From Branchiostoma floridae (lineage: Eukaryota; Chordata; Leptocardii; Amphioxiformes; Branchiostomatidae), in contig NC_049986.1 in NCBI RefSeq assembly GCF_000003815.2, positions 14,335,933 to 14,399,932 of the forward strand: a stretch of 64,000 nt of DNA, written 5' to 3'. Both the position numbers and the translations under genes were made by a program. Below are positions 1-64,000 of the stretch, piece by piece (the stretch's first letter is position 1; each line of letters begins with the position of its first letter). The notes under the pieces were generated by a model that searched no databases, had not been told where the DNA came from, and saw only the letters and a program-made list of their open reading frames with translations.

Positions 1-1662
1 CAATTTCCCAAAGGCCTGTATGATCATCTGTTATTGATTAGATTTGCATTTTATAGCATAGAGAGAATATGCAGAGTCTGCAAATATGAATCTTTTTAGG
101 TATAGAAATGATTTGATTAAAGGAATATTCAGTATTTGTATTTGTTGGGCCTTCATTTTGTTTTATCAGCACTTTCATCTCTCCTGTCCTTGATATTATA
201 TTACTGCACTAATTTACACCAGTGGAGTAGGGGTGATTTTTTAAGCATGATAGGAATATCAATCTGTAAAAAATAGAAATAGATTGGTGGTCAAAGAAAG
301 TCATGAGATTTCCAGGAACCCCTTTATCTCCTTCAGATCCATGCATCTCTGGTTTTATGCTCCATCCAGATCTCAGACTATTATCACATGATTAGGCTGA
401 CCATTTGCACAACTCCATCTATATCTGGAGATCCCACATTCCTTGGAAACTTATCTTAGCCCTTGCTGGCTTATTGGCTTCCAAATAAGAAGTCTGTGGA
501 TTTTGCAAAGAGTTTTCTTCTCAGTGGTTTGCGAATTGTAGAAGAGGGGGTTTCACTTGTCCATCAGGTATTCTGTAAACCCATTACACAACCTCCTTCA
601 CCATTTAACTTCCCATTCCCCTGGGGCCCCATCTGTTCCTGATTTCTGCCCCTGTCCCAAGTTATCCTTGGATTTTCTGGTTTCCTGACCTCAAAACCAC
701 ATGAGGGCCCCCCAAAAAATACTGCCATTGTTCTGTGAAATTAACTGTAGTGGCACTTTGTTATGTCAGGTTAAATGGGTGGTAACCTATTAAGGTGAAA
801 GTAAAATATAATCTATTAAGGTTTAGGTAACAGGCTTTATGTCTTTTGTACTGCTGTGGTGTACTGACATGTTGAAATATCACACAACTGAGGATAGAGA
901 AAGTGAAAATTGACACATAGTGACACACCATTGTTAGCTTTGCATCAGTCCAAAATTGTGTTGTTTTATTTACTCATATTTCTATAACCATAATGCATAA
1001 CAGTTTTAATTGTACACTTGGATAGTTGGGTAATATTTTTCCACTCCATTAGATATAATCAGGGGTTTGAAAGAGATAGATAATGAGTATGCTGGAATGA
1101 CTAATATGGCGATTTACGATGTTAATTTTCAATGGCAAAAACAAGGATTTGACCTAAGACTTAACAAAATTTTGGAGTCAGAGAGTGGTACGTAATAATT
1201 TTGTCATTCACTTTTCTAATAGTTTTTTGATTCAAAGACAAGACGTATTTCTTAACTGACGAACCATCATTCTGGATGAAAAATTTTGTTGTATTAGACT
1301 TTGATGCAGTTCTAACCACAGGAAACCTTGCCATGCAAATGGACTATTGAACCATCATTTGTTTTAGTCCTGCCCACTGTGAACACATGGTCTCCATCAA
1401 GTCTAACTAAACAGGGCCCCTCCCCTCTTCCAGCAATACATATGCAGTAGTTACATAATTGAAACCTGCATTTTTTGCCACTTTGCATGGACTGGAGGAG
1501 TCCTGACAGGAAGGGTACTAATTCTCGCCTGATTGAAGGTCAGAGGTCAGCAGGAAGTACATTTATAGTTTTCAAAGACCCAGAGAGCTTCCTCCTCTCA
1601 GAGTTGACTACCAGGAGCCGGTCATTTTGTCAGTTGAGTTGGCAGTTCTGAAATGTTTCTCC
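1..1662. other. upstream of first RAPGEF1 coding exon, no gene recognised
   Basis: AT-rich DNA without an open frame of recognisable protein character on either strand. It may hold the RAPGEF1 promoter, 5' UTR or an intron leading to a further upstream exon; nothing in the sequence decides between these. Confidence 0.5.
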
Positions 1663-4600
1663 ATGGAGTTCTGGAGTAAGTTTCCGCAGCCTGCCAGCAC
1701 CCCGAACACTAGAACCTTCACCAGGAGGAGACGGAGTGGGAGGGGGTCGGACCCGTTTCTGGAGCTGCAGCGTGATGTGCAGACCCAGTACAGGAGACGC
1801 TCCATGGGCTGCTCTCCCAGCGAGACTTCCAACAGCAAACAACTCTTCATGCTGGCAGAGAAGAGTCTGGTGGCATACAGACTGGCCAGGCTGTCCATTT
1901 CAAGCCAGGTTTTGTGTTTTGTTGTGTTGTTGTTGTTTTTGAAAGGTCGTGTAGGTGTAATGCAGAGTGATGGGAGTTAATGAAGGTTGCAGGGACCGTT
2001 GGATCATGTGTCAGCTTTCCCTTCCTCCTAGCCTGGTTACCAAACCCCAGCCCGATCTCAAGTATCTATCGTGCTACCTTCCTCCTGGCCCCGAGCGGTA
2101 ACTGTAAAGTCAGATTAGCTCAGATCTTACATCCTTCTTTTCCTAGGTCAGTTTACATAATCCCATAAGCTACATCTTTGCTACCTTCCTGAAAACTTGG
2201 CACTGTAGGTTTCTCAATTCTTTACCCATCCATTCTATTTACCAGTAACCTGATCCATGACTGCGGTTAAAGATTTTAAGAGATACACTAAAACCTTGTT
2301 GTTTACATTGTGAAGTATAGGTACCAATATGCTTAATTCAATAATTGACACCAAAACGTCTGGCCTGTATTAAGTTTCACGCCCCTTGCTCTATTACATC
2401 ATCTACTCTAGAGTAATGGCCTTTGCTGCTTCATCAGTCTATCCAAATATGCCCTTTTTTCGATGAATCACGAGAGCTTTGAACAGAAATGGAAGTAACA
2501 GTCAACATGCATGAGACAGCATGGACCAGTGCCAAAGTCTCAGTTACAGCTTCAGAGTGCAGCAAGTCTGTTCCTGCTGATACTATCTCACAGACAGGAC
2601 TTGGTGGAGTCAGATGCTACAGATTGTACCAATCCTGTGTTGTTTGCTACATGTCATGTCTAAAAGCTGGGGGCTTGCTTCCACCCTAAATACAAGCCAT
2701 TATGTTTCCCTTACTGGAGTTGTTTTGTAGGGAAACTGTTTGATGTTTGAATGTTTCCAAACCAAACTTTAGGAGTCCCCCAAGGCTGGTGCATGATGAG
2801 TCCCTGATGTCAGAGTCTGTCACTGAACATTTTGGTAACATGGTGTTTACATGGGTTAAGTCAACTTTAGTATGGTACATTTTGTAATATACATGTAGCT
2901 ACATTGATATAAGAAGGAGAACAGCTTAGGCATAGGAACATAGATATTGTGTTTCCGATTACGGTACTAAAAAAAAACATTTTCAGTTATTGGATCAAAA
3001 ATTTTATGTCCCAGGCCAACAGTCAACATATGCCACCCGCATACAGCCTGAGGGTAAGCATGTTTTTGATAGGGTCTGATAATAAATGGTTAAGCAGGTT
3101 TACCGTTAAGTCTACAGGAAGATTTCCCTTTTTTCTGCCAGAAGATACCAAAATGCAACTGATGCAGGAAATCGCAGTTTGTGTGCAAGATAACACTTCC
3201 TTGTGATTTCCCGAGCATTCAAATCTTGAAGTAGACTATGTCCTTCCAAGTATCAGTAAAAAGAGTTCTCATCTTGAGCCAAACATTTGACATTCAGATC
3301 TCTCTGGGTGCCTTCCCTTGCCTGTCTGTGTAAATATCAGGTCCTCTTAGCTGTGGTTTCCTCTACAGGAACAGGATACACAGTGAGGAAACAGCTCCAC
3401 TGAGTTGTTGTCATGCATAGAATGATTAGAAAAACCGAAGCTCTGAACTCGCCAAAACTGGAGTATCATAGGTTTTCTTAATATCAGATGCCTGTTCTGC
3501 TATAGTTTGAAATTGCCTCAACCCAAAAATAGAACATTATATTTCAACATCTTCACACAAGATGGTACCAAAACCAGGAAAGGAAACAACAAGTCACGAC
3601 CTTGGCAAGTTTTCAGCTCAAGGTGATTCAGCTGTAAGTAGTGATGCTCCAAACCCAAGACATTGAAGACAATGACTACATTGTCCCAAGTGCCTTCTAT
3701 ATTTATGTTACTGTCCACCTAAAGCAGGAAACCCAAGAACAAGGTCAAAAGGATTGGCCGTTGAATAGCTTGGTATTTTTAGGTTATCCATAACATGTGA
3801 ATAAAATTTCCTTTAGTGAATAGCAGTTCTCATTGCACGTCCCAGCTTTGATGTAGATGGCCCAGTCCACATGTACTTGCCAGACAACCCTGTGTGCCCT
3901 AGGGAGTTCATGTTGACCCAGTCCCACACAAGGTGCTACAGACGCTCAGCATAAACACTGGCGCAGCCTTGAACCACCTCAGCTGGCTTGTTGTAGGCGG
4001 AGCCGCTGTAGGATGCTACCACTTCAAAGCCCCACTTTGAAGATGCGGCATTGAACTCTGAACTCCTGCTAGAGGTTGATGTTGCCAAAGCTAACAGTGG
4101 GCTCAGACTTTCACATAACAAAGTTAACATCTATACAAACACGTCTCAGGGGCAGGTTGTGGTGCAAGTTATGTCAAAGGGTTGCATAAATACAGAGAAA
4201 ACCTGAGTAAATATGATAGCTCTTCACCCCTTTGTTCCTGAAACTAAAAAAGCACTTAATCTTAACGTAACTTTGACCTTAGTGGGGTATAAACCTGGTT
4301 ACCAGCTGTTTTCAGGTCTTCTGTGTAGTACGGCTGGTCAATAATATGGTTATGGTTGCCAAACCTAAAGGCTTCCCTCTGCTTTTATGTCATTTGTGTT
4401 TCCTGTGCTATTCCACTCACCAAGTTTCCATTGTTTATACATTGCAAGTAATAGATAGTTGGTGAGTTGGATAGCACATTCATGCTGTAAGATTAGGCCA
4501 GCTGTGTGCAAAAAGTTAGAAGGACATTAAGTTTAACCATCATGCGTTAAAAAGCCTTGCCATTGTCAAAGTTATAATATTTTTTAGGAGATCCTAATGT

Positions 4601-7600
4601 GAAAATTCGACATGCCTTCCTATCTGTACAACTACATATACAGCAGAGATGAGTCTGAGCCTAAATATGTCTGAAGAGTGCCTACCAGGAGGGATTTCAA
4701 CTGATGTGGACATGAGTCAGAAAACTGGAAGAAGCCGATGAAAAGTAACCCGAATTTTCCAGGATGAAAACATTTCCCTAAAAATTGGCAGCTGCTACAA
4801 ACCCTTGCCAATTGAGAGAGTAGTTGGCCCACCCAATAAAAAAGATTAAAAGATAAAGTAACTGTAACCTATAGCTGACAAGTCTCTTCCCATATTTTCC
4901 AGGATGTGGACAAGTTGCACCTCTCCCAGAAAGTGGTCATCAACGCCCTGACGTACCTGGAGGCTGTGGTGGACAAGAACATCCTGGAGAACGTGCCGGC
5001 AACGGCTAGCGAGGTGCTGCAGACGGTCATGGAGCTGTACAGCACACTCAACTCATGTCTCATCAAGGAACAAAGGTAGGAATCACTACAGTAGGGACTG
5101 TACAGCACACTCAACTCATGTCTCATCAAGGAACAAAGGTAGGAATCACTACAGTAGGGACTGTACAGCACACTCAACTCATGTCTCATCAAGGAACAAA
5201 GGTAGGAATCACTACAGTAGGAACTGTACAGCACACTCAACTCATGTCTCATCAAGGAACAAAGGTAGGAACTGTACAGCACACTCAACTCTTGTCTCAT
5301 CAAGGAACAAAGGTAGAAATACCTACCTTAGGTTGTGTGATTTCCTGAAAGATGTACAACTTTTTCTTGCACTTCTGAACGCCTTTGAAGTTTTGTTTGT
5401 ATCGTGTTGGATATCTTTCCAATCATTCCGATAACTGTGTGTTTCACTTGGTGTTTCCTACCTCTCCTTAAAAACGACAAGAGCAAAAATTTGTCTTTGG
5501 ATAGGGTTGTGTGTCATTTTTACCAGACTACGGTAAGAAATGTTGGAGAGATACAGATACAGCCATCCCACCTGTTTAAGTCCCATCTTGCTCGTGTTGT
5601 GCCAAAGCCACGAGTGTACCAGATTCTGGTCAAGCTGATCAATGTCATGACTGTTCATGTTCCCGGTTCTGTGACTACAAGATCCGGAATGAATACCATA
5701 ATGTACATGTTTTATTTTCAGTTCTGTGATTATGTCGTGCCATAACCAAGTGTACCATACCTTTCCCCCCACAGTTCTGTGATCATGTCGTGCCATAACC
5801 AAGTGTACCAGAGATATAAAGAGTACATATCTTTCCCCCCCACAGTTCTGTGATCATGTCGTGCCATAACCAAGTGTACCAGAGCCTGGCCAACCTGATA
5901 CGCTGGTCCGACCAGGTGCTGCTGGAGGAGGGGGAGATCTCCAACAAGGAGGCCGCCAACGAGGTCATCCATGCAGTCGTGGATGGAGTCAAGGTAAAAA
6001 TAGAGCTCTGTAACGTTTGGTTTGTAGTTGATGTGAAAGGATAAGAAGAACACAACCTGAAGATGTGATGAAGATTATTATTATTGGAGTGTTCGGGTCT
6101 TGAGATGTTGATTTTTATATTGTGGTTGTATAAAATGGGTCCAACCCATTAAATCTGGTATATAGGCTCTAAACAACTTTTCAAGTACAAAAGTTTAAAA
6201 GTACAGTTGAAAATTTAGTTCATTCATATAAGGAAAGTGTGGGGGAAAACAGTTTTCAGAAATTATTCTTTAAACAGTAAAATGCAGAAAAGGAATTAAA
6301 AACCCATAAAGTGACTAATGAAATCATTTTGATCTGACAGTCAATTTCAAATTTTGCCCCACTTTACAGGAACTGGTACAGTTGTCTATCGAGAGATTAC
6401 AGGACAAGTCCATGCCCCGCTCCAGATCAACAACAGAAGTTTCTCCCACCAAGGCTATCAGGTGAGTCAAGTACCACTCATCTGCTGGTGACTTTGTGTA
6501 GGAATTCCTACAGTATATGAGTCATCCTACAGCAAAATGCCTCTCAGTGGTGTTCCATTGTGCAGGAAATCTGGAAAAGTCACTTAGTCTAGGGGAGGGA
6601 GTTGTTTTCCGGAGCTGCGCAGAAAGTGCCCAGTGCCTACCCTTAGCCTGTTTCTTTTAGATAATTTTTTTCCCTTGGCAAATTTCGATCACAAAGGTCT
6701 ATATTTCTGCAAGAGTGACTGAAGCATGTATATTTTTAAAATCTTGCCAAAAATTGTGACCTTTGGCATGCTTTGACCTATGAGTGACCTTCATATTCGA
6801 GACTGGCACATGGACTGATCCATTAGGGGAGGGGGTGCAATCCTGACATCATGACAATCATCTGGCTGTAGCTCGTTAAAATGCCGGAGTTGAACTCGGG
6901 CTTTTTGAACCAAAACAAACCTAACAAATCCAGCTTTGCAGTGGGGGTAAAGACTTGAGGTTTGAAATGTAGGTAAATGTATTTTTAAGTGATTGTTTGA
7001 CATGGCTTAACCATGTAGGGAATGGGCAATTCGATTTAGCAGCCCCTCCCCTCTAAGTAGGAAGAAGACTTGGCTGTATACCAAGTATACTTCCGTAATT
7101 ACTTCTTATGGAATCACAGATTTTGGGGATGTGAATCCTAAACCTGCAGGAAAAGGGAAGTTTTTTTAGCATTACCAAGGTGATGGCATACAGATTTCAC
7201 TTGTGAAACACTTAAGTTGCTATTTCATCTTTTTTTTTTACATTTTCGATGAAAGATGACAATGCAGAAGTGTAGTATGCTACGCAACTCTACATACAAG
7301 ATATTGCTGTCATCAAAAATTTGAATGTCTATGGTTGATGCCTTACCTAATAATGTACATGCTACTCCCAGTCCCAATGGCCATAGGTCCTCACTAGGAG
7401 AAATCCCGCTGAGCCCTCGCGAGAAAGAGATCGTGCAACAGACCTCTCCCATCGCCAGGTCGACAGAAAGCTTGATGTCGACCAGCTCCTCCGAAACATC
7501 GGGGGATGAACCGCCACCGAAGCCAGCTTTGCCACGGGACAGGGTCTTAATCAATGTGGACAGGTCAGTCATGTTGGAGTACTGTTGGAGTACTGTTGGA

Positions 7601-10600
7601 GGTGTATTGTTTCCTGGAGAGGTGGGAAACAATGGCAACAATACCAAAACTGTAATGATTTTGAGAAATCTGAACAGNNNNNNNNNNNNNNNNNNNNNNN
7701 NNNNNNNNNNNNNNNNNNNNNNNNNNNNNNNNNNNNNNNNNNNNNNNNNNNNNNNNNNNNNNNNNNNNNNNNNNNNNNNNNNNNNNNNNNNNNNNNNNNN
7801 NNNNNNNNNNNNNNNNNNNNNNNNNNNNNNNNNNNNNNNNNNNNNNNNNNNNNNNNNNNNNNNNNNNNNNNNNNNNNNNNNNNNNNNNNNNNNNNNNNNN
7901 NNNNNNNNNNNGCGAGACCAGCAGCTCGGACGGGACGGGGCAAGCCACCTCCCCCGACCCCCCCGGTAACACCTCCAACCGCTCCAGTCTGCATGACAGT
8001 GACTCCACAGACTCCGCTTCCACTAACCGAGGCAGTATGGCCAGTCAGGACTCTCTGTTTGGCGACCGGAGTCCCGCTAACACTCTTGACACTTCGGCCA
8101 GTGCAATGGGGGCCGCAGACTCTCCTCCAAAGTTGCCGAAAAAATTGCGAAAGCACACAACTCCGCATGGCAGTTACGATAACTTGTTACAGGACAGTTT
8201 CTTGGGGTCTGACGGCCCGTTCTCGCATCACGTTGGTAGTCCGCATGCTCAAACGAGTGGTTTTTCCCAGCATGCCTCGTTGCAGCCTATGCCTTCCCAG
8301 AATGCTCTGTGTGGTAGCAGGTCACCTGACCCAGATGTTCCACCACCGCTACCAATGAAAAAGAAGCACAGTAAGTTGGGGTTCATGTGTTTGATTCACC
8401 TTGAGTATAGGTTGTGCAGCTTGCTTAAAACATGGAGTCTAGAGTTTCTAGTGTGTGGAGATGTTTGCTTTAGTGAGACATACAAATAGTCTAGGCTGTC
8501 TATTGAATACTAAGCTCTTGTGCTGTTTTTGCCCTATACTGGATATCTTTTTAAGTAGATGTTAGAGTTACTGTGTTTGTGAAGTGCAAGCCAGTTCTTT
8601 ATCTCTACAACACTTTTGTGCTTTATTGTGTACATTCATAACAATAACTGCCCAACTAAATGGTATGTATTATACATATAAGTACTAGGACAGACCAGTA
8701 ACAAACCAGGACAAACTACTATACAATGACATGTAATGTTTCATTCTATTTAGATGTTGACAAATACTTATTTCCTGAAGCATTTTTATATCTGAATGTA
8801 ATTGGGATGCAGTTTATAAAGGAACATACCATGGATTTCGATCTCTGTCAAATATGCACTGTGCAGAGACACTGTAGCTACAACAGTTTACTAGTACTTA
8901 CTGAACTCATTATCTATTTTGGTTACTCTCTCCACAGTTCAAGCATACATCCACATGTTTGGGGACTACTCTGAGCCGAGCCCAAATTTCTTCTACTCCG
9001 CCCATCAGGGCCTGGGTTACAATGGACTTGAAATGTCTCCTTATGATAACCTGAGTCCCTGTATGGAGACCTCGCCATACGACAATGTGCAATACAACAC
9101 AGAGCAACCCGCCGGAAGTTTTAATTCCGCTGGAAACATCTTCAGATTTTCCCACTTAACGCCGGAAGGACAAGCTGGAAACGGAAACGTACCTGTAGAA
9201 GCCCCAGCCCTCCCCCCGAAAAGAAAACATTTAGTAAGTACTACTGTAAATGCATTTAAGTTCGCGGGGATTTAGTTTCGCGGTAGCGGGAAAAGGACTG
9301 TTCGCGGTGGTTTTAAGTTCGGGGTAGCACCATGCACTGTAGGCTCTTACTGCCATAGAAAAATGTTCGCGGTGGTTTTACGTTCACGGTAAATTGGCAA
9401 CGCGAAAACCACATGCATAAAACCACCTCGGATATTTCTGCATTTACAGTAAGTGTACCTCATTTTAGCCTTTGCCACTCTATACAGGGGTCTAAAAAAT
9501 ACTTGTAGTTAAGTTTTCTCCAGACGTCTGCTTTTCCATGTTTTCTTTATGCAAACTGAAAAAAAGTGGTAAGTATACATGTATATATCTAGAAGTGATA
9601 TGATATTGCCAAAATTTTAGTACAGACAGTAAGTACATGTTATTGAAGTACTATTGGTTTCTTGCATGTTGCTGAAGTATCATTGGTTTCTGTATGTACA
9701 TATAGCAGGGGGGCTTCATTCCAAATGGATTTTTTAGTTACAGATTTAGTTACAGATTCCTTTTCCCCCTGTTTTCCAGGACAAGGATAACAGACGACAC
9801 TACACGTCACACGGCCTCCCCTCCCCGCCCATGTACGAGACCCCTTCCAGAGACAAGTCCATCAGTCTGATAGAACCCTCTCCGACAAGTGCTAGGTACA
9901 GGGCTGTCTTTCTTACTAGCTATTTACATAATGTACATTGTCTGACAAAAGTGGCCTTCTTGTTTGGCCTCCTATCTGCTAAAATTACCATAATATTCTG
10001 TAGAAAAAGTGACCTCATTTTTATGCCCCCATCTTCTAAAATTACCATGATATTCTGTAGAAAAAGTGACCTCATTTTTATGCCCCCATCTTCTAAAATT
10101 ACCATGATATTCTGTAGAAAAGTGACCTCATTTTTTTGCCCCCATCTTCTAAAATTACCATGATATTCTGTAGAAAAGTGACCTCATTTTTTTGCCTCCT
10201 ATCTGCTGCTATTATCATGATATTCTGTAGGAAATTTGAACAATTTAAATGTCTATAATCCTAAAACTTCCCACATATACATTGTAGGGGGTTCTATTAT
10301 ATGAAAAGGAAAGTGATTCAGAACCTAGAATATCCTGTTTGTTAGGCACATTTCATGTTGATATGTATCAGATCAGCAATAAAAAACTGAATCATATTTA
10401 AGCAGACATCAAGGCTTTACATGTGGCTCGGCTCACCTAACCCTTGTCTTTTCAGTTTGGAAGACAGACCGGGCACCCCTAAAGAGGTGGAGGACAAAGG
10501 AGACACCACCGCCAAGCCCAACACACTGGACTCCTTGGATGTGTCTGACAAGTTAGTTTTCAAGAAAGAGGTGGGTTACCCCAGGAAATACCACACGATG

Positions 10601-13600
10601 CCCAAAACAAAAGTTAGTACAACCCACCATTCCCACTCATAGCAGGACTGTGCTTTGTTTTCACCTGGCTTGTGCCTGCGCTGTGTGGAGTGTTTATGGC
10701 TTCATGGTGTGAACTTTCAGTTGCTGTGTTTGCCTGTGGTGCCAGATAGGTTTGTAAAACTTGGTGGAACTCTATTCTTTTCATCAGGTTCTAAGCTTAT
10801 TCATACAATCTGTTAAGCTGTTGATTTAGTTACTGTAAGGTTGTTAGTGTACAGCATCTCTTAGCATGTTAGGTCACATTTCAGCTTTTTTTGTTTGTGT
10901 GAAGGCCTTTGTAACCACTACCGTAATGTTCATGACATATTCAAAGGGTTCTCAACACCAACTGCAATGCCTGGTGAAGTTAGAATGTCTATTGCACTGC
11001 CTTGTCATTGTTTTCATTGTACACTTAAGCAGGGCATTTTGTACATATTTATTTCTGTCTACAGATATGGATAGTACTACTAGACTAGACTAGACTAGGT
11101 GAATGTTGAGGCATGAGACACCATTTTGTATTTGAATTTCGTCTTATCCGCTTTTGTATATGGTTATATTCTGTTGCTGTTGTTGTAATCTCTTTATTAA
11201 GCTCACTTTGTATTGTTAAGTTGCATTTTGCCTCCCACTAGATTTGAGTTGTACTGATTTTTTAATGATTTTTCCTTCAGGGAGAAGATGGACCTGACCT
11301 TAGGGGGGGTTCCATGGATGTGCTGATAGTGCACGCTACTGGAGCTGACAAAAATGGTGAGACTATTAATATTTAAGCGATAAAAATAAGGATTTAAATA
11401 AGTACCCAGTTGACTGATTACTAGATATTTTTATATGATGGTGGTGTTAGCTCTGTAAACTTAGATGCCAGCAAATAAATTGACATAAACATGATTAGGT
11501 ATGATTTCCTTGATATCATTTGCTAACACTTGTTACACATAATAAACTAGTATTAGTCTGTTGGTTTGGTACCATTTTCCACTCTTCATTAGCAGCCCAG
11601 TTTAGTGCCATTACACTACACTACAGTCAGAGTTGACTGTCTTTCAGTGAGTCCCATTTCTGCCTGTGTTCCTCATGATGTTTGGTCTGTGTTTCCCCAG
11701 ACTTGATGTTCTACGAAGCATTCCTGACTACCTACAGAACCTTCATCACACCCAAGAGCCTCATCGACAAACTGCTCTACAGATATCCTTTTAACAAATT
11801 TTGCTACATGATACTGAAAAACTGAAAATGTGCAAGACGGTTAGTGCACTAAGTGTTGTCATCTTAGTTCAAAATATGGTGTTCCGTACATATACATGTA
11901 CAAGTCTTGTACTTTTATTGTTGCTTTTTCAAGGAGCTGTTTGTTTTCCCAATAAGATGAAGAATACTAAAAGACATGTAAGTCTATTGTCAAAATTAGT
12001 CCTTGATGAATAGAGTCTCCATACACAGTTGTAGATATTCTCCTTAACTGTTCCCACATATAACAAGTTCCGTCACATGTCCGACAACACCAGAAAAAGA
12101 GCCAGTCGGAATGCCTTCTTCTTGTTGGTCAGAGTGGTGGATGAGCTGTGGTGAGTAACTAGATCCTTGTAAAGCTTGTATGCTTCTTTAGCAATACAAG
12201 CAACATGCATTGGTTGCATGATTTATCTAGAAAGTTGTTGGTGTTTGACAGAATCATGTATTCAAATTTCACACCACTGCTACACTGGGTGGTTGAGTGA
12301 TAACTATGTAGTCAAACCTGTACTTGTAAACATCTAAGACAATCTGTCCAGTGTGACCACTTTTTTGCGCCTTGAATATTTCTCCCACTGACACATTCTG
12401 TTAAGAGTGTCAACCCTCAACATAGACCAGATTTTATTGATCCCCTGTCCGTAAATTTTGATTGCATTATCATTCTGAATATTTAGATTACAGTACTACT
12501 TCATGGGGTAGTTGATGGATGATGATGTTTGCCTTTTTTGCCCAGTATTGGTGAGCTGACAGAAGAGATAATCCAGATCCTGATGGACCTGGTGTTCAAG
12601 CTGCTGTGTGACGGGGAGCTGGTTCTGGCTAAGCTACTGCGGAACAAGATGCTGAACAAATGTGACCAGAGAAAACAGCTGGCCCTCAACAACAATTTCT
12701 CTCCACTGTCAGCGCTCAGTGTCTCTGTGAAGTAAGTTGTAACATGCTTAAAAGTGTAGCCCTGGATGATGTTTTTGTCATACACTTTTTTTGTATTTGT
12801 GCAAAAATCTTTAAACCTGTGAAAAGTTTTGTTGTTTTTTTAAATTTTATTAAAACAAATATTGATCAGCTTGTGGTAAATGTTAGCTGGTATTTAGTGT
12901 ACTTAAAAAAAAGATGTCACTTTTGATAGATAGCTATTTTCTACCCACTACCTTCATGTGTTGCCAACTTTTTCTATTGTCGATGAAAAAAAAAATCTGA
13001 CGTTTTTTTTGGGGGGTCAGATCATTACTAAATCACAAGATCATAATAGAAGTACAACAGTTATTTCAGAAAAGGTAATCTTTTCTTGTCTCGTGTCTCT
13101 TCTAGGCGTGCCAGTTTGTTTGACTTTAAGGGAGAGGAGTTAGCAGAACAGATGACTCTCCTGGATGCCGAGGCCTTCCAGAAGATCGAGATTCCTGAGA
13201 TTCTGGCCTGGGCCAAGGAGCAGTCTGAGGAGCTTAGTCCGAACCTTACAACATTCACAGAGCACTTCAACAAGATGTCTTACTGGTTAGTAGTCCGAAC
13301 CTTACCACATTTATAGAGCATGTCAACAGAATGTCTATCTTTTTATATTGCCACATTAGTCATTTTTGCAACATACTTTGTTTTGAAGGTTGAAGATTTG
13401 TTTCTCTTACCCCAGGTGCAGATCATGTATCCTCACACAGCCCAAGGCCCAGGACAGAGAGAAACTGGTCAACAGATTCATAAAGATTATGAAGGTAACA
13501 ACTATTCAACAGCATTTGTAAGGACTGCTTAAGGTGACCCTAAGTAGGTTAGCTCTATAGTATAAGCAGCAAATTCCTTATTAATGCTGCCTAATACATA

Positions 13601-15601
13601 GGGAAATTTAGAAATCGTCACCACCATCGCCGCAGGTGAAAAAATTTAGAAAAAAGAATTATAAAATAATAATGTAAATGTATTCTTTGAAAAAGTATGA
13701 TTAGATTTGAAAGCTTTGTTCATATAGCTGATACTGTCCTACATTACCTAAAGTATCCAAAGCTGATGCATCATATTAAGGTGTTACACCACTGTGCCAT
13801 CACAACTTTACTGAATGTATCCATTTTCCTCCAGCATCTTCGCCGATTCAACAACTTCAACTCGTACCTGGCTATCCTGTCAGCACTGGACTCTGCACCC
13901 ATACGGAGATTAGAGTGGCAGAAACAAACCACAGACGTGAGAACTTCTTCTGATGTACATTCTTGAGCACTGCTGATTATCAATAATATCAGACTTGTTG
14001 GTTGAAGGTTTACAATATTGTTCTGTTTAGAAAAGGGTCAAAGGGGTTATGTGAAATTGTAAGTGCAGTATTTCCTCTGGTGGAATGTCAAAGGCACTTC
14101 AAATATTAAGCTTCCTCTACTACTTCTTATGTTTTTAGTCATTGGGGTAGATTGTCCTGGACCATAAAAAAATACTCTATACAAAATTTACGATATATGA
14201 AACATAATGTACAAGTTGTACAGTACAACTGTTTGACATTGCAATCTTTTTTCCTGTCACAGGGTCTTGCAGAGTACTGCACACTGATAGACAGCACCTC
14301 GTCATTCCGTGCGTACCGGGCAGCCCTGGCAGAGGCAGAACCACCCTGTATACCTTACCTGTAAGCTTGTAAATTTTCTTGTTATGTTTGTTCCAAGAAG
14401 CTCTTGGTTACTCTTTTGCTTCTGTAATTAGAATGGTAAAGATACAGCTTAAAATTCAGCATCCTCTCCAACAGCATTAAACAAAAAAAAACCTGATCAA
14501 AATACCTTTTGGACTGAAAATTTTTTTCAGTCAGCTATGCAAGATAGCTGGCACCATCTGAATCCTCTGGCCGTTATGAAAACAGCTGCTTGACTAGCTT
14601 TGTATTGTATTTCTTATTACCTAAATGTCTAACCTTCACTGACACACCCCTAATGTGATGTTCTGTGTTTTTGCAGAGGGCTGATCCTACAGGACATCAC
14701 GTTTGTTCACCTGGGCAACCCTGACATGCTGGAGGATGGGATCATCAACTTTGCCAAGCGTTGGCAGCAGTTTAACATCTTGGACAATGTGCGCAGGTTC
14801 AAACAAGTGTAAGTTTTCAGCAGATTCTGTTCTATTGCTGGAATGCATAGGACTTCATCTGTTTCATACGAATCAGAAACTAAGGCATTACAAGTTTTAG
14901 ACATAAAATCGGAGGCATGCTGTTGCTATCTCAACAACAGCAAAATTGATTGGTGAATAGTCAATTGTCAAGGTTCTTCAATATTCAAAAAAATATGAAA
15001 GATGCACCAATTGACATTTAAGAACCAGCACATGACCATGTGCTACTTACCATTGTTGTCCGTGACTTGTTCCGCAAAGAATGTGACTATTTTCCAACTT
15101 AGAAACCAGGTCACTTAGTATGTTAAGGAAGGACAATTTTTCGTATCATTGCTGCTTGTTCATTTTGCTGTAGAAAATTTGTTTGTTTGTTTATTTTTTT
15201 ATTTCAGGCCCATACACAAAGACAATACATATATACATTTAAAAACAATGATCTACTTAAAAGTTTTAAGAAATAGATTTAAAAAATTACACAGTATCTC
15301 ATGGCCAATGTACGGCGTAGCAATAGTGTCTCCAAAACTTGCTCCTAGAGAATACGTACGAATGTAAAAAATGAGATGAAATGTTTCTCCATGCTTGAGG
15401 TCCGTGAGTGAAATAAGTTTACTTCTTCCCCTCAGGCATTACGACTTCAAGAGAAATGAGAAGATCCAGACATTCTTCAACAACTTTGACGAGTACCTGT
15501 CGGAGGAGGCTCTGTGGCAGATGTCGCTGGAGATCAAACCTCGCGGCGTCCGCCGGAAACCCGAGCCAAAGGAGCCGCCCCCTGCAGAGTCCTCCAGTTG
15601 A
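1663..15601 (+). CDS. RAPGEF1: RAPGEF1 / C3G, Rap guanine-nucleotide exchange factor 1 (about 19 coding exons)
   Basis: Activates Rap1/R-Ras by GDP-GTP exchange downstream of Crk adaptors at the membrane. Exons: 1663-1908, 4903-5075, 5846-5993, 6370-6461, 7372 (or 7387)-7563, a gap-truncated exon to 8370, 8938-9233, 9780-9895, 10456-10612, 11281-11356, 11701-11782, 12058-12150, 12546-12731, 13106-13285, 13416-13494, 13835-13936, 14263-14360, 14677-14808, 15436-15601; phases agree throughout except across the gap. The N-terminal helical part has VYQSLANLIRWSDQV, shared with vertebrate C3G. The middle has Crk-SH3 type PxLPxK motifs (PALPPKR, PPLPMKK). The RasGEF-N region begins near GGSMDVLIVHAT and holds YEAFLTTYRTF. 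The CDC25 domain includes EQMTLLDAEAF, HFNKMSYW, NFNSYLAILSALDSAPIRRL and FAKRWQQFNILD. The first exon (ATG 1663, Kozak-like; basic segment RRRRSGRG) is the least certain. Sequence inside the gap is missing. Confidence 0.95.
1909..4902 (+). other. RAPGEF1 intron 1
   Basis: About 3 kb of AT-rich sequence between the putative first exon (donor CAG|GTTTTG) and the exon starting at 4903 (acceptor TTTTCCAG). Both borders are phase 0. I see no conserved exon, RNA gene or clear repeat inside it. Confidence 0.5.
5038..5315 (+). repeat. minisatellite duplicating the 5' splice site of RAPGEF1 exon 2
   Basis: Five tandem copies of a 63-base unit (copies begin at 5038, 5101, 5164, 5227 and a 48-base shortened step to 5275). 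Each unit consists of the last ~38 coding bases of exon 2, the donor AAAG|GTAGG and ~20 intron bases. Only the first donor (after 5075) preserves the reading frame, because reading on meets TAG directly after the exon end. Unit length is a multiple of three. Confidence 0.92.
5719..5880 (+). repeat. tandem triplication of the 3' splice site of RAPGEF1 exon 3
   Basis: The acceptor and first ~35 exon bases occur three times, with AG ending at 5721, 5774 and 5845; each is followed by TTCTGTGATNATGTCGTGCC. The second and third copies have long pyrimidine tracts (CTTTCCCCCCACAG). Only the last copy runs into the full exon (5846-5993). A more decayed copy of the exon body lies at about 5585-5645. 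Confidence 0.88.
7678..7911. other. assembly gap (234 N)
   Basis: Run of N between the RAPGEF1 exon ending at 7563 and the Ser/Pro-rich exon whose visible part starts at 7912. The acceptor and 5' part of that exon, and possibly another exon, are hidden here. Confidence 1.
9242..9451. mobile_element. short inverted-repeat element (MITE) just inside RAPGEF1 intron
   Basis: Terminal inverted repeats TACTGTAAATGCA (9242-9254) and TGCATTTACAGTA (9439-9451), with inner repeats of the type TTCGCGGTGGTTTTA. TA dinucleotides bound the core, as for Tc1/mariner-like insertions. No coding capacity. It begins 9 bases after the splice donor at 9234. Confidence 0.8.
9968..10215. repeat. intronic minisatellite, 56-57 base unit, about four copies
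   Basis: Unit containing CTAAAATTACCATGATATTC and AAAGTGACCTCATTTTT, with copies starting near 9979, 10036, 10093 and 10149 and a decayed fifth. It lies in the RAPGEF1 intron after exon 9780-9895 and, unlike the other minisatellites here, carries no splice site. Confidence 0.9.
11783..12057 (+). other. U12-type AT-AC intron in RAPGEF1
   Basis: The intron starts ATATCCTTTT directly after the codon fragment AG (exon end 11782), which matches the U12 5' splice consensus. It has the branch-site consensus TCCTTAAC about 10 bases before the terminal AC at 12057. Joining here gives the conserved protein order LLYR-YNKFRHM, equivalent to LQYR-YEKF in human C3G; no GT-AG choice restores this frame. 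Confidence 0.9.
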
Positions 15602-18440
15602 AGCGTTCCTTGTTAAGATCTTATTTACGAACCATTTCATCTCATATTTATTGTATCATCAACCACTTTGTAACTCCCACCGAAAAACACCCCTGTGTCT
15701 GGTATGGAAGCATCCAAAGATGGCTGATATTTACCAGTGCTTTGGGATGTAACACTAAAACACAGGGGTGTGCACGTGCTGCTGATGTTTTTCTAAGGAT
15801 GAATGTCAGTTCAGTAGAGTGCTAAAATTGGAGTCAAGTGGACAATGTCATATTGAGGCCATTGCAAGAAGAGAACCACTTGATATGGCTAACTTCTTAT
15901 AAAGTCATATATGATGTACAGCAGGGATATGGTCTCCCATTGCCTTTCTTATCCTACAAATAAGAATTTGAAAGGCAAGCGGTTAGAAGGCCAAGAAAGA
16001 GAGAGAGAAAGAGAGATACAGTGGCTGTTTCATACAGGTCTTTGTATGGAAATTTATTTGCACAGCCAGAGGCAACCTGTTTTGTGTACCTCATGGCAAG
16101 TGATCTGCAACCAATCAAATTGGAAATGGTTGAGTTTGTTCCTCCTACCATCCCTCTGACTCCTGATTTCTTGCAAGGACCAGTGTAGGAGAGAATGTGA
16201 AAGCTGGTTTGCTGGTTTCTTTGGTAGAGACCATTAGTGGTGTGGTCACTTTTTCTGCTTCGAAAATCATCAACAAAACTGGCCTCTTTGGAAAGTTTTT
16301 ATAGTCTGAAAACTTGAGCAGGTGAGGGTCACTTGTCCTAATAGTAAGATTATGTTATTTTCTGAGGGCCAAAGTGTTAACATTTGGGGCATTACAAACA
16401 AAGGCCGCGTACGTCAATGAAGGTTGGACAAAGGCCACATGCTTTATATCAAATCTGGTGTATATGTCAGTGTAGAGACTCCCCGACATATGTCTGGGTA
16501 GAGGCTCCAATATATATATGTGTATATATATGTGTAAGCACTGGACCGACATGCAGAATTTGAACTACAATGGGAGATGTTCCTTTCTCTATACAAACAT
16601 CTGTGTGGCAAGGATTATAAAATGCTGGCATTTGCTTCCTCACACTCTGAGATTAAATGTCTTGATTTTGATTGAAAGGATGGCCTTTTAGGCAGGGCAG
16701 ATAGAAGAAAGGAATAGTGTAAATTGTTGTAAATGATTGTAAGTAAGCTGTGATATTCTTTGGGCAAGTGGAGTAGGCTCAAGAGTAACAGAATAAACAA
16801 AAGAAACGAAAGGGAAACAGCCACAATTTGAGACCTGGAGTTGATACAGAAGCTGCTTTTCACATGCAGCAGTGACAGAATGAGTTTTTGAAGTAGGAAC
16901 TTTAGAGAGTGCCATGACATTCTTTGTTGAAGATGAGAGGACGTGAACAAAGAAGTATACTTTGTCTTCCATGTTGTAGATATCACTGTAGCTAGTGTGT
17001 GGAAATGTTCAAGACAGGAAAATCAAAGGACAGGAGAAGCAAACTTGAGACAAGAAACACTCTTCCAAGCAGGAGCACAGTCTTTGGGAACAATACAAGT
17101 AGTACATAATGTTTCAGTGGAAGTTACTGGCTGCACTGTTTGTAGTTCTTTCAAGTGATCTGAAAGATCAATTCTAAAGTGCATAGTGCGAGTACATGCA
17201 TTCATATTTTTATGTGCATGCACTGTGTACAGGAGATTAACAAAGTTAGTCTAAACCTGCATTAAAAGGAGTGTGCTCTTGCTAGTTCCCACGTGACCTT
17301 CTGGAATACATTGTGCTACCACAGTTGGCCAATCACATCTTGTGTTACATCCCAGGTTATCGTACATGTATTTCCATAGGAACAGTTAGCTAAGGGATGT
17401 TCCCTTCAAACAATTATCCTCTGGCTGTGATAAAGGTATTCTTAAGACTAGTTAACAAATTTGGACACCATAGCAAATGGTATTCATAACACTTATGCAA
17501 GTAAAGATGTGTTACACAGTATGTAGAATAACTTGTTGCCATTGCATTAGGTATGCATCTGTACTGTCTGTGTGTACATTCATTTGTACTGTAGGTAAAG
17601 CCTTTATGAACTGTGAATCAAAAGTGTTCATACATGTAGATAGCAGAGAACCTATAGGCAGTGTAGATATCTTGACTGAGTGTATTTGTTTTCTGTCACA
17701 GTGTCTTTCATCCCATGTATCATGGTTTGTATGTTATTGAAAGATAGGGAAAAGTAAGCTTTAGATAAGTTCTGATAGCAGTTCTGTTCTACAGTGACAA
17801 AACAATATTTGATATGTGATATACGTCCAAACTACAGTCAATCTTGCCACTTTTCTGTAGTCAAAAAATGAAATCAAATCTATGAGTTTTTACCTAAATT
17901 TGGTGGGAGATTTTCTGTTTAGATTACAGACCAAAAGCAACTACCAGTACAAAGTCTATTGGACAACAGTATGATATATTCATGTGAAATGAGAGACAAG
18001 AAAAGTAATTTATGTAATTTATGGGTAGATACTTTCTATAAAATGGCTAAGGTGGCCAACATTGTCATATATGTATCATATCTGTTTGCAACCACAGTTT
18101 TATCTGTTTAGATAGAATATAGCATAGCAATTCTTAAGCACTAAGTGCCAAATTTCTTTCTAGATTCCTTTATGTTTCCTACATTTTTTATTGTTATTAT
18201 AGAATATTACCCTCTATTTTCAACATTTGTGTATTGCTCATCCCTTGTTCTTGTGTATATATTTCTGTTCTGTAATGTTTTGTAAATAAGGGATTTCTAT
18301 GGACTCCCTGTAAAGAGATAGGATATGAAATTGTGTAAAAGCCAAACCACGCTGTGCTGACATGTTTCGCCTTTTACGTCTACAGAAGGTGTTGCCTAAT
18401 GTTATTTGTAAATTTTACAATAAAAGCCATTCATAATGTT
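15602..18440 (+). other. RAPGEF1 3' UTR with poly(A) signal
   Basis: After the TGA at 15599-15601 there is no further coding sequence. AATAAA lies at 18419-18424, followed by a T/GT-rich stretch, the usual cleavage context. The region includes an AG-rich run near 15999-16018 and a TA/TG-rich run near 16510-16540. Confidence 0.65.
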
Positions 18441-18484
18441 ATATGCAAGTCCTTAGTGTGTTTCTGTTTCTGTCACATCTACTT

Positions 18485-18576
18485 ATTCTCCTACGCAGAG
18501 GGGTCGTTGCAAACTCCTCTAGAGTAAGAGGAGTTTTTCAATGCCAATGACTTTGGTCCCCTCTGCGTAGGAGAAT
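18485..18576. mobile_element. 92-base double-hairpin MITE (family A)
   Basis: Perfect 19-base inverted ends, ATTCTCCTACGCAGAGGGG and its complement, enclosing a second inner palindrome (AAACTCCTCT ... AGAGGAGTTT). The same ends recur at 22286-22382, showing a dispersed family. Confidence 0.85.
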
Positions 18577-18599
18577 GTATCAACTAAAAGTACATGAGT

Positions 18600-19330
18600 A
18601 TGGTTATATTGCCAAAACATGGTCCTGTCCATGCTTCTGAAATGTAACCCATCCAACCATTCTGTATGCAGTACAGCACACGGTTTGATATATCCATTTG
18701 AATGTTATCCAGCCCTTCCACTCCTGCTAGTGCATGTTCCTGTCCTTGGTGCTGAAGAACACCTACCCTCTTGCATTAAATGGTTTTGTCAATGGCAATG
18801 AAATGGGATCCACCCTTCGAAAGTACATGTACAAGGTTCTAATCCAGAGCATGGACCTGTCCTCCTGAAATGTGACCCTATCCTACCATCAAGTTTACAG
18901 TAACATCACTTGGTTGTGTGCATTGAAATCTAATCCAAGTCCTGATAGTATCTGGTCCTGTCCTTGGTGCTGAAGAACACCATACCCTTCCTCTGTTTTA
19001 ATTAATGGTTTGGTCCATGGTGATGAACTGTGATCCATCCTTTGAACTTACATGATGGTAGTGCCCCAAACGTGGACCTGTCCTTGGTCCTTAACATAAT
19101 CCTATTTATGTATGGTAGGATATAGTTCATGGTCATGTCCTTAGTCCAAAATGCTCTATCTTACCGTCCCTGCTATAGTACATGGCCATGTCCTTAGTCC
19201 AGGAAGTACTACTATCTTATCACTCCAGTCCTGCAACAGTAAGTGCTCCTGTACTTGGTGCTGAAATGCGATCCTATCATACCACCCCTGTTAAAGTACA
19301 TGGTTGTGTCCACAACACTTATCAACCTTT
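18600..19330. repeat. decayed tandem repeat
   Basis: Imperfect recurrence of a phrase of the type CATGGTCCTGTCCTTGGTGC followed by TGAAATGTGATCCTATC, roughly every 60-120 bases, with many substitutions and indels. No coding potential. It fills the space between the RAPGEF1 3' end and the minus-strand gene. Confidence 0.6.
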
Positions 19331-19467
19331 TCCTGGCGTTACCCCAGGTAGATTTGTAACGTTATGTCAGGTGAGCATTCTGCTTTCTGCTCAAGAATAC
19401 AACATTTGACGCAAAATGGTGATCATATGGGGCATGTTTATTCAAGTGAAGACAGTGTGCTGGTATA

Positions 19468-22400
19468 CTACTGTGTTGTATTTTCTGTGGATGCCTTTGC
19501 AGACGGTGGGGGTGGTTTTGTTGGAGACTTTGGTGTTGGTGTCTTCGGGCACTTCTTGGGAGACGTAGCACCGGTCCGGGATGCCACTCGGGAAGGGGGC
19601 CTGCTCTGTAACGTGATCTTGGTCGCAATGGGCGGCAACCCCATCCTGGGGACTGGGGAAGGAAATGAAAATGTATCCGGCCGGTGTTACATTATATGGT
19701 GACACTAACTCATATCAATACTAAGGCGTACTTATCACACACCTAAACGGAGAGAAAAGAAGCAACCTACACACCCTTCCTTCGGCCGCAGACGTATGAC
19801 CGTATACAAAAAAAAAAATGTACATCTCGGATAACTAACGTAGTACAATACATTACTAAGCTGAAGATATCTGAGTGTATCTATATATGGCCTCCTTTGG
19901 TCAATATTGACCATGGTAAAATCCTAATTGATATCAGCCCTACAGCGTCGGATGCGGCTAAACAGTCCCACACGAGAATGACTTGCCTTCGTCACACGAG
20001 TTTGCCACATAGGGCACATCTGTAAATGACTCAGGTCTGTTGCAGAGTTCTTAATTTATATATGAGTCGGCCATTCGGGGTATCACAACAGCTACGTTTG
20101 CAGTGTAACCAGTCCAGATGGACAATGTCAACGTTGTGTTAATGGTGAGAATCCCGTCAACATTTCACAGAAAGGCACCCACCTACTAGCCTGAGTACCA
20201 TCCTCCGTAGTGACCGCTGGCTCACTACTTTCCCTTGCCAACCGTGGTTAGCAAACGAAAGTAGTGAGCCAGCGGTCACTACGGAGGATGGTACTCAGCA
20301 TCAGGCTACCCACCTACACCTCTGACCGGGCCGTCGTTGGGCCTGTTACCGAAGCGGGTTGCCTTCTCCCAGGCCTTGAACCTGGGATCAAGCGTGGGCG
20401 GCCACTGGAACGTCTGCCGGTACGTGGAGTCCAGGGAGCGGTTGATGACCGGGGCGCCGCCTGAATTTGATGCGATTATCAAGAGAATGTGTCGTATCGC
20501 GTTATCAGTCGTTTTCGTTAAACAAACCAAGAACACCCAAGAACACTCAATCAGTTCAATAAATTAAGTTTTCCAAAATCGTAGCTACCCTCCCTTTTTC
20601 AAACTGCACTGCAAAGGATTAACACTTTTCGACTAACAAATTATAATTGGAGTTATGTTATCTCGTGGAGTGTTAGCAATTATGATTAATAACTAGAGTT
20701 CGGCGACCTCATACCTCCATGAAAATTTAGAGCTTTTGTAAATTTCATGCAAATGACTAAGACATTAACATAATCTATGCATGGTGTTGTTCATCATTGA
20801 CAAACGTACACATGTCACAATTATAGAATTCCCATTATTAATCATAAAGCGGTTTTGCAATTTTTACATAAATTATGCAAATAAGTTCCTCATTACCATA
20901 TTTAGTATCTGCTTATATTCCACCTATCATAATAAACATGTGTTACATTTATTGAAGTCCAGTTATTGAAAACAATGGAATTATACAATTTCCTCATTAA
21001 TTATGCAAATTAAGTCCTCATTTGCATAAAATGTATATCATTATGAACATCTTTGCCTAAGGTACCCGCATGCCTAATATGATGCCAATCCGTCAATCCT
21101 TTCTGCAGTTATCCTCTTTGGAATGTCTTGACAAAAACGCCCCTGTAGTTCCTAAATTAAATGTTAGGGGACTGAAACTTGCTCCACTTTGTCATGACAC
21201 TGAAAGCTATCTACCACTTAAAGTTCAAGACCATATCACGTCCAAGACAAGAGATACATAGAAAAAACTGCTATGATTGAATGTTGTCATTAATTATGCA
21301 AATTTGCTCCTATTTTGCATAATTAGTATTCCATCTTGTACAACATTGTCCAAGGTACCTACATACCAAAAATCATGAAAATCCGTTGTTCCCTTCCTGA
21401 GTTATCCTCGTCAGAAGTTTTTGACAAAAATGCCCCTGCTATCCTAAAACTAGACGCTAGGGGGCCCAAACTTATGTCACTTCTTCCTGAGCACAAGAGC
21501 TATCTATTACTAAAAAATCGTGACCATAGCATGTTCAGAACACCAAGATAGCAAAACCGGAAGTTGCGCTGCAGTACCAAGGGGAGCCGCTAGGGGGCCC
21601 AAAATCTAATCATTTCCAGCTTTCATCACACCCTACCAACATAGTAAGTATGAAACCAATCCACCCAGCCGTTCTTGAGTTATCTTGTTTACACACAGAC
21701 AGACACACAGACAGACAAACGCGGGGTAAAATATAACCTCCATGACATTTCATGGAGGTAATAATTATGCAACGCGAGTATCACCTTTTTCAAACTTGGG
21801 CACAGAGAACTGGTGGTTGCGTTCGGTAGAGAAATTTGTCAGACCTGGAAAGGAGACCGAAAGAGCGTGTGTTACTGGAGCCTGGTGCATGTACAAAACA
21901 AGTTTATGGTGATAAGGCTAGGTACCGGGCGTGGGAGAAGCTTTAAGAACAAGACTAACTTTAGCATTTCCCTTCGGTTGTTCACAGACATGTCATTTCC
22001 GGGGTTGTTTTATAAGTCTCGTCCACGTATATCATTGTGAGTTCAGCGCTCGAAAAGTGTGTGCGGGAAGGTTTACTTGGACAAAAAACAACAACAGATA
22101 ACGTTAAATATGAAATGAAGATTTTACCTAGATGTCTGAACATATCAGGGAAGCGGCTTCTACACAGTGAAAGGTCCGGTTCCCAGATTCCAAATGTCTA
22201 AGGAAGAATATGGGAGAAAGAACATGATTGATACAGGGACATTGTATTCGGTTGTAAAATTATTAAAACAAAATGATGTCCCTGTCATTCTCCTGCGCAG
22301 TGACATCCAATTGCCAAGGGCAAACTGCCCCTTGTCCACAAGGAGTTTCGAGACGACTGTGCTCCCTCTGCGTAGGAGAATGTGTCCTGTAAACCATATA

Positions 22401-23033
22401 TTTGAAGCTAACTCCATGAGATGGCATGGGTCCATAGCAATGTTCTCTTTTCATGCGAAAAGAACATGCAGGAACGCTTGGTGTTCTTAGAACTGCATGT
22501 TACTGAGCATTAAAAGGGAATGTCTTTTCCGTCACATGGGGAAATGTGACGAAAATTGTAAGCATGTTAACGTTAACGCTACATGTAGCGTTGTCATGTA
22601 AACTATGTACCACTGTGTCTGTGCCAATGAATTAAGAGATAATTGTACTTAACTTCATGCTATTTCTACGCTTTCTACTGTCAATTTTTTCATCCTATTC
22701 TAAGATGATAAGTTTGATAAAGATACCCATGCCTGTACTTACATGGTTGTCCCTGTTGTAAGGGCTCTGGTACACCAGCCCCACGGGGTGGGGGTTGTGC
22801 AGGCGGGTGGGCGAGAGTTTCCTGGGGATGTAGCGGGGCTGGGTGTTGACGGGTCCGTAGTCTGTGAAGGTGATGTTGCGGGGCAGGCAACTCCTACGGG
22901 TGAAGACGTTCGCCATCTTGTTTTTGGCGTTGCTAGGAGGTATTCCAGAACTGGAGACGCTCACTCTGGGTTTCCATGTGGCGCATAGCTTGATCGTGGT
23001 TACCTGAAGCGGTTCTTTGCTCTGCCCCTTCAT
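19468..23033 (-). CDS. short basic Pro/Arg/Tyr-rich protein, possible axonemal microtubule inner protein (3 exons)
   Basis: Not named. Exons on the minus strand: 23033-22739, 20460-20320 and 19652-19468, giving about 206 residues. Exon 1 encodes MKGQSKEPLQVTTIK and then RYIPRKLSPTRLHNPHPVGL; exon 2 has NRSLDSTYRQTFQWPP and FKAWEKATRFGNR; exon 3 has GLPPIATKITLQSRPPSR and a Lys/Pro/Thr tail before TAG. There is no catalytic domain, signal peptide or membrane segment; short Pro/Tyr/Arg motifs of this sort are typical of proteins lining ciliary doublet microtubules. Exon 1 joins exon 2 in frame from the donor at 22738 (GTACAG); the stronger-looking donor at 22742 (GTAAGT) would be out of phase unless a further exon exists. 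Exon 2 has two in-phase donors 6 bases apart. AATAAA (complement of 19437-19442) follows the stop. An RFX-like X-box lies ~60 bases upstream. Confidence 0.65.
20187..20308. mobile_element. hairpin MITE with 9-base target duplication beside a splice donor
   Basis: Perfect 40-base arms at 20193-20232 and 20257-20296, and outer ends TAGCCTGA/TCAGGCTA. The flanks CCCACCTAC at 20178-20186 and 20309-20317 are identical, a 9-base duplication as made by Mutator-like transposases. The right copy overlaps the 5' splice site of exon 2 of the minus-strand gene (exon end 20320). Confidence 0.9.
20712..21760. mobile_element. ~1.05 kb non-autonomous DNA transposon
   Basis: Ends TACCTCCATGAAA (20712-20724) and TTTCATGGAGGTA (21748-21760). 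It contains two diverged internal copies of a ~290-base segment (compare 21055-21210 with 21350-21500, both with GTTATCCTC and GACAAAAA-GCCCCTG) and a CAGACAGACACACAGACAG stretch near the right end. No transposase frame is visible. Confidence 0.75.
22286..22382. mobile_element. MITE, family A, second copy
   Basis: Ends CATTCTCCTGCGCAG and CTCTGCGTAGGAGAATG, the same family as 18485-18576, with a diverged centre. It lies in intron 1 of the minus-strand gene. Confidence 0.8.
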
Positions 23034-23090
23034 CTTGTGACATCACAATTAGAAAATTACGTCAGAAAGTGGCTCTTTCACGTCACTGAT

Positions 23091-23103
23091 GTTGATAGGT
23101 TAC
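23091..23103 (-). promoter_or_regulatory. X-box-like RFX site upstream of the putative ciliary gene
   Basis: On the minus strand it reads GTAACCTATCAAC, one mismatch from GTNRCC-N-RGYAAC, about 58 bases upstream of the start codon at 23033. Such sites drive ciliary genes via RFX factors. A TTACGTCA, CRE-like, lies between it and the ATG. Confidence 0.4.
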
Positions 23104-23515
23104 TACTGATTTTGTTTTTCTTACACAAAAGCCATGAACAGAGTAAATTAACCTTTTACGGGCCAGTGTTAAGTTTCTTGCGAAACACAGAATAGCCTGC
23201 AAATCCCATTGCCTTTGTGAGCTAATAGTAATGATTGACAACACGGTTCAACGTTTGACTGTCTTGGTGGTTCCTAATTAATGTTGCGTGGACTCGAAAG
23301 TGCAGTCAGCACCAAGGACAGGCCCCGCGCATATGGTCTCCAGGCATACATGTAACGTTACGATTGTTACACGTCACTGAAACTTTTGTGTCTTGTAAAG
23401 GCTAAGCCGGTGACTAGAAAAATTGCTTGCTTTATCAAGAAAGAGAACTGTACCCAGGGTATAGTACAAATTGTCCAGAAAAAAAACGCGATCATATGCG
23501 CAAAACAATACGTTA

Positions 23516-24758
23516 AGGCCCCCTCTCACTAGACGTGCGGCACGCTTGCGGCATTGCTGCGTTCGTTCACTGCGGCACTGTTGTGTTAATTTCGCCGATT
23601 TTGTCTTGCACTCACACTGACGTGCGGCACTGTTGCGTTTCTAGACTAAATGAACACGTTATTGACAATTGCAGCGTTGTCAATTTATGAAAAATCACCG
23701 TAAAATGATGAGAATGCCCGAAAATGAGATTTATAATGAAAAGATTTCCCTTATGATAATGAATTATATGGTACATATGCTATAAATAACCTTGAAAGAC
23801 TTTTACAGTAAAGGAAATGACCCAAATGAACGGACACGAAATATATACCAGATTTCACTCGATGTGTACGTTTTGCACCATGTAACGTTATGTGTAATTA
23901 TGTATGTTTATATGTTTATTCACCAATTTTGCAAATTTCTAAAATGAAAATGTTTGATATTTCATACTTTTTTTGTATGACGCTGAGTATTTTCATTGTC
24001 GGCGGATGGCTTACCAGCCTATTGATGTCTAAGTCTATCATATTTGTAAAAAGTGAGAAAAATATGGCCCATGGGTCTGAATGACTGCAATTTTGTATTT
24101 TATCGGTGGCAGGCTACCAGCAATGATTAGCTTGTAACGTTATAACGCAAACGCAAACTCGTTATCATCCAACATAAATAATTTCTTTTTGAACGTTGTA
24201 CGATAACCTTTATCTCTACATCCGTAGGTTAATCGATAAACCAGTTACTTATTTTTTGTTTTCAAGTATAAAATACTGACCTACTTTCCATTAAATAAAT
24301 CAAAAGATGTATTTTTAAGTTAACTCTGAATACGGATACAAGGTAAGTTTTCTGGAATTCGCAGTGTTTTAACTGGATCGAAAACCGCTGTAAAATTATT
24401 AGAAATGCATCTAAAATAGTTTTTCGGTGATAAAATGGTGTTTACTTTTGATTCTTGGTGTAAAATAGGCAAAATATATCCTTGATACTGTTTGGGGCAT
24501 GGTGGCGGCACCGTTGGGGCACCGTTGCGGCACTGTTGCGGCACTGTTGAGGCACTGTTGCGGCACTGTTGCGGCATCTTGCCACTTGCGTTATTTTTAA
24601 ACTTTTTAAAAAACGTCGCGCTTGCTTGCGGCACTTCTAGGTTTGCTTGCGGCACCTCTAGGTTTGCTTGCGGCACCTCTAGGTTCCGTGGCGGTACATC
24701 TGCGTTTTCGAACGCAGCAATGCCGCAAGCGTGCCGCACGTCAAGTGAGAGGGGGCCT
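23516..24758. mobile_element. 1243-base non-autonomous PIF/Harbinger-like transposon
   Basis: About 50-base inverted ends: left AGGCCCCCTCTCACTAGACG and on through GCAATGCCGCAAGCGTGCC-type sequence, right ending in GTGAGAGGGGGCCT. The flanking trinucleotide TTA occurs at 23513-23515 and 24759-24761, the 3-base duplication of the PIF/Harbinger superfamily. Subterminal GCGGCACTGTT repeats are frequent near the right end (24485-24700). The 139-codon frame inside is repeat-derived and not a transposase. Confidence 0.88.
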
Positions 24759-25364
24759 TTAGGGCTACATGTAAATGTAGGGTTACAAGTATCATTCTGC
24801 TATGTAAGGTGGTCTTAAAACTATGCACATGTGCCGACCAATAAAGGCTTTCTTTACTGTTGTTCGTTCACAAATGTTTGCTGTTCGCTCGTTTCTTGTC
24901 AATAATATCCCGCAGAGTCAGGATATAACGTTATGAATATTGATGTGAAGTTAATGCTTGTTTACTTGCCCCAGACTTTTACATGAGATCTATAAGTGAC
25001 TGTCACTTATTGACTCACTTTAAACTGAGATCTAACGTTCAAACACTGCAAAACTTAGATCAATGGGGAAAGAATGCATGAGAACGAAACATAGAATCGA
25101 TCTTGAGCCACTTTTGTCCGAGTAAAACAAACATGACTCTCGTACGTTACAATATTGTTAGTACGTTAGTAATGAAGCTAAACGTATCGAACGTTACCAG
25201 TGCACGTTTGGTTATCATCACCAGTAAAACTAAAAGAAGCGTAGATTATTCAAAGGTGAACATATCCGTGGTAGAATATGCAACGTTAACGTTACCACTT
25301 TTCGGACTGAAATATATTGACTTTTCGCTGTCCCCTCCCATTCAGTGGCATAGCCCTAGCAGAA

Positions 25365-25372
25365 TCACATGA
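25365..25372 (+). promoter_or_regulatory. CLEAR-like E-box in the NEU1 (+) promoter
   Basis: TCACATGA 22 bases before the start codon, followed by TGTTGTCATAAG. The same E-box and GTCATAAG occur in the promoter of the minus-strand paralog. TFEB/TFE3 bind GTCACRTGAC-type sites in lysosomal gene promoters, which fits a lysosomal enzyme. Confidence 0.5.
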
Positions 25373-25394
25373 TATGTTGTCATAAGACGAAAAC

Positions 25395-28300
25395 ATGGCG
25401 GACGGAAGTAGTTTTGTTGCAGTATTGTCCGTCTTTCTCCTCGGTTTGTGCCAACATGGGAGCAGCCAACAACCTAAGCCGGTAAGAACACAGTTACAGG
25501 GTATTTGCTGTTCTCTGTGGTGAAAATTTGTTAGATATAAGCGCCACACTTACTGTCATAACTGTTTTCTAACCTTCCGTCGTCGACTAAGTCAGATGTC
25601 AGTCCATTTGTGCCGTGTAACGCTAACACAAACTCTTGTGTTCCTGGCGATCTGAAGGACAATTCTATGCCTGTTCTTTACTTAAGTTACAACTGACACA
25701 TTATAGGCTATATCACTTCAACTGTTCTGGAACTTCCTTAACTCTTGGTGTTGGGATAACAATGCATTGTCTTTGTTGACATAACGGTGCAGTCAAACGA
25801 GTTCTCGGTTGTGTAACGTAATGTTTACAATTTTTTTAGACTAATAGAACCTTTTACAGTGTTATTCACTTTGGAATTTTCGTGTCCACAACATTTACTT
25901 GGGATGCTCAAATTGTTGTTTTAAAGAAATGTTCACAGCGATTCAGAAACAACTGACTAAACAACAGGTGCACTGTATTCCCCAGGGAGCAGTAATATCG
26001 ACTGGCAAACACAATGAATTGATCTGTTTGATGTGTTCAATTCGTGTGGAAAAATGTCTTTTGTTCTTCTCTCTTCCAGGTTTCACCTCTTATCGTAGAA
26101 GAACAACTTCTGTATGTGGGTGGCACATGGGGAGAGGTCCATACATACAGGTGTGTTCAGTAAAACTAGTATTTTTATAAGTATTAAACATATCAGGTGA
26201 CAGTTGCCTGCAAGTAACGAGCAAAGGAAACTCTGTTGTTTATTCAAGACCAAGAGGGACATAAATGCAGCATGTAGAATCGTATGCCAGAGAACAGATA
26301 CTTAAGCAACTTGAAACAGTTAGACTTCTAATCTACTACCTTCTGCACCTGCTTTGGATACAGATCTTGTCTAGCATGTGCTACCTGAAACATCTGACCA
26401 TTTCTAAAATCTATCCTGTTGCCTCAGTAACTGTCTTCTGTATCTTATCACCAGTATGTTTAAGCTTGAACAAAATTAGACTCTTTTTACTAAATTGCAG
26501 CAGACATACAAATTGTATTTGTATGTCATATACAAATGTATATGCAATTTGAATTCGGTTTTGTGACACTTTTGTAGAGACAATCCTATAGTCCAAAGCA
26601 CAGGTCCCACACTGTTGATAGTCCAATTCCAATTTTAGTATTCTATAACATATAATGTTAAGAACAGATCATAGTGAAACTTTTAGGTGGGTTTGGGTCA
26701 GGGCTTTAGCCAGCTCAAAATTTTTTTCCGTCAGCCAATTACAATCGTCGTGAAAACCGCGAAAATTAATTAGAAGGACTGAACTGAGACCTTGAAAAAC
26801 GGGTTTTAATGAGATTATCGTATGCGAAAGGGCGCCGACACACATTGTCAACAATCATAACAATAGCAAAACAAACGGTGTGTGGTTTTTACGGCCATGG
26901 ACGGCGTCCCCAAGCCGCCTGTAGCTTCCACCAAGGATTTTTGTCCGTCAAGGTTGACGGATTGGTTTTAAAATTTTTCCGTCAGACGCAGCAAATTTCC
27001 GTCAATTGACGGAAAAACGGACGCTGGCTAGACCCCTGGTTTGGGTTCTAAGTTCTAATATATATTATTATTCATCAGAAACTCCAACTACTATTTGTGA
27101 GCTGCATTTATTCAATCTATGCTATACTCGAGTTACAATAGTACACCTGAACCCTGTTCCCTGATCCTCCAGGATCCCCATCATGGTGGGCACTCCCAAG
27201 GGAAACCTCATCACCGTGGTGGAGGCCAGGCAGTACAGCGGAGGGGACTCAGGGCCAAAGTTCATGGCCATCAGGAGGTCAGAGGACAAAGGTCAGGGTG
27301 GTTTTGTAGTAACAGTTGTTTATTTGGATCCCATCAGTAAATTATTTCAATTCTCTTCCTGACACACAAAAGCCTACATCTATTTGTATATGAATGATAT
27401 GATAAAATACTCAATAACGATGGCTATTTATATTAACCATACAATGTGTCATGTCTGATGATAAAGGAGGAAAAAAAACTATTACTTATAAGCCCAAACA
27501 GCCAATTAGAAAGTTCCTATTTGTATTTTTTTCCTCATGTCTTGCAGGTTTCACTTGGTCGGAGATGGACTATGTCCTGAATGATGGCACCTTCCAGGAT
27601 GGCATGAACCTGGGCACCATCCTGGTGGATGAAATCACCAGCGAGGTCTTCATCTTCTACACCCACTGTGCCCACTATGTCAAGTGTGAGGTGTCTACCA
27701 CCTACATGGTGAGCAGTAGGGACGAAGGCAAGTCGTGGAGTCGTCCCAGGAACATCTCACAGGAGATCGGTACCATGATGTTTGCACCAGGGCCTGGCTA
27801 TGGGCTACAGGTGGGTGGCAGAAGACAACCCTTTTTTGGCAGAACCTTGTGTTCTGAGCACTCTCATGTTTACCTTTAATTTCTCTAAACATCTCTGTCA
27901 TTTACCTAAAAATTTATCACTCAGATGTCAGCAAGGTTGAAACAATTATAAAAATGTTGGATTCTACAAACTGTTTTTAAGAAGAAAAAGATACAATTCT
28001 TCTTCATTGAATATTATGCATGTGGTCTTTCATGGCAAGATGTCAGTGCCTTTCCTGTTCTTCAACAATGATCGATTTGGCACTGGGTTTGTACAGTAGG
28101 AGCTCAAGCATTCTTGCTTCTATTACTAAGCTAATTTGAAAGCATTCTTGTTGTGTCAACCACATGCTCCTCTGACTGTCCCTTCTGTAACTTTCATAGA
28201 AAAAGTATGCGCCTCACAAGGGGAGGCTGTTTACATGTGGGCACTCCACACTGAACATGAACGCCATATCATGTCTAGTCAGCGACAATCATGGCAAAAA

Positions 28301-30027
28301 CTGGATTTAGTATGACGCAGTCAAGAGTATACCCTACGGTCAGCACAAGAAGATGGGAGACTTCTGTCCAGGGGAACCTCAGGTACATGCCTTTAAACAT
28401 TTTGTCTTACATTCTTCCCTCCCTGCAGAAAAGGTATGCACCCCACAAGGGCAGGCTGCTGACGTGCGGCCATGGCACGTTGGCCGGGGACGGTGTGTTT
28501 TGCTTGATAAGCGATGACCACGGTGCCCACTGGAGGTACGGCGGTGTCATGAAGAGTATTCCCTACCTGCAGGCCAAGAAAAGGGGGGACTTTGACCCAG
28601 ATGAAAACCAGGTACACACCTCCACAACCCAGGGCACAAAACACGACCCTCCCATCTTTCCCTCTTTGCTGTCCCAGTTACATGTATTACATTTTTACCT
28701 TTAGGGAACTGGGCCTTGTTTTCTGTATATCTCCAGTAGTTGAATCAAATGCTGTAACAATATTCTTTTTCCATCTTTCTATTCAATTTTGAACAATTTT
28801 CCTTTCCTTGTATATGGATTTGTCTCCCAAGATTGTTGTAACATAAGAATCCACTGATGATTTGCATCTCAGTCCAGCTAATTGCACAGTACATGTATAT
28901 GATTAAGACCCTGTTCATACATTCCCCTTAGCCTGTGGAGCTCCCAGATGGATCTATCATAGTCAACGCCAGGAACCAGTACCTGTACCACTGTCACTGC
29001 CGCATCATCATGAGGAGTTACGATGGAGGGGAAACATTCCCCCTGGAGCATCTGTACTTCGATGAGACTCTGATTGATCCAGCAATGACCGCTGGGGCTT
29101 ACTACAGCAACGGGGTCAAGTACTTCAGCAATACAGCTAGTGAGGTCCATCGTAAGTATATGTTCTGACTTGTTAACTTCAGCAATACAGCTAGTGAGGT
29201 CCATCGTATGTATATGTTCTGACTTGTTAACTTCAGCAATACAGCTAGTGAGGTCCATCGTAAGTATATGTTCTGACTTGTTAACTTCAGTAACACAGCT
29301 AGTGAGGTCCATCGTAAGTATCTGTTCTTGTGTACTTCAGTAACACAGCTAATGAAGTCAGTAACACAGCTAGTGAGGTCCATCATAAGTAGCTGTTTTT
29401 GTTTACTTCAGAAACACAGCTAGTGAGATCCATTGTAAATGTCTACTCATAATCATATGGGCTTTAGCAATAATGCTAGCAATACTGTTCGTCATAAGTA
29501 GCTGTTCTTATGTACAAGGCATGGAAGATACAAAAATGAACAATTGCCCTTTTGAGATGTTCTTACAAAAAGGTATATTTGCTGTGGAATGGAGCAATTA
29601 TGGACATTTAGTCTGAAATTTAGTCTGAAATCTGAAATGTTAGTAATTATTGGCAAATTTAGTTTCTGTTTAGGTGAGAATTGGCTGTTTCTGCTTTAAC
29701 ATGATAAAAAGTGCTGTGGATATATGTAGACATGGTGTCTTCAATCAGTTTCTTCTCTTAGGTTTTCTCCCAAATACTGAACTGTGTATTTATGCCATTT
29801 TCCTCCCAGGTTCCAACATGATGCTGAGGTGGAGTTACGACAACGGGACGACGTGGCCTGGTGCATTACCCATCTGGGACAAAGCTGCGGCCTACTCCAC
29901 TCTCATGATGCTGCCCACAAACGACGTGGACGACCAACAACATCTGTACCTGCTGTATGAGAAAGGAGTCAACAGTTCAGCAGAAAGCATCTCCCTGGTG
30001 AAGATTAGTTTGTATGGAAACCTATGA
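25395..30027 (+). CDS. NEU1: NEU1-type lysosomal sialidase, copy A
   Basis: Exo-alpha-sialidase that removes terminal sialic acid from glycoconjugates in lysosomes. Exons: 25395-25481, 26080-26150, 27173-27291, 27548-27810, 28429-28611, 28932-29151, 29810-30027, all phase-consistent, about 390 residues. The start ([20 protein letters not shown]) is a signal peptide. The sialidase arginine motif is YRIP (split by intron 2). Asp-boxes: [38 protein letters not shown] carries the conserved Glu; [21 protein letters not shown] (Tyr region) and the ending VKISLYGNL match human NEU1. A degenerate duplicate of exon 28429-28611 lies at 28200-28382 and would introduce a stop. AATAAA is at 30042-30047. 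The gene lies tail to tail with a paralog. Confidence 0.93.
26699..27038. mobile_element. 340-base hAT-type MITE with perfect 8-base target duplication
   Basis: Ends CAGGGCTTTAGCCAGC and GCTGGCTAGACCCCTG (inverted, two mismatches); CAGGG ends are typical of hAT elements. GTTTGGGT flanks it on both sides (26691-26698 and 27039-27046). No transposase. It sits in NEU1 (+) intron 2, an intron absent from the paralog. Confidence 0.92.
28200..28382 (+). pseudogene. upstream duplicate of the fifth NEU1 (+) exon, with in-frame TAG
   Basis: Acceptor TTTCATAG, 61 codons, donor GTACAT: the same length and phase (0-0) as the exon at 28429-28611. It encodes [18 protein letters not shown] and SDNHGKNW, but codon 37 is TAG (28308-28310) just after the Asp-box. 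Only 46 bases separate it from the next copy. It is either a decayed alternative exon, a stop-introducing regulatory exon, or a sequencing/allelic error. Confidence 0.85.
28429..28611 (+). other. downstream (canonical) copy of the duplicated NEU1 (+) exon
   Basis: Acceptor CCTGCAG, 61 codons, donor GTACAC. It encodes [13 protein letters not shown] and SDDHGAHW, then GDFDPDENQ, matching human NEU1 (CGHGTLERDGVFC). This is the copy used in the model of copy A. Confidence 0.92.
29121..29420 (+). repeat. minisatellite duplicating the 5' splice site of NEU1 (+) exon 28932-29151
   Basis: Unit of 54 bases carrying the exon end TACAGCTAGTGAGGTCCATC, the donor C|GTAAGTA and intron sequence; near-perfect copies begin around 29126, 29180, 29234 and 29288, then decayed copies to about 29420. 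Reading through the first donor soon meets TGA, so only the first donor is productive. Confidence 0.92.
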
Positions 30028-31694
30028 GGAAACTTGGGGAAAATAAACTGATGTCCATATTCAGGTTTTTATTGCATATCATGTTGAAGTATTCAGTGAA
30101 TGTGTAATATGTTCAGTGCAAGTAGTTACTGAATAACAATTATTACACAACAGACCTCTTTTACCTTGTGTTCCTGAGATTCTGCCTTACATTCTGCATA
30201 TTTCACCGGTAACATAAAACCCAGACTGCTGACTTGTTTTCAGCCTGTGAATGTTTGGCCTGATGTGATCAGTCTCAAACCTATGCATATGGTCCATTTA
30301 GCAAAGATAATTGCCATGTATTTTTACATTCTAATAGAGGGATGCAACCTTCATTATGTATGTATACATGGTTTATGTATGTACATACATACATTAAGTA
30401 CTGATGAGCCATGAAAATTGCTTCATGTGGGCTTGTTTTTACTTGCCATTGTGTTCTCTATGTCTAGAACAACATAGTGTGCCATAAGATTGCCAAAGAC
30501 ACATGGGCAATGTACATACATCTGTAATGTACTGTCATTGGTACTATGCTAAGAATATTGATGTTTAATTTCTATGTAGCCATAATTGAAGAATTGTCAG
30601 GTCTTAATGTAAATCAGAAAGTGCAATAGTTGTACTTAGATCAATTTGTGGGGCCAGTTGTACAGGAGTCTGTACCTACCAAAGAAGTATTTATCTTATT
30701 GATTTGTTTCATATATAAGAATTAATGAGATTGAAATAATCCAAGTACTCAACTGTATATTCATGTACAAAGAGATTGAACATTAGCCTATACGTATATA
30801 TGGGTGGCATTTGACACCAAAATTTGTATAGCTTGCCAAGGAGCTTCTTACAGTGCTTAATACATAAAAAGAGCAATACAAATTTTCAAGTTTACGTTGG
30901 TCGTTGTCATGTCTTTATCATTAAGTTCACAAACCACAATACCATAGCTACCTTATCTAGCCCTGCAACAAACATGACAAGACTGAGTAAGGATGTCATA
31001 TACAAGAATAAGCTGCAAGGTTTTACTTTTTGTCCAGTCACATCTATTTTGGAAGGAGTTAACACAACTCACTCATTTTTACATCAGCAGCAGCGTTGGC
31101 ATCATAAGTGCACTTCCTACATAACGGTTAGAATAGATATGTTGTATAAAAGTTTCCTAGTCAAACGCCTTGGTCCTCCATTGAGTAAGGCAAACATTTT
31201 TTAAATACTGCATTAGCACATACATATTTGTACATTTTAAAGTAAAATGTATGATTACTGATACTGTATGTGACCATCCACGACTACTCCAAAAGGATAT
31301 AATGAATAATGATTATAAAAATACATGAATACTACATGTACATTTTGTAGTATAAAGAAACAAAACCTGAGACAATTGCTCTTACACAGTCATAAATACT
31401 TATAAAAATGGCTTTGAATTGTAGAAGTTATTCTTGAAGAATTTGGTCGTCTTAGCCACATGATTATGTATGTAACACGTTCATCCATCCAACAAATTCA
31501 GTTACATTCAATGTTGTGTATATGTACAGTCATGTACTTTGCTCATTGCTTTTTTATCACATTTTTGTTACGTGTCAACATATACAAAAGCTTGATTCTC
31601 CCTCAAAAAAAGTTATGAGGAAAATACACCATAAGATAAATACATCACCAGATACCATATTCTCACCCTAACAATGGTGAGAAGACAGCATTAA
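30028..31694. other. convergent intergenic region between the NEU1 paralogs
   Basis: AT-rich DNA with the AATAAA of copy A at 30042-30047 and a small ATGTATGTACATACAT palindromic run near 30355-30395. No further gene is recognised; an open frame at 30824-31204 has no protein-like features. Confidence 0.6.
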
Positions 31695-34600
31695 TCATAG
31701 CTCTCCATATAAACTAATTTTTGCCAGAGAAATGGTGGAGTAAGCATTTTTCTGTCCCTTCTCGTACAGAAGATAGATGAATCTGCTGTCCTCAGCGTCT
31801 GTGTGCAGCATCATGAGGGTGGAGTAGGCTGCAGCTGCAGGCCAGACTTGGTACGATCCAGCCCAGGTCGTACCATTGTCATAGCTCCAACGTAGAGTCA
31901 TATCCTCCCCTGGTACAAAAAATGTGCATGCCTATTATGTGAAGTATGTTATATGTATCATTCTGTAGCTCCCATGTCTCAATAAGTCAAGGTATGCCCT
32001 GGTGTGCCACGAATATGAAAGACTGACATTTAAAGAAGATGCATGTTTGAAACTTGATGATGACACAATTTCATTTGGGTTATTTCAACTTAAGCAACAG
32101 AGGACTGATAAAAAAGTTTGTTTACAGAAAACCATTTGTGCACAGAAATAGAGTTTAAAATCATTATGCTATGCAGATTTCAAGCACTACAAATTCCTAC
32201 CAACAAACAGACTTACTTGACTTGTCGTTGGCAGGGTTGCTGAAGAACATGACTCCATCATGGTAGTACAGCCCTGCAGCCACTGCCGAGTCCACCAGGG
32301 TCTCATCAAAGTACAGGTGCTGCAGGGGGAACGTCTCTCCGCCATCAAAACTACGGAACACGATACGGCAGCGGCAGTGGTAGTGGTACTGGTTCCTAGC
32401 GTTGATCACTATGGATCCGTCAGGAAGTTCTACTAGCTGGGGGAAAAGAATGAAAACATGTTGAATAGTTGAAGAGATGCAATCATTTACTTAGTGAGAA
32501 ATGCCAACAGGACACAAGTCTCACCAAAAAGAAGTTACTCAATCAACTGGATATGATTTGGGCCAGATCCCAACCTGTTCTCCAATTTAATACTCTAGTA
32601 GATCTCTTTTGCATATCAATTCACAGCTAGGATATAAAAATTCTCTCCAACAAGATTTCTCCAGAGTCACTGACGAAAGACACCAGATAACTGTCTGAAA
32701 CGTCTGACCGTTTCCAAAATCATATCTAGTTCCTTGAGTAATTGCTTTTTGGTGTATCTTATTACCTGCATATCTAACCTTCATTGACAACACAAGTCTC
32801 CCTTGTGTGGCTCTAACTTCTACTAAGAACAATGACAAGTAAAGTCCATACCTGGCTCTCATCTGGATCAAAATCGCCCGTCTTTTTTCCCTGATTGTAA
32901 GGAATGCCCATCATGGCCGAGACACTCTTCCAAGTTTTCCCGTGGTCATCACTCGCTATGCAGAAAACACCATCTGCCGGTAGGGTGCCGTGTCCACAGG
33001 TAAAAAGGCGACCTTTATATGGCGGGTACTTTTTCTAGAAAGAGAAGAATGAACGTGCAATGTGATATCTACCTCAGACTCCCCTGGAACAAAGTCTCCA
33101 AGTTTATGTCGGCCGGTAAGGGGAAGAGACAGAAGGGCCTGTCCTGCTGCCCAGGTTTTGCCGTGGTCATCACTGAAGGCACAAGTGATCATCCTGTTTA
33201 GTGGACTGGAATGGCCACATGTGACCAAACGACCTTGGTAGGGTGCATGCTTTTTCTGGAAATCAAACATGGAGTAAGGACAGGTTATGAGACTACAGTG
33301 TTTTCAGCAGTTAAGGTCAGAAATCATAATTTCTTTCCTTTCTGATCAGCAAATTTCATGACCTTTCGGCTTATTTTTCAAATCTTCACAAACTTTTTCC
33401 AAGCTCCAACCTTTACTGTCAAACTGGCCTTTATATAGATTGTATTAAATACAACATCTTTTATTTGTATGTTTTCAAAAGTCCTGGCACCTTAGCCCCA
33501 AACAGTGCAGTCTACACAGTATTCCTTGTAAGAGTGCAAGGACAAAGACAACAGATAGACTTGCATGAAGAAAAGAAACAAAACAGAAAGTATCATATCT
33601 GGAACATGCACTTTTGCAAGCTGAAAGTAAAGCTGACAGATTTCTTGTTTCTGTAGCATTAAGCAACAAAAATTCTTATCTATGCTTTAAAGTCACATCA
33701 TAGCTTCATTTTCACAGATTCAATTACACAATCCTGTCTTCAATCCCCCCAAAATTACCTGTATTCCAAACCCTGGTCCCGTCTCAAACTCCCTGCCATG
33801 CATCCTGATCATGCCTGTGATGTTGACAGGCTGTCCCCAGGTCTTCCCATCGTCTGTACTGTTCACCACGTACGTTGTAGAAAACGTACACTTGTCAAAG
33901 TGAGGACAGTGAGAGTAGAAGATAAACATGGTCGCAGTTTCATCGTCTACGAGGATGGAGCCCAGTCCAATACCGTCGAAGTAGGTTCCATCATCTAACA
34001 CATATCCTAGTGGCTGCCATGTCATACCTGTAAGATAATCATAAAATAGAGGTCTCATGTACTTAAGGATAACCAAACCTTAAGCACATGTAAGAGCCCA
34101 CCATACATATCGATAATTGTGGGTGTTCTTTCCGGTGCAAGTGGAACAAATAATAACCAGATGTTCAGCTTGGACACATGTAGTTACTATTCAGTACAAA
34201 CCTGGTGTGTTACATGATGAGGTTGGTATTCAATGCAAAAAAATAAATTTGTCTTTTCACCTTTGTCCTCTGACCTGCGGATGGCCAGAAATTTTTCCCC
34301 AGCATCGCCGCTGTTGTACTTCCTGGCTTCACACACGGCGACGAGGTGCCCCCTCGGAGTACGGGACAGCAGTGGGATACGGTACGAACTCACGCCACCC
34401 TGGCCTCCACCGGCGAGCCATATTATCTGCTCCTCCACCAACAATGGGCTGACCTAATACACACACGATATGGTAGAGAAAATAACAATGAATTCTGTAT
34501 CTGGTCCTTGATCTCTTATGTGTATTGTTGTCTGCAATTAACATTGATTTTATAACACCTTGATAATTTTGTTTCATTTTCTGCTGATAGATCCAAATCT

Positions 34601-35357
34601 GAGAACCAAAACTACCGAAGTTCTGACTTCGGGATGAAAAAAGCTAACAAAACATATAAGCTCAAAATTCCCAGCCAGATCATTATCAACAAGGTCTATC
34701 TACCCTGCATACGAATTAGAATCCGGAGTCAGTTTCTTTCGAACTTGCAGAAAAAAACAAAAACGTCGATTTGAAAAACTCACTGGTGCATTGTGCATGC
34801 TGACAGTGACAGTAAGACACTACTAGTAGTGATCTTCTAAAAGTTACGACGTACTGGTTTGTAGTACTTGGTTTGAAGGTAACATGGAAGCCGACCATTT
34901 TGTTATAATTTACAAATCAGACAGGACACAGATTTCGTCAATTGTGCTGTATCTTTATGCACATAGTCACATACCCCAATGGTGCCAATTATCTTCAAAC
35001 CATGGTCGTTCAATTAAGAGGGGATGTGTCCAGCTATTTTAGCTAGGAAGTTTGTTTACAAAGGGAGGTCAACGTCCTTGATAATGGTTTACGCAAGGCA
35101 AGAAGCTGAATGTTTTATAGTACACAGGCGTAGCGTAGCTGAGATTACTAGTACACAAAACTGTACGTCGTTAATGGTTTATAGCGACTCGTTACATGTG
35201 CTATGAAAGCCTATACCGACTATAACTTAGCGTGGTTATAGCAACAAACTTTATCTCTTACTTTACGCTGCGATGATCTCCAAGAAGAGGCGAATGAGGG
35301 CAAAACAGACACCAAAACAATCACTGAAACGATCACAACAAGCTTCACTTCCGCCAT
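31695..35357 (-). CDS. NEU1: NEU1-type lysosomal sialidase, copy B
   Basis: Paralog of copy A. Minus-strand exons: 35357-35262, 34453-34261, 34027-33759, then one of 33255-33073 or 33034-32852, then 32436-32217 and 31909-31695. The signal peptide is MAEVKLVVIVSVIVLVSVLP. It has the YRIP motif, Asp-boxes NSTDDGKTW, SDDHGKTW, SFDGGETF and [34 protein letters not shown], and the ending AKISLYGEL. Exon 34453-34261 corresponds to two exons in copy A, so an intron was gained or lost. Exon 32436-32217 is 220 bases, as in copy A. Both versions of the duplicated exon are open here, predicting two isoforms of about 390 residues that differ in one Asp-box blade. Confidence 0.93.
32523..32757. mobile_element. 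long inverted-repeat MITE (family C) in NEU1 copy B
   Basis: Arms of the type ACCAAAAAGAAGTTACTC ... GGATATGATTT and AAATCATATC ... GTAATTGCTTTTTGGTGT, followed by TATCTTATTACCTG. Related sequences occur at about 14600-14650, 26290-26460 and 50057-50150. Confidence 0.7.
32852..33034 (-). other. downstream copy of the duplicated NEU1 exon, copy B
   Basis: 183 bases, acceptor TTTCTAG, donor GTATGG, phase 0-0. It encodes CGHGTLPADGVFC, SDDHGKTW and GDFDPDESQ, the vertebrate-like version. It is separated by 38 bases from the upstream copy. Confidence 0.92.
33073..33255 (-). other. upstream copy of the duplicated NEU1 exon, copy B (open)
   Basis: 183 bases, acceptor TTTCCAG, donor GTAGAT, phase 0-0. 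It encodes CGHSSPLNRMITC, SDDHGKTW and GDFVPGESE. CGHS and PGE are shared with the upstream copy in the + gene rather than with its own neighbour, so the two versions were separate before the gene duplicated. Confidence 0.9.
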
Positions 35358-35377
35358 GTTGCCTTATGACGACATCG

Positions 35378-35385
35378 TCATGTGA
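35378..35385 (-). promoter_or_regulatory. CLEAR-like E-box in the NEU1 copy B promoter
   Basis: On the minus strand GGTCACATGACG, 20 bases upstream of the ATG, followed by TGTCGTCATAAGG and AACATGGCGGA. The arrangement mirrors the copy A promoter almost base for base. Confidence 0.5.
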
Positions 35386-37825
35386 CCACACCCTCCTTTG
35401 TCACAGATAATGGTGGAAGAAGAGTCCATTGTGATGTCATAAAGGGAATATTCGTTTGTCTTCTTGGTAGTACGGTTAACGTTATGTATGGGAATCAAAG
35501 TTTTTTTATTGACGTTGAATTACAAGTTTATGCTACAAGTAAGCTTTGCGTAATCGTTTTTTAAACACAAAATTGATTTAATAGATAACGTCAACGTTAA
35601 GTCTCTGTCATTCAATCATAAGATAAAACATAACGTTAAGTTAGTAGTTAATTGCAATCAATACTTTATGAACACGGGAACTTCTTTAGATACACGGAAA
35701 TGAATCAGTATGCCATTCGTTTGCTTTCTTCCCTGGACTGATGCTAGTTGTCCGCTTCTGCTGGAAATTTATCGGCACTAAAAAGGTATTGACTTAACGA
35801 CTGACACACGCAGGTACTTAAACATTAGCCTTGGTTACTATATTTATTAGTACTGGGTACACATCACACTTACTAATATGCTGGTGTAATTATGTCATAC
35901 TTATGATCCCACAAAGGGAAAGATTGATGTCGTCCTTGGTGCTGATTGGGCTATCCTGTTGCGCTGCAAGGACTTGCTGGGTGGCGTTTTGTATGGTATT
36001 CACGTGACGATGGACACAGAAATCTCAAGGTGCGTGGTTGTCACCAGACTTTGGTCAGACCTACCTGCTTATATAACTTCCATAAACAACGTCCTTGCTT
36101 TTAGATTTTCAACTTGAAGCCTAGAGCCGAGTATTGTAACTGTTAACGTTAGTCTGTTCCGGATCCAATGGTTGCTACTCCACGGAGCAGCGGTCGACCG
36201 TCGGAAATGAACCATAGCTAACAAGACTTGGCTATCTTCAAACGTAGGGAACAGAATGTCATTGCTTTGAAGCGTCGCAAACGGCACGTGAATGCAACAC
36301 GCCCAGTCTTGGTCAGTGTTTTCTACACTGTTTGCTGGAACGGTTGCCAAGTTTTGAGGGAGAAAGACGTTCTGGAACAGGGTATTGTTAGCTGTTGATG
36401 TTCGTTTAGTATTATTACCTCAGATGACCCAAACAAACCTCCATTCGGGAACAACAAAAAAGTGTCAAAACATTGTTGATTCTGGGAAATATTCCACGTT
36501 CAAACAGTAAATAAGTAAAAGCCAGGTGAGGAAAGAATTTCGTTTGGAAAAAAGGCACCTCTACAAACTCGGTCAAGGGCCCACTAGCATTGCTGGCCAA
36601 AACTCATTTGCAATCTAATATGTAACTTATTTCTGCCGCCACATCAGTGACCTGCTAGTTCCAAAAAAAGAAACTAGCCTTCGTAATTTGATTCACTCAC
36701 AACGTGTACACAATTCCGAATAGCTGTTAAATACTGGTAGTCAATACATGTACTCCATTACCGCCGCAGTCGCGTGGCAATGGGGACATCTGGCGGTTCA
36801 TGAAATAATTGCAGCTACCCAACTGCCATTTACTGCAGTAATATTTATCGGTCGTTGCGGGGCGCTTTTAGACTATACAGAATTGGTGCACTTCATCATG
36901 ACATTAGACGTTTGGTTGACAGGGAAATATCGTGATGACATCAATACTTTTTTTTAATGTACCTTGCTGTCTTTTCTGTCCAAACATGGAAGGCAAAAGG
37001 GAAATCATCATCACACACATCAACAAAACTTTCAAATACTTCCCATTAAAATCAATCCTACTCTAAACAAATGATATTACACATACTAAGAGAGTATCAC
37101 TGAATATATTTATTGGAAATCAATTATGGCATGTATGGATAGTGGTCCTTTTCTCCACAGTGTGCACCCAATGTGCGTGAAAATATTTTGAACTGTAAAA
37201 ATTTTACAATTCTTTTGCATTTGGCATACATGGTGAAATTCAAAGACTTAAAATTACTGGTTGAAAGAGTCTATGTGCTTTGCTGTTTATAAAAGTACCA
37301 GCTTCTTCTTTACAAATCTAGTGGCTGGTGGTATTCTTATAAAATCTGTACATAAGGAGTACCGGTATATCGAACCTATCACACAACAAAACAACATGGC
37401 CAGCAACTGACTACTTTGAACTTTACACACATTAAATATTGCTTTTGAATTCATTTAGGAGACAAAGATTTTTGCTGGCACAATAAGATGTACAGGAATA
37501 GCAGCCATAATGGTTGTATATTGCTCTAATTGGCATATGACAGGCCACACTAGGACAGACCATTTATCAAAGACACATTATGAAGTACATGTACTGCTTA
37601 CTGTAGTTGTGCATTACAAATCCTTTTGGCAAAACAGCTTATCAGTTACAAATGTGCCTGTTACTGCCACAGTGGTAGATACAACAGTAGGGTGCTGATT
37701 TTCAACCCTAAAATGTCTCATTTCATCCACCCCCTTAAAAAGTCAGAAAATATATATGTCATGTAATTGTTGTTGCATGAGATCTTCAATGGTCCCAAGA
37801 AACCACAAACATCCAGTCCAGCCCT
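35386..37825. other. intergenic region between NEU1 copy B and ANKRD45
   Basis: No coding exon recognised. The likely ANKRD45 poly(A) signal is the TTTATT at 37109-37114 (AATAAA on the minus strand), making a 3' UTR of about 0.7 kb. The rest is AT-rich without obvious repeats. Confidence 0.5.
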
Positions 37826-40097
37826 TCACTTCTTGCTTGCTGGCGTTTCAGGCACTGAAAAAGTAGAGAATTAGATTAACGTCAGTAGCATTAGATTAAT
37901 AATCCTGATAAATTCTTCATACTTAGCTTGAAGAATAAGTATAATAGCAAAAGAGATTACTATTGAGTGGACAATGCATTTCACAAGAGGGATCCCAAGA
38001 TTTACGGTTGTTAGTTAAACCAACACAAACTTTGTAAAGCTTCATACACCACTGTAAGTTCCCTACTCACCCTGTCCTGAGATCTTCAGCATTACAGTCT
38101 CCATCTGTTGTTCTAGTTCACTCTTCTTGTCCAGATAGTCCTGAACTGAAGCGTCCGTGGTGTTTTCTAACCACTGTTCCTTCTCTGTCAGAGCTGCATT
38201 TGTGGATGTCTAAAGAAAATACATTAATTCCAATAAATTTCAAGCAATTGATAATCATAGCCTACTAACTATACTTTTCCAAGAAATATACACCAAAAAG
38301 TGAATTAGTTTGGTCACTAAAGATGTTAAGATACAGATGTACAAAACAGTTAATGTTTGTTGCAGCTGATATGCTAAGTTAAAACGAACATAACAAAACT
38401 TTATTTTCATTGTAAGAAGCTCACTTTTTCTTCCTTGGTGAGTTTTGCTGCTCCCATCTTCTCAGGGTCGGCGAGGGTTTCCCTCATTGATGCGACGTAA
38501 GATTTCAATGTTTGTCTCGCTTCTGTGGAGGCACAAGGAATATGTTTTTTTTTACACTTCAGATTCATGTCCTACCACCATTTAGGACACTGCTTATTAT
38601 GTTTTCTTGAAATGAAATGTAATACTTCAACAGCAAAAAATAATAATTTACAAAGATATTTCATCACATTGATTGTGAACCAAACATGTACATATAACTT
38701 AACTTCCCTTACCTTGTCTATCTAGATACTGTACACAGTCCTCCATCGCATATCTGACCGCAATCTCCCGCGCCCGCTCACCGTGGTGCGTTCTCTTCTG
38801 CAGGTCGGCCTGGAACTGAACCAGGATCTTCACACACGCCAGCTTCCCCCAGGACGCTGCTCTGTGGAGCGCTGTGTAACCTGGGAGAAAACAAAGTCCA
38901 CTTTGATACGCAACTCACAGGGGTCTGAACCAGAAATAACAAATAACACAAAAATGGGCTGCATTGATTCAATGTATATTAGACATCTCCAATACTATCT
39001 CTTTTTTATGTGTTGTCCGTATTTGTAATTGTATAGCTGTCCTTCAGTGTAACACGCCAGCTTTGTTTTTGTTGTTGTTGTTATTCTGCTCATAACTTGA
39101 AACAGTTTTACAAAGCACTTGACATTCCTCTGACATTTACTCCTCATGGATGTAACATCATTACTCTATCATATGCTGCCAATCATGTGACAGAACAGTA
39201 TAGGACTAATAAAGATACCTTTTTGTAGTTTGATAGCTTGGCTGTCTCCAGCCTTATTTTTTTTCCCATCCCATTCATTGTTTGGAAGCTCATCTTTTGC
39301 TATGTTAAATCTGTCATTGTAAGACTAGGAAAATACATTACTATCACAGGTCCTGGAGACAGTCCTGTTTGATAGAGAGTACTGGTACATTAATGCCACA
39401 GCCTCACCCCTGGGTGTTGCGATGTTTGGGTCAGCCCCTCGGACCAGCAGCTCCTTCACCACATTGTCCCTCCCCAGCATGGAGGCCATGTCCAGTGGAG
39501 ACTTCCCTTCCAGGTCTCTCTCATTCAGTCTCTCCTGATCACAGATGGAGAAAATCACATTGAAGAACGTGTGACAACATGTGTCATCACATGACACTTA
39601 AGTATTAATCAAGTCAAGAATGAAACCTGAATTATCATGGGCTGAGGTTTTATTCTTTTGTCTTTTGGATTTTTTTCCATGAAGCTCTCTCCAACCTTCC
39701 ATTACAAATATATCCCTTGCTAACACTTGGTACACAGAGGAAGAACTAGTCGTATTTTGTCGTACATGTGTATAAACGCAGACTGCAGCATATAATGATG
39801 GAATCCTTGGGGACTATGTTAGTCAATTAAAGCCATAACGTTAGAGGATTATGTTATATCGCAGTCTCTAAGGTCAGATCCATCAAAACAGAATCTGCAA
39901 CTGTGAGCACAAGCATCATGAGTCTCCCATACCTGGATCTCAGGGTGGTAAGGGTCCTCTTCATCGTCCAAAGCCCGGCACAGTCGTGACACTTCCCCGC
40001 TCAGAGCAGCAGCCATGGCCAAGTTGATGCTCAGATCCGGAGGAGGGGGGGCGGGCTCCTCCGATTCTTGGTTTTCTTCTTCCTGGGCCGCCGTCAT
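37826..40097 (-). CDS. ANKRD45: ANKRD45-like ankyrin-repeat protein (6 exons)
   Basis: Minus-strand exons: 40097-39933, 39534-39408, 38880-38713, 38522-38425, 38209-38071, 37854-37826, all phase-consistent, about 241 residues. The N-terminus is acidic (QEEENQESEE). Ankyrin repeats follow: GKSPLDMASMLGRDNVVKEL with VRGADPNIATPRG, then YTALHRAASWGKLACVKIL. After these comes RAREIAVRYAMEDCVQYLD, and a C-terminal part EKEQWLENTTDASVQDYLDK that resembles the lid end of Hsp70 substrate-binding domains, as in vertebrate ANKRD45. Vertebrate ANKRD45 is associated with ciliated cells and the cell cycle. The gene is head to head with KLHL20, as I recall for human 1q25. The short last exon encodes PETPASKK. 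Confidence 0.9.
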
Positions 40098-40380
40098 GGC
40101 TCAAACTAGAATCAATCAGCTAAACAATGAAGGTACAAACGCACACAGGCGTGCTTGATTCGAAAACTTACTGCAAAACAGGAGAAAAGTCCAGCAAAAT
40201 ATTCCAGACAAGTCTCCAACTTTTTAGTTGTAGCAACGGCGTGACGTCACGAAGGACGAGTCCACTTTTATAAACAGGGGGCGGCGGGTTCGTTAATATG
40301 TGAGTTCCCGGATGAATATCCCACAAAGCATCGCTGTTTCCGGAAAGGTACGCTTTGTACAGACCAGACATTTCGGAGGC
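40098..40380. promoter_or_regulatory. bidirectional ANKRD45/KLHL20 promoter with X-box and CRE
   Basis: Short, GC-richer spacer between the ANKRD45 start and the presumed KLHL20 first exon. It holds GTTGTAGCAAC (40227-40237), an RFX-type X-box of imperfect palindrome form, and the full CRE palindrome TGACGTCA at 40242-40249, five bases apart. Both sites are about 130-150 bases from the ANKRD45 ATG. Confidence 0.6.
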
Positions 40381-40410
40381 AAATTTCTCCAAAAAGTCAC
40401 GTTTTACAGG
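40381..40410 (+). other. probable end of KLHL20 5' UTR exon (splice donor at 40411)
   Basis: TTTTACAG|GTAAGAATG is a strong donor in the sense of KLHL20, about 1 kb upstream of the acceptor at 41455 that opens the first coding exon. The 5' end of this exon is not determinable from sequence. Confidence 0.45.
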
Positions 40411-41483
40411 TAAGAATGACGTTTTTGTCGGTATACAAGAAAGAATTGAACACCTGTGCACAGTTTTAGAGTGGCTTATCAAGAGACAGCGAAATGGTAT
40501 GCGTTTTTCAGGGACGTGTCCTCGGGAAAATGACGTCAGGTCGAACGCCATGTTTGTTTGTGTCTGCTACATCTGTCAGTAGAAATCAAAGAAAGTGAAC
40601 TTCTACTGTTTAAAAACAGATTTTTACGGAACCTAGTTACTCTAATATTGTAATATACTAGATGTTGAACATAATCCACCCTTTGGTGATTGACTGTAAA
40701 TCCCATAGAAGAAACAGTTTTAACCTGTTGGAATATGAAAGGATGATCAAGGAATGTTGATATTTTCAATATTTTTGTCTTTATATTATAATAATGCTGC
40801 ATATGTTTAGGTGTGTTTTCATCTTGTACAGATCACATTATGTATGTCACGCCCAGAACAAAGTCAAACATTTGCAGCCATGATCCAATAACACAAGAAC
40901 TGTAATATGATTATTGAAAATTGAAATTACATTTTTTCCTGCCATCAGCAAACATGTAATAGTATTGCCCAATGCCCATCAAGATATTCAACAAAGACAC
41001 CAATTGGTATGCACTCCATCATTCTCCTCATGACAGCTGTTTATATTAGTTTCCATGTGCAGCGTTGGTCTTAATCTGTGTCAGATTCAGAGTCATATGA
41101 ATCTTTATAATGACAAAGTCTTTATCTTTTCGATACGATATCACACCCAGGGAGTGAGGTGCCCTTGCCTGACCAGTGGTGGTAGTTTCAAACAAAATGG
41201 TGCAATGAAAACGAAATCATTCAAAAAGTGCAGTGCTATACATCTTGGCTTGCTAGGTCATAGTGTCGGTCCCATACTGCTGTATTAGCAACAGGAAAAA
41301 TTAAGAGGGTTCTTCTGCATTCTAACGATGTCAATTGTCAACAGTTCCACATGCCCCATTGTCAAACTAAGTTTCTATCAGTCATTGTGTGGGGTTTGAC
41401 CTGCTGTAGACTAGACATGCTTCACCGCTTCCACATCTGTGTTTGTTCTTTCCAGCCCAGTGACAAGAGTCGACTGTCAGGCG

Positions 41484-44400
41484 ATGGCTGCCCACATGCA
41501 CCCTGTCACTCCGCAGGAGGAGGAAGTGCCACGCGCCAGGATGGCATATTCCTCTGACAAGCACCCCAGGCAAACGTTAGAGGCCATCAACTCCCTACGC
41601 AAGCGACGGGAGCTCTGCGACGTGGTGTTGATCGTCGGCGACCGTAGGATCTATGCCCACCGCGTCATCCTCGCCGCCTGTAGCCCTTACTTCCACGCCA
41701 TGTTCACGGGGGAGTTGGCGGAAAGTCGACAGACTGAAGTGATCATTCGGGACATTGACGAGCGGGCCATGGAGCTGCTGATAGACTTTGCGTACACGTC
41801 CCAGATCACAGTGGAGGAGAGCAATGTCCAGACGCTCCTGCCCGCAGCATGCCTGCTGCAACTGCAGGAGATTCAGGAGGTCTGCTGCGAGTTTCTGAAA
41901 AGACAATTGGACCCATCAAACTGTCTGGGCATCAGAGCCTTCGCGGACACTCATGCGTGTAGAGAACTCTTAAGAGTGGCAGATAAGTTTACACAACACA
42001 ATTTCCAAGAGGTAAGAAAGAGGAGAAGAATTCATTTCACACATGTGGTCACTCCATACTTACAATAAAATGTTGTGGTGTGATGTTTTATATTCAACAT
42101 ATGAATGCAAATGGTTTCGTGCTACATGCAAAATGGTTGTAAGTGCAGATCACTATTTTGCTAAGAAATTCCTGAGATTGTTTCCGCCAATGCTTTTCAA
42201 ATGGCAACACAATTAGTGTGCAGGTGTGTGCTGGTACCTGTTTATAAACAGTATTGCAGATATGTCCCGTAAACCTACCTTTTCTCCTGGAGGCCTGACC
42301 TGAATACCGTACATGCCAACACCTCAGCACATTTGTCCACAGCTGGTTTGTAGGTTTGGGAACCACTGACAGGGTTTGAAGGAAATGTCAGTTACTACAA
42401 ACAGTGCTGCAGGACCTACCAGGAGACTTAAGCTCATGAAAACATCTCCTGCTATTATTAGTATGACATATTCACACTGCAGATATGATCCATACCATGC
42501 AAAACATAAACTTTATTAAGTCGCACAACAAGTAGTTTACACCTGACCCAGTAGCAGAACTCAAAATGAAAATCACTGTAAAATGTTTTAGCTCAAATCA
42601 AATTCTTATGTGATGTAATTGATTAGAAATCTCATATACATCAGGTTTGATTGTGACCATGGCCTTTATTTTTTCATTGAATGCAATGCATATCATTATT
42701 ACTTTGATTTTAGTACTTTTTTGTTTAATTTTCCTGTACAAATACCTGTACAAATGTAATGCCAGAGTTTGCCAACAGAGTAATTAAGATGTTCCTTTTC
42801 ATTGGCCTAGGTAATGGAAAGTGAAGAGTTCATGCTGCTGCCAGCCAATCAGTTGATAGATATCATCTCCAGCGATGAGCTGAATGTCCGTAGTGAGGAA
42901 CAGGTCTATAATGCTGTCATGTCATGGGTCAGATACAACCTGCCAGAGAGAAGAAATCAGTTACCTATGGTACGTATTGCTTGGCAATGATATAAATCTT
43001 ATTAAAAGTTCTAAGTTGGCTATGCTGCATGGATTACAGTCTTATAAAGTAGCATGATTTCTTTTTTATTTGACAGTGTTTGGAATCTTGCTGATGCATC
43101 ACTTTTTTGTTGTGTGTGAATCAGTGCCTCCTACCAGAACTGCACCAAACAGCAGTCTCCAAAGCTTGCTACAGAAATAGTTTGGAAACATGTTGCCCTG
43201 TGTTTCAGTAACCTTACTAGGAAGAGAGTCCATGTGATTTACATACAATTTTAAGCAATGTATATTCTTATCTCATACCCAAAAGTCATCATTATTGTAC
43301 AATTTATGACCAACACTAATACTTTGCTTTTATGTGCTGTCCTCCCTGCAGGTGTTACAACATGTGAGACTGCCTCTCCTAAGCCCCAAGTTTTTAGTAG
43401 GAACTGTTGGTGCAGACCTTCTTGTAAAAAGCGATGAGACTTGCCGAGACCTCGTAGACGAAGCCAAGAACTACCTGTTGTTGCCCCAAGAGAGACCGTT
43501 GATGCAAGGACCAAGGACACGCCCACGCAAACCTATCCGCTGTGGGGAGGTGCTCTTTGCAGGTACGCATCATTCGTATTCTAAGGATCTGTTTGTGTGT
43601 CACTCTTATTTGTACTTAATCTTTGAATGATTCCTTTATTTCCCTACAAGATATTTAAAAACCTTTGCCAGTAACCTGTGTGTAAGGGGATGGGAGTCTA
43701 AAATGATCCAAAGTACCAATAGGAAACAGTTAAGAATTTTTGGGAACCTTTTTGATAAATGCAAAGTCATCTGTGAGTCATCTTTCCAAAGAAAACACTG
43801 AAAGGCATGTAAAGCCTTACAAATGCTTGTGCAGTTTTTGTGATTCTTTGGTTTTTGTGGTCTTTTTCTTGAGTTTGTTTGTCATCCTGTAGTATGTCTT
43901 TGCTGTTGTGAATTTGTGCACCATTGTTGTCTTGTTGTGGACATCTGTCATGTTGGTCAGAGTTTGTCCAGTGTTGTCCAGTCAGCTCAATGACATTAGC
44001 TAGAACTGTAGTCGCAAGAACAGTCATAGTCTGGAGCTGTAGCATTAACAGTTGGTAGATGGTAAAGGCCAAGAGAATGTATAATTAGCTGTTAGCTGTT
44101 AGCATTTTACTCTGTCTTGAAAGAACTTGATATCTGGGCTATCAAGTCTAACTTTAGAGGAGCAAAAAGTCTTTTGTTTGTAGTTTGAAGGTAATAAGAT
44201 TTCTACATTTGAAACTGAAGTCAAAGTCAGAGAATCACAGATGCAGCTATTTCTGCTGTGTCGGCTGTTTGGACAATGGAGCGAACAAACAGGGTTACAT
44301 CATGTATCTTGGGTTTGTATATTTTCAGTTATTTTGTTGGGGCAAAATCAATGCTACAATTATTCCACAAACACAGTTTAACTTTTATGTGCATGTTTTT

Positions 44401-47400
44401 TATTCTTGTTTTACGACTGCCACTGGTATCATGAAAAGCAGGTGTTTGTTTGCTGATCATCATGTATCTGTCTAGTCATATAATGATCAACGCTTTTTAA
44501 GCTGCATGTGAAACTGTATTTTTGCTCAGTCTATGTGTATAAAGTAGTCACTTTTTTATGTTGTAACTCTTGGTGCATTTCATGTGAATATTCAATATCT
44601 CACATGCCAGACCATCTGAAATTAATCTAAATCTGACTTGCCCTGTGTAGTACTCTCTATATGAAGATAGGAAAATAAAAATAAAAGTGATTTTGAAGCT
44701 TGTAGGACATTGGAGGACGATTGGTCGTTGATCATTGAGCTCGTGTTGGTACATTGCTGGTAACTGTTGGCCAACTTGACAGAGTCTCCGGCGCGTCTGT
44801 CTGGTCTGGACCTAACGATAAACGTTAGAAACTGTCCTTGCAGTGGGCGGCTGGTGCAGCGGGGACGCCATCTCCAGCGTGGAGCGGTACGACCCCCAGA
44901 CCCACGAGTGGCGCATGGTGGCGTCCATGAGCAAGCGGAGGTGTGGCGTCGGCGTGGCAGTGCTGGATGATCTGCTGTACGCTGTGGGCGGCCATGATGG
45001 ATCATCCTACCTCAACAGTATTGAGAGGTGGGAGAAGGCAACATGATTGTCTAAAAATGATGATAATACTAATGATAGTTTATTGATTTCAGTTCCAATC
45101 TCCAAATACATTGCAGTGCTGTAACAGTGTAACACACTAAATTGCATATTCAGGCATTAAAACAAACACATGGGTACATTAAAACTACCTCAACAGTATT
45201 GAGAGGTGGGAGAAGGCAACATGACTCTTAGTTATGATATTCATGTTTGTCTTAGTTATACTACTCATCACATATCTGGCTTAAGTGTGCACCCGTAAAG
45301 TCTAACCAATACTCTGGCAACCTCGGCTGTATGTCAGTTTAACAGTATTGAGAGGTGGGTGACCTTAAACGAACATGAGTCTCTTAGTTATGATGTTTAT
45401 CGAAAAGAGTAGATCAAAGATAGAAAAGAGTAGATAAAGATGAAGATCATTACAGAATGGAAATATTACAGTTGCAGCAAACTATAGCATCAATCCAAGA
45501 AGTTTTCCTATCTCCAATCCTAGTTTGCTAAGTTTCCTTTATGCAGAGTTATGGACAGTGATATGGCACTCCAGATGTCTGTAACAAACTGCATTTCTCA
45601 CTCGCTTATCAAATCATCAATGTTCAAATTTTCCATCTACCAAATTTCCTCACTTCCGAGCTTTCCATAGCCATTTACTACTGATTTCCCGGACGCTGGC
45701 GTCCTCCCTATCGCAAAGAATGACCGTGTCAAGCGTAAGGTGGCTGATAACCGAAAGTGTGCACTTAACATGATGTCCGGTCGCGCCCGTCTGCAGGAAG
45801 ACATCCATAAGAAAAAGTCGTGTTCCCCATTTGCCTAATTGTCTCCAATCAGAGGAGGTGAGATGGGCCGGTGCAGACAGGTTCTGCAGGAGAAGAATGG
45901 GCAGAGTAAATGTGGAGATAAATCAGCCCTTGTTAGCAGGCAATTTAGTTGTCTTGTCCACCTCAGGCTGTCAGAGATAAGCATGGCCAGGCTTCTAGCT
46001 CTGCTGAATTTATAGTCGGCTGGAGCTCAGATCGCAGGTCGTCCACAAACTTTCTTGTAGGGAGATGTACAGCTTGTGCTCACTGGAAAAGGCATCAGAA
46101 CTGAAGTTAGAGTTTTAAATTACCAGTAGAAAATGCAATAGCCATTGAACCTCATCCAGATCCTAGTACACTTCAGCTAGCACATAAATCAGCTGTATGT
46201 GATGATTTATAAATCAGTCGTACCGTAACAAGGGTAGTAAAACCATAATTATTGTACAAAACAACTTTATGACATATACATGTACTTCTACGTAACTTGT
46301 TTGAGTAAATTTATTGAGTAGATCTTGTAGTGTCTTTTTGTATCCAAAGATCTACTGATAGATTGAATAAATGAAATGAAATGTTTTGTGACGCAAAGAA
46401 ATGTTTATCAATGATTATCAACTAGCCTGTGTACTAGTATGTTTTGTTTTTCCATGTACCCATGTACATGATGCCTGGTTGTGTTTCAGGTACGACCCTC
46501 AGACAAACCAGTGGTCGAGTGACGTGGCGCCGACGAGCACGTGCCGCACCAGCGTGGGTGTGGCGGTGTTGGACGGATATCTGTACGCTGTGGGGGGACA
46601 GGACGGGGTCAGCTGTCTCAACATTGTAGAGAGGTGAGCATCTCCCATAGCAATGTGCAGACATCTTATACATAGCTGAAAGATACTTTGAACTTTCTGT
46701 TCAGCTCTTATATATTAGTTTTTGGCCATTTCTACCGATGTAGTGACATATTCTGTGTTAGTCGTAGCAATGTGCAGACATCATCATAGCTGACAAAGTG
46801 TTGAGATTGCTAAGGAATGAAAGATACTTGGACTTGCCTGTTCAGGTCTTAAATATTAGTGTTTAGCCATTTCTAGGTACATTTTTACAATGAAAAGACA
46901 TGTTTTGTGTTAGTCTTTGAGTAAGTGAGATATGAAGTTGTCAGTGTTGTACGTGTAGAAATGTAAAAATATTACAGTAGTAATGTTCATGACTGTGACG
47001 TCATCTGCATTTGACCGTTCATTTTGCTCCAGCACTAACACATGTACATGTTGTCCCATGGTTGTGTTGGCAGGTATGAACCACAGTCCAACCGGTGGAC
47101 CAAGGTAGCATCTATGAGTACACGGAGACTGGGAGTGGCCGTGGCAGTGTTGGGAGGGTACCTGTATGCTGTGGGAGGATCAGATGGGACATCACCCCTC
47201 AACTCAGGTAACAATGGTTCATCCCTTCCTGTTTTTCTTTGTAAGTTTAGGTTATCTAAATTGTAAGGTATATCTACACACATGTGCAAAACCCTGAGAA
47301 AGAGCTAGTTACACTTTAATCATGATGTTGGAACACTGCCAGACTTAACTGTCTTATCACCAGTAGTTTTACAGTTGGAGACCAGGATGCCAGACATTAT

Positions 47401-48606
47401 AGGAAGTTCTCTGATAAAAGTTGTATCAGTTTGTAAAAGTTACACTCAGCCCACAATTATAGACTTGAACTTGACTGAGTTCCTCAAAAGAAGATTTAGC
47501 CTTCAGCATCAGTGAAGGAAAGATGACCATCATACACTTGACTCCAAGTGTTGTCCTCAGTGTTAGGGTCATCCCTATCTTTCCTTTATTACTGCCCAAG
47601 GGATGCCATCTTTGTTATCAGAAACTATTTACTAGTATGTTGCCATTGACCAAAGTCCACAAGTTTACTTCAGTGTTTTGTACAGGATGTTTTCATTTCC
47701 AAGCACTGCCATACATTTTTTACCATTGCCTTTTCCCTCAGTTGAAAGATATGACCCCAGAACCAACAGGTGGTACCCTATAGCGCCCATGGGCACGAGA
47801 CGGAAACACCTGGGCTGTTCTGTCTACAACGATAAGCTGTACGCTGTCGGGGGACGGGATGACGCAACAGAGTTGAGCAGCGCCGAGTGTTACGATCCCA
47901 GGATGAACGCGTGGAGTCCTGTCGTGGCTATGAGCTCACGAAGAAGTGGGGTAAGTAAAGGGACTTAACTATGTCTAGTATACATGTATTGTAAATGTGA
48001 TGGGGTTTAGTGTTAATTAGGCTTTCTTGTATTCAGCTAGAGGAAAGGGTATGTCACCCCATAAGGGGCGGTATAACCTCAATGGTGCTGTAATACACCG
48101 TATTACTAGGCTTCTTTGTAAAGGTGTATTGCTATGTGGCCCCATGCTATTGATTGTAATGGGTTTTCAGAAATTGATTAGTGTAGCACTGAATAGTTGT
48201 CATCTATTGATAAGCCTCTGAAAAGGTGACCCAAGATAACACAGTACTAGCATTTATTTGTTTATGACGATTTACCCCATAAACTGAAGGGCATGAAATT
48301 ATACAAATATCAATTAATCATAGCCTTTCAATAGGTTAGAACATTTGTACAGCAAAGTGCTTCTTGTGTTGTCCAGTGTCCATAAGTTCGCTTTCTTTCA
48401 TGTTACCATTCTAGGTCGGACTAGCAGTTGTAAATGGTCAACTACTTGCAGTGGGAGGCTTTGACGGAACCACGTACCTAAAAACGATAGAAATATACGA
48501 CCCTGACGCGAACACGTGGCGGATGTACGGCGGGATGAACTATCGCAGACTAGGAGGGGGAGTCGGGGTAGTGAAGATGCCACAGTGCGAGTCCCACCTC
48601 TGGTGA
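41484..48606 (+). CDS. KLHL20: KLHL20, BTB-BACK-Kelch adaptor of a Cullin-3 ubiquitin ligase
   Basis: Substrate adaptor for Cul3-RING ligase. Coding exons: 41484-42011 (exon opens at 41456), 42811-42969, 43352-43562, 44844-45027, 46490-46633, 47074-47207, 47742-47950, 48415-48606, all in phase, about 600 residues. [23 protein letters not shown] and [44 protein letters not shown] and [20 protein letters not shown]. Six Kelch blades follow, with AVGG repeats ([20 protein letters not shown] onward) to [17 protein letters not shown] and the ending ESHLW. Identity to vertebrate KLHL20 is very high. The start at 41484 has a Kozak-like context (GCGATGG). It is divergent from ANKRD45. Confidence 0.97.
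42012..42810 (+). other. KLHL20 intron 1 (coding part)
   Basis: Ordinary AT-rich intron bounded by GAG|GTAAGA and CCTAG|GTA. No other feature seen. Confidence 0.6.
43563..44843 (+). other. KLHL20 intron between BACK and Kelch exons
   Basis: Phase 1 intron from GCAG|GTACGC to CTTGCAG. Low-complexity TTG/TTTG-rich patches near 43830-43930; nothing else identified. Confidence 0.5.
45008..45375 (+). repeat. dispersed copies of the KLHL20 exon 4 end and donor
   Basis: The exon end ACAGTATTGAGAG|GTGGG (true donor after 45027) recurs within the following intron near 45190-45215 and 45345-45362. The second copy also repeats GAGAAGGCAACATGA and the preceding CTACCTC. Copies 2 and 3 share CTTAGTTATGAT downstream. 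These are decoy donors with no acceptor in front. Confidence 0.85.
46633..46910. repeat. two-copy direct duplication in a KLHL20 intron
   Basis: AGCAATGTGCAGACATC, AAAGATACTT, CTGTTCAG and GCCATTTCTA occur in the same order at about 46650-46735 and 46765-46880. The first copy begins about 17 bases after the donor at 46634. Confidence 0.75.
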
Positions 48607-50410
48607 CCCACAGAGACCAGTGTTCCCTCCAAACTCAACAAGCCTGACCACCCCTGCAAACAGAGTCTAGTAGTCCAGATGAAGCACTGGTCATGTTGAA
48701 GGAAGAAAACTCTCTAACTGCCCTGCTTGCAAACCTGTACAAATCTGGTGCTAAAAGACTACCAAGGCTAACCTTTCTGGTGTAAGTTCATTCATGCACC
48801 AAAATTGTATTCAGACTACTAACTTGGTCCCAAGGTAGTCAGGTGGTTCTAATCTAAAATTTTGCTTTACAAAAGGCTTGTGTAAACTGATAAGGATAGG
48901 GATGACAGGCTAGAGTTTGAGGGGAATTTCACTGGTCAAACCGTGATTAATCTGTATTATTTGTGTAAAGTTTTGTACAGTATTACTGTGAATAGCCTGG
49001 CATAGCCATGCTGTTGAATTGAGGAATTGATGTGAAGTATCTTGTAAGTGATAGTATGAAGTAGCCACCTTATTTAATAAGTGTACAGCTCCTGCTAAGA
49101 ATTGCTGCACTGCATTAGACAAGCATTTTATTTTATTTTATCTTATTTTGTTTTTAATTTTTCAAAAGTTATTTTTGGTTATTTTTTTTTAAGTCAAAGG
49201 TAGCAGAGAGTTGTCTGTATGGTAAGTAGTATTAGTATGCTGTCTGACAGAATACAAGATTAATTTTTCCATTGTCTTTATTTTTCACTCAGTCTAAGTC
49301 TAGTCCTACATTTTATTGTATTGGAAAAGACACTAAACCAATAGCCTTGTTTGGAAGGAAATTTGGAAATCCAATAAGCCATTTTGTACAGCACAATCAA
49401 GTTGACAACGAGAATTGATTTTCTATGGAAGAGACATGAAATACAGCTTGCTCAGTTCCAGGCCCACCTAAGGGCAAAGAAAGGAAGTTGCCAACTAACT
49501 GAGTGAATGGCTTTTGCAGTGGGACAATGCATGTTGTAAGATTGGTATATTTTCTATATCTTTAATCATTGGGTGTAACCTCTAGTATGCTGCAGTTAAG
49601 TGTAACCACTATCTTGTTAATTTTGATGGATAGATTGGATCTATTCTATATTACTCTATTGTGCAACAAGAGACATCTGGGCATTTTGTTATTTGCATAA
49701 ATTGCATATTGCAGATCTAAGTTAAATTTGCATGACACCTTAGTGAGACATGTATTTGATGATACACATGTGCAAGAAGTGATGGAGTGATATCAACAGC
49801 ATTTTCACCTGGCATATTTGGCAGCTGTAGTGAGCGTCAGTCACACAAACACACTCATACCACTTTGTATTTTATGAACGCCTTTTTTGTCATAATCGTT
49901 AGCACCAGTGTGACACCATAGCAATTGATAATTGTATAGGATTACATACAAAGTGTCACATATCATTGTTTGACTGTGTTTGTTAAAACACTACTGACCT
50001 GTAAATACAAGTTCCAATATGAGCCAACAGAATGCCAACTTTTCTACCATCTACGCTAAAAAGTAGTTACTGAAGCAACTGGATATGGTTTTGGAATCCA
50101 GTTGCTTAACTACTTTTTGGTGTATCTTATTACCTGGATGTCTAACATACATCTGCGTTTTCTACTATCTACTTGTACAATACCACTGCTAGTATAATAC
50201 TTTCTGATGAATAATTGTGTGTACAGGGTAAGATGATGTGTCTGTAAGGCTTATGTACATGTATGACCCTCAGCATGGCTCCTGCATTTCTACATTTTCT
50301 ACACCAGTAGGCAAGACTGGATTTCCACATTTGCTCATGGCAGAATGATTTAGATGACAAACTGTATGTATCTGTCCATCAAATTAAAATAAACTTACAT
50401 CAACTAATCC
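48607..50410 (+). other. probable KLHL20 3' UTR with poly(A) signal
   Basis: No coding potential after the TGA at 48604-48606. AATAAA is at 50388-50393. The region includes a T-rich stretch near 49125-49190 and a small hairpin element at 50057-50119. Confidence 0.5.
50057..50119. mobile_element. compact hairpin element, family C
   Basis: AAAAAGTAGTTACTGAAGCA with GGAT, then ATCC ... TGCTTAACTACTTTTT form an almost perfect fold-back; GTGTATCTTATTACCTGGAT follows, as in the 32523-32757 copy. Confidence 0.75.
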
Positions 50411-52839
50411 TTAGCTTGTTTGGAAAATGGTATTTTGTGGTCAATACTCAAGGGAAGTGGAACTTTGGGAACTTTGTGAGTCATCTCATTCCAATGTTTG
50501 CAATGCGCAGGCCACTTAACAAGATCACTTGTGTCTCAGACCAACAAAGTACAAGATCATAAGTTGTGACCGTGAGTTTTCATTTTTTGTTGTCCCGATT
50601 ATTCGTGGCTGTTAAGCCAACATGCTGGGATGCCTACGGTTTTTAAGACATTATCTTGTCAGGATGTTCTTAGTTCTTACATTTTTTTTTTTTTTGCACC
50701 AACCTTACAGGTACATGTATTGCAGGGAAGGGAAATTTCCCCTACTTTTCACATTACTGACTCAAGTCTTGTTCCAAGTAGGAACTTAAAAACAGATCAG
50801 CTGCAAAAACTCCAGTCATGCCAGGATTTAAAAGCTTGGGATTGATCCATGAAATCTGACTCCTGGGATCCCACTTACCACTCCTTGGATTCACTCTGTT
50901 CAATCTGAGGCTTGGTGATTCAGGATCAGTAATGTGCCTGGGTACAGGATCCTCGAATCCTGGTATGAGACATGTAAAACCTACTTGATAACAACCCTTC
51001 ATTGCCCAAAGGAGGGGAGCAGCAGTCCTATACCTGGCCTAAAGTAACCAAAGGCATGTTTTCTTCACAGTGTTGTACATATTTGCTTCACATCTGCTCA
51101 TGATCATGATGGGACAGCACTTTATAAATGTGCTTTAACCCATTCTTTGAACCTTGGCAGGAAGTAAAGATTCTATTTTTTCTTAAAGGTCACATCATAA
51201 CCAAATTGCCTTTTCAAGGTCACACCAGTGTGTCTGACTGGCATGTGACCTTGATCTGAATGCAAAATATTTCTAATCTCTGAAATTCCTGCTATGTAGC
51301 AGATTTGTTGCCAATTTCAGGGTGCCAGTATGTAGTCAGCTATGTTACTAGATTTCAGATTAACTGACAGTTCATATTTTTGTGGCACATAATACTTATG
51401 AATTATTTGTATGGAACAATAAGGACCCTTGTGAAAAATTGAGGCCATCAGAACCCCCAGTTGTATTTCACCTATTGGTTGAAAGGTTCTTGCTGCAACA
51501 TTTCGTTTTTAATTGGCAGCAAAACTGGGACTGTCCTAGATAATGTATTGCTGGAAAGTAATTACTTGGTATGCATGAAGGCATGGTCAACATTGTATGT
51601 CAGAAGTGTGATGGATGTGTTTACACAACTTAACATGATGCCATATTGGCTGTGGGTTTTGTTATTTTCCTTCTTACCTTTGCCAAGAAGGTTATTTTTT
51701 TGGGAGAGTGCTTGTCTGTGTCTGAGTATTAACACGATAACTTGGTTATGTTTTCAGGACTGTGGTCGTGTGTTAACATGATAACTCAAGAATTCTCAGA
51801 TCTTCATGATATTTGGTTTAAGGACAGGTCTTGATGAGATGTTGAAATGATGAGATTTTGGGCCCTCTTGTGTCCAGTTATGGTACTTCCAGTTTTTACA
51901 TCTCCTGTTTTAGAACATGCTGTGGTCCCGTTTTTTAGATGGTACATTATACATAATATCTAGGGGCAGAGTATAAGTGGTGTGGGCCCCATAGTTAAGG
52001 AGAGCAGTTTTAGATGGGGTTAATTGCCCTTTTGTAAAACATTCCATTTGCCGATACACTTTATGACTTTGTTGACCCTGAACATAGTTCCCATCCCCAA
52101 AGGTAATTGAGTATTGCCATAATAGCAAAGGGTTGAATGCTAGTAGCATACTGACTTGTAATGTGTGGCAATAATTATGTGGATAGCTTATAAACAAACC
52201 TTTTGCCACCCATGACTTCCATGTAGAAGCTTCAACAGTAGACCTGTGTCTTGGGAGTTGGATGGAGTGGGTCAGACTTTAAAGGATAAACTGGCATTTT
52301 ACTTACAAATTGAGGTCAGATGTCGATTGTGAAATGGTCATTACATCCTGCAGACAGCAGTGGGGACCATTGATTTTGCCTTGATTGTGCAACCATGTCA
52401 TGTACAGAATCTACATTATTTTCTGTTGGTGAAATCTAACAAAATATACTATGATCTCCCTGTGAGAAAAGATGGCAAGTCTTAAAATCCTGAAATGGTA
52501 CCTAGGCGATAAAATAAAAGCTGGTGGGAAACAAACAATCGAGGATAAGCAACATGCTATTATTTGTTTTAACTTATTTATTGTCATATGACCTCTGACG
52601 GGGGGGGGGGACTTTTCACTTCACACAGCAATATTTGTTATTTCCCAGGAAGATCCTCTTAATTCCTGGTATGCAGGTGTTTTTCCACCTGAATGATGCC
52701 AACGCCAGCACTGTATAAAGAAACTGAGGACATTCTATACTGATAATCTTTATGCAAACAAAGCAAAACAATGGTATATACAAGAAGAATGAAAAGCATT
52801 GATGAATCAAAGGTGAGATAACAGCTATTCTACATCTAT
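50411..52839. other. gene-free region with repeat remnants
   Basis: No exon recognised. 51655-51940 holds TTAACACGATAACTTGG/TTAACATGATAACTCAAG and GTCTGTGTCTG phrases reminiscent of the reverse complement of the element at 20712-21760, probably a decayed relative. A G11 run lies near 52600. Confidence 0.4.
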
Positions 52840-53240
52840 TTCTACTTGGGCTATTTGCATGGTTTGATTTTGCTTATAGGTTAAGTTTCTGCATCACAAG
52901 GCTGTTTGGTCGCCAGAAGGAGGCCCTTCAGCGGTGCGGGATGTACGACATCATTACCGTGATTCACGGCTCTCTCGCTAACACCTGACCGGCCCCGGTT
53001 TGTCACCCCGATCGGATTGACACCCATTTTGTTCAGGAAATTGTCGCCATTTGACTCGGACCCATTATATCCGACATGTTACCAATGAAATGCCGATGCA
53101 GGGTAGCCATTAACCCGGCAGCCACTTTGTATCCCTCACAAGTAATGAAGACATTTAGCCATGCAGAATCCCCTCCATCACATGGCTAGTCATTAGTGAA
53201 ACACTGTAAATGATAGCGATCACAGGTAGGAGAATGGGTG
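52840..53240. promoter_or_regulatory. candidate non-coding regulatory block
   Basis: GC-balanced, low-repeat block in an otherwise AT-rich setting. It contains octamer-like ATTTGCAT (near 52853) and several TAAT/ATTA cores (near 53111, 53142 and 53190). No coding frame. Conservation cannot be assessed from one sequence. Confidence 0.3.
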
Positions 53241-56200
53241 CGGATGATAGACACTGACAGCCAGTGTTCAAGGGCGTCAAACCCATTAGATATGTACTCT
53301 GCAACCTGGCTATGGGCGGGAAACACAGATAAGAAACTTGAGAATTTCTTGGGCTCAAGGCAAAGGTTTTGAGCATCTTGAAGATTTATAGCACAGATAA
53401 ACATTCAATTGATTTCTGCAAGGATGTCCTTGATTTTTGGATGTTCTTGACATTCTTCTGTCCTCAATAGTACACTAGAAGTTTCCAATTCCAAGGTATG
53501 AGAGTTGATATTCTATGTGAAATATAGAATCTTCTTTATGCTCCTTTGTGTATTCACTTTGGTGTGTCATATTGCAGCCAGTAGGTACCCAATCTAAGTA
53601 ATGAGGCATGTAATCCTTGGCAATTTTGCAGGACAAAAATGGGGAACTCACAAAGGCATATTTGTAGGCAGATTACAGTATACATACGCAAAATAGATGT
53701 AGTAGTGTAATAGAAGATCTTTTCATTTCAATTCAAGGGAGTAAACAAGAAAATTTCTCATTGTCAATATGGGGTCATTGGTATAAAGAATTGGTGGGTA
53801 ATATTACATATGTTATATCCATGTACATATAGGAGACACTGAGTCTACGCAAGCTACAGAAAGAGAGCTTGAGAACATGTTGTTATTTCCAAGCAGATGT
53901 GGGGTTTCTTTATGATCTACCTGATTGACAGAGTTTGTCAAAAGAAAATATCACCAGAAGGATTCTCCATGGGAGAGGTGGATGTTGTTCATTAGGCTAT
54001 AGCAAGTATTGATGACATCAGTGCACTAATTCTTTACATTTTCGCTGATTTCAGGATCAATTTTTTTTCTTCTTTGGACATGAAAAGTTACCAACATGAG
54101 CAAACATGTGTTTTAGGTTAACTTTTAGAAGTAGTAGTAGCAACTAGCAAGGAGCTATGACTGTACTTGTTGGATTAGTAGTTGGACAGTTGTAAAAGTG
54201 GCACCAATATTGAGGCCATGACATTGAGTGTAGTTTCCAACATGGTAAGTGATACCAGTCTACCACACTTGTGATATCATGTTTACTACACCAGTGTATG
54301 TCTTGAATACAGAATGAATGCTTTGCTGGTTGTTATGCCATGTTTTGTCCCTTCATTCTTGTTACAACATTTATACTGTCTATTTGAAAATGTAATTTTT
54401 TTTCTAACCTGTCTCATTATTTTTGCAGTCTGATTTGGACGTTATCCATAAGATTTACTTGCTGTGGCCATGTTAACACAAGATCAGAATTTGCATCACC
54501 TCAGGTATTTACACACTACAATAATGCCTGTATGGGTTATGCATTGATTCAGAATTTCTCAGAAAACAAGGTTTGGAAATGAAGAGTTAAGAGCAAAGAA
54601 CAGACAAACAAATAAAATGATAAGTAAGAGAAAATGTCGTATAAACAGGTGATGGTCATCTGAGGACAAAAGTTGACCTCTGTTACGCTTAAGGGGAAAT
54701 CCAGTGTCATCATGTTTTGCAGACATGAGTGCTTACTTAAGACTAGTAGTCCAGGGTCGCTGTAAATTTGCATAAATCCAAGAACCTTCTGCTGTCCAAA
54801 TATAGTACATTGTACATGTACTTAAAGTGAAGAGTGTGTATTCAAGTCCTTGGACATCATGATTGGCACTTGACATCAGTAAGCTCATTGGCATATTATA
54901 ATAAAGGTGCGAAGTCATTAAACAAACATGATGAATAATGGAGATGACTCCCCTCCATTGACGAATGCGAAGGTCATGATGACAGCTTTGATATATCTAC
55001 ATATTCATGAGCATGCTTCCAGCCTAGGCCACATTACACACACTGCTAGTACTACTTATAACAACACTTTTGTTCAAAGTAGTCATACATGTACATCCCA
55101 CAAATCACTATCTCTGCACATTGGTTGAGAGGGAAAGTTGTCATGTTTTCTGACTGTTCTCTAAAGTTTAATAGTTTCAAACCACCCGAGGCCCGCCCCA
55201 AACCTACACACAGTGGCACACGTGCATGCATACACGTACACATTACCCCAGAAAACGGTATGCAGATATTTAATACAAAAAAGAAATTTTCTGTTCAAAC
55301 TTTTTCTATAAGACATGGAGACTACTACTAGTATATTTTATCTGATGTTAATTCCATTTCTCCAACCATATGATTAAATGTTCCTTTTCAAATTTCATAC
55401 ACAGTCAGACGATTTTTACGTGACACCATGTGATTTGTATCCACTTGTCGCCCGAGGGTGACCCACATATGAAGAACCCCGTGAAGTGGTAAATGCCTTT
55501 ATCATTGCAGTCCACACCCTCTGGATGGCATGTTGGATAATTTATGGTGCGGTCAGGGCTTATGGTATGTTCAAACATCACCTTGTGCCGACCCTGTAAC
55601 CTTCTTTGCCGGAAATGGGTGAGTACTGTTATAGTAGTGTATCAGAAATACTTACGACGTATTGTTTCATTGCTTTATTGCTTGTGAACACTGCAAATCA
55701 AGAAGTTATGATTGGACGATTGTCGTGATTGAGTAGGTACAGAGTACTATAGGCTCATTGGGGACACATATGGGGGTTTTTATCCACGAACTCTGCACAA
55801 GTAGACGGCATTCGATTTTTAGTCTTACAGAATCATGGTCCTGCAATCAGTCGAGACAAAAAGTGTGAAGCTCAAAAAGTGTGAAGCTGCTTTGTGTAAA
55901 TTTTTTTTATAGCAGTGAGAGTCTCCGAGAGGGTGCGAACTAGGTATCCTAATTATTGTGAAAAGTTCTCCGCCCAAGTTTTGATAAGACCCGCTGATGG
56001 TTAACAGGGCTGGCAACCGACATATGATGACGCCTTTCCTTTGTCATTGCTTACCGATTTAATTGGTCATAATTGCTCCGCGCGTTGCCGACAATTCTGA
56101 AAGACACCGTCCCAGACCTTTTTTGTTCATTACCCACTGATGACCTCTCCTTTTGGTGTGATACTGTCAGGTCAAGCTGAACGGACATACCGATAGTCAG

Positions 56201-56560
56201 AGAATAAAAGCTATCTTTGACTCTGATGTTTCTTGATAGGCATTGCTAAAGAAATACACTGTTCCGTCCAATTTCTTTGATCATCTAAAGAGCCTATATG
56301 AAGAATCTCTACACCATGAAAATTGCCATATCAGTGGCGATGCACAGATTGAATGTCTACAGCCAGCAAAAGTTAAGACCAATTTTAAAGTTGCCTAGTT
56401 TTTGTGATAGTAGTCATGCTCATTCTATTTAAAGGTCAAGTTAAAAGTACTTTTTTGGAGCGAATCAGGCTAGTATGCTAGTAAGACGAGGGAAATGAAT
56501 TTGCATACTAATACGATTTAATATAGGTACTAGTAGTTTACAAAAATGCAGTGCACTTTC
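53241..56560. other. gene-free region
   Basis: No protein-like frame, RNA gene or clear transposon found. Blocks near 55440-55630 and 55920-56200 are less AT-rich and repeat-free, similar in texture to the candidate regulatory blocks on either side, but without a motif cluster I would defend. Confidence 0.35.
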
Positions 56561-56563
56561 CTT

Positions 56564-56645
56564 ACTCTCCAAGCAGAGGTTAGGCTCCGGCTGTTATTTT
56601 AACGTTTTTAACCGTTTCTATCGGGCTTTCTATTTTCTAATTGAA
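56564..56645. mobile_element. half copy of MITE family B
   Basis: TTACTCTCCAAGCAGAGG, then GTTAGGCTCCGGCTGTT, ending ATCGGGCTTTCTATTTT. It matches one half of the complete element at 58949-59096; the opposite end is missing. Confidence 0.7.
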
Positions 56646-57330
56646 TCTTGCTGTGTCAAAACCTCACTTTCCTTACACTTTACAGAACTTGTACATCCTA
56701 ATAAACATAATCAGACATAATCGAACACTATCACCTGCGTCATGGTCGCGTTACGATGTTCACGGGTCAGAGCCTGAAGTTGCACATCTCACGCAAATCC
56801 TCGGGGCGCAATCAACGATACCTCATTTGACGCAGCTACGTGCAAACGGGTGGAAACGCAGAATTTCGTCCAGTTAATCGACCAATTTGCCATCTCGACG
56901 CGCAGCATCTAAGCACAGGAACCGTCATGGAAAATCTAACTTGACGTAGGCAAGTGCAGACCATGGAAACAAGGACTCTTTTTGAGAGCTATATTGACCA
57001 TCATTGTTTCCAGTTGATTGACTTGGATAATAGCTGAATGAAAATCTGCCAAAGCCATCCATGATCAAAGTGAATCTGTATAAACCAAAAAGATAAAGTT
57101 TCGTAGGTTTCATTACTTATACATTTGTATGCCAACTGCCAACACAAGAAAATGGACAAGAAATAGCATAAATTTGACTTTTTTGCGGCGGCGACATCGC
57201 CAAGGTGGGTTTGACATTGTACGTCTTTCTGTATGTCGTCATTGGCCTACCCACGGCCCTGGTTATACCATTACGCTCCCACGGTCCTTCTTTCTCTCTC
57301 CCACGGTCACAACCACTGCACTACTGATGC

Positions 57331-57394
57331 ACTCTCCAAGCAGAGGTTAGGCAAACGTCAAAACAGCCGGAGTCTAACCTCTGCTTGGAGAGTA
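57331..57394. mobile_element. minimal hairpin copy of MITE family B
   Basis: Perfect 20-base arms, ACTCTCCAAGCAGAGGTTAG at 57331-57350 and its complement at 57374-57393, with only 23 bases between them. Confidence 0.85.
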
Positions 57395-57800
57395 TGCACT
57401 ATGAGTTATCGGAGCGGCACTAACCAATGTGTCAAGACTACGTTATCAGACATTTTTTTTAATTAACCCGAAAGTTATAATTTGTTGATTTCGTAAACGT
57501 GCAACAAATCAATTGAAGTTTAAGTGAAAACCCAAACCGCAAATATTATCTCCAAGTTGTTTTACAAAGAATGGCCACCTCATCTTTTCATTGAGAATGG
57601 AACGACTCTATGTGCACTTGTGCTCTTGGAGACTTTCGTAACTTAATAATCATAACGTTTTAAAGCTGAATGCAAACCAGTCCCATGTACAATGCAAGGA
57701 CAGACATACTACGGTATACACTGTCTTGTGAATCCACATGTCGATGACGGCTAAAGGCATAACTGCAGGAGTTGCAGCCACAAGTTGAAATCCTAGACAA
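57395..57800. other. gene-free spacer
   Basis: AT-rich, no feature recognised. Confidence 0.35.
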
Positions 57801-58230
57801 TTTCATGTCCAGGTGGTCATACATCATCTATACTATGACGAGAACCATAAATACAGTTGGAGCCGTCAGTCCGCCCGTGGGCACCCGCCACCCCATCCAG
57901 GGAACAATAAGTACTTATGGCTTAGTGACGTTATGACTGACATGTCCTGTATGCCCGATTACCCGCAAGGTGCGCCAATTGCTAAAGCCATAACAACCTT
58001 AATGACCCCACCCGTCCGACCGGTCTCTTGTGCGTAAAGCCGTGTCAGGGGGCATTATGAATTAATACCCTGCCATTAAAGAACGGCCTGCACCAATGGT
58101 CCTCAGTTATGCGTCACAACAAAAAATGGCTCGTCTTCTTGTCGGTCGGCTCGTCGGAAATGGCGACACCATCCTTCATACGGTAGGAAGATCATACACC
58201 AAACAACATGTACATCATGTCACAGTCGTG
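57801..58230. promoter_or_regulatory. candidate enhancer-like block
   Basis: Motif-rich non-coding DNA: palindrome ATAAGTACTTAT (57907-57918), CCATAAATAC, GTGACGTTATGAC, and a run CATTATGAATTAATACCC followed by GCCATTAAAG with several homeodomain-type cores. No repeat homology within the window. Confidence 0.35.
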
Positions 58231-58948
58231 TTACGTAAGTGCGTTTTGTGATCATTAGGTAATCAACATAAGGTGGGGAAGTGTCCGACGGCTATCACAC
58301 TCAGACATCACAGGGGCTCTTAATGGGCACTTATGCGTGGTCTATCATTTTTGTCTGCAGTTGATAGACAAAATAGAGTTAAATCAAGGAGGTCATTTGC
58401 TTTATGTAAGGATAGTAGCATTACTAAATACTCAAGATCATAGATTAACGACTATGATGGCCGGTATATATTTATCTAACCTAACTTGGTTGGTCTTTTT
58501 TCTTTATTTCTCATTATGATGTGTTTGTGTCGATACCCTTGTCTCGTTGTTTTTGTTACTTTTGTTGTAAGTAACATTCTGCGTGATGCCGACTTTATTT
58601 TGCTTGGTTTTAATGGTTGTTTGATCGGTTATGTAACCTGACATTTACCAAAAATTGGTTGTTGACCCAGATGAAACAGCCGTGGTGGTGTTCAAACAAT
58701 AAGAAATCTGTACGCTCCAATGTCGACGTCTTTTCTTGGTGACCAACTTGACTAGGTTTAGAGATGGACACCTGTGCCAGGTATTTAGCACGTGATTTCC
58801 GAAGAGCACCGCAGATTTTGCTGTTTATTTGTGTTTTAAGATGCAGTGTAAAAAGACTGTAACATAGTCTAATATTCTGCACATTTAGTAGTTAGTGCCA
58901 TGCTGTTGAGCTTGGGAGGGGATACGTAATTGCGTAATACTAGTATGT

Positions 58949-59096
58949 TACTTTCCAAGCGAAGGTTGGCCCGGCTGTTGTTGTTTTTTTGCGTTTATGA
59001 TACAAGATACAATACAAAATAGAAAGCCCGATAAAAACGACTAAAACAACGTTAAAGAAAAATAGCGGGAGCCTAACTTCTGCTTCAGGGAGAGTA
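58949..59096. mobile_element. complete MITE family B with 9-base target duplication
   Basis: Ends TACTTTCCAAGCGAAGGTTG and CTTCAGGGAGAGTA (imperfect inverted repeat). CTAGTATGT flanks it at 58940-58948 and 59097-59105. Its internal GAAAGCCCGATAAAAACG is the complement of the ATCGGGCTTTC in the half copy at 56564. A 9-base duplication suggests a Mutator-like transposase. Confidence 0.88.
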
Positions 59097-59124
59097 CTAG
59101 TATGTGACCTCAGCAAGTTGCCTG

Positions 59125-59181
59125 AGTTCTCCAAGAAGAGGTTTGGCACGTCGACCACTACTAACCCCAGCTTGGAGAATA
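59125..59181. mobile_element. diverged small hairpin related to MITE family B
   Basis: AGTTCTCCAAGAAGAGGTTT and CTAACCCCAGCTTGGAGAAT form imperfect arms. It lies 28 bases from the complete copy. Confidence 0.55.
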
Positions 59182-59279
59182 TTTTTTACGTGCGAAACTT
59201 CTACTACTATATCAAATCAACAACATAGCATCACGACTCCAAGTCTTTCATGCATCACAATTTGTCTCTAATGAGTGTA

Positions 59280-59640
59280 CCAAAGTCAGGATTGTCAGAC
59301 CTTTAGCCGGCGGAGAGACACAGGGGAATAACAGGCTTTTCTCTAACGACCCTTGTCACCATCACTTGATTCTCCTGCTTATGACTCGGACGAGGAATCC
59401 CACTGTTCAGACGGGGATAGCAATTATCACCACTTAGATGTATCCCCGAAAACGAGCGGGGATAAGTTTACATAATTGTTCCGGTTTGTGCATTATCTGA
59501 CGCGGGGAATTATTGCCGAGTTGCACGGGGCTTGTTGTAATACCTGGTGACGTCTTGCGTCTGGCGCGACGCACGGAAACATTAAGATAGCCGCGCCGTT
59601 GAAGTTGCCGGCATTATCATGGCTTGTCTGGAAAGTCTGT
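59280..59640. promoter_or_regulatory. candidate GATA-rich regulatory block
   Basis: Repeat-free block with several GATA cores on both strands: GGGGATAGCAATTATC, GGGGATAAG, GCATTATCTGAC and GCATTATCATGG within about 220 bases (59415-59625). No coding frame with protein-like composition. Confidence 0.35.
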
Positions 59641-60084
59641 AAGTTGTACTTTAGTGATGTATAATGTATGTATGGCCCGAAGCGCGGAGATACGCTACGT
59701 GACATCTACAGGAAATGTGCGAGAAAACTAAATAAACAGAATAACTTGTTGAATGTATTTATGTAGATGCTTCCTATATGTACAAGTAGCGTAGTTCCTT
59801 CTCCCGACTCCGTCCTACCACCAATCTCCAAGTACTCGTACTAGTTATCCCTGAAAAATCACTGCTCTCAGAATAAAGTGCAGCTTTCCGCCAGGTAACA
59901 CCAGAGCTCACGTCACAGCCGCCGCTGTGGAGAGACCACCTATTGGACATGTCAGTCCCCTAGCCGCCAAAATGTGCTGTCAGCTTTACATGTTCTATAA
60001 GACGCTTTACATGCAACAGTAGACAATGTTGTTAAAACCAAGGACGTTATATACCGTCCTTGTTAAAACGAAGTAACGCGCGTA

Positions 60085-60112
60085 TATGTGTGTGTGTGTG
60101 TGTGTGTATGGG
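60085..60112. repeat. TG microsatellite
   Basis: Run of TG dinucleotides, followed by a two-copy ATGGAAAGAAGTTGACGGTG direct repeat (60119 and 60163). Confidence 0.9.
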
Positions 60113-61315
60113 GGGCGTATGGAAAGAAGTTGACGGTGTGGGGAACGAGGGGGGGGTAGTTTTATGGAAAGAAGTTGACGGTGGTGGGAGTGATGTTGTG
60201 TCGTAAGTAACGTTACTCCCTTCACAAGTCACCATTTTCCTGCCCATTGTTCTCTCCCATTGTTCTCTCCCAGCAATTAAGGTCCGCAATATTCGTCATA
60301 TGAGCGCTGTAGTTCTGACAGTTTTACACCTTTCAGGTCTATCGAAATGGTTTTAAGTCAACCCTACCTATAGATCATAGATACGTTCAATAGGACACGT
60401 CACGTCGAAGGAATGAGGCGCGATGTTGTTCGGAAAAACGTTGGGAACATAAGATGGCTTACACCATCTGTGCCAATACAATATCATGGTTAGTCATGCC
60501 AGTTCATAGCTAAGTGTAATAATAGTAGTGTCCCGGTATTGTTTACTATCATGCGATCTTCACTTCCGGCAGGACTAATATGTAACACTTGAAAAACACT
60601 GTCCGAGTTCTTCTTGCAGCTATATATAAATTATATAGCGTAATGTATTCTCTTAGGCAATATCGACCGAATCAATCTAAACGGCGAAGTATCATTAGTT
60701 TGTTTTCAGATGGTTTAAACAAGGGCAATGTATAAAAGTCCTTGGTTTAGATCATCACCCTACAACTTGAACATGCTTCTGCTGGAGATCGCTATGCTCT
60801 GGTCACATTTTATAGTACCACCCTCCTTGGTAGTACAAAGATGCAAACAAAAATCGTGTAACGTTTCCCCTCCTCTCAAAACGAATGGAACGTCCCAAAT
60901 CCACGTATGGCGATCATCATATTAAGATGCCAAGGTCGTTCCGAACGGCCATAAAGAACCATAAAAGATTCAATGGCTTCCCAGGGATCATTACGTTACG
61001 GGCCTCGTCTTCGGATTAACCGGAAAATATGGTTCCCGGGGCGGCATCAATTGGTATTATGTCTCCTATCTCTGTCGTTTCGTTTCAATTTCGCTGCTTC
61101 TAAAATGTCAAGGTAGATTCACTTCCACATCTTCTTCACTTATGTTCTAAGAAGGGGGATGCACATACAGGCGCTGTGGCCACAAATCCCCCAAACGCTA
61201 CGCTTTGTATACCTAAACTCGCTATTGCTTATTCATGTTTACTGGGCACATTTTCAACATATACATATACATATGTACATGTATGTGAGTCTTGTTTCCA
61301 GCACGTCTGGTCATT

Positions 61316-61346
61316 CGATTAATTGATTGATTGATTGATTGATTGG
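61316..61346. repeat. ATTG microsatellite
   Basis: About seven tandem ATTG units. Confidence 0.9.
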
Positions 61347-62499
61347 TGTACATGTAAATTAGTCTGGCAACAGATTGACTGATCGATCACTCTATTGATG
61401 GAGACAATTCCACAAAATTACTCAATATCGCGATTTTGTAACAGTCTTGTGACATAATAAACATATCACAGACAAATGCGACATTCCCTGACTCAGGCCA
61501 GCCATGATAACGTCCCTTCCGTAGATATATGACGATAACAGCTTTCTGTTAAAGCTTACCATAAAATCTAATTTTGTATCTGCCAGCCACACGGTGTGTA
61601 CCTATTTCCTGCAAGGCCATATAAGGAACACCGTGTCCTGATCTTGAGAAATGACTCATCCGGCATTCGGGTTTTACAGCCAAGGTCATCACTTGACCTT
61701 CGGAGTCGTAACGATCACAAATGTCGTTAGTCTGTTCCTTAAACCGTCCCGACATTCCGTGTTTTGTCTTTAATCACTTCCTATTAAATGACCTTGTCCT
61801 TGAGTAGGAAGGCGAACAGCAGTAAACCTGGAGTCGTTAGGATCTGGAACCCCGCCAGGAGATATTTTCGGATGGCAATAAATTCCGCACACTAGATAGT
61901 ACAAGACTTTATGTTTTCCTTATCTTCAAATCAAGAACCGCATATAGGCCGTATATATTGCTTGTAGCATCTTACTCTACTCTTATGTTCTGTGCTACGC
62001 ATTTTAAGTTGAAACGCTACTAAGTAAGTATGAAAATGAATATCCATTCCTAAGCAAGCCATTGATAGGGAATTTATGCAGAAGGGATTGATGCGGATTT
62101 TCATTACCCGAGAAAACGATGAACAAGAAAGCCAACTGTATATGACGTCAGCAAAATTCGATAGCCCAGATCAATGTTTAGCATCTTTTTATCATCAACA
62201 GATACATTCTCCTTTATACAATGGTCTTTAGATCCATCTGTTATTTTGGTCTATCGCAGTTTATGCAAAATGTATAGATAGGGCCGTTCAAAAGGCGATG
62301 GGGGGCATATTCTGTCATTATTGCTTTTTTTACGACACCGCTTTTTTATTGCTTCTCTAAATAAAAGAAATTCACCCAGACATCAAGTCCATTGCTTCTA
62401 TCTATAAGGTATTTTATCGTATATATCGCTTTCTTTATATATGACATATTTGTATAATACATCGTTAATAGGAGCCCTACAGACGGGACGGAGTTTATT

Positions 62500-62930
62500 G
62501 GCCATGTGTTACTTTACAGCACTTGGCATTCTTGAAACAAACACAAACGACAGCTGTGTGAGTTTATGTCCTCCCAATGCGGCAGGCCGTTTTGACGCAA
62601 CCACAAAGAATCAATGACCACAATACTTATAGTACATGCAGACTGTTTTATGGGTCCTCCGGGGCCCCAATAAACGTTACAACCTGTGTGGCCAATAAAC
62701 GTCATTTTTACAGGGCCTTTGACGACCGTTTTTACTGCATCACAGACATACAAAGCATGACTGTCTCCATGCGGGATATAACGAGCTTCCCTCCGGACTC
62801 GGCTGTGATCACGGGAAGATACCATTGCCTGGCCATTCATTTGGTCTATTGTTGCTTGGAGCACGATTGTTGTGCCATAATGTAAGGCACAATAAGGGAC
62901 ACAACAGGAGTAGGGAGAATGGCTTATATC
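62500..62930. promoter_or_regulatory. candidate enhancer-like block with paired CCAATAAACGT sites
   Basis: Low stop density on both strands (open frames of 102 and 140 codons that look non-protein). It contains the direct repeat CCAATAAACGT at 62667-62677 and 62692-62702, and several SOX-type ATTGTT/ACAAT cores near 62845-62905. No homologous repeat elsewhere in the window. Confidence 0.35.
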
Positions 62931-64000
62931 CATCATCGATAGTGGAAGGGATGGACAACAATGTTCCCCAACTTCTCTTTTTTATCATAATCTAACCTCT
63001 TTAAATTTAAGGGTCCGTCATGGATGGAGAATGGGAGGGAATGTTTATTGATGGACGTTTAAACATCCTCTTTACTTGCAATTGTCAGAGGATAAACATC
63101 GTGTGTGGCAGAAACTATGGGATCGACGACAATTTCTTCGATACGTTTTACCGTTTGGGTATATGGATACAAGTTACTACGCATAAGTTAGGTCTTTATT
63201 GATGGTAAGGCACCCTTTTGTCAAGTAATTTGAATTTAGAGACTGCATTTAGGCTAGAGTAGTCACATGTCAACATCAACTTTCATGATTCGACTGGATG
63301 CCATCAATCTTGAGAAGACCTCTACAACCCTGTTGTTTCAAGTTGATATGGTAGTATCATGGCACCCGTTGGAATTATGGAAGCTGATGTTATAGTATCA
63401 TAGAGCCAGACGACGTCGACCAATCAGATGACTCCGTATACACCTCAGAGCACCCTATACACCTCAGGGTGGGTCATTAACGCTATATTGTTTGTCCGTC
63501 TGTATTTCCCCTATTACTTGCAATTAGCCTGTGGAAAAGAATTTGCAATAAACTTATCATTATCAAAAAGAACCTTCAAAATGACTGACACTGCAGTAGC
63601 GCTGGCGAGGTGAGAGGGGAAAAAGTTAAGAAGTGGTCTCAAAGATGACATTTCTAATCCACGTCGGTAGAGGCGCCCTTAATTTCCAAACAGATGTTTG
63701 GTTTCCCCACACTTCAAGTTGTGCGTTTGTAATAGAGATACAAGGAAACTAAACCGTTGTCGTTGTAAACATTGTAAATGTTATTTTCACTTCACTACGT
63801 TCACAAAGAGAGAACCAGCAAGAAGGTGTGGCCTTGGAACTAGTAACAACCTTTGTCGAGTTTTAACGACAACGCTAACCGCTTAATTAAACACCGGTCG
63901 GTGATTATATGGACAGTTAACGACTCGCCGGTGATTACTTGGACCATTTCTAATGATCATTGATAACTTACCTGTGTTCATTGGGACCATTGTAAGAAAA
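62931..64000. other. gene-free end of window
   Basis: No feature recognised. The phrase CCGGTCGGTGATTATATGGAC / CGCCGGTGATTACTTGGACC is imperfectly duplicated near 63893-63945. Confidence 0.3.

Follow-up and report, generated by a model that had tools for sequence, protein, structure and literature searches.

How a gene can make use of two versions of the same coding exon with only 38 bases between them, and what the choice of one or the other would mean for the encoded enzyme, are the questions raised by a NEU1-type sialidase gene of Branchiostoma floridae, here called copy B, found in the window (i.e. the whole 64-kb stretch of DNA that was analysed). In the first-pass annotation this gene had been described as carrying two homologous 183-base, phase 0-0 exons, each with its own splice sites, on the two sides of such a spacer. 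The description is borne out, with 29 of 61 encoded residues identical between the two exons, and the gene is laid out as follows.

35262..35357, minus strand: candidate exon 1 of copy B, for a signal peptide (96 bases, phase 0 donor; predicted from hydrophobicity only)
34261..34453, minus strand: exon 2 of copy B (start taken from a tblastn match)
33759..34027, minus strand: exon 3 of copy B
33073..33255, minus strand: exon 4a of copy B, derived type (183 bases, phase 0-0, open; SDDHGKTW Asp-box and catalytic Glu kept)
33035..33072, minus strand: spacer of copy B, 38 bases (holds the 4a donor GTAGAT, a putative branch site, TTCAT, and the 4b pyrimidine tract with its AG)
32852..33034, minus strand: exon 4b of copy B, vertebrate-like type (183 bases, phase 0-0, open)
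32217..32436, minus strand: exon 5 of copy B
31695..31909, minus strand: exon 6 of copy B, stop included (stop codon 31697-31695)

In the following, the two exons are referred to as B4a and B4b, and their counterparts in the adjoining gene, copy A, as A4a and A4b. The sequence 5' of B4a ends GATTTCCAG and GTAGAT lies directly 3' of the exon, while GTATGG lies directly 3' of B4b; with an AG before and a GT after each of them, both exons have their own acceptor and donor, and each is open in the frame that runs on from exon 3, which ends at 33759, into exon 5, which starts at 32436. Their peptides align over all 61 positions without gaps, and B4b is found by tblastn of B4a against the 64-kb window with E = 2.8e-17, so that their likeness is not a matter of chance. 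An origin of the pair by chance or as an assembly repeat can be dismissed, as frame, length and borders agree between two exons that differ at 87 of 183 bases.

This layout is best explained, with a probability of roughly two in three, by a tandem-duplicated pair whose members would be spliced as alternatives, mutual exclusion being enforced by their spacing. Several features of mutually exclusive exons are found here, namely homologous neighbouring exons of the same length and phase, splice sites of their own and less than 50 nt from donor to branch point. U1 at the 4a donor and U2 at the 4b branch site would not both find room on 38 bases, so that each transcript would join exon 3 to either 4a or 4b, and then to exon 5. 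We infer that 4a is used in copy B, from which two proteins would derive that are alike save for 61 residues; the swapped segment would hold the catalytic Glu, kept in both, together with a pocket-side loop and positions that differ.

The same pair is present in copy A, which adjoins copy B in the window on the plus strand (candidate ATG at 25395, stop at 30025-30027), the two genes being arranged tail to tail.

28200..28382, plus strand: exon 4a of copy A (183 bases, AG/GT borders intact, one in-frame TAG at codon 37 of 61)
28383..28428, plus strand: spacer of copy A, 46 bases (CTTAC, with its A as base 27, is a candidate branch site chosen by eye)
28429..28611, plus strand: exon 4b of copy A (183 bases, open, AG/GT borders)

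Two further details of copy A may be recorded. An intron lies within the stretch that forms the single exon 2 in copy B (26080-26151 and 27165-27290, plus strand), at the codon that precedes IP in the sequence RIP; and the 3' end of exon 5, with its donor CATC/GTAAGT, is repeated in a 54-base tandem array of 3.8 copies (29122-29426, plus strand), which overlaps a 71-base array, so that a series of nearly identical donor-like sites results.

The Asp-box reads SDNHGKNW in A4a and SDDHGKTW in B4a. A stop well inside an internal exon leads to nonsense-mediated decay of the mRNA; that of A4a lies 24 codons upstream of the end of the exon, so that the 4a-form mRNA of copy A should be degraded, and the choice of 4a would in this gene be at most an off switch or a decaying relic. 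The TAG itself may represent a switch, a relic, a variant or an assembly error. Together, the two genes would then consist of a productive pair in copy B and, in copy A, of a pair with a stop-containing alternative, either an off switch or a relic.

How common such pairs are can be judged from the other genes of the family. At least 16 loci match exon 5 and were taken as NEU1-like genes (513 Mb genome, 431 contigs), a number that is a minimum because counts for large families are lower bounds. The exon 5 matches are found at C8 14.117-14.178 Mb, where 11 of the 16 loci form one cluster, at 12.93-12.97 Mb, at 14.36 Mb (the window) and at C7 11.44 Mb; for comparison, five NEU1 copies are given for B. 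floridae in the accessible text of PMC3431349. Only two of the 16 genes, A and B, carry the exon 4 pair. Local searches with E values up to 0.01, which a very diverged or very short copy could escape, revealed no second exon 4 in the remaining 14, all of which have a single exon 4, split by an intron in one case. This gene (L023, C8 12.97 Mb) had been considered as a third with a duplicated exon 4 on the hint of a tblastn match, and was rejected when its sequence proved to be that of one intron-split exon 4 (4218-3645 of L023, minus strand, C8 at ~12.972 Mb). There, exon 4 is interrupted after SDDHGN by a 391-base intron, which opens with an array of units of ~36 bases that are similar to the end of this exon, with the donor AACAG/GTGTGT at the start of the array, and which looks like a new intron formed when exonic sequence with an AGGT in it was duplicated in tandem. 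The length of exon 4 is exactly 183 bases in A4a, A4b, B4a and B4b, and ranges from 177 to 192 among the single exon 4s of the other genes. In PMC3431349, the six-exon structure of NEU1 is described as quite uniform among deuterostomes, S. kowalevskii excepted; the main text of that paper contains no word starting with 'splic' and no 'duplicated exon'.

As to which exon is ancestral, identity to NEU1 of the mouse, the only vertebrate in the exon 4 comparison, amounts over 61 positions to 37 residues for A4b, 34 for B4b, 29 for A4a and 21 for B4a. The 4b exons are the closer ones, hence 4b can be regarded as the conserved type and 4a as the derived one, and the annotation of the downstream exon of copy B as the vertebrate type agrees with this comparison.

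Whether the pairs of A and B go back to one duplication or to two is a separate issue, compatible in either case with the splice reading. A single shared origin appears to be favoured, while not proven. In all five analyses (protein, 16 rows; codon, 15; DNA, 15; then protein, 19, and codon, 18, with all genes) the best unconstrained tree joins A4a with B4a. On the protein trees, support for this split is 55.5 (SH-aLRT) and 77 (bootstrap), and 58.7 and 77 with the enlarged set. The two pairs also have layout, order and a sub-50-base spacer in common. Moreover, one glycine, which we take to be G227, is absent from both 4a exons and present in 17 of 17 other rows. A second candidate mark, a glycine preceding the catalytic Glu, occurs only in A4a and B4a among 16 rows, but was discarded as a private 4a feature because C14117 and C14123 have it too. 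When the two spacers are compared over their best ungapped 20 bases, they are no more alike than the intron ends next to unrelated exons. Two independent exon duplications, or copying between genes, are a doubtful but possible alternative to the single origin: a tree constrained to two duplications is worse by 1.7 to 7.8 log units, which the AU test does not reject (p = 0.27 for protein, 0.12 for codons and 0.37 for DNA; 0.27 and 0.12 with all genes), and in a tree built from the remaining exons copy B is sister to C14178 (bootstrap 91), a gene with a single exon 4, so that a single origin requires at least one loss.

The relation between the two genes also bears on whether B4a is used at all. 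It would be unlikely, on balance, that B4a is itself a relic, skipped or rarely used and heading for the state reached in copy A, with only the 4b sialidase being made. The stop in the sister exon A4a demonstrates that such an exon can be lost or turn into a non-productive choice, and the donor of B4a is weak: with a matrix built from 32 donors of 15 genes of the family and applied leave-one-out, GAG/GTAGAT scores 3.6, the lowest of all, and the donors of B4b, A4a and A4b score 11.0, 9.0 and 7.7, respectively. Ranked by general donor frequencies, it comes third from last, the identical exon 4 donors of A4b and C1293 scoring lower. Against this stand the acceptor of B4a, which at 14.7 is the fourth best of 17 (B4b, 13.5, is fifth; A4a, 6.0, second lowest), and an exon that is open, exactly 183 bases long and intact at its AG/GT borders, in which the Asp-box is perfect and neither the catalytic Glu nor either of the cysteines has been lost.

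Selection on the 4a exons was analysed with a codon model of our own on 15 rows (mouse, C14117, C14123 and C1297 left out; the stop codon of A4a masked). A single omega for all rows is 0.157. With A4a and B4a as joint foreground, omega is 0.178 on the single-origin tree (2dlnL 18.3 versus omega = 1) and 0.167 on the two-origin tree (2dlnL 13.0). These values are well below 1, from which it follows that the 4a class has been under constraint for much of its history, A4a included despite its stop. Part of the joint signal comes from A4a, the exon that now holds the stop, for which omega is 0.03 (2dlnL 5.95) or 0.09 (12.5) when taken alone. For B4a alone, constraint is probable, though short of proof: its omega of 0.32 (2dlnL 2.90, single-origin tree) or 0.36 (2.50, two-origin tree) is borderline, and the exon has evolved faster than the background (0.32 versus 0.15), as a relic might; the stem of the 4a clade, too, gives no signal of its own (2dlnL 0.35). 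In neutral simulations that began with B4b or A4b (3000 runs for each setting), the frame stayed free of stops in just 8-10% of runs after 87 changes and in 14-16% after 60, which argues against neutral drift of B4a, yet the outcome depends on how many changes are assigned to the exon, since at least 29 residues were kept in no run at 87 changes, in 6-7% at 60 and in 91-93% at 45. As some of the 87 differences are due to changes in 4b, the simulation lends support without being decisive.

That the two exons of copy B would exclude each other rests on their distance and not on the reading frame, because joining them without the spacer (183 + 183 bases) keeps the frame. As had been proposed, retention of the 38 bases shifts it, and a stop is then met within 4b. 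Introns 3 and 4 of the family range from 120 to 1379 bases (30 lengths from 15 of the 16 genes, C1297 being left out), which makes the spacers of 38 and 46 bases outliers. The best yUnAy site in the 38-base spacer, a candidate chosen by eye, is TTCAT, whose A is base 23 of the spacer, 22 nt from the donor; in so short a spacer, any branch point lies less than 50 nt from the 4a donor. In the parts of PMC7969005 and PMC5740500 available to us, a distance of less than ~50 nt between donor and branch point is given as too short for both snRNPs, and 57 human clusters (9%) are listed in the latter as potentially of this steric type. Human introns of 43, 49 and 56 nt are described as spliced in the accessible text of PMC4463651, the first two being G-rich and without functional branch sites. 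The 38-base spacer is shorter than every published case met with; that of copy A, at 46 bases, exceeds the spliced human intron of 43 nt. The claim that the spacer is too short for 4a to be joined to 4b holds to the extent that 38 bases fall below the published limits; these are vertebrate figures, the validity of which in amphioxus is assumed, and a literature search yielded no intron minimum for amphioxus among the matches listed. Inclusion of both 4a and 4b, through splicing of the spacer as an ultra-short intron or through its retention, so that the exons would not be strictly exclusive, is very improbable: the frame of the joined exons, the very short introns spliced in some systems and the lack of a known amphioxus minimum would allow it, whereas the length of the spacer, the position of the candidate branch site, the frame shift and stop that follow on retention and, in all probability, the poor prospects of a doubled blade segment to fold as a six-bladed propeller stand against it.

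If, then, 4a and 4b are spliced as alternatives in copy B, both forms would be recognizable sialidases. In both, the sialidase propeller domain extends over the whole protein; the 4a and 4b forms score 94.7 and 96.7 bits, respectively, with Pfam BNR_2 (cut-off 31.4), and 41.3 and 49.4 bits with BNR_3. The full 4a form matches mouse NEU1 (8du5, Sialidase-1) over 1-359 with 335.9 bits, the 4b side having been compared as exons 3-4b-5. For NEU2, E218 is given as catalytic, Y179, Y181 and L217 are among five inhibitor-contacting positions and loop 4 comprises 183-190, according to the available text of PMC3431349. All 19 aligned rows have the catalytic Glu, and B4a retains it along with the Asp-box and both cysteines. 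From an alignment made by eye, we take the Glu of exon 4 to be E218 of NEU2 and E264 of human NEU1. On the same basis, Y179 of NEU2 presumably corresponds to H220 of NEU1, present in B4a and B4b; Y181 to T222, a serine in B4a; L217 to D263, a glycine in both 4a exons; and loop 4 to the stretch after the CGH motif, which is GTLPADG in B4b and SSPLNRM in B4a. On this matching of positions by eye, 4a, while keeping Glu, Asp-box and cysteines, is predicted to alter residues bordering the sialic-acid pocket on its glycerol and N-acetyl side, and the substrate range of the 4a and 4b forms would be expected to differ.

A more far-reaching proposal can be put forward only tentatively, namely that one NEU1-type gene might give rise to two enzymes in which a pocket loop is swapped around a constant Glu, with two sialic-acid specificities, and that the sister pair might act as an on/off switch through the stop in 4a. 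If true, the same splice device would be found in two functional states in two adjacent genes.

The kind of device is well known, and is new for the sialidase family as far as searched: no mutually exclusive exon pair in a sialidase is reported in the open-access literature searched by titles and abstract openings, a search that left subscription papers mostly outside. Steric exclusion is the mechanism of exons 2 and 3 of alpha-tropomyosin, where a shifted branch point is placed too close to the donor upstream of it; copy B resembles this case in its steric exclusion, and differs from it in the protein concerned and in relying on a tiny intron instead of a shifted branch point. Closer in kind is OGDH, also an enzyme gene with duplicated exons, in which, in the accessible part of PMC7969005, one or the other of exons 4a and 4b is used, exclusion is enforced by branch points at only 25-41 nt from the upstream donor, and the isoforms differ enzymatically. 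The OGDH intron, however, is 118-131 nt long in birds and mammals and has distant branch points, whereas the whole spacer is of 38 (46) bases here, and the OGDH alternatives are proven by transcripts, whereas those of copy B are predicted from DNA. U2AF1 exons 3 and Ab are, in the available text of PMC5224494, homologous tandem exons in alternative use, with both forms made; the gene encodes a splicing factor and the choice involves repression and noncanonical branch points, in place of the sub-50-base spacer of copy B. For A4a, the nearest parallel is SCN8A, for which a mutually exclusive exon with an in-frame stop is reported as a real event in the part of PMC5740500 consulted; the partner exon resembles A4a in its stop, but belongs to an ion channel, and the corresponding event in A4a is a predicted one. 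With vertebrate NEU1 (mouse 8du5), copy B has family, length and catalytic Glu in common, and the vertebrate protein contains the 4b-type segment; to the six exons with which NEU1 is described in the accessible text of PMC3431349, copy B adds a duplicated exon 4. The 38-base spacer is nearly as simple as steric exclusion can be, and copy A, which has the same layout and a single stop in addition, allows an open pair to be compared in nature with one that contains a stop. Since the swapped segment comprises the catalytic residue and a pocket loop of a glycosidase, any effect on the choice of substrate would be directly measurable.
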